33,225 nt of DNA, from assembly GCA_026417075.1 (NCBI GenBank), contig JAOADY010000043.1, positions 1-33,225 on the forward strand, given 5' to 3'. Shown in pieces: positions 1-33,225 of this stretch. The translations under genes and the position numbers were made by a program. This DNA comes from Caloramator sp. (GTDB lineage: Bacteria > Bacillota > Clostridia > Clostridiales > Caloramatoraceae). The notes beneath the pieces were generated by a model that saw nothing but the letters and a program-made list of their open reading frames with translations, was not told the origin of the DNA and did not search any database. How positions within the stretch are numbered: the stretch's first letter is position 1; every line of letters starts with the position of its first letter.

Positions 1-159
1 CTCCTTTTTATATGTGTTGTTTATATTTGGTATTACAAGCAATTCCATGAATCTTCTAATAAATGTAGATTTACCCGTTCTAACTGGTCCCACTACTCCT
101 ACGTATATGTCCCCCTGAGTTCTTTCAGCTATATCGCGGTATATATCAAATTCCTCCAC
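1..159 (-). CDS. spoIVA: Stage IV sporulation protein A, N-terminal fragment (runs off the left edge)
   Basis: The 53 codons visible encode the start of SpoIVA, the ATPase that polymerises on the forespore surface and anchors the spore coat in the mother cell. The N-terminus reads VEEFDIYRDIAERTQGDIYV, followed by VGPVRTGKSTFI, a Walker A loop (GPVRTGKS) in the place expected for this family. The start is a GTG at 157-159, chosen because a strong AGGAGGT Shine-Dalgarno lies 7 bases upstream (166-172). The rest of the gene is outside the window. It faces away from the patatin-like gene, so 160-310 is a divergent promoter region. The family call rests on the highly conserved N-terminus. Confidence 0.93.
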   Translation of the reverse strand, partial: MEEFDIYRDIAERTQGDIYVGVVGPVRTGKSTFIRRFMELLVIPNINNTYKKE

Positions 160-319
160 AGCTCTACCTCCTATATATTTATCTTCTAAATATATATTGT
201 CTGTCCAATTCATTTAGAACAAAAAATTTACATATAGATTTATATTAAATTTGATTATATTTTATATTTTTATCACAGCAATTTTATATCATCATATTTT
301 AATATAAGGGGTGATATTA

Positions 320-1240
320 TTGTTAGTCGCTGATTGCGTTTTTGAAGGCGGAGGGGTCAAGGGAATCGGTCTTGTAGGTGCTATATGCTATTTTGAAGAG
401 AAAGGATATACATGGAACAGGTTTGCTGGAACATCAGCAGGGGCTATAATTGCCTCTTTATTATCTGCCGGTTATTCAGCAAATGAAATTAAAAGTTTAA
501 TTTTTGATTTTGATTATAAAAAATTCTTAAATCTAAACAATATGTCAATCTTATCTTCAATAATAAGACCCTTTGATTTTTTTTCACAAAAAGGATTGAT
601 TTGTGGAGATGAAATAGAAGGTTGGATTCGAGAATATTTGAAAAAGAAAGGGATTAATAAATTTAAAGATGTATCTTTAAATGGAAAATCAAAATTAAAA
701 ATTATTGCCGCTGATATTACAAGAAGGGAACTTTTAATCCTTCCTGATGACTTAGAAAAATATAGTATTAATCCTTTAGAATTTGAAATAGCAAAGGCAG
801 TTAGAATGAGTATAGGAATACCATTTTTATTCAAGCCTGTAAAATTAAAATACAATAATAATATTTGTTTTATAATTGATGGAGGAATTTTAAGCAACTA
901 CCCCATATGGATTTTCGATGCCCCTAAAAAACCCCGTTGGCCAACCTTTGGTTTTAAGCTTGTTGAACCTGATGTTTCTAACAGTAGCATGGGCAAGAAT
1001 GATTTTTTCTCCTATTCCATAGATATAGTAAATACTCTATTTTCTAAAAACGAAGAAATATATGTAAAAGAGAAGGATTGGGTTAGAACTATCCCAATAC
1101 CTACCCTTGGAATAAAAACAATTGAATTTGATTTAACTGAAAAAAAGAAAAAAGCTCTCTTTGATTCAGGATATAATGCAGCAAAAAAATTTTTAGATAA
1201 CTGGAACTTTGAAAAATATGTGTCTAATTATCGCTTATAA
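320..1240 (+). CDS. Patatin-like phospholipase family protein
   Basis: This is a predicted lipid acyl hydrolase of the patatin fold, about 306 residues, cytoplasmic, with no signal peptide. It shows the oxyanion-hole motif GGGVKG (residues 10-15), the nucleophile elbow GTSAG with Ser39, and the second catalytic residue in the IDGG motif (Asp187); together these form the Ser-Asp dyad of the family. An in-frame GTG exists at 311, but it sits inside the Shine-Dalgarno AAGGGGTGAT (306-315). The TTG at 320, 8 bases after the SD core, is the better start. It is the only plus-strand gene on the left side and ends at a terminator shared with gpsA. The substrate is unknown; membrane lipid turnover is an inference. 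Family confidence is high and the physiological role is open. Confidence 0.88.
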   Translation: MLVADCVFEGGGVKGIGLVGAICYFEEKGYTWNRFAGTSAGAIIASLLSAGYSANEIKSLIFDFDYKKFLNLNNMSILSSIIRPFDFFSQKGLICGDEIEGWIREYLKKKGINKFKDVSLNGKSKLKIIAADITRRELLILPDDLEKYSINPLEFEIAKAVRMSIGIPFLFKPVKLKYNNNICFIIDGGILSNYPIWIFDAPKKPRWPTFGFKLVEPDVSNSSMGKNDFFSYSIDIVNTLFSKNEEIYVKEKDWVRTIPIPTLGIKTIEFDLTEKKKKALFDSGYNAAKKFLDNWNFEKYVSNYRL

Positions 1241-1271
1241 ACAAAAAATCAGCTAATAGCTGATTTTTTGT
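1241..1271. terminator. Bidirectional terminator between the patatin-like gene and gpsA
   Basis: A perfect 12-bp inverted repeat (AAAAAATCAGCT at 1243-1254, AGCTGATTTTTT at 1258-1269) with a 3-base loop, extendable by two more pairs. It has A-runs on one side and T-runs on the other, so it works in both directions. It lies exactly between the two convergent stop codons. Confidence 0.9.
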
Positions 1272-2287
1272 TATTTCCATATCATCTGCGCAACTTCTTC
1301 AATCTCATGCTTTTTATCCCTAATCATAAGCTCAGAAACAGCATATTTTGGATTTTTGTTTTCAAATAAAACATTATAAAGTTCCTTGGTAATTGGCATT
1401 TCAACTCCTACCTTATTAGACAGCTCATACGTAGACTTGGTAGTGTTTATACCTTCTACTACCATTTTTACTTCTTCTATCGCTTCTTTAACTGTTTTAC
1501 CCTGACCTATTAAAATGCCTGCCCGTCTATTTCTTGAATGCATACTTGTACAAGTAACAATCAAATCTCCTATGCCTGAAAGTCCTGCAAAAGTCAAAGG
1601 CTGTGCTCCAAGAGCAACTCCAAGGCGTGCAATTTCTGCTATCCCTCTTGTCATCAAAGCTGCTTTTGTATTATCTCCATAACCCAATCCATCTGATATG
1701 CCTGCTGCAAGGGCTATAATATTTTTAACAGCTCCTCCAATTTCAACACCAATGATATCCGGATTTGTGTATACTCTGAATTTAGGAGTTATAAATATAT
1801 CCTGAATATATTCTGCAGTATGTTTATCAGCAGAAGATGCCACAACAGTAGTTGGTATATCTCTCGACACCTCTTCTGCATGGCTTGGTCCCGATAAAAC
1901 TCCTATCCTATTTTCTGGGAAATATTCTTCAATCACCTCAGACATTCTTTTTAAGCTGTTATTTTCTATTCCCTTTGCAAGGCTTACAAAAATCTGTTCT
2001 TTTTTTACCATTCCCTTTAATTTAGTGCATACTTCTCTAATGCCGTGGGATGGAACAGCCATAACAATAATTTCAGAACCACAAATACATTCTAAAAGGT
2101 TATCAGCTGTATTTATGCCTGCTGGTATTAAAACTCCTGGAAGATAGCGTATATTCTCCCTCGAGTGATTTATCTCATTAAGTAACTCTCTGTTTCGATC
2201 CCACATAGAAATGTCATATCCTTTTTTAGAAAGCAAAACAGCTATCGCACTTCCCCAGCTTCCTGCCCCTAAAATAGAGATTTTCAT
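1271..2287 (-). CDS. gpsA: Glycerol-3-phosphate dehydrogenase [NAD(P)+]
   Basis: Reduces dihydroxyacetone phosphate to sn-glycerol-3-phosphate, the backbone for phospholipid synthesis; cytoplasmic. At 338 residues it is the usual size. The N-terminal Rossmann motif GAGSWGSA (residues 7-14) binds the cofactor. The substrate-domain stretch around residues 185-215, with [15 protein letters not shown] and [12 protein letters not shown], carries the conserved catalytic Lys and helix of the family. It is the last gene of the DUF512-der-gpsA unit, 10 bases after der, and ends on the shared terminator. In many Clostridium genomes plsY lies between der and gpsA; it is absent here. Confidence 0.97.
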
Positions 2288-2297
2288 ATACCCACCT

Positions 2298-3617
2298 CTA
2301 ATCTTCTTTTTTAGGCCTAAATATAAGCCTTATAGGCGTCCCATCTAATCCAAAATGCTGTCTTAATTGGTTCTCAAGATATCTTTCATAGGAAAAATGA
2401 ACTATTTCAGAATCATTAACAAAAAACACAAAAGTAGGAGGTTTTGTAGAAACCTGAGTTACATAATATATTTTAAGTGCCTTGCCCTTTTCAATAGGAG
2501 GCTGTTTCATCATAACAGCTTCACTTATCACCTCATTCAATACTCCTGTTTTTATTCTTAAAGCATGCTGACTTGCAACATATTTAATAAGTTCAACCAT
2601 TTTAGGTATTTTTTGCCCTGTTTTTGCTGAAATAAACGCAATAGGCGCATAAGAAATAAAGGACAGCTTATTTCTTATGGACTTACAAAATTCATTCATA
2701 GTCTTATCATCTTTTTCAACAGCATCCCATTTGTTAACAACAATTATAACTCCTTTACCTGCCTCATGAGCAAGCCCAGCTATTTTTTCATCCTGCTCTG
2801 TTACCCCTTCAGTTCCATCTATCATAACAAGACATACATCTGCTCTTTCAACAGCTGCGATTGCCCTTAAAACGCTGTATTTTTCAACATCTTCTTTTAC
2901 CTTGCTTTTTCTTCTGATTCCAGCCGTATCTATGAATAAAAATTTATCTTCTCCTATTATAACATAGCTGTCGATTGCATCCCTTGTAGTACCTGGAATA
3001 TCGCTTACTATTGAGCGTTCCTCTCCTGATAATCTATTTAAAAGAGAGGACTTACCAGCATTAGGTTTCCCTATTATTGCAACTTTTATTTCCGCATCTT
3101 CTGATTCATCATATTCTTCATCTTTAAAATGCTTTATAATTTCATCGAGCATATCTCCAAGTCCAAGACCTAAAGATGCTGAAATCGTAACAGGATCCCC
3201 TATTCCTAAATTATAAAATTCAAAGGCATTTGCTTCAAGATTTAAATTATCGACTTTATTTACAACAAGCACTACTGGTTTTCTCGTTTTTCGAAGCATT
3301 TCTGCAACTTCAGTATCTGCAGGAGTTAGTCCTTCTTTTCCATCAACCATAAAAAGTATTACATCCGATGTTTCAATCGCAATTTCTGCCTGTTTTCTCA
3401 TCTGCTGAAGAATAATATCTTCACTTTCAGGCTCAATTCCTCCTGTATCTATAAGGGTAAATTTACGTCCAAGCCATTCGCTCTCGCAATATATCCTGTC
3501 CCTTGTAACTCCGGGAGTATCTTCAATTATTGCTATTCTCTTTCCTGCAAGCCTGTTAAATAGAGTTGATTTCCCTACATTTGGTCTCCCAACGATTGCA
3601 ACTATTGGTTTTGCCAT
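2298..3617 (-). CDS. der: Ribosome biogenesis GTPase Der (EngA)
   Basis: Essential double-GTPase needed for maturation of the 50S ribosomal subunit. It has 439 residues with two tandem Era-type G domains. The first P-loop is GRPNVGKS (10-17), with DTPG, DTGG and NKVD motifs (NKVD near 120). The second P-loop is GKPNAGKS (183-190), with DTAG and NKWD. A C-terminal KH-like domain follows, ending in the typical IRLIFRPKK. The start codon lies inside the end of the upstream DUF512 gene (16-base overlap), indicating translational coupling. Domain order and length match the family fully. Confidence 0.98.
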
Positions 3618-4930
3618 TTTATCACCTCTTCTTCAATTTTTTCAACTAAATCCTCACCAGTATAATCACACACTATAACTTTAACATCAAGCTCTCTTTC
3701 AATATCTTTTATACTTATATCATCAAGGAAAATATCTTCATCAGCTTTAAGCATATTACTAGATATCAATAATATTTTTTCATTAATAACACCTTTAAGC
3801 TGAGAAATTATATCTTTTCCAGTTAGAAGCCCTGCAACATTAATTTTTTCTCCGAAAAAATTATTAACAATTGGATACACTTTTATATTTACATTTAATT
3901 TTTCTTCAATTAATTTCATTATATCCTTTAAAAAGCTGTATATCATTGTACCTGTTATTGCAGCAAATCTAAGCCCATTTCCGTCAACATCAGTAAATTT
4001 AAGAGATGTTTTTACTGTATGTTCAAAATATCTTGCCATTCCTATCCCATCTTCAAGCTGTGCAAAATCTTCGTAATGCTCATAATCAGGAAAACTTCTC
4101 TCTGCTAAAAGATAAAATTCATCAGCAAGCCTTACAAAGGGCTGTCCTGTTTCCTTCATAAGTTTTTCTTGAATTTTTTCTACTAAATCAATAACTTCTA
4201 TTGATGACTCTCTGTAATAGCATTTTAAAGAAACTTCATTTTTCCTGTACTTTGTAATTCCAACCGGTACAACTGCTACATTGGATATTGAAGGATAGAA
4301 ACTAAAAAGATCATATATAGTTTTTTTTAGCTCCTCACCGTCATTTATATCAGGGCACAAAACAATCTGGCAGTTAATCGATATACCACCATCTGTAAGC
4401 ATTTTAAGCTGATTAATTATATTTCCGGCTTTTTTGTTGTTCAGCATTTTAACTCTAAGTTCCGGATTTGTAGTATGAACAGAAACATTAATAGGACTTA
4501 TTCTATATTTTATTATCCTTTTTAAATCCTCATCCTTTAAATTTGTTAATGTAACAAAATTACCCTGAAGAAATGAAAGCCTTGAATCATCATCTTTAAC
4601 ATAAAGGCTCTCCCTCATTCCCTTTGGAAGCTGATCTATAAAACAAAATATACATTTGTTGTGGCATCTTTTTGGGGTATCCATAGACAAATCATGGATT
4701 TCTATCCCCATATCATCATAAAAATCCTTTTTAATTTTAGCACTGACTATTTTTCCCGTTTGTTTTGCAAAAGTAATATTAATGTTTTCATCACATATCA
4801 AAAACTTATATTCTATAATATCTCCAATTTCATTGCCATTTATAGAAAGAAGCATATCTCCCTTTTCTATTCCTATTCTTTCACCAATACTTTTTTTTCT
4901 TACTTTGCTAACTATTATATTGCTTATCAT
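3602..4930 (-). CDS. DUF512 family protein: PDZ plus radical-SAM-like Fe-S cluster domain
   Basis: A conserved clostridial protein of unknown reaction, 442 residues. The first 60 or so residues look like a PDZ module ([17 protein letters not shown]). A radical SAM-type cluster motif CHNKCIFC (Cys89, Cys93, Cys96; CX3CX2C) with FIDQLP follows, and the C-terminal half is the DUF512 domain. The start ATG at 4930 has GGAG 8 bases upstream. It heads an operon with der and gpsA and overlaps der by 16 bases. The constant pairing with der in Clostridia hints at a link to ribosome or RNA biology, but that is only an inference from context. Confidence 0.9.
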
Positions 4931-4961
4931 CTTTTCAACTCCATAACAAATTTCATATTGA

Positions 4962-4990
4962 ATAATATCATTTTATAACATAAATAGCAA
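4962..4990 (-). promoter_or_regulatory. Candidate sigma-A promoter for the DUF512-der-gpsA operon
   Basis: On the minus strand, TTGCTA (4985-4990) and TATTAT (4962-4967) are separated by 17 bases. The -10 is preceded by TG-A, giving an extended -10. It lies about 35 bases upstream of the DUF512 start, between the kinase terminator and the gene. This is assigned from consensus only. Confidence 0.6.
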
Positions 4991-5049
4991 GATTGATAAA
5001 TATCCTATAATAAACACTCAAATAAAATTCTATAATTTTTTACAAAATA

Positions 5050-5080
5050 TATGCACCTCAAATTAATATTGAGGTGCATA
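5050..5080 (-). terminator. Rho-independent terminator after the histidine kinase gene
   Basis: A perfect 12-bp inverted repeat, TATGCACCTCAA (5050-5061) with TTGAGGTGCATA (5069-5080), and a 7-base loop. It sits 4 bases past the kinase stop on the minus strand. The T-run that follows (ATATTTTG) is short, so termination may be incomplete. Confidence 0.72.
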
Positions 5081-5084
5081 ATAT

Positions 5085-6830
5085 CTAGTTTTTAATATCT
5101 ATACAAGGCAAATAAACGCTAAAAGTAGTTCCTTTACCAATTTCGCTTTTAACATCTATGCTCCCATTAAAAATAGTTAAAATGTGCTTTACTATCGCAA
5201 GTCCAAGCCCTGTACCTCCAACATTTCTTGAACGAGCCTTATCAACTCTGTAAAACCTTTCAAAAAGCCTTGAAATGTGTTCCTTAGATATTCCTATACC
5301 ATTGTCCTTTATATCTATTCTTGCCATACTATTATCAAGTAATATACTAATTTCAACTTTTCCTTCCCTTGGAGTATATTTTATGGCATTATCTATAAGA
5401 TTTATAAACATTTGCTTAAACTTATCTCTGTCCCCATTTATATATAGACTTTTATCATATTTTTCATATATAAGTTTTATACCCTTATTTCTGGCTGCAG
5501 GTTCCATTATACTATAAATCTCTTCAAGAGATTGATTGATATTTATTTTTTCAAAATTAGCGCTGTAATCTTTATTCTCAAGCTCTGATAATGTTAATAT
5601 ATCATTTATAAGGCGCGTCAGTCTTTCAGATTCAACATAAATAATATCCAAAAACTTATCCCTCGTATTTTTATCTTCAACAAATTTTAAAGTCTCTGCA
5701 AATCCCTTTATTGATGTTAAAGGAGTTCTAAGTTCATGTGAAACGTTTGCAACAAAATCAGATCGCATCTTTTCTAATGCCTTTATTTTTGTTATGTTCT
5801 GTATAACAAGACAAAGTCCTATATTTTCCTTATTCTTTTCATAATTTTTTACTTTAACTGTCTTTATTCTAAAATACATAGTATTAGGATTATTTATAAT
5901 TACCTCATTTTCACTATCAGCATAGTAATTTATAATATTTTCTATTTCTGTATTTCTTATAACCTCAATAAAATGCTTTCCTTCAACTTCTTCGTTTATA
6001 GAAAAAAATTTTTTTGCAGCAGGATTCATAAGAAGTATTTTTTCGTTATTATCAACTACAATAACTCCATCTTCCATACTCGTTAATATGGATTCAAGCT
6101 TATTTTTTTTATCGGATAAATCATTTATCGTTTCCTGAAGCCTGTCAGCCATTAAATTGAAAGCATGCCCAAGCTCCCCTATTTCATCCTTTGAAGAAAG
6201 ATTAATTCTTTTTTCATACTGTCCAAGAGCAATACCTGTTGCAATTTTAGTCATTTGTATTACAGGTCTTGTAAATCTATTAATATAAATAAATCCTAAA
6301 AGCGAGCAAAACAATATCCCAAAAATAACAGTAAATATAATCAATTTTATAATATGTTTCTGTACATAATCGATGTTGTATAGTGGCATTGCAAGCCTTA
6401 TTATATAGGATTGGTTATTTACAGTATATCTTAAAGCATAATAATACATATATATTTTTTCAGTGCTACTGTATCTAATCGACATTCCTTCTTCATTATA
6501 TAGCGCAGCTTTGATTTCGGGCCTATTTAGATGATTTTCAAGTTTTTCGCTTGAAACATCAGACTCCCCTATAACTTTGCCATCCTGCCTTATTATAGTA
6601 ACTCTTTTACCAATGCTGCTTTTTAAATCTTTAGCCATACTATCATAGTTTTTATTTCCATTTAAATCAATAAAATAATCCTTAATAAGACGTGCATCGG
6701 ATTTTAAGCTGTCTTTTACATTATCAAGTATAATATTCTTTGTAAATCTGTATGACATATATCCTGTAAAGGTAACGCCAAATAAAAGTATTAAAAACAT
6801 AAATAAATATAACTTTTTTCTCATATTCAT
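5085..6830 (-). CDS. Membrane sensor histidine kinase (PhoR/PnpS-like)
   Basis: About 581 residues in the classic order: TM helix (about 7-25), an extracellular sensor region of about 135 residues, second TM (about 160-183), HAMP, a PAS domain (about 245-350), HisKA with phospho-acceptor His365 in the VSHELRTPLTS motif, and HATPase_c with an N-box (NLIDNAIKYTP), DNGIGIS and GTGLGLA. This layout is that of PhoR/PnpS. A TTG at 6860 would extend it by 10 residues, but its only Shine-Dalgarno match abuts the TTG. The ATG at 6830, 4 bases after the response-regulator stop, is preferred although its SD is weak. It phosphorylates the adjacent regulator. The phosphate-sensing role is inferred from architecture; no pst or phoU genes are in view. 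Confidence 0.92.
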   Translation of the reverse strand: MNMRKKLYLFMFLILLFGVTFTGYMSYRFTKNIILDNVKDSLKSDARLIKDYFIDLNGNKNYDSMAKDLKSSIGKRVTIIRQDGKVIGESDVSSEKLENHLNRPEIKAALYNEEGMSIRYSSTEKIYMYYYALRYTVNNQSYIIRLAMPLYNIDYVQKHIIKLIIFTVIFGILFCSLLGFIYINRFTRPVIQMTKIATGIALGQYEKRINLSSKDEIGELGHAFNLMADRLQETINDLSDKKNKLESILTSMEDGVIVVDNNEKILLMNPAAKKFFSINEEVEGKHFIEVIRNTEIENIINYYADSENEVIINNPNTMYFRIKTVKVKNYEKNKENIGLCLVIQNITKIKALEKMRSDFVANVSHELRTPLTSIKGFAETLKFVEDKNTRDKFLDIIYVESERLTRLINDILTLSELENKDYSANFEKININQSLEEIYSIMEPAARNKGIKLIYEKYDKSLYINGDRDKFKQMFINLIDNAIKYTPREGKVEISILLDNSMARIDIKDNGIGISKEHISRLFERFYRVDKARSRNVGGTGLGLAIVKHILTIFNGSIDVKSEIGKGTTFSVYLPCIDIKN

Positions 6831-6834
6831 ACCA

Positions 6835-7527
6835 TCACTGTTCTTTAAATTTATATCCAATTCCTCTTATAGTTTCAATATATCTTGGATTTTTATCATC
6901 ATCTTCTATCTTCTGTCTTAAATGCCTCACATGTACATCAACAGTTCTTGTCTCACCATAATATTCATATCCCCATATTTTATCAAGCAGAAAATCTCTC
7001 GTTAAAACTTTTCCTTTGTTTAATATTAGTAATCTTAATAGTTCAAACTCTTTCAATGTTAAATCAACTTTTTTACCTGATTTTAATACTTCGTGTTTAT
7101 CAAAATCAATAATAAGATTATCAAACTTTATGACCTGTGAATTCTCTTCTTTTTTGTTTCTTCTCATTACTGCTTTTATTCTTGCAAGAAGTTCCCTTAC
7201 AGAAAAAGGTTTTGTTATATAATCATCAGCACCAAGTTCAAGTCCAAGAATTTTATCAAACTCTTCTCCCTTTGCAGTAAGCATAATAATAGGTATATGC
7301 TCTATCTCTTTATCCTTTTTAATTTCTTTACACACATCAAATCCGTCCATTTGGGGAAGCATTATATCAAGAAGTATTAAATCCGGATTCTGCTCTCTTG
7401 CAATATTAAGTCCCTCATTCCCATCATAGGCATAAAGTACTTTGTAACCATTCATTTCAAGATTGTATTTAATAAGTTCCACTATATTTGACTCATCATC
7501 GATTATTAATATTTTTTCATTAGGCAT
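6835..7527 (-). CDS. OmpR/PhoB-family response regulator (PhoP-like)
   Basis: A DNA-binding response regulator of 230 residues. The receiver domain (1-120) has the acidic pocket Asp10/Asp11, phospho-acceptor Asp54 in LLDIMLPQMDG, Thr84 and Lys106 (ITKPF). The C-terminal winged helix (about 130-230) contains the typical TLKEFELLRLL and RTVDVHVRHLRQKI segments. Start ATG with AGGAGGT 6 bases upstream. It lies directly upstream of its kinase and 10 bases downstream of pgeF. It resembles the phosphate regulator PhoB/PhoP of Clostridia, but WalR-type assignment cannot be excluded from sequence alone. Confidence 0.93.
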   Translation of the reverse strand: MPNEKILIIDDESNIVELIKYNLEMNGYKVLYAYDGNEGLNIAREQNPDLILLDIMLPQMDGFDVCKEIKKDKEIEHIPIIMLTAKGEEFDKILGLELGADDYITKPFSVRELLARIKAVMRRNKKEENSQVIKFDNLIIDFDKHEVLKSGKKVDLTLKEFELLRLLILNKGKVLTRDFLLDKIWGYEYYGETRTVDVHVRHLRQKIEDDDKNPRYIETIRGIGYKFKEQ

Positions 7528-7537
7528 ATTATACCTC

Positions 7538-8305
7538 CTATACTAATTGTATGAAAGCTCCAATTCTTCCATTTGTTCCATTATCTCTTCTATAAGAAAA
7601 AAACATATCTCTATTACAATAAGTACAAAGCTTAAACATATCAATATTACTCTTAGGAATTCCATATTTTAAAATCTGATTTATATTTTCCTGCCATAAA
7701 TCAACGTAGTATTTTTTATTTTTTTCATGTACAAAGGTGAATTTTTGAGCTGTATCAAAACTAACTTCAAAACAACAAGGACCTATAGAAGGGCCTATTG
7801 CAGCAATGATAGTTTTTTCACAGCATCCCATTTCTTTTATCATATAATCAATTACAATAGAAGTTATATTTTGATATGTCCCCCTCCATCCTGCGTGAAC
7901 TGCTGCTATAACATTATTTTCATAATCACAAAGCAATACAGGAACACAATCTGCTGTAAGAACCCCAACTGCTATATTCTTTGAAGATGTAATCAGAGCA
8001 TCTCCTTCTTTTCCGATAATATCTTTATAATTTTTATCGTCAACAACATAAAAATTATTCCCGTGTATTTGTTTTAAATATACAAAACATTTTTCATTCA
8101 TTTCAGCAGATTTTAATATTTTTTCATAGTTTATTTTTATTTTTTCTTTTTTATCTTCATTAAATGCATTAAGGCTGAAATTATTGAATTCATCATCAGA
8201 ATTAATCCTTGTACTGAAAAAATGCCTTACTTTATTTATTTTTTCGATTTTAGATGAGCATAAAAATTCTAAACCTTCTTTATTTTTTATAATAGGATAT
8301 CCCAT
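7538..8305 (-). CDS. pgeF: Peptidoglycan editing factor PgeF (YfiH/laccase-domain family)
   Basis: 255 residues, the usual family size. In other bacteria this family removes wrongly incorporated residues from UDP-MurNAc precursors; purine nucleoside phosphorylase activity has also been reported, and the older name is polyphenol oxidase. The conserved metal-site segments are present: LKQIHGN (His near 80), TADCVPVLL, AVHAGWRGT, GPSIGPCCFEV and a C-terminal CTYCNRDMFFSYRRD. Start ATG at 8305 follows AGGTGATTTT. It is the second gene of nrdG-pgeF-regulator-kinase, 14 bases from nrdG. Which activity dominates here cannot be told from sequence. Confidence 0.93.
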   Translation of the reverse strand: MGYPIIKNKEGLEFLCSSKIEKINKVRHFFSTRINSDDEFNNFSLNAFNEDKKEKIKINYEKILKSAEMNEKCFVYLKQIHGNNFYVVDDKNYKDIIGKEGDALITSSKNIAVGVLTADCVPVLLCDYENNVIAAVHAGWRGTYQNITSIVIDYMIKEMGCCEKTIIAAIGPSIGPCCFEVSFDTAQKFTFVHEKNKKYYVDLWQENINQILKYGIPKSNIDMFKLCTYCNRDMFFSYRRDNGTNGRIGAFIQLV

Positions 8306-8319
8306 AAAATCACCTATTC

Positions 8320-8811
8320 CTAATATTCTATTGTTATTATCTTCCCTTCTTTTAAACTGTTTTTTACGTCAATTATCCTTTGATTTTCAGAGCCTCTAAA
8401 GGGCAGTTTCAAATTTTTCTTTGATAAAACAAAGGGCCCGTCTATAAGAATATCTATATTATCAAGAAGTTTTCTTTTATTTTCATCATTTAAAATATCT
8501 TCAAATTCAAATCCAGTATAGCAAACAATATTCAATGAGTCTTTTTTTAACTTTTCAGCAATATAAGAAAATTCCTCCGTTTGATAAAAAGGATCTCCTC
8601 CGCTGAAAGTTACACCATCTATAAAAAAGCTTTCCTTAATATCTTCAATTAATTCATCTGCATCTACAATATATCCTCCATTAAAATCATGGGTTGATGG
8701 ATTGTGGCATCCAATGCAGTTATGAGCACATCCTTGAGCAAAAATGACATATCTAATTCCAGGACCATCAACAACGCTATCTTTTACAATTCCAGAAATT
8801 CTTATATTCAT
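8320..8811 (-). CDS. nrdG: Anaerobic ribonucleotide reductase activating protein
   Basis: A radical SAM enzyme of 163 residues that installs the glycyl radical on NrdD. The cluster motif CAHNCIGC (Cys28, Cys32, Cys35) is followed by HNPSTHDF, and TFSGGDPF near residue 88 is the SAM-binding glycine motif. Start ATG at 8811 has GGAG 8 bases upstream. It is separated from nrdD by a 261-base gap holding a palindrome and its own extended -10 promoter, and is followed closely by pgeF. It should act on the NrdD encoded just upstream. Confidence 0.97.
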   Translation of the reverse strand: MNIRISGIVKDSVVDGPGIRYVIFAQGCAHNCIGCHNPSTHDFNGGYIVDADELIEDIKESFFIDGVTFSGGDPFYQTEEFSYIAEKLKKDSLNIVCYTGFEFEDILNDENKRKLLDNIDILIDGPFVLSKKNLKLPFRGSENQRIIDVKNSLKEGKIITIEY

Positions 8812-8851
8812 TCAATCAACTCCATAAAAAAATCTAAAAATACCTAATTAA

Positions 8852-8862
8852 ATTATATCATA
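8852..8862 (-). promoter_or_regulatory. Candidate extended -10 promoter for nrdG-pgeF-regulator-kinase
   Basis: The minus strand reads TATGATATAAT: a perfect TATAAT (8852-8857) preceded by the TRTGN extension. No good -35 lies 17 bases upstream, which is usual for extended -10 promoters. It is about 41 bases upstream of the nrdG start. Confidence 0.6.
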
Positions 8863-8951
8863 TAGAAGTACAAACCATTGTTAATATTAAGTTTTAAAAT
8901 TAATATTTATTTAACATAATAACTCCATCTTATGAAAAAACATCCTTTAAA

Positions 8952-9035
8952 TATAGCCCATAAACTGCCAAAACCAATATAAAAGGAATTTAAAAAACTT
9001 TTTAAAATTAAAGGCTTTGCAGTTTATGGGCTATA
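8952..9035. repeat. 84-bp compound palindrome between nrdD and nrdG
   Basis: A perfect 17-bp inverted repeat, TATAGCCCATAAACTGC (8952-8968) and its complement (9019-9035), with a 50-base centre that holds a second palindrome (TTTAAAAA-AC-TTTTTAAA). There is no T-run directly after the stem on the minus strand, so it is not a standard terminator. It could be a small miniature element, or an mRNA 3'-end or processing structure. Confidence 0.8.
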
Positions 9036-9072
9036 AACTTTATAAGAAAATCTTAAAATTCTTCTTAAATCT

Positions 9073-11109
9073 TTAATTTTGACTGTGCTTTACCCTCATT
9101 TTAAGTTCAGACTTTTTAGCATCATTAAATCTGTCTATAGTTGATAAATATCCAGTTATTCTTCTTATCCTCCTTATATCTTGGCTACCGCATTCAGGGC
9201 AATTATCATCATTTATAATTCCGCTGTATCCACATACTCTGCATTCATCTATTGGAAAATTAACTCCTGCATATCCTATATCACACTCTGACATCCATTT
9301 TAATATTTTTTCAAAGGCATCTACATTATTTTCAATAGATGAAGGAAGCTCTATATATGATATATGCCCTCCATTACAAAGCTTATGGAACATACCTTCT
9401 CTTTTTATTTTTTCGAATATGCTAATATTGAACTCAACTGGTATATGGTATGAATTGGTATAAAAATCCTTATCCGTTACTCCCTCTATTAATCCAAAAA
9501 TTTCTCTATCCTTTGGAACATACCTTCCTGCCGTTCCCTCAGCTGGAGTTGCATAACAAACAAAGTTTAAATGTGTTTCTTTAGTAGTTTTATCGCAGTA
9601 GTTTCTTATATATTCAATTATCTCTAAACCTAATTTTAACGATTCTTCTGATTCCCCATGATGTTTTCCAGTTAAAGCCTTAAGGGTTTCAGCAAGTCCT
9701 ATAAACCCTATTCCCAAAGTTCCATTTTTTATTGCTTCTTTTATTTTGTCTTCTTCTTTTAGATTTTCAGAACCTATATAAAGCTTTTGTCCCATCAAAA
9801 ACGGTAAATCCTTAACTCTTAAATTCGCTATTACCTCAAATCTATGTAAAAGCTGCTCTTTACATAAATCAAGAATATTATCAAGCTCCTTATAAAACTT
9901 CTCAATATTTCCATATCCTGCTTTTAAAGCTATTCTTGGAAGATTTATAGTAACAGGAGAAATGTTTCCGCGACCTGCAGAAACCTCTGGACCATTAACA
10001 TTTGCAATGGTTCTTGTTCTACATCCCATATAAGATACTTCATCGCCATATTTTTCATTAAAACTCGAATCCATAAAGCTAAAGGTAGGATTCATTCTGT
10101 GCCCAGCAACTTTTAGTGCAAGTCTGAACAAATCATAATTAGGATCTTCTTTTTCAAAGTTAATTCCTTTTTTAAGCCTAAAAACAAGATTGGGAAAAAT
10201 TGGGCTTTCACCCTTTCCAAGACCTCTATCAAAAGCCATAAGCATCGCTTTTATAACCATTCTCCCTTCTTCACTCGTGTCAGTGCCAAGGTTAATACTG
10301 CTGAAAGGTACCTGAGCGCCAGCCCTTGAATGCATGCTGTTTAGATTATATACAAGGGCTTCCATGGCTTGATACACCTCATCATAGGAAGGCTTTTCCT
10401 TAAAACTTCTTATAATTTCTGCCATAGATTTGTCAAAATGTGGAAAACTCTGACCACCGAACATATCGTTTTGGTTGCTCTGAAGAATAATAGCAGCCTG
10501 TGCAGTTGCAGATGAAATTCTCTTTGGAGGTCTTATATATCCATAGCCTGTATTAAAACCATTAAGCATAAGTTTTGTTAAATCTATTTGAAGACAATTG
10601 AGAGTTTTTCCGTAAAAATCTAAATCATGTATATGTATATCGCAATTCAAATGCGCTTTAGACATTTTCTGTGGGATAACATTATTTAAATAATACTGTT
10701 TGCTTGCAGCAGAAGCTATTTGAAGCATTTTGGCAGAAGGTGAATTTCCAACATTTGCATTTTCTCTACTTGTTTCAATTAATATTTCTTTAACGATATC
10801 CATTAATTCACTTTTAGCTTCTCTATATCTCGTCCTTTTAGCTCTATATAAAATATATGCCTTTGCAGTTTTAGCATGTCCATCTTCAATTAAAATCTTT
10901 TCAACGCAGTCCTGAACAAATTCTACATCAGGTATTTCATCCTTAGACATCTTGCTTAGCATATAATTAATAACTTTATCGGATAACTGTTCAGCTGTTG
11001 CAAAATCAGAACCTCCAACTCCCTGAGCAGCAAGAAATATAGCTCTTGTTATCTTATCCTTGCTGAAATTTACAACTCTTCCATCTCTTTTTTTAATCTG
11101 TGTAAACAT
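9073..11109 (-). CDS. nrdD: Anaerobic (class III) ribonucleoside-triphosphate reductase
   Basis: Reduces NTPs to dNTPs under anoxia using a glycyl radical. 678 residues. An N-terminal ATP-cone (about 1-95, starting FTQIKKRDGRVVNFSKDKI) gives allosteric control. The large catalytic barrel follows. Near the C-terminus is a zinc ribbon with paired Cys (CRVCGYSG and CPECG, about 620-645), then the glycyl radical loop RRITGYLS with Gly653, 25 residues from the end. It is 10 bases downstream of nrdR and is transcribed with it from the NrdR-boxed promoter. The radical is generated by NrdG. No aerobic reductase gene is in the window. Confidence 0.98.
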   Translation of the reverse strand: MFTQIKKRDGRVVNFSKDKITRAIFLAAQGVGGSDFATAEQLSDKVINYMLSKMSKDEIPDVEFVQDCVEKILIEDGHAKTAKAYILYRAKRTRYREAKSELMDIVKEILIETSRENANVGNSPSAKMLQIASAASKQYYLNNVIPQKMSKAHLNCDIHIHDLDFYGKTLNCLQIDLTKLMLNGFNTGYGYIRPPKRISSATAQAAIILQSNQNDMFGGQSFPHFDKSMAEIIRSFKEKPSYDEVYQAMEALVYNLNSMHSRAGAQVPFSSINLGTDTSEEGRMVIKAMLMAFDRGLGKGESPIFPNLVFRLKKGINFEKEDPNYDLFRLALKVAGHRMNPTFSFMDSSFNEKYGDEVSYMGCRTRTIANVNGPEVSAGRGNISPVTINLPRIALKAGYGNIEKFYKELDNILDLCKEQLLHRFEVIANLRVKDLPFLMGQKLYIGSENLKEEDKIKEAIKNGTLGIGFIGLAETLKALTGKHHGESEESLKLGLEIIEYIRNYCDKTTKETHLNFVCYATPAEGTAGRYVPKDREIFGLIEGVTDKDFYTNSYHIPVEFNISIFEKIKREGMFHKLCNGGHISYIELPSSIENNVDAFEKILKWMSECDIGYAGVNFPIDECRVCGYSGIINDDNCPECGSQDIRRIRRITGYLSTIDRFNDAKKSELKMRVKHSQN

Positions 11110-11119
11110 TTTATTCCTC

Positions 11120-11575
11120 CTACTTTTCCCTTAGTATTTTTTGAAGTTCCTTCATAAAAGTATTAATATCTTTAAACTGCCTATATACCGATGCAAATCT
11201 TACATAGGCAACATCATCAAGCTCCTTTAACTTTTGCATAACAAGCTCCCCTATAAAACTGCTATCTACTTCCTGTTTCATAGTATTATAAACCTGTTTT
11301 TCAATATCATCGGTTATAGATTCAATTTGAAGTATTGATACAGGTCTTTTCTCACAGGATTTTAATATACCATTCAAAATCTTTCTTTTATCAAAGGGTT
11401 CTCTCTTTCCATCTTTTTTAATAATATATACTGGAATATCTTCAACCTTTTCATAGGTTGTAAACCTCTTTTGACATTTTAAGCATTCTCTTCTTCTTCT
11501 AATTGATGTATTATCTTCTGTAGGTCTTGAATCAATTACTTTTGTTTCATTATAATTGCAAAATGGGCATTTCAT
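11120..11575 (-). CDS. nrdR: Transcriptional repressor NrdR
   Basis: Nucleotide-sensing repressor of ribonucleotide reductase genes, 151 residues. The N-terminal zinc ribbon uses Cys3, Cys6, Cys31 and Cys34, with the typical VIDSR and IRRRREC segments. An ATP-cone (about 49-139) senses ATP and dATP. Start ATG at 11575 follows GGGGTGATG. It is the first gene of nrdR-nrdD, and two NrdR boxes lie immediately upstream, so it should repress itself and nrdD. Confidence 0.98.
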
Positions 11576-11592
11576 AGCATCACCCCTATTTT

Positions 11593-11639
11593 TATCTATA
11601 TATAGTATTCTATTAAATTATATATCCTATATATAGTTT
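11593..11639 (-). promoter_or_regulatory. Tandem NrdR boxes
   Basis: Two copies of CTATATATAG (11596-11605 and 11627-11636), each the core of a 16-base palindromic NrdR box. They are 31 bp apart centre to centre, about three helical turns, the spacing known for NrdR sites. One lies between the -35 and -10 of the nrdR promoter and the other at or just after the start site. Confidence 0.85.
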
Positions 11640-11645
11640 TGTCTA
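11617..11645 (-). promoter_or_regulatory. Sigma-A promoter of nrdR-nrdD
   Basis: TAGACA (11640-11645) and a perfect TATAAT (11617-11622) are separated by exactly 17 bases on the minus strand. Transcription would start near 11610. The promoter is interleaved with the two NrdR boxes. Confidence 0.8.
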
Positions 11646-11714
11646 TTCATAATTATTTTTATAAAAACTGTTTTTGGGATATTTTATTTAATTTCATAGT
11701 TTTGCTAATAAATT

Positions 11715-12002
11715 CTACAACATTTTATCATTTTCATTTTTCAAATTTGTATCAACAAGAATAACATCTATTCCAATTACTTTTATTTGATTCCATTTGA
11801 TTTGTATTTCATCCTTTTTTCTAAAAACCGACAAAAAATTGTTTTGAGGAGGGATAACTATGCTATCAATCCTTTTTAAATCATCGTCAAAAATTATATC
11901 ACTTATAAATCCAAGTCTTCTTCCCTCTACTATATCTATTACTTCCATCTGTCTTAAATCAGATGTAGTCAATATATCTTTATTTTCATATCTATCTTTC
12001 AT
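11715..12002 (-). CDS. YlmC/YmxH family PRC-barrel sporulation protein
   Basis: A small protein of 95 residues made of one PRC-barrel-like domain (DLRQMEVIDIVEGRRLGFISD, then the IVIPP segment). The YlmC/YmxH family is found in endospore formers next to sigG, as here; its molecular role is not known. Start ATG at 12002 has GGGGGTGA 5 bases upstream. It lies between the sigG terminator and the nrdR promoter, so it is probably monocistronic. A candidate sigma-E promoter precedes it. Confidence 0.88.
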   Translation of the reverse strand: MKDRYENKDILTTSDLRQMEVIDIVEGRRLGFISDIIFDDDLKRIDSIVIPPQNNFLSVFRKKDEIQIKWNQIKVIGIDVILVDTNLKNENDKML

Positions 12003-12023
12003 TTATTTCACCCCCATTATTAA

Positions 12024-12052
12024 AGTATATGACAGTTTTAAATTTCAAATGC
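12024..12052 (-). promoter_or_regulatory. Candidate sigma-E promoter for ylmC
   Basis: The minus strand carries GCATTTG (12046-12052; 5 of 7 to the sigma-E -35) and CATATACT (12024-12031; 7 of 8 to the -10) with a 14-base spacer. It sits just past the sigG terminator and about 20 bases upstream of the gene. Consensus match only. Confidence 0.45.
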
Positions 12053-12055
12053 CAT

Positions 12056-12084
12056 AAAAAAAACAGCAAAAAATGCTGTTTTTT
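12056..12084 (-). terminator. Rho-independent terminator after sigG
   Basis: An 11-bp stem (AAAAAACAGCA at 12058-12068 with TGCTGTTTTTT at 12074-12084), 5-base loop and a following U-run on the minus strand, 3 bases past the sigG stop. Confidence 0.88.
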
Positions 12085-12087
12085 AAT

Positions 12088-12861
12088 TTAAATATATTTT
12101 TTCATATGATTTAAAGCTGATTTTTCAAGCCTCGATACCTGAGCCTGAGAAATTCCTATTTCATCTGCAACTTCCATCTGTGTTTTACCTTCAAAAAATC
12201 TTAATGTCAAAATAAGCTTTTCTCTTTTATTAAGTTTTTGAAGCGCTTGCTTTATAGATATATTTTCAATCCAACTATCATCATGATTTTTAGTATCGCT
12301 TATCTGATCCATAACAAATATAGCATCGCCACCATCATGATAAATGGGTTCAAAAAGCGAAACAGGATCTTGAATTGCATCGAGAGCAAAAACTACCTCT
12401 TCTCGTGGTATTTTTAGTTCTTGTGCAATCTCTGAAACTGTTGGTTCTTTATTATTTTTAGATATCAGGCTATCCCTTACCTGAAGTGCTTTATAAGCTA
12501 TATCCCTTAAAGAGCGGCTAACTCTAATTGAATTATTATCTCTAAGATACCTTCTTATCTCCCCAATTACCATTGGAACTGCATAGGTTGAAAACTTTAC
12601 ATTCTGATTTAAATCAAAATTATCAATAGCCTTTATTAATCCAATACATCCAACCTGAAATAAATCATCTACATTTTCTCCTCTATTGTTAAAACGCTGT
12701 ATCACGCTAAGTACAAGTCTAAGGTTCCCATTAATAAACTTTTCTCTGGCACTTTTATCACCCTGTCTCATCTTTACAATTAACTGTCTCATTTCTTCAT
12801 TAGTTAGAACTGGGAGTTTTGAAGTATTTACACCGCAAATTTCTACTTTATTAGTAATCAT
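12088..12861 (-). CDS. sigG: RNA polymerase sporulation sigma factor sigma-G
   Basis: Late forespore sigma factor, 257 residues. The N-terminal signature NKVEICGVNTSKLPVL is diagnostic for sigma-G. Region 2 (about 35-105) has the FINGNLRLVLSVIQRF and DLFQVGCIGLIKAIDNF segments. Region 4 at the C-terminus has REKLILTLRFFEGKTQMEVA followed by a helix-turn-helix (ISQAQVSRLEKSAL). Start ATG at 12861. The nearest good Shine-Dalgarno (GGGG, 12875-12878) is an unusually long 13 bases away and can be paired in a hairpin. It is third in spoIIGA-sigE-sigG, 109 bases after sigE, with a candidate sigma-F/G promoter in between. Confidence 0.98.
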   Translation of the reverse strand: MITNKVEICGVNTSKLPVLTNEEMRQLIVKMRQGDKSAREKFINGNLRLVLSVIQRFNNRGENVDDLFQVGCIGLIKAIDNFDLNQNVKFSTYAVPMVIGEIRRYLRDNNSIRVSRSLRDIAYKALQVRDSLISKNNKEPTVSEIAQELKIPREEVVFALDAIQDPVSLFEPIYHDGGDAIFVMDQISDTKNHDDSWIENISIKQALQKLNKREKLILTLRFFEGKTQMEVADEIGISQAQVSRLEKSALNHMKKYI

Positions 12862-12872
12862 TAATCAGCTTC

Positions 12873-12916
12873 ATCCCCTTCAGTATAGTTGTATTAAAAT
12901 TATTTCCGAAGGGGAT
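12873..12916 (-). promoter_or_regulatory. Hairpin that can hide the sigG ribosome-binding site
   Basis: The minus-strand RNA has ATCCCCTTC (from 12908-12916) and GAAGGGGAT (from 12873-12881), a perfect 9-bp stem with a 26-base loop. The 3' arm holds the GGGG Shine-Dalgarno of sigG. No U-run follows, so it is not a terminator of sigE. Confidence 0.65.
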
Positions 12917-12927
12917 TTTTTTTATTC
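12898..12927 (-). promoter_or_regulatory. Candidate sigma-F/sigma-G promoter of sigG
   Basis: GAATA (12923-12927) and GGAAATAATT (12898-12907) are separated by 15 bases. They match the sigma-F pattern GYATA-N15-GGNNANANTR at all but one -35 base and one -10 base. Transcription would begin near 12891. The spacer contains the 5' arm of the hairpin described for sigG. Confidence 0.6.
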
Positions 12928-12970
12928 AAAAAAGTGTTTTAAATTAATATTACAATTTGGACATTCATAC

Positions 12971-13708
12971 CTATAACATTCTGCTGATTTCTCTTTTAAG
13001 CCTCTTTATAATCTTTTTTTCAAGTCTTGATATATATGATTGAGATATACCCAGTATATCTGCAACTTCTTTTTGAGTTTTTTCTCCTCCTCCTCCAAGA
13101 CCAAATCTTAATTCCATAATCTGTTTTTCTCTGCTACTAAGTTTTGCCATTGCACTCCTTAAAAGTTGTTTTTCAACTTCATCTTCAATATAATGATATA
13201 TAAGATCATTATCAGTACCTAAAATATCTGATAATAACAGTTCATTTCCATCCCAATCAACATTTAATGGCTCATCAAAGGATATTTCTCCTCTAACTTT
13301 ACTATTTCGTCTAAGATACATAAGTATTTCATTCTCTATACATTTTGATGCATAAGTTGCAAGTTTAATTTTTTTCATTGGATCAAACGTATTTACTGCT
13401 TTTATAAGCCCTATTGTACCTATTGAAATCAAATCTTCTACGCTTATTCCTGTATTTTCGAATTTTCTTGCGATATATACAACAAGTCTTAAATTTCTCT
13501 CAATAAGAACAGCTCTTATTCCTTCATTTCCTTCTCTCAATTGATCTACCAATTCTTTTTCCTCTTCATTGCTAAGTGGAGGAGGAAGTGCCTCAGCTCC
13601 ACCTATATAGAAAATATCCTGTATACTAAACATCTTCCAATGTATATAATTAATTACCTCTTTTACCTTTTTCTTAACTAAGTCAACTAAATATCTAATA
13701 CGTTTCAA
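12971..13708 (-). CDS. sigE: RNA polymerase sporulation sigma factor sigma-E (pro-form)
   Basis: Mother-cell sigma factor made as an inactive precursor, about 245 residues. The N-terminal pro-peptide (about 34 residues, basic and amphipathic) ends at the [14 protein letters not shown] junction where SpoIIGA is expected to cut. Region 2 has [17 protein letters not shown] and [16 protein letters not shown]; region 4 has [20 protein letters not shown] and the [20 protein letters not shown] at 13717 is also in frame, but it lies inside the Shine-Dalgarno (AGAGGTGG). The TTG at 13708, 8 bases past that SD, gives the expected MKRIR start. It begins next to the spoIIGA stop. Confidence 0.97.
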
Positions 13709-13719
13709 AATTACCACCT

Positions 13720-14613
13720 CTATTTTAAAATTTCTGGATATGCAAGGGCCTGATAATCTCCATATTCTGATATTGGCTTATTATATAGAGCGATTATTGG
13801 TTCCTCAATTGCATTGCATTTATTCTTATATTTTACAATAGCCATATCAGCTCTAATTGCAATTAAAATACCGTTTTCTGTACCTAAGGCTCTATAGGGA
13901 ATAATCCTCATCCTTGATTTAAGCTGTGAAGATATTATTATATTAGTTATTGATTCATAGTCTACATCATCAGCAATACACTTTTTTAATTCCTCGGGAA
14001 ATATGTCGAGCAAAGATTTTTGATAAGCAACTATTACTGGAACATTTGTTACAGGGTCTTTTAAAGTATTTCCTGTATCTATAAGTGCAGTTATGCTGCA
14101 TCTCTTATTATCAAGTATAATTTGTATCTCAACCTTATTTTTTTCAGTTCCATAAAAGTTCTCTAAATAGTCAAAACCTATCTTTACTGAAATCATAGCT
14201 ATTAGTATACCAATAATAATATAATTAGAGGAAATATTAGTTAAAAGAAATGTTCCACTTGCAATATCTATTTCCTTATAAGTTAAATAAAAAATAGCTA
14301 AAATACTTCCTCCAATTATAAATGCTTCAATATAAAAGAGTATGACTATTTTTAGTAAATCTCTTATTTTTCGAGGAGTAAATGCAATAATAAGCATAAT
14401 AACTGACATTAAAAATTTCATTAATAAACAATATAGAAAATGAAAATTGGGATAAAAAATGAATATTACATAAAAAGCTCCAAACATCGATGCTAAAATC
14501 ATCTTCCATTCTTTAGCTTTATATTTACATAGTCTTTTAAGCAAATATATTAAAAGATAATTCATAAAAAAATTTTCAAGAAGTAGTACATCTATATAAA
14601 CAACATCCCCCAT
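13720..14613 (-). CDS. spoIIGA: Sigma-E processing peptidase SpoIIGA
   Basis: A membrane aspartic protease, 297 residues, that cleaves pro-sigma-E after a signal from the forespore. The N-terminal half has about five hydrophobic helices (starting [19 protein letters not shown]). The C-terminal half is a pepsin-like domain with the catalytic [12 protein letters not shown] motif (Asp near residue 178). Start ATG at 14613 follows GAGGGGTGG. It is the first gene of spoIIGA-sigE-sigG and ends at the SD of its substrate gene sigE. Enzyme and substrate are adjacent, as in other spore formers. Confidence 0.97.
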
Positions 14614-14649
14614 ATGTCCACCCCTCAGTTGACATTATCCTATAGTTAC

Positions 14650-14682
14650 ATTATAGAACCATACGAATGTAAATTTTGTCAG
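14650..14682 (-). promoter_or_regulatory. Candidate Spo0A-type promoter of the spoIIG operon
   Basis: On the minus strand, CTGACA (14677-14682) and a perfect TATAAT (14650-14655) are separated by 21 bases, too far for an ordinary sigma-A promoter. The spoIIG promoter of B. subtilis also has an over-long spacer and needs Spo0A. ACTGACAAA overlapping the -35 resembles half of a 0A box. Confidence 0.55.
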
Positions 14683-14748
14683 TTTGTATATATATAAATA
14701 TAATTTTTTTCATAAAATTATGATTATATATTTGCTTAAATATCAAAA

Positions 14749-14807
14749 AAAAAAGAAATTCTACATACAAGACCTTTTAAAAGGTTTGAATATAGAATTT
14801 CTTTTTT
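14749..14807 (-). terminator. Long terminator at the end of the dcw cluster, after ftsZ
   Basis: A 15-bp perfect outer stem (AAAAAAGAAATTCTA at 14749-14763 with its complement at 14793-14807) encloses an inner palindrome ACCTTTTAAAAGGT (14772-14785). A U-run follows on the minus strand. It lies 5 bases past the ftsZ stop and separates the cluster from spoIIGA. Confidence 0.88.
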
Positions 14808-14812
14808 AATAA

Positions 14813-15904
14813 TTATCTCCTATTTCTTTGATTTCTTATAAATGGAGGTATATCAAGATCATCATCTTTTACATCTATTTCTACATCTCTGTTAAACTGC
14901 TTATTATTATCTGCTTTATTTTCTTCTTTTTTAGCTGTTTTGATTTCATTATATTTATCAAAACCAGTTGCAATAACAGTAATTCTAATTTCATCCTCTA
15001 AAGATTCATCTATTACTGCTCCAAATATTATATTAGCATCCGCATCTGCTGCCTGTTTAACCTGATCAGCAGCCTCATTTACTTCAAATAAGGTAAGATT
15101 TGAACCTCCTGTTATATTTAAAAGAACACCTGTCGCTCCATTTATTGTTGTCTCAAGAAGAGGACTTGAAATTGCTTGTTTTGCTGCCTCAACAGCTCTA
15201 TTTTCCCCTGCAGCTTTTCCAACACCCATATGAGCAAGTCCACGATTAAGCATTATAGTTTTAACATCTGCAAAATCAAGATTAATAAGTCCTGGTATAG
15301 TAATAAGATCTGATATGCCCTGCACACCTTGTCTTAAAACATCATCAGCAATTTTAAAGGCCTCAGTAATGGGAGTTTTTTTATCTACTACTTGTAATAA
15401 TCTATCATTAGGTATAGTAACAAGAGTATCTACTTTTTCCTTAAGTCTTGCAACTCCTTGCTCTGCATTAATCATTCTTTGTTTCCCTTCAAAAATAAAA
15501 GGTTTTGTTATAACCCCAACTGTTAATATTCCAAGTTCTTTTGCAATTTCTGCAACAACTGGAGCCGCACCTGTCCCTGTTCCTCCTCCCATACCTGCAG
15601 TTATAAATACTAAATCTGCACCTTTAAGTGCCTGTGTAATTTCATCCCTAGTTTCTTCCGCTGCTTTTTGACCAATTTCTGGATTTGCACCTGCTCCTAA
15701 TCCTTTAGTTAGCTTGTCTCCTATTTGTATTTTTTGTCCCGCCTTGGAAAGATAAAGAGCTTGTTTATCAGTATTAACAGAAATAAATTCTACTCCCTTT
15801 AACCCAAACTCTATCATCCTGTTTACCGCGTTATTTCCACCGCCGCCAACACCAACAACTTTTATTTGCGCTGTCTGATCTAATTCAAATTCAAAATCAA
15901 GCAC
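14813..15904 (-). CDS. ftsZ: Cell division protein FtsZ
   Basis: Tubulin-like GTPase that forms the division ring, 363 residues. The N-terminal domain carries [14 protein letters not shown] (about 17-30) and the tubulin signature GGGTGTG (106-112). The T7 loop NLDFADVK near residue 208 supplies the catalytic Asp. The disordered linker ends in the conserved tail [13 protein letters not shown], which binds FtsA and other partners. It is the last gene of the dcw cluster, 21 bases after ftsA, and is followed by a strong terminator. Confidence 0.99.
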
Positions 15905-15925
15905 ATTAATACCTCCTTCTGTTTT

Positions 15926-17188
15926 TTAAAAGAAATCCGCAAAGAACTCTTTTATTTTTGTAATAAAACTCGGCTTTTCAATTTCTTCCTCATCATCGTC
16001 TTCATTGGTAACTGCAATTTCCCTTTGAGGTTGAACAGATTTGTAATCAATCAAACTCCCTTTTTTTTGTTTAAGCTCATACATTGCAATACCAACTGAA
16101 GCAGCATAAATTGGACTTGCAACACCAATATAATTTGGATATCCAAACCTTACTGGTACATCAAAATAAGATTGTGTTACTTCTTGTATGCCTTTTATAT
16201 TAAACATTCCCCCTCCTGTTATAACGATTCCGGCTGCAAGACTGTTTAAATATCCACTATTATTTATTTCATTTCTGATAAGATATATCATCTCCGAAAG
16301 TCTTGCTTCAATGATTTCTGCAACCTCTATTATATGTATTTCTTTTTGCCCTTTACCAGCTAAATTATTAATTTTTATAATTTCATCATTTTTAATCATA
16401 CTTGCTGATGCCACTCCATATTGCCTTTTTATTTTTTCAGCATCCGCCGAAGATATTTTAAGAATTATTGAAATATCATTAGTGATATGATTTCCTCCTA
16501 CCGGGATAACTTTAGTATGAACTAGGGAACCTTTCTTAAAAATTGAAATATCCGTAGTTTCCGCTCCTACATCTACTAGTGCAACTCCAAGTTCTTTTTC
16601 ATCATCATTTAATATAGCTGTTGAAGTACCAATAGGTTCTACTATTATTCCATCTACATTAAGACCCGCCTTTTGAACGCTTCTTATTATATTCTGTACA
16701 GTTGTACAAGAAGCTACAATTAAATTAGCATCCACTTCAAGTCTTACTCCAACCATTCCAACTGGATCTTTTATGTCACTATATCCATCGACTATGAACT
16801 GTTCTGGGATTATATCGATTATTTCTTTGTCTGCAGGAACTGCTACCACCTTCGCAGCCTGAATAACTCTTTTAACATCTTCACTTGTTATTTCTCTATC
16901 TTCCCTTGATACTGCTATAACTCCTTTATTTTTATATATATTAGTATAGCCTCCTGCAATATTAACATATACTGATTTTACTTGTATATTTGCCATCTGT
17001 TCAGCCTGTTTTACTGCATTAACAATAGCCTCAACTGTTGCATCTATGTCAACGATTATCCCTTTTTTTACGCCTTTACATTCGGAGGTTCCAACACCAA
17101 GTATATTAAATTGCTTTTTGTTCATTTCAGCAATTAATACACATACTTTAGAAGAACCTATATCTAATGATACAACTATATTGCCCAT
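15926..17188 (-). CDS. ftsA: Cell division protein FtsA
   Basis: Actin-like ATPase that tethers FtsZ to the membrane, 420 residues. The N-terminus VVSLDIGSSKVCVLIAE is the phosphate-1 loop of the actin fold. The SHS2-like 1C domain follows at about 85-165, then VGAETTDISIFKKG (phosphate 2) and VITGGGMFNIKGI (adenosine motif). The C-terminus ends in the amphipathic membrane helix SFITKIKEFFADFF. Start ATG has GGAGGTTAG upstream. It is preceded by a 123-base AT-rich gap after DUF881, where an extra promoter is possible but not clear. Confidence 0.98.
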   Translation of the reverse strand: MGNIVVSLDIGSSKVCVLIAEMNKKQFNILGVGTSECKGVKKGIIVDIDATVEAIVNAVKQAEQMANIQVKSVYVNIAGGYTNIYKNKGVIAVSREDREITSEDVKRVIQAAKVVAVPADKEIIDIIPEQFIVDGYSDIKDPVGMVGVRLEVDANLIVASCTTVQNIIRSVQKAGLNVDGIIVEPIGTSTAILNDDEKELGVALVDVGAETTDISIFKKGSLVHTKVIPVGGNHITNDISIILKISSADAEKIKRQYGVASASMIKNDEIIKINNLAGKGQKEIHIIEVAEIIEARLSEMIYLIRNEINNSGYLNSLAAGIVITGGGMFNIKGIQEVTQSYFDVPVRFGYPNYIGVASPIYAASVGIAMYELKQKKGSLIDYKSVQPQREIAVTNEDDDEEEIEKPSFITKIKEFFADFF

Positions 17189-17311
17189 TAATATCTAACC
17201 TCCTTTTTATTCTATCTTAATTATTCAACAAAAAAAATTAATTCCCTCTTTAATTTAAATTAAAAATTAATATTTTTTTAAAATAAGCATAAAAATAAAT
17301 TTAATTTTATA

Positions 17312-18025
17312 TTATTCTATATTTTTCATATATTCAACTGTAAATTTTTGAGATAACTCATCAATAGTTATCCTATCTTTTTTAACTATTTTCACATAAA
17401 GTCCCCTATCCTTTAGCAAAGATATATGACTTTCTGGAAGAGATAATGCATATTGTAATGCCTCTGGATCTCCAATTGCCAATATTTCAAAAGGCGGTAC
17501 AATATATTCACCATTTACCATAATTATAGGTCCTTCACATGTTATAGCAGTCCTGTCAGTAATCCTTTTTCCATTAACTGATATCGCTTCTGCACCAGCA
17601 TTTCTAAGTTCATTTACTACCCGTAAAATATCTGTATTGTGAGTTATATAACTCATAATTTGTTCATTATTTATATAATCATGCCTATCATCGATAACTA
17701 TCATTATTCCAGTCCCTTGAACCTTACATTTTCCAGCGAACAACTTAATTTCATCAAGTTCTTTTCTTAAAGTATCAGTTACACTTTTATTTTTTTGATT
17801 GCTCTTATAATAATTTGAAAGTTTCTTTACAAGATCATTTTTATCTTTATAAAGTCCCTTAATTTCTGACTTTAACTCATTTGCCTCACTATTATACTTT
17901 TGATATTGCTGATATGTTAAAATAATAGCTGGTTTAGATGTAGTATTAATTATAAAAATCGATAACAATATTCCTGTAAGTATCCCTGTAAAAAGCAGCA
18001 GAGCCTTACCTTCATTAATTTTCAT
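17312..18025 (-). CDS. DUF881 family membrane protein (YlxW/YlxX-like), second copy
   Basis: 237 residues: a short cytoplasmic tail, one TM helix (about 9-27), a predicted coiled coil (about 40-95) and the DUF881 domain (about 100-225) with GTGIMIVIDD and ELRNAGAEAISVNGKRI. Function is unknown; the family sits in Gram-positive dcw clusters beside sbp. Start ATG at 18025 follows GGAGGAATAAGG, 2 bases after the sbp stop, so the two are coupled. It is a paralogue of the DUF881 gene on the other side of sbp. Confidence 0.9.
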   Translation of the reverse strand: MKINEGKALLLFTGILTGILLSIFIINTTSKPAIILTYQQYQKYNSEANELKSEIKGLYKDKNDLVKKLSNYYKSNQKNKSVTDTLRKELDEIKLFAGKCKVQGTGIMIVIDDRHDYINNEQIMSYITHNTDILRVVNELRNAGAEAISVNGKRITDRTAITCEGPIIMVNGEYIVPPFEILAIGDPEALQYALSLPESHISLLKDRGLYVKIVKKDRITIDELSQKFTVEYMKNIE

Positions 18026-18027
18026 CC

Positions 18028-18384
18028 TTATTCCTCCCTGCTTTTAATTCTGGCTCTACCTTTTTCAATAAGCTTCCTTCTAATAATTGCAAAATTATTA
18101 AACAACCTACTTCCAAATACTAATACAGCTGCTAGATATATAGGAACATTTAATTGATCACCTAGATATGTTAAGCCTGATGCCAAAATAATATTCCCAA
18201 AAAATCCTGAAATAAATATTTCTGAATCGAATTTGTTTTCAAGAGCAGCTCTAACTCCTCCAAAAACAGAATCTAAAGCCGCAAGTATTGCTACAGGTAC
18301 ATAAGATATCAATGAAGATGGTATATTTACTTTAAGAAAAAGTCCCATTATTATACCAATTATTAGTCCAATTAAAGGTATCAT
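18028..18384 (-). CDS. sbp: Small basic protein Sbp (DUF1290)
   Basis: A membrane protein of 118 residues with about three hydrophobic segments (IPLIGLIIGIIMGLFL, VPVAILAALDSVFGG, LASGLTYLGDQL) and a basic C-terminus (RRKLIEKGRARIKSREE). It matches the small basic protein family found before ftsA in Gram-positive cell division clusters; its function is unknown. Start ATG with GGAAGGTGATT upstream. It lies between two DUF881 genes, 2 to 4 bases from each, so the three are translated together. Confidence 0.92.
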   Translation of the reverse strand: MIPLIGLIIGIIMGLFLKVNIPSSLISYVPVAILAALDSVFGGVRAALENKFDSEIFISGFFGNIILASGLTYLGDQLNVPIYLAAVLVFGSRLFNNFAIIRRKLIEKGRARIKSREE

Positions 18385-18388
18385 ATAA

Positions 18389-19099
18389 TCACCTTCCTGT
18401 TTTTATGAATTTATACTGTATATTTTTATTGTATTTTAATATTTTTATATTTTGTTCCTGAGTTATTTTAACATTTATTCCTGCAAGTTCCTGAAGCTTA
18501 TCTTTTATTCCTCCAGGCATTTTAAATACTCCTTCAAGTATTTTAGGATCTCCTATAGCCTTAATTATAACTGGTTCAATAGGACTAAATTTTTCATCGT
18601 TAATTTTTAGAGCTGCACCTGCTTCTTTTATTTGTGTTCTTCCTACATATCTTTGTTCATTAATAGATATAGCTTCTGCACCAGCAGCATTTAATTCATT
18701 TATTATATCTATTATGTCAGTTGAATATATCATCGTAGTTCCTTCATTTTTCATTTCATTTGAAGGAGTTAAAGTTATAGTTATTCCTGGTCCTTCAACA
18801 TCAGTAAGCCCTGACAGCACTCTAAGATTATCAAGTTCTATTTTCATTTGATTTGCTACTTCATTTTCGCTCGAAACAGATTTTTCTATTTCATCTACTT
18901 TATTTTGATATTCCTTAACTTGAGCTGAAAGTTCATCTCTTTGTTTTCTAAGAGTTTCAACTTCACTAATAAGATCTTCGACTCTCCTATAACTATATTT
19001 ACTTTTTGTACTATATGTTAACTTAAACTGAAGTGAAATCATAAGTCCTAATATTATACAAACAAGACCTATAGTAATCTGATATTTTAACTTTTTCAT
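18389..19099 (-). CDS. DUF881 family membrane protein (YlxW/YlxX-like), first copy
   Basis: 236 residues from the ATG at 19099, which has AAGGAG 8 bases upstream. A frame open to 19189 would overlap ftsQ by 77 bases with no SD and is rejected. One TM helix (about 6-24), a coiled coil (about 40-90) and the DUF881 domain with GPGITITL and NELNAAGAEAISINEQRYVGRTQI. The domain clearly parallels the second copy, so the pair arose by duplication. It lies 13 bases after ftsQ and 4 bases before sbp. No function is established. Confidence 0.9.
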   Translation of the reverse strand: MKKLKYQITIGLVCIILGLMISLQFKLTYSTKSKYSYRRVEDLISEVETLRKQRDELSAQVKEYQNKVDEIEKSVSSENEVANQMKIELDNLRVLSGLTDVEGPGITITLTPSNEMKNEGTTMIYSTDIIDIINELNAAGAEAISINEQRYVGRTQIKEAGAALKINDEKFSPIEPVIIKAIGDPKILEGVFKMPGGIKDKLQELAGINVKITQEQNIKILKYNKNIQYKFIKTGR

Positions 19100-19112
19100 G
19101 TTACCCACTCCT

Positions 19113-19859
19113 TTAATTCCTTTTAAATACAGCTGTTCCTTCGGGTAATATTTCAATATATCCTTTGTTACCTTTAACCATCGAGTCATTTAAAATAGAA
19201 ATAGCATAAGATAACTTATAATCTAAATTAGACCAATCTCCAATATTAATTTGAATACCATTTTTTGTTGTTAATATAATTTTATATGGATCGCTTAAGT
19301 TTACACTATAAAAAATATTATTACATTCATTAAAATCAGTTATAGTCAAAAGTTCTTTCAATGCTTTCTCAAGCACAGCATTGTTTGATACTATACATTT
19401 GCCAGGAACATATTGCTTAACTACTATACCTTCAATTAAAGGAATACTGCCATTAGGAAACTGATTAATTGTCTGAATCATATTTCCATTCTTATCTAAA
19501 TTTATAAATGCGTTTTCAAATCTTATAAGCCCCTTTACTTTTTTTTCTTTAATATCTATTATAATCGTACAAGGAAGCTTTTTCTTAATGCTTACACTTT
19601 CTATATAAGGATTGTTTTCTATTTTCTCTTTTATTTTTTCTTTATTAATTAAAAATATATTTTGCCCCTTTGCTTCACAAAGAACAATTAATTCCTCTTT
19701 TTTAACGAACTTATTATTATTTATAATTATATTATTTATTACAAAATAATTAGATTTAAAAATTACAGATAAAAAAATACCTATCAAAATTAATAGTAAA
19801 CAAAACATTATTAAAATTTTTCTTTTTTTTATCCTTTTTTCAGCTTTTTCCTTTGACAT
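19113..19859 (-). CDS. ftsQ: Cell division protein FtsQ/DivIB
   Basis: Bitopic divisome protein, 248 residues. A basic cytoplasmic tail (SKEKAEKRIKKRK) precedes a TM helix (about 14-34). A POTRA domain (about 37-107, NNKFVKKEELIVLCEAKGQNI) follows, then the FtsQ beta domain. It joins FtsL and FtsB/DivIC in recruiting the septal synthase. Start ATG at 19859 has AAAGAGGTAGAG upstream. It lies 82 bases after murG, the loosest junction in this half of the cluster, with an imperfect hairpin in the gap. Confidence 0.94.
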   Translation of the reverse strand: MSKEKAEKRIKKRKILIMFCLLLILIGIFLSVIFKSNYFVINNIIINNNKFVKKEELIVLCEAKGQNIFLINKEKIKEKIENNPYIESVSIKKKLPCTIIIDIKEKKVKGLIRFENAFINLDKNGNMIQTINQFPNGSIPLIEGIVVKQYVPGKCIVSNNAVLEKALKELLTITDFNECNNIFYSVNLSDPYKIILTTKNGIQINIGDWSNLDYKLSYAISILNDSMVKGNKGYIEILPEGTAVFKRN

Positions 19860-19941
19860 AAACTCTACCTCTTTATTTTATAAAACCTTCTCATCGTTAA
19901 TTATAATTATTTTTTCTTTTTTAAAGATAAGGAGGTTAACA

Positions 19942-21042
19942 TCACTTTATCAATTCTTCAACTATCCTGTATATCTTTTCAGATGCATCCAATACGGCAA
20001 GTTTCGATGAATTTTGTGACATTTTTTTTAACATATCTTTATTATTAACAAGGTTTAATACTTGTTCTTTAAATATGTCTTCTCTTAGTTGATTTTCTTT
20101 TATTACAATCGCTGCTCCGTTTTGTTCAAGAGACATCGCATTATATTCTTGATGATTATTGGCAACATAGGGTGAAGGAATAAGAATTGCTGGAATTCCT
20201 AGTGCAGTTATTTCCGAAAGAATTGTGGCACCTGCCCTGCTAATTATTATATCACAAGCACCAAGTGCATCCTGCATATTATAAATATAAGGTTCTATAA
20301 CTATACCTTTAAATTTTCTATCTCCCTTTTTATAATTAAGCTTTTTTATTATTTCATCGTATTGAAGTTCCCCGGTAACAAATAAAAGTTGTATATTGTT
20401 ATTTATAAGATATGGTATTATATCTACTACTGCATTATTAATATTCTTTGCGCCCCTGCTTCCTCCTACAACAAGTATTAAAGGCTTGTTAACATCAAAA
20501 TTCCATATCTTTCTTGCTTTTGTTTTATCAGTGTTTAAAATTTGGCTTCTTATTGGATTTCCTGTATATACTACTTTATTTTTAGGAAAATATTTTTCTG
20601 ATTCTTTAAAAGTTATAGCTATTTTTGAAACAAAATGGGATAATATTTTATTTGTCATACCTGGAAAAGCATTCTGTTCATGTATTATTGTTGGAATACC
20701 TTTTAGTACTGCTGCAAGAACAACCGGACCGCATACATAACCACCAGTCCCTATTACAATATCTGGTTTATATTGCTTTATAATATTAGAGGCTTGAAAA
20801 TATCCTTTAAATGCTTTTAAAACCGATAAAGGTGTTTTTATTGTAACTTTTTTATTTAACCCTTCTACTGTAATTAGTTCTATTTTAAACCCTTCCTTAG
20901 GAACTAATTTTTTCTCAAGTCCATTCTCGCTTCCAATAAACAATATTTCTGAACTTAAATTTTTTTCTTTTATCTTTTTGGCTATTGCTACACCGGGATA
21001 TATATGTCCTCCCGTACCTCCACCTGAAATAATCGCTTTCAT
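19942..21042 (-). CDS. murG: UDP-GlcNAc:undecaprenyl-PP-MurNAc-pentapeptide GlcNAc transferase MurG
   Basis: Makes lipid II from lipid I at the inner face of the membrane. 366 residues, GT-B fold of family GT28. The N-terminal glycine loop GGGTGGHIYPG (8-18) and a second glycine motif VVGGSRGAKNIN are visible. The C-terminal donor site contains the ISRAGATILSEI segment, followed by IPSPYVANNHQEYNA. Start ATG has GGAG 9 bases upstream. It directly follows ftsW (16 bases). Confidence 0.98.
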   Translation of the reverse strand: MKAIISGGGTGGHIYPGVAIAKKIKEKNLSSEILFIGSENGLEKKLVPKEGFKIELITVEGLNKKVTIKTPLSVLKAFKGYFQASNIIKQYKPDIVIGTGGYVCGPVVLAAVLKGIPTIIHEQNAFPGMTNKILSHFVSKIAITFKESEKYFPKNKVVYTGNPIRSQILNTDKTKARKIWNFDVNKPLILVVGGSRGAKNINNAVVDIIPYLINNNIQLLFVTGELQYDEIIKKLNYKKGDRKFKGIVIEPYIYNMQDALGACDIIISRAGATILSEITALGIPAILIPSPYVANNHQEYNAMSLEQNGAAIVIKENQLREDIFKEQVLNLVNNKDMLKKMSQNSSKLAVLDASEKIYRIVEELIK

Positions 21043-21058
21043 TTAAATCAACTCCATT

Positions 21059-22153
21059 TCATGATGTCTGTCTAGATATATTTAAAAGTATCCCTAAAGC
21101 TACCATTGTAAATAATAAAGAAGAACCTCCATAACTAATAAGTGGAAGAGTAACTCCTGTAATTGGCATAAAAGATGCTACAACTAAAAAATTAATACTT
21201 GATTGAACTGCTATTAATGAAGTAATACCAGTAGCAATAAGGCTTCCAAATTTATCTTTGCAGTTAAGAGCAATTTTATATCCTCTCCAAACCAAAATGG
21301 CAAACAATATAATAATAAACAATACTCCTATAAACCCAAGCTCCTCTGCAATAATTGAAAAAATGAAATCGTTTTGAGCTTCTGGAATATAATATAGTTT
21401 TTGATGAGATTGTCCAAGACCCACTCCTAATAATCCACCAGAACCTAAAGCATATAATGATTGTATTGCCTGATATCCATCTCCCAATGGTTCTGCCCAT
21501 GGATTTCTAAAAGCAAGAAATCTTTTCATACGATAGGGTTCAATTATTATTCCAATTATAGCAATAATAATTCCAAAAATAAATATACCTGCTAAATGAC
21601 TAATTTTGGCTCCTCCAGCAAACAGAAGCATTATCGCAACTGTCATAATTATTACTGCTGTACTCATATTGGGTTCTAACAATATTAAAAAAGCAAACAA
21701 TCCTGCAATTATTAATATAGGCATTATCCCTTTACCAAAGCTTTTTATTTTTTCTCCTTTACGAGTAATATTTTCCGAAGCATATAGAATAATCATAAGT
21801 TTAGCTATTTCAGAAGGTTGAATACCCAAACTTCCAATTCCTATCCAACGTTTAGCTCCATTTACTTCTGGCATGAATAAAACTAAAATCAGCAAAAAAA
21901 TAGTTAATATCATGCCTGCAAAAATCAATTTTTTATTTTTTAATTTTTTATAATCAATACTTGCTGCTGTCAACATACTAACAATACCTAAGCTAGCCCA
22001 TATAATCTGTTTCTTAAGATGATAAAAACTGTCGTTGTAAAGATGTTTATCCTCCCACATACTAGCACTAAATACCATATTAATCCCTATTGCCAGCAGT
22101 ATTAATATAACGATAAAAAGTGGAAAATCTATTGTACCACTTTTTTTATTCAT
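21059..22153 (-). CDS. ftsW: SEDS-family peptidoglycan glycosyltransferase FtsW (SpoVE-like)
   Basis: A polytopic SEDS protein of 364 residues with about ten TM helices. It polymerises lipid II at the septum together with a class B PBP. Diagnostic segments are VNGAKRWIGIGSLGIQPSEIAKL (interrupted here only by family variation), the FIFSIIAEELGFIG motif and the C-terminal GVTLPLISYGGSSLL. Spore formers also carry SpoVE, whose gene occupies this position in Bacillus, so the vegetative or sporulation role cannot be separated by sequence alone. It sits between mraY and murG; murD, often found here, is absent. Confidence 0.94.
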   Translation of the reverse strand: MNKKSGTIDFPLFIVILILLAIGINMVFSASMWEDKHLYNDSFYHLKKQIIWASLGIVSMLTAASIDYKKLKNKKLIFAGMILTIFLLILVLFMPEVNGAKRWIGIGSLGIQPSEIAKLMIILYASENITRKGEKIKSFGKGIMPILIIAGLFAFLILLEPNMSTAVIIMTVAIMLLFAGGAKISHLAGIFIFGIIIAIIGIIIEPYRMKRFLAFRNPWAEPLGDGYQAIQSLYALGSGGLLGVGLGQSHQKLYYIPEAQNDFIFSIIAEELGFIGVLFIIILFAILVWRGYKIALNCKDKFGSLIATGITSLIAVQSSINFLVVASFMPITGVTLPLISYGGSSLLFTMVALGILLNISRQTS

Positions 22154-22163
22154 GGCTTACCTC

Positions 22164-23123
22164 CTAAAAACTTATTGCTAAAAAACCTATTAAACATAAA
22201 ATTGCTGTAAATATGCAAAACCACGCAACAATTTTCGTTTCATGCCACCCTTCCTGTTCGAAATGATGATGAAGTGGAGCCATTTTAAATACCCTCTTTC
22301 CAGTAGTTTTAAAAGAAATAATCTGTATAATATCAGATAATGTTTCAAGTACATATATTCCTCCGACTATCACAAGTATAAAAGGCATCCTTAAAAGTAC
22401 TGCCAGAGCTGATATTGCTCCCCCTAATGCAAGAGAGCCTGTATCTCCCATAAATACCTGTGCAGGATACGAATTGTATTTCAAAAAACCAAGAAGGCTT
22501 CCTGCTAGAGCTCCACAAAAAAGTGAAAGATCCTTATCTCCAAGTCCATAAGTTACAATTGCAAAGAAAATACTTATTATCAATGTCACCCCAGAAGCGA
22601 GTCCATCGAGCCCATCTGTTAAATTAACAGAATTAGTAACTCCTACAATTACAAACATCATAAAAGGTATATAGAGTATTCCAAAATCAACCATACTATT
22701 TGTAAATGGAATATGAATCATGCTTCCTATTTCCTTATTTGTATAGGCATAATAGGATAATATAAATGCAAAGCTAATTTGTCCTATAAGCTTTTGATAA
22801 GCCCTAAGTCCAAGACTTCTTTTTTTGATAATTTTAAGGCTATCATCAAGAAAGCCAATAAATCCATATCCAACAGTTGTAATAAGAGCAACCCAAAGAG
22901 GTCCTGACATTTTTTTTACTACAATGGCAATAGTAATAATAATACTTAATATAAATATTATTCCTCCCATTGTCGGAGTTCCTGCCTTCTTTAAATGACT
23001 TTTTGGACCATCATCCCTTATATTTTGTCCAAACTTAAACCTTTTCAAAGCTGGAATTATTATAGGTCCTAATAAAAGAACTATAACAAAGGAAATTATC
23101 GTTGCATAAATAGTTATTTGCAT
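22164..23123 (-). CDS. mraY: Phospho-N-acetylmuramoyl-pentapeptide transferase MraY
   Basis: Transfers phospho-MurNAc-pentapeptide to undecaprenyl phosphate to make lipid I; polytopic membrane enzyme, 319 residues. Conserved cytoplasmic motifs are DDGPKSHLKKAGTPTMGG (about 38-55), FLDDSLK, NLTDGLDGLA (about 167-176), the MGDTGSLALGG catalytic loop and the APLHHHFE histidine motif near residue 285. Start ATG has a GGAGAGGAG stretch upstream. An 89-base gap separates it from murE. Confidence 0.98.
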   Translation of the reverse strand: MQITIYATIISFVIVLLLGPIIIPALKRFKFGQNIRDDGPKSHLKKAGTPTMGGIIFILSIIITIAIVVKKMSGPLWVALITTVGYGFIGFLDDSLKIIKKRSLGLRAYQKLIGQISFAFILSYYAYTNKEIGSMIHIPFTNSMVDFGILYIPFMMFVIVGVTNSVNLTDGLDGLASGVTLIISIFFAIVTYGLGDKDLSLFCGALAGSLLGFLKYNSYPAQVFMGDTGSLALGGAISALAVLLRMPFILVIVGGIYVLETLSDIIQIISFKTTGKRVFKMAPLHHHFEQEGWHETKIVAWFCIFTAILCLIGFLAISF

Positions 23124-23212
23124 TTTTCTCCTCTCCTGTCCTTTAAAACTATAAAAGCCCTTATATAAAATTTTGTAAAAGCATAATATTTTTAACAGTT
23201 TTTTATAAAAAC

Positions 23213-24652
23213 TTATTCATTGAGTAGTTCCGTTACAATTTCACGTTCATCAAAATGAATAGTTCTGTCATTTAATATCTGATAGGTTTCATGCCCTTTA
23301 CCTGCTATAACTATTACATCTCCAACTTTAGCAGCATCTAAAGCATATTTTATAGCTTCTTTTCTATCCTCTATTATAACATAAGAGCATCCTGTATTGT
23401 CTATTCCAGGAAGTATATCTTCTATTATAGCTCTAGGGTCTTCAGTTCGAGGATTATCCGATGTCACTATGCAAAAGTCAGATAATTCTCCTGCAGCTTT
23501 ACCCATTAAAGGTCTTTTAGTTTTATCCCTATCTCCTCCACATCCAAATAATGTTATTAATCTTCCCTTAGTGTATTCCCTTGCTGTTCCCAATATGTTT
23601 TCTATACCATCTGGAGTATGAGCATAATCAATAACAACTGTGAATCCTCTTTTAGATATAATCTTTTCACTTCTTCCTGGAACTGACTCTAAATTTTCAA
23701 GACCCTTTTTAACTACATCCAAAGGAATTCCCATTTCAAGACATACAGCAGCTGCTCCTAGAGCATTATAGACATTGAATTTTCCTGGAAGATGAAGATT
23801 TATTAAAACAATTTCATCCTTATATTTAAGCTTAAAGCTAGTTCCTTTTTCGCTAATTGTAACATCCCGGCCTTTAAAATTTGCATCATTTTCTATTCCA
23901 AAAGTTACAACCTTTCTTTTTAACTTTTCTACTGCTTTTTTACCATATTCATCATCAATATTAATAGCCGCAATATTACAGAATTCAAAAAGTTTCATTT
24001 TAGCATTGAAATAATTCTCCATCGTGCCATGAAAATCAAGATGATCTTGAGTTAAATTTGTAAATATACCTGCTTTAAATTTAACTCCAAAAACTCTTTT
24101 AAGCTCGAGGGAATGAGAAGATACCTCCATAATACAGTATTCTATTCCGTTATTTTTCATATCATAAAACATTTTTTGAAGATCCATAGATTCTGGTGTA
24201 GTTCTTTTGGCTTCTTCCTTTTTATCTCCAATTATATTATAAATAGTTCCAAGAAGAGCTGTTTTTTTATTATAAGCATCAAGTATGGATTTAATCATAA
24301 ATGTAGATGTCGTTTTTCCATTAGTTCCTGTAATACCTATTATATCTATATGTTCTGACGGTCTTTCATAGAAATTTGATGAAATAAGCGCCATCGCTTC
24401 CCTTGTATCTTTAACTTTTATAATAGAAACATCTCCATCAACATTTACATCTTTACTAATAACAATAGCGCTAGCTCCACTATCTACCGCTTTTTGAGCA
24501 AAAATGTGTCCATCAGTTTTTAATCCTTCTATACAAAAGAACATACTATTTGGTTTTACAGTTGATGTATTGTATGACAAAGATTCTATTTCTTTGTCTT
24601 TATTAGAGATACAAATACACTCTATGTTTTTAATAAGCTCTGAAATCTTCAT
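23213..24652 (-). CDS. murE: UDP-MurNAc-L-Ala-D-Glu:meso-diaminopimelate ligase MurE
   Basis: Adds the third stem-peptide residue in the cytoplasm. 479 residues from the ATG at 24652, which has AAGGAGG 6 bases upstream. A frame open to 24694 would begin inside a hairpin with no SD and is rejected. The Mur ligase ATP loop GITGTNGKTTS is at about 106-116, the acid-carrying MEVSSHSLEL follows, and the C-terminal domain has GCGGDRDKTKRPLM. The DNPR motif (399-402) indicates meso-DAP rather than lysine. It follows ftsI/spoVD after a strong hairpin. Confidence 0.97.
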   Translation of the reverse strand: MKISELIKNIECICISNKDKEIESLSYNTSTVKPNSMFFCIEGLKTDGHIFAQKAVDSGASAIVISKDVNVDGDVSIIKVKDTREAMALISSNFYERPSEHIDIIGITGTNGKTTSTFMIKSILDAYNKKTALLGTIYNIIGDKKEEAKRTTPESMDLQKMFYDMKNNGIEYCIMEVSSHSLELKRVFGVKFKAGIFTNLTQDHLDFHGTMENYFNAKMKLFEFCNIAAINIDDEYGKKAVEKLKRKVVTFGIENDANFKGRDVTISEKGTSFKLKYKDEIVLINLHLPGKFNVYNALGAAAVCLEMGIPLDVVKKGLENLESVPGRSEKIISKRGFTVVIDYAHTPDGIENILGTAREYTKGRLITLFGCGGDRDKTKRPLMGKAAGELSDFCIVTSDNPRTEDPRAIIEDILPGIDNTGCSYVIIEDRKEAIKYALDAAKVGDVIVIAGKGHETYQILNDRTIHFDEREIVTELLNE

Positions 24653-24672
24653 ATTAACCTCCTTAATATTTA

Positions 24673-24703
24673 TAGCACAATATGGCAAGGCCATATTGTG
24701 CTA
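24673..24703 (-). promoter_or_regulatory. Strong intercistronic hairpin between ftsI/spoVD and murE
   Basis: A perfect 14-bp inverted repeat, TAGCACAATATGGC (24673-24686) and its complement (24690-24703), with a 3-base loop. It is followed on the minus strand by ATAAATATT and then the murE Shine-Dalgarno, with no U-run. It is better explained as an mRNA processing or stability structure, or a protein site, than as a terminator. Confidence 0.7.
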
Positions 24704-24706
24704 ACA

Positions 24707-26875
24707 TTAATCCTCAGGCTGCTCAAGAATTATTTTTACAGTTGAGCCCTTTTTAACAACTGATTTAGGTGGTACATCCTGAGTGGCGCCTATTCCATCT
24801 CCCATAAATACAATATTTAGTTCTAAAGAATTTGCTATATCATTAATTTCTTTTTTTGTCATACCTTTAAAATCCGGTACTGCTACCATTGCACTTGTAT
24901 TTTTCTCAACGCCAAGATATAATGTTATTTTAGTGTTTTCATTAATGCTTATACCAGGTTTAGGACTCATATCATAAATTATATTACCATTTCCTTGTAC
25001 TTCATAATCTATTTTGTTTTTCTTAAGTATTAAACCAGCTTCATCAACACTTAAACCTCTAACCTCTGGTATTATAACCTCTTGAACTATATTTTGATTA
25101 GCTATCTCACCCGTATCAGGCTGCATATTCCAATATCTGAATATATCTTCAAAAAGAGTTTTTGCAAGGGGAGCTGCCGTACTTCCTGAATAATAATTAG
25201 AAGGATCTGGTTCGTCTATTGAAAGAATAATTACAAATTTAGGATCCTTTGATGGTGCCATAGCTGCAAAGGATGAAATATATTTTCCCTGTGCATAACG
25301 ACCGTTTTCAACCACCTGAGCCGTTCCCGTTTTACCCCCAATATGATATCCTTGAATATACGCCTTCTTTGCCGCTCCATAGGTTACGACACTTTCAAGT
25401 ATTTCTCTTAGTTTTTTAGCTGATTGTTCAGATATCACTTGTTTTACTACCTTTGGTTGAATCTCTTTTACCACAGATGTATTCCCATTTTCGTCAGTTT
25501 TTAATTTTTTTTTCAAAATATGAGTTTCCATAATTTTCCCATTATTCGCAACCGCCGCAAAGGCTGTTAAAAATTGTATACTTGTTACTGAAATTCCTTG
25601 ACCAAAAGCTTCCGTTGCAAGTTCTACCTTTCCTACCTTTTCAATAGGCCTTATTATACCCTTTTCTTCTCCAGGAAGATCGATATTAGTTTTTTTCCCA
25701 AATCCAAAAGCATTATAATACTTATAAAGCCTATCTTTACCAATTCTTTCTCCAAGAATCATAAAACCTACATTACATGAATTTTGAAGTATTTGAGGAA
25801 AAGTCTGTATCCCATGTCCTTGCCTTCTCCAACAATGTATAATTCTATCTGCAACTTTATAAGAACCATTACAAGCAAATTTATCTGAATCCCTTACTAA
25901 ATTTTCATTTATAGCTGCTGCTGCAGTAATTACTTTCAGAATAGAACCCGGTTCAAAATTATAATTAACTGTTCTATTTTTCCACAATTTAACTGATTCA
26001 TTTACTGAACCTTTAACTGGATTATTAGGATCAAAATCAGGCTTTGATGCCATAGCCAATATATCTCCTGTTTTAGGATCCATTATGATTGCTGAAACTT
26101 GCTTTGCCTTATATTCAACAAGGCCTCTTTCTAAAGCTTTTTCTGTATAGTACTGAAGATATTGATCTATAGTTAAAACTACGTCATTTCCATTTTTTGG
26201 TGGATAATAATTAGCAATTTTGTAGGGCAATTCTCTATGATAAGCATCGGTTTCTCCCATATATCTTCCTGGAACTCCCTTTAAATCATTATTATATTGG
26301 AGTTCTATCCCCGATCTTCCATCTCCATCAACATTAGTACTTCCAAGAACCTGAGATAAAAAATTACCATTAGGATAATAACGCTTCGTATCTTCTGAAA
26401 CGATTATTCCTGGAAGTTTTAAAGCTCGTACTCTGTTTCCCTGTTCCTTTTCTATTCTTCTTGCTATAGTAACACATGCAACAGGAGCTCCATTGGACAT
26501 TTTTTTATTAAGTTTTGAAAGTATATTTTCTTTAGTCATGTTCAAAATAGGAGATAGCTTTTCAGCTATCTCTTCTTTTGTTATTTTTTTACTTTTTTCT
26601 TTGTCATTTATATCCTTTAGAAAAGCATCTACTCTTTCAACATTACCACTTACCGCAAGAGGATTGCCATTCCTATCGAGTATATCCCCCCTCCTTGCCG
26701 AAATTCTAATATCATTTGTCCACTGCTCTACAGCCCACTTTTGAAGCTGAGGAGACCATATAATCTGAACATAGGCATATCTTCCTACAATAACTGTCTG
26801 AACTAAAAATACAACAATAAAAAGCCATACTATTCTCTTTTTTAACGTAATGTTTGTTTTAGGTTCAGCATTCAA
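24707..26875 (-). CDS. ftsI: Class B penicillin-binding protein with two PASTA domains (FtsI/SpoVD type)
   Basis: Septal transpeptidase, 722 residues. N-terminal TM anchor (about 14-34); a dimerisation/pedestal domain with RRGDILDRNGNPLA (about 61-74); and a transpeptidase domain with SxxK (Ser311-Lys314), SxN (Ser366-Cys-Asn) and KTG (515-517). Two PASTA domains follow (about 600-660 and 663-720). It partners the SEDS protein FtsW. Clostridial annotations often call the dcw copy SpoVD. Bacillus SpoVD has one PASTA and PbpB two, so domain count points to the vegetative PbpB type, but a dual role is possible. Confidence 0.95.
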   Translation of the reverse strand: MNAEPKTNITLKKRIVWLFIVVFLVQTVIVGRYAYVQIIWSPQLQKWAVEQWTNDIRISARRGDILDRNGNPLAVSGNVERVDAFLKDINDKEKSKKITKEEIAEKLSPILNMTKENILSKLNKKMSNGAPVACVTIARRIEKEQGNRVRALKLPGIIVSEDTKRYYPNGNFLSQVLGSTNVDGDGRSGIELQYNNDLKGVPGRYMGETDAYHRELPYKIANYYPPKNGNDVVLTIDQYLQYYTEKALERGLVEYKAKQVSAIIMDPKTGDILAMASKPDFDPNNPVKGSVNESVKLWKNRTVNYNFEPGSILKVITAAAAINENLVRDSDKFACNGSYKVADRIIHCWRRQGHGIQTFPQILQNSCNVGFMILGERIGKDRLYKYYNAFGFGKKTNIDLPGEEKGIIRPIEKVGKVELATEAFGQGISVTSIQFLTAFAAVANNGKIMETHILKKKLKTDENGNTSVVKEIQPKVVKQVISEQSAKKLREILESVVTYGAAKKAYIQGYHIGGKTGTAQVVENGRYAQGKYISSFAAMAPSKDPKFVIILSIDEPDPSNYYSGSTAAPLAKTLFEDIFRYWNMQPDTGEIANQNIVQEVIIPEVRGLSVDEAGLILKKNKIDYEVQGNGNIIYDMSPKPGISINENTKITLYLGVEKNTSAMVAVPDFKGMTKKEINDIANSLELNIVFMGDGIGATQDVPPKSVVKKGSTVKIILEQPED

Positions 26876-26887
26876 ATAAATACCCTC

Positions 26888-27355
26888 CTAATATATTAAT
26901 CCCAATACTCTTTTTATAAAAGTTAATTTATCTGTTTTCTGGACTTCAGCTACTGATACTGTAAAAGGCTTTACATCAACATATCTAACACTTTGTCTGT
27001 CTGGCACAATCATACCATACTTTGAAACTGCAAAGGTTTCTATATTTTTTATATTATTATATTTTGCCATTTTAACTTTCAAATCTTCATTGTTCTTTTG
27101 TATTTGCTTTATTTCTTTTTTTATAGAATGTATATTATTTGTTATTTTTATAATAGCAGCAAATCTACAAAGGCTTAAAAAAGAAAGCATAGATAATACC
27201 ATTATACATGTCATTAATTTTAATTTAACCTTAGTCTTCTTTTTATTATTAACTTTTTGTCTTTTTCTTTTTTTCTCCTCTTTAATTATACTAGGTTCAA
27301 AATCATATGCAACATTTCCATAGGAATATAATTTTTTATTATTTGACATTACCAA
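26888..27355 (-). CDS. ftsL: Cell division protein FtsL-like
   Basis: A small bitopic protein of about 155 residues. A very basic cytoplasmic region (KEEKKRKRQKVNNKKKTKVK) precedes one TM helix (about 48-68). An extracellular leucine-zipper-like coiled coil (IHSIKKEIKQIQKNNEDLKVKM within about 75-97) and a short tail with SKYGMIVPDRQSV follow. A GTG at 27364 lies within the Shine-Dalgarno GGGGGTGA. The TTG at 27355, 8 bases past the SD core, is the likely start, with ATG at 27349 as alternative. FtsL identity rests on topology and on its place between rsmH and ftsI; sequence conservation of this family is low. Confidence 0.85.
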   Translation of the reverse strand: MVMSNNKKLYSYGNVAYDFEPSIIKEEKKRKRQKVNNKKKTKVKLKLMTCIMVLSMLSFLSLCRFAAIIKITNNIHSIKKEIKQIQKNNEDLKVKMAKYNNIKNIETFAVSKYGMIVPDRQSVRYVDVKPFTVSVAEVQKTDKLTFIKRVLGLIY

Positions 27356-27383
27356 TTTATTCACCCCCGCATCTTATTAGAAC

Positions 27384-28316
27384 TTATAATTTTTCTGCTA
27401 TTCTAAGCTTTGCGCTTCTTGCTCTTGGATTTTCTGTAAGCTCAGATTGTGATGGCAATATTGGTTTTTTAGTGATGACCTTAATCTCTGGTCTTTGATT
27501 GCAAACACATACTGGAAAACTTGGAGGACACGTGCATGGATTTTCTCTTCTTTTGAATACATTTTTTACTATCCTATCTTCAAGAGAATGAAAAGTTATA
27601 ATGCATATCCTCCCATCTTTTACTAATACATCTATGCAATCATTAACGGCTTTTTCTAAAATTTCTATTTCTTTATTTACCTCTATTCTAATAGCTTGAA
27701 AGGTTCTTTTAGCTGGATGTGGGCCTTCCCTCCTTGCCGAAGCTGGAATTGCAGCTTTTATAATATCAACCAATTCAAAAGTAGTTTCTATATTCTTTTT
27801 TTGTCTCTTCTTAACTATAAATTCTGCAATCCTTTTTGCCCATTTTTCTTCACCATATTCTCTTATAACTCTTTCAAGTTCTTCCTTTGAATATCTATTT
27901 ACAACATCAGCTGCAGTAAATTCATTTTCATTGTTCATTCTCATATCTAAAGGAGCATTATTCATATAGCTAAAACCCCTTAAAGGCTCATCCAACTGAT
28001 GAGATGATACACCTAAATCAAGCAATATTCCATCCACCTTATCTATATTTAAATCATTTAAGATATGTTTTATATTACAAAAATTATCATGAATAAAGTT
28101 AACATTTGAAAACTCTGCTAGTTTCTCTTTAGAAGCTCTAATCGCATTTATATCTTGATCTATACCTATAAGCAATCCATTCCCATCAAGAAGTTTTAAA
28201 ATTTCTTTTGAATGTCCCGCTCCACCTAAAGTACCATCAACATATATACCATTTTTTTTAATGTTCAAACCATTTATGCATTCCTCAAGAAGCACAGATT
28301 TATGTTTAAATTCCAT
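27384..28316 (-). CDS. rsmH: 16S rRNA (cytosine1402-N4)-methyltransferase RsmH (MraW)
   Basis: SAM-dependent methyltransferase acting on C1402 of 16S rRNA, 310 residues. The SAM-binding motif [16 protein letters not shown] is near residues 25-40. [20 protein letters not shown] (about 98-117) and [15 protein letters not shown] (about 208-222) are family hallmarks. The C-terminus ends [15 protein letters not shown]. Start ATG at 28316 follows a GGATGATATT leader. It lies 18 bases after mraZ, the usual order. Confidence 0.98.
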
Positions 28317-28334
28317 AATATCATCCTTTATAAA

Positions 28335-28769
28335 TTAAATTCCTATTCCAAGATTGGACATCTTCTCAGCTATTTCTTCATAGTCTATATTTTGTTTATT
28401 ATATTCATCCCACTTTTCCTTACTCCATATTTCAATTCTGGTTGAAACTCCTATACTTACTATATCCTTTACAATGCCTGCATATTCAATGAGATTTTGT
28501 GGTATTAACGCTCTGCCCTGTTTATCGGCTTCAATATCAGCAGCTCCTGAAAAGAAAAACCTTACAAAAGCCCTTGCATCCTTATTGGTCAGTGGAAGGG
28601 ACTTTAACTTTTCCTCAAGCTTTTTCCACTCCTCCATAGGGTAGCAATAAAGGCATCCATCAAGGCCCTTTGTAATTACAAATATATTGCCAAGCTCCTC
28701 TCTAAACTTTGAGGGTATTATTATTCTATTTTTTGCATCGAGTGCGTGTTGATATTCTCCAATAAACAT
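28335..28769 (-). CDS. mraZ: Transcriptional regulator MraZ
   Basis: DNA-binding regulator of the division and cell wall cluster, 144 residues. Two SpoVT/AbrB-like repeats are present: one beginning [21 protein letters not shown], the other around [16 protein letters not shown] (about 77-92). In other bacteria MraZ binds direct repeats ahead of its own gene. Four such repeats lie 13 to 49 bases upstream here. Start ATG at 28769 with GGTGA upstream, part of the last repeat. It is the first gene of a 14-gene co-directional block. Confidence 0.97.
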
Positions 28770-28781
28770 ATAAATTCACCA

Positions 28782-28818
28782 CAACTTTGCTCCACTTTAC
28801 TCCACTTTAAACCACTAC
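28782..28818 (-). promoter_or_regulatory. MraZ-binding repeat array
   Basis: Plus-strand units CAACTTT (28782), CCACTTT (28792), CCACTTT (28802) and CCACTAC (28812) recur every 10 bp. On the coding strand the pattern is AAAGTGG-N3. Helical phasing and motif fit the AAAGTG-type MraZ boxes described for Mollicutes and the TGGG-type of E. coli. The copy nearest the gene abuts the mraZ Shine-Dalgarno. Confidence 0.8.
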
Positions 28819-28847
28819 ATCATATTATTCTATATAAATGATAAAAA
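28819..28847 (-). promoter_or_regulatory. Possible promoter of the mraZ-led dcw operon
   Basis: TATGAT (28819-28824; 5 of 6 to the -10) with a weak TTTTTA -35 (28842-28847) and a 17-base spacer. If right, the start site falls within the first MraZ repeat. The -35 matches poorly, so this is tentative. Confidence 0.35.
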
Positions 28848-28935
28848 TCCTTCTTTGTTTACAATTTTTTAAAGTTTAATAATAAATTAAATTTAAATAT
28901 ATTTTATATTTAAATTATTATTATGTTTATAAATA

Positions 28936-28964
28936 TTGCAGAGTAAAAGGCTATAGTTTATAAT
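28936..28964 (+). promoter_or_regulatory. Sigma-A promoter of ychF
   Basis: TTGCAG (28936-28941) and a perfect TATAAT (28959-28964) with a 17-base spacer. It lies about 85 bases upstream of the ychF start and diverges from the mraZ promoter region. Confidence 0.72.
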
Positions 28965-29048
28965 TTATTTGATAATCACACGAAAAATTTTTAATAATAA
29001 ATATTTATAACATTTTTATTACTGGAAATCAAAGAAAGGAAGATAAAA

Positions 29049-30146
29049 ATGAAACTTGGAATAGTTGGTTTGCCAAATGTAGGCAAGAGTACCCTTTTTA
29101 ATGCAATTACACAGGCAGGAGCAGAAGCTGCAAATTATCCTTTTTGTACAATCGAACCTAATGTAGGCGTTGTTGCGGTTCCTGATTATCGTCTTGATAA
29201 ACTTGCACAGATGTATAAGCCCGAAAAATATACTCCAGCAGTAATAGAATTTTATGATATAGCAGGTCTTGTTAAAGGAGCAAGTAAAGGAGAAGGATTA
29301 GGTAATAAATTTCTTTCCCACATAAGAGAAGTTGAAGCCATAGTACATGTTGTAAGATGTTTTGAAGATGCTAATATAGTTCATGTAGATGGAAGTATAA
29401 ATCCAATAAGAGATATTGAAACTATTAACCTTGAACTTATATTCTCTGATATGGAAGTTCTTGAAAAAAGAATGGATAAGACAAGAAAATATGCACGTTC
29501 AGGTGATAAAAAAGCTCAAAAAGAATTAGAATTTATGGAAAGAATCTATAAACACCTTGAAGAAGGAAAACCTTCAAGGACACTAGATATGAATGATGAA
29601 GAAAAAGAACTTATAAAGCAGTATTTTCTTTTAACATCAAAACCAGTTTTATATGCTACAAATATTTCAGAAGATGAACTTATTAATGGATATGAGAATA
29701 ATAAATATATAAAAGCCGTCGAAGATTTTGCAAAAAATGAAGGTTCTGAAGTAATACCAATATGTGCAAAACTTGAAGAAGAAATAGCTTCCTTAGATGG
29801 TGATGAAAAGCAGGCATTCTTAGAAGACTACGGACTTAAAGAACCTGGATTAAACAGGCTTATAAAGGCAAGTTATAAATTATTAGGCTTAATCAGCTTT
29901 TTAACCGCTGGTCCAAAGGAAGTCAGAGCCTGGACAATAAAAAAAGGTACAAAGGCTCCTCAAGCAGCAGGAAAAATCCATTCTGATATGGAAAGAGGGT
30001 TTATAAGAGCAGAGGTTATTCCCTTTGAAACTCTAATAAATTGTGGTTCTGAAGTTGTAGCTAAGGAAAAAGGCTTAATAAAATCCGAAGGAAAAGATTA
30101 TATAATGCAGGATGGAGATGTAGTTGTATTTAGATTTAACGTTTAA
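29049..30146 (+). CDS. ychF: Redox-regulated ATPase YchF (Obg family)
   Basis: Ribosome-associated P-loop NTPase that prefers ATP, 365 residues. P-loop GLPNVGKST at residues 7-15, then [11 protein letters not shown] (switch I region), [17 protein letters not shown] (G3), an inserted coiled-coil helical domain (about 125-190), and a C-terminal TGS domain (about 275-365) with [21 protein letters not shown] and the final [17 protein letters not shown]-type ending. Start ATG has AAAGGAAG 7 bases upstream. It is a single plus-strand gene with its own promoter. Confidence 0.98.
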
Positions 30147-30164
30147 TTTCATATATCAATAAGA

Positions 30165-30257
30165 GGCTGTCACACTAAGGATTTACATACAATATATTAA
30201 TTTACAAATTAAAAACTATCACAATATATTGTAGTATTTATTCTTAATGTGACAGCC
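30165..30257. repeat. 93-bp nested palindrome between ychF and the Lon-like gene
   Basis: Outer 15-bp repeats (GGCTGTCACACTAAG at 30165-30179, complement at 30243-30257, one mismatch), a middle 11-bp pair (TACAATATATT at 30188-30198, complement at 30223-30233) and an inner TTAATTT-AC-AAATTAA (30197-30212). It lies between convergent genes. The GGCTGTCACA ends resemble the termini of some insertion sequences, suggesting a MITE; it may also end both transcripts. Confidence 0.8.
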
Positions 30258-30328
30258 ATTATTCTATTAAATTCAAAATTAATGAAAATAAATCTTTTTT
30301 TAAAGCAATATTTCTATTTTAAAGCTAC

Positions 30329-32692
30329 TTATTTTTTGTTTTGCTTACTCAAATTAAAAGCATTTTGATATTTTATCATTTTCTCGGTTATTTTATTTTT
30401 TAGTAATTCATATACCTTTTCATTTTTCTTTACAACTCTTTCATCTATCATGATTTCCATACACTCTTCAATATTTTTAACAACATAAATATAAAACTCA
30501 TCTCTATCAACAGCTTCAATAATTTCATCTTTTAAAACAAGTTCATCCGTATTTGAATAGGGTATTATTACTCCGCAGTTTTTGATTCCATAGATTTTGC
30601 ATATATCAAAATATCCTTCAATTTTTTCATTTACCTTTCCAACTGGCTGTATCTCTCCTTTTTGATTTACTGAACCTGTTACAGCTATATTTTGTTTTAT
30701 TGGAATATCTGAAAGACTTGACAAAAGCGCAATAAGTTCAGCTGCAGATGCACTGTCGCCATCTATTTCCCCATACATTTGTTCAAAACATATATTTGCA
30801 TTAAAGGATATCGGTATATTCTGACCAAAGGTTTTTCCAATATATCCTGATAATATAAGCACTCCCTTGCTATGAATATTTCCACTCATATTAGTTTCTC
30901 TTTCAATATTGATTATTCCATTAGTTCCAGCAAAAGTTGTAACTGTTATTCTATTTTGCTTTCCAAAAGCAAAATCTCCATAATCTATTACCGACAAACC
31001 ATTTATTTCTCCAACTTTAGAGCCTTCTAGATTAATTATATATTTCCCCTCTTTATACATATTAAGCAATCTATCTTTTATAATTCCATGTCTTTTTTCT
31101 ATAGAGCAAATTGCACTGCTAACATTCATCTTTGTTATATTCTTTTGAGAATTTAATTTTGCATTTAAATCAGCAATATCTATTATATCAACAATTTTAT
31201 CAAAGGACGCAGTTAAATAATTTCTGCTCTCTGCAAGCCTTAAAGAATATTTTATTATCTCAATTATGCCTTCCCTGTTAATCGGTAGTATATTATTTTC
31301 ATCACAGTAATTACTTATAAAACCAAGAAATTTTAAAATTTCTCCATTATTATTTTTTATTTCATCTTCAAAATCTGCCTTTATTTTGAAAAGCTCCCTG
31401 AATTCATCATCATAATTAAACAAAAGATAATATATAAATGGAGTTCCGAGCAAAATAACCTTTATATCAAGAGGTATTTTTTCTGGTTGCAATGTTGATA
31501 GAGGAATTATATCAAATTGATTTTTTAAATTTTCAATAGAAATACAATTTGATATAAGACTATTTTTTAAAGCATTCCATCCCTTATAGCTCGATAAAAG
31601 CTTAAGGGCATCAATAACAATAAAACCACCGTTAGCTTTATGAAGACTTCCTGCTTTAATCATCGTAAAATCTGTAACCAGCATTCCCTGTTTATTTTCA
31701 TACTCAATTATACCTATTAAATTATGAAATTCTGGATCATCTTCAAAAATTACTGGAGCTCCTTCATCTTTATTATGGGATACTATTACATTTACATAAT
31801 ATCTTTTATAAAATTCCTCGTCATACTTTTCATTGGCTTCATCTCCATCCATAAATGCCTCAATGTTTTCAGTAATATCTACCTGCATATTTTTAAGATA
31901 ATCGATTATCTTAGGATTATATCCATACTCCTTTATAAGTTCATCAATTTTACCTCCTATTAATTCTATACAAACATCATCATCTAATTTTTTAAGTTTA
32001 TCCTTCATTTCTTTTTTTAGTTGTTTGCTCTTTCTTATAGTTTCAAGAGCAATAATTTTTAATTCTGAAACATCTTGGTTTATTTTATTTTTTTCATCTT
32101 CAGATAGCTCATTATACTGTTTTTCTGTCATTTCATCTGTTCCATCAATAAGAGGTATAAATGCAAAACCTTCTCCTGTACTTTTAACGTTAAAACCTTT
32201 ATATTTTGCTATATCATATAATTTATCAATGTATTTCAATATTTCCTTTTGATAAACGTCGATTATATCATTTCTTTTCTTTTCATAATCTTCATTCGAA
32301 AAAAAATCCGGCACTTCATTAAATAAACTGTTAATCAAATTATCTATATCTTCTTTAAATTTAATCGATGTACCTGGCCTTAGCCAAATCGCAACTGGCA
32401 TATTGCTGTCAATAAAATTATAAACATAGCACCTATCAAAAGGTGTATCCATCTTTTTTGCATATTCCTTTATTCTTTTAATTACATAACTTTTTTTACC
32501 ACATCCATTATTTCCAGAAACATATATATTATATCCCTTCTTATTCATTAACAAACCAAGTTCAATTGCATCAACAGCCCTTTGCTGACCAATTATTTCT
32601 TTAAAAGGAGTTATTTCTTTACTCGTCTCAAATATCGGAAGTGACTTAAAATCTATTTTCAACTCATCAGATGTAAGCTTTTTATATTTCAT
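30329..32692 (-). CDS. Lon-family ATP-dependent protease (LonB/YcbZ-like, COG1067)
   Basis: 787 residues, soluble. The N-terminal AAA part carries a P-loop-like GNNGCGKKS (about 59-67), in which Lys replaces the usual Ser/Thr after GK, as this divergent branch tends to vary there. A long helical insertion (about 130-290) follows. GGFIVIDALKLL is the Walker B region. The C-terminal Lon protease domain has catalytic Ser647 (DGDSAS) and Lys690 (NEKIEG), 43 residues apart as in E. coli Lon. Start ATG at 32692 follows GGGGGGAGTGTT. It is transcribed alone, towards ychF. Substrates are unknown. Confidence 0.92.
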   Translation of the reverse strand: MKYKKLTSDELKIDFKSLPIFETSKEITPFKEIIGQQRAVDAIELGLLMNKKGYNIYVSGNNGCGKKSYVIKRIKEYAKKMDTPFDRCYVYNFIDSNMPVAIWLRPGTSIKFKEDIDNLINSLFNEVPDFFSNEDYEKKRNDIIDVYQKEILKYIDKLYDIAKYKGFNVKSTGEGFAFIPLIDGTDEMTEKQYNELSEDEKNKINQDVSELKIIALETIRKSKQLKKEMKDKLKKLDDDVCIELIGGKIDELIKEYGYNPKIIDYLKNMQVDITENIEAFMDGDEANEKYDEEFYKRYYVNVIVSHNKDEGAPVIFEDDPEFHNLIGIIEYENKQGMLVTDFTMIKAGSLHKANGGFIVIDALKLLSSYKGWNALKNSLISNCISIENLKNQFDIIPLSTLQPEKIPLDIKVILLGTPFIYYLLFNYDDEFRELFKIKADFEDEIKNNNGEILKFLGFISNYCDENNILPINREGIIEIIKYSLRLAESRNYLTASFDKIVDIIDIADLNAKLNSQKNITKMNVSSAICSIEKRHGIIKDRLLNMYKEGKYIINLEGSKVGEINGLSVIDYGDFAFGKQNRITVTTFAGTNGIINIERETNMSGNIHSKGVLILSGYIGKTFGQNIPISFNANICFEQMYGEIDGDSASAAELIALLSSLSDIPIKQNIAVTGSVNQKGEIQPVGKVNEKIEGYFDICKIYGIKNCGVIIPYSNTDELVLKDEIIEAVDRDEFYIYVVKNIEECMEIMIDERVVKKNEKVYELLKNKITEKMIKYQNAFNLSKQNKK

Positions 32693-32763
32693 AACACTCC
32701 CCCCTTTGCTTTAATATATAATATTCTAAAAAAGTCATTTTAAATAATACTTTTTAAAATTTA

Positions 32764-32796
32764 ATAAAAAAAGAGGAAATGAAAAATCATTTCCTC
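32764..32796 (-). terminator. Rho-independent terminator after deoC
   Basis: A perfect 10-bp stem (GAGGAAATGA at 32773-32782 with TCATTTCCTC at 32787-32796), AAAA loop, and a run of T on the minus strand after the stem. It lies 7 bases past the deoC stop. Confidence 0.9.
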
Positions 32797-32802
32797 AATC
32801 GA

Positions 32803-33225
32803 TTACTTTCCTATTATTTTCAATGAAGAGCTAGCACCAATTCTGCTGGCACCAGCTTCAATCATAGATACTGCATCTTCAAAACTATGAACTCCTCCTG
32901 ATGCCTTAACACCCATATCATCACCAACGGTTTGTCTCATTAGCCTAATATCTTCAGCCTTTGCTCCCCATTTGCTAAATCCTGTTGAAGTCTTTACAAA
33001 ATCTGCTTCAGCTTCCTTTGCAAGTTTACAAGCCATTATCTTTTCTTCATCAGTTAAAAGGCAGGTTTCTATTATTACTTTTACAAGAGCTTTTCCCTTT
33101 GCCGCATCAACAACAGATTTAATATCATTCTTTACATAATCATATTCCTTTGCCTTTAACATTCCAATATTTATTACCATATCAACCTCATCCGCACCAT
33201 CCTCGATTGCCTTTTTAGTTTCAAA
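32803..33225 (-). CDS. deoC: Deoxyribose-phosphate aldolase, C-terminal part (runs off the right edge)
   Basis: Cleaves 2-deoxyribose-5-phosphate to acetaldehyde and glyceraldehyde-3-phosphate in deoxynucleoside breakdown. The 140 residues visible are the C-terminal two thirds of a class I TIM-barrel aldolase. They begin [20 protein letters not shown], so the frame is open beyond the ATG at 33180 and the true start lies outside the window. The Schiff-base Lys is in FVKTSTGF, and the second conserved Lys in VKASGGV. The terminator after it shows it ends its transcript. Confidence 0.97.

Follow-up and report, generated by a model that had tools for sequence, protein, structure and literature searches.

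Sigma-G is autoactivating, and toxicity outside the forespore has been reported for it (PMC5942855), yet its gene is part of the sigE operon. The locus examined here lies in a 33-kb contig (33,225 nt, the whole of which is termed the window) of a low-G+C clostridial genome, Caloramator sp. (30% G+C, 2.35 Mb, 167 contigs). The gene order on the minus strand is ftsZ, spoIIGA, sigE, sigG, ylmC/ymxH. The sporulation sigma factor G gene sigG is at 12088–12861 (TIGR02850, 513 bits, cut-off 457), directly 3′ of spoIIGA-sigE on the same strand. The gene spoIIGA, the first of the spoIIG operon, is at 13720–14613 (TIGR02854, 234 bits, cut-off 209.55), and sigE, the source of read-through, is at 12971–13717; both sigE and ylmC/ymxH score above the curated NCBIfam cut-offs. 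The ftsZ assignment is putative and comes from our own reading. Upstream of spoIIGA, a candidate spoIIG-type promoter can be read at 14650–14682 on the minus strand (CTGACA, 21 nt, TATAAT); it is absent from the output of a promoter scan with standard spacing. In its wide spacing the candidate is like PspoIIG of B. subtilis. A terminator scan of the minus strand from 12971 to 12927, i.e. from sigE to sigG, found no intrinsic terminator-like site, as the original prediction had held. Just 3′ of sigG, at 12080–12055, the sequence AACAGC-ATTTTTT-GCTGTT followed by T's resembles an intrinsic terminator by eye; the consensus terminator scan did not list it.

We consider it very probable that the sigG leader acts as a promoter-dependent translational insulator against spoIIGA-sigE read-through, and that RNA from the promoter of sigG itself (PsigG) lacks the inhibitory arm and is translatable. 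Between sigE and sigG there is a sigma-F/G-type promoter motif, GAATA-N15-GGAAATAATT (12927–12898, minus strand). It consists of a −35 element GAATA (12927–12923), whose position is conserved in family members, a 15-nt spacer (12922–12908) and a −10 element GGAAATAATT (12907–12898). The strict sigma-F/G pattern has a single match in the genome, and that match is at sigG. In the window's family the same pattern has only about eight matches not associated with sigG, several of them doubtful, and these are too few for control statistics. By the promoter pattern alone, a sigma-F/G-like promoter was found at one family locus (L383) upstream of a csfB/gin-like gene, whose product looks by eye like a CsfB/Gin-like anti-sigma factor. 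Judging from the motif, transcription from PsigG would start near 12891. The extended Shine-Dalgarno (SD) sequence AAGGGGATGA is at 12880–12871 on the minus strand, with the core GGGG at 12878–12875. The sigG ATG is at 12861, 13 nt after GGGG, and this distance is near that of family members.

The inverted repeat in the sigG leader is confirmed. The segments ATCCCCTTC (12916–12908) and GAAGGGGAT (12881–12873) are perfect complements over 9 bp, as originally described, and in RNA the helix is lengthened inward by a G.U pair (12907/12882) and a G-C pair (12906/12883) to 11 bp, with a 22-nt loop. The 5′ arm is thus AUCCCCUUCGG (12916–12906, minus strand), and the 3′ arm, which contains the SD core GGGG, is CUGAAGGGGAU (12883–12873, minus strand). 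The upstream arm had been placed wholly within the 15-base spacer. This stands for its 9 nt, the last nine of the spacer, but not for the complete arm, because the added pairs use both G residues of the −10 element. Genome-wide, the 44-nt element has a single copy. The window holds four perfect 9-bp inverted repeats that have 5 or more G/C and a loop of at most 60 nt. They represent two loci, against 0.1 expected under a first-order Markov model; the second locus is near 5051–5079.

The spacer:SD duplex in the window has an energy of −19.3 kcal/mol (z −5.6 versus shuffled spacers), and the predicted hairpin fold has −16.7 kcal/mol (z −4.3). The short leader, i.e. RNA from the putative start at 12891, folds at −6.3 kcal/mol (z 0.03) with no stable structure and without the hairpin. 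With both leaders computed, opening of the SD is predicted to require 14–15 kcal/mol in the read-through RNA versus 1.4 kcal/mol in the PsigG RNA, a contrast that is unaffected by shifting the start by 1–2 nt. By folding prediction, then, the long RNA can cover the ribosome binding site (RBS) and the short RNA cannot.

The proposed sequence of events is as follows. Polymerase would pass from spoIIGA-sigE into sigG, with no terminator between them, and yield an mRNA that carries the PsigG spacer. The transcribed spacer (12916–12906) would fold on the sigG SD (12883–12873) and block ribosome binding, and no sigma-G would therefore be made in cells that transcribe spoIIG alone. Sigma-F, and later sigma-G, would initiate at PsigG near 12891 to give an RNA that has no spacer arm and can be translated. 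About 55 nt lie between the sigE stop codon and the 5′ arm, and ribosomes that finish sigE would therefore presumably leave the hairpin intact. We infer that read-through occurs in Caloramator sp., and likewise the size of the translational block and the cell type in which silencing matters. The scope of the device would be read-through mRNA only, i.e. that of the predivisional cell, the mother cell and vegetative leakage. It should be pointed out that sigma-G in the forespore before engulfment cannot be delayed in this way: the sigma-F mRNA made there has no arm and its RBS would be free. The suggestion that sigma-G is kept off before engulfment therefore does not follow. Mutations should be able to separate RNA silencing from the function of the promoter, as the arm extends over no part of it other than the spacer and the GG of the −10 element.

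For comparison, sigG leaders were gathered from the window's family, order and class and from the Bacilli, with Clostridia, Bacillales and Paenibacillus covered, and 269 distinct leaders with a recognisable promoter were kept. When the duplex energy of the SD region is calculated with a sliding 17-nt window (n = 223), the strongest value, −12.7 kcal/mol, falls in the promoter spacer. Elsewhere upstream, energies are mostly −4 to −6 kcal/mol, and there is a minor peak of −7.1 kcal/mol just upstream of the −35 element. Many Clostridiaceae sigG promoters (group f2, e.g. L050, L061 and L064) have a conserved GGTTGTCTTTA directly before a −35 element GTATA. Pairing of the f2 UCUUUAG with CUAAAGG of the SD arm may explain the minor peak. 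In Bacillales relatives (L317–L346) the arm is likewise in the spacer. The Paenibacillus leaders (L169, L179, L182, L185 and others) have a separate design, a near-invariant GGAGATAATGTACA..TTAATGTTTCTCCTTGGGAGGT where GGAGA of the −10 element is complementary to TCTCC beside the SD.

Within the window's family, the arms have changed together. UCCUUCGG/CCGAAGGA and AAUCCC/GGGGUU are found in place of UCCCCUUCGG/CUGAAGGGGA, with both compensatory and wobble changes. In an ungapped alignment anchored on the SD and the promoter, 84% of the cells pair and three of the 11 pairs are altered on both sides; 1 of 500 shuffles reaches the covariation score. The covariation inside this family is modest. 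A second clostridial group (CCUCCGUCC/GGAUGGAGG) also shows 84% pairing, and its score is reached in 2 of 500 shuffles. Compensatory and wobble changes are seen in other clostridial families as well. The Bacillales have arms of unrelated sequence, UUUUUCCCUCC/GGAGGGAAA, in the same place.

These comparisons bear on whether the repeat is a DNA operator, with two half-sites around the −10 element for a dimeric regulator of PsigG. The dyad symmetry about the promoter is what an operator would display. However, the half-site sequences differ completely between families while complementarity is preserved, and about 15% of the helix pairs are wobble pairs (about 12% U.G, with G on the SD side, and 3% G.U), which fits RNA and not DNA symmetry. 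In addition, pairing is mostly gone where a terminator is present (see below). An operator is thus very improbable.

It also has to be weighed whether a pyrimidine-rich spacer might match a purine-rich SD by chance, as a moderate C/T excess is present in the spacers even of leaders that bear a terminator. The shuffle control disfavours chance, and so does a swap test in which the SD of each terminator-less leader is fitted better by its own spacer than by those of other species (mean rank 0.23 vs 0.5, p ~1e-21). In the terminator-bearing group there is no preference for the own spacer (p 0.3). Together with the tree-corrected association with terminator absence described next, this makes an accidental match exceedingly unlikely.

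An arm that serves to silence read-through should be dispensable in lineages where transcription already ends after sigE. Terminators were called independently of the arms; the test is exploratory, since the idea came up during inspection of pairing scores. Predicted intrinsic terminators are found in the sigE–PsigG gap at 48 of 246 sigE-adjacent loci (3% expected by shuffling). Leaders with a terminator have a mean spacer:SD z of −0.74, versus −2.61 in those without one (p 5e-11). The split is found with gaps of at least 100 nt only (p 4e-7) and after clustering at 80% SigE identity (p 0.0013), and all eight terminator definitions agree on it. Phylogenetic independent contrasts, in which terminator state changes about 25 times, give a slope of 1.21 (t 6.0, p 7e-9), and 15 independent sister comparisons give a difference of +1.36 (Wilcoxon p 0.004, but only 0.06 in a plain sign test). 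The predicted difference in SD-opening cost between long and short RNA follows the same division, with a mean of 5.2 kcal/mol in 197 terminator-less sigE-adjacent leaders versus 2.1 kcal/mol in those with a terminator (p 1e-7). These sequence comparisons support the view that sigG would be insulated from spoIIG read-through either by a terminator or by a spacer arm.

Alternation with intrinsic terminators is also what a replacement terminator would show, and perhaps the repeat chiefly ends or protects the spoIIGA-sigE mRNA, as a terminator-like or 3′-stabilising hairpin, with SD occlusion incidental. A separate spoIIGA-sigE transcript is indeed known in C. acetobutylicum (PMC2530871). However, the sense strand has no U tract after the repeat (GGGGAUGAAGC), the loop is 22 nt in the window and often longer elsewhere, and the 3′ arm tracks the SD or the start codon wherever these are located. 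We regard such a role in mRNA ending as improbable, although less so than the other alternatives. A terminator might also act in the antisense direction, as the plus strand reads ATCCCCTTCAG...CCGAAGGGGAT and then TTTTTTTT, i.e. the repeat followed by T8. The terminator scan did not flag this site and the 22-nt loop is long. Moreover, A is found at spacer positions −13/−14 in 83/94% of strongly paired leaders versus 75/85% of terminator-bearing leaders. Leaders without pairing thus conserve the A-run after the −35 element almost as well, which assigns the run to the promoter, and an antisense terminator is hardly credible. On this counter-evidence the antisense terminator, the DNA operator and chance are rejected as readings of the repeat. 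The original reading, that read-through mRNA would hide the RBS and promoter mRNA could not, is strongly supported by modelled folding, arm position, covariation and terminator alternation.

There are exceptions. Pairing is weak or absent (z > −1) in 30 of 198 terminator-less leaders, and it is kept despite a terminator at some loci (L152, L269, L279). The sigG copies that do not adjoin sigE are mostly without pairing (n = 15, mean z −0.8, p 0.003), but this comparison is given little weight, as the expected trend has exceptions in three non-adjacent copies that pair nonetheless (L192, L306, L308). In one genus of Clostridiaceae (g13; L347, L350, L351, L353, L367, L368, L374), several genomes have two to three sigG copies, most of them away from sigE. 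With a search window that included 12 coding bases, the spacer in this genus was found to pair over 9–11 bp with CCUUAUGAU(GU) across the start codon and not with the SD, and the dispersed paralogs retain the helix. Thus the arm in dispersed or non-adjacent copies either guards also against other upstream transcription or was inherited and kept after duplication. At another locus (L177), an acetyltransferase-like gene lies between sigE and sigG; the end of sigE is about 750 nt upstream, and there is a predicted terminator and no spacer:SD pairing. At L389, from a 74%-complete genome (G015), both sigE and sigG look frameshifted beside an intact sigG promoter, and the frameshifts are probably assembly errors.

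Taken across the endospore formers, the findings probably reflect two interchangeable insulators of sigG, a terminator after sigE or an anti-SD arm in the PsigG spacer. In the latter, promoter DNA would double as inhibitory RNA, and promoter choice would remove the inhibitor. The sequence of the arm appears to have been rewritten many times with its position fixed, and the arm to have shifted onto the start codon in one Clostridiaceae genus. The comparative signal backs an old proposal made for B. subtilis, and it yields a rule open to testing genome by genome, namely either a terminator or a spacer arm.

The principle is already known, from the B. subtilis proposal of 1988 and as established for gene e of phage T4. 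According to the Fig. 1D legend of PMC5942855, which cites Masuda 1988, B. subtilis has a hairpin that blocks read-through from spoIIG and that PsigG mRNA cannot form, and the read-through mRNA is reported to be untranslated (PMC2530871). The precedent invoked in the original prediction is therefore on record. The window resembles B. subtilis spoIIIG/sigG in its spoIIGA-sigE-sigG order and in a hairpin that could hide the RBS in read-through mRNA, as proposed there (PMC5942855, PMC2530871); it differs in that the helix is 11 bp in the window, which belongs to a clostridial family, versus the 20 or more bp reported for B. subtilis, and in that the 5′ arm takes up promoter spacer plus the GG of the −10 element. 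In C. difficile, there are promoters upstream of spoIIGA and upstream of sigG (PMC3789822). Northern blots of C. acetobutylicum show spoIIGA-sigE-sigG and sigG transcripts; there sigG apparently shares a transcript with sigE, and prediction yielded no sigma-F promoter (PMC2530871). The present result touches this puzzle, in that the Clostridiaceae leaders examined have the promoter motif and most have the arm. Thirteen Clostridia have been surveyed for promoter spacing and an internal RBS hairpin (PMC5942855), and that paper, in the text consulted, does not treat the read-through hairpin in these species. Searches of the open-access literature found no report of clostridial conservation, of spacer position as a general rule or of terminator alternation, and the comparative generalisation may be new.

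The 'RBS hairpin' of Bacilli sigG is a different element. As described by Mearls 2018 (PMC5942855), it is inside the PsigG mRNA, where it sequesters the sigG RBS and dampens expression 2–4-fold; the short leader of the window, unlike these, has no predicted SD-sequestering hairpin 3′ of the putative start. A well-studied analogy is with T4 gene e (lysozyme) and I-TevI, where long early transcripts sequester the RBS, and late promoters inside the structure drop the 5′ arm so that the RNA is translated (PMC3014915, PMC2988022). As in gene e, PsigG appears to be placed so that its RNA, from the putative start, would lack the 5′ arm. The likeness is one of mechanism and not of homology: the genes and sigma factors are unrelated, and what sets the timing of phage development in T4 would, in the case of sigG, serve the development of the spore.
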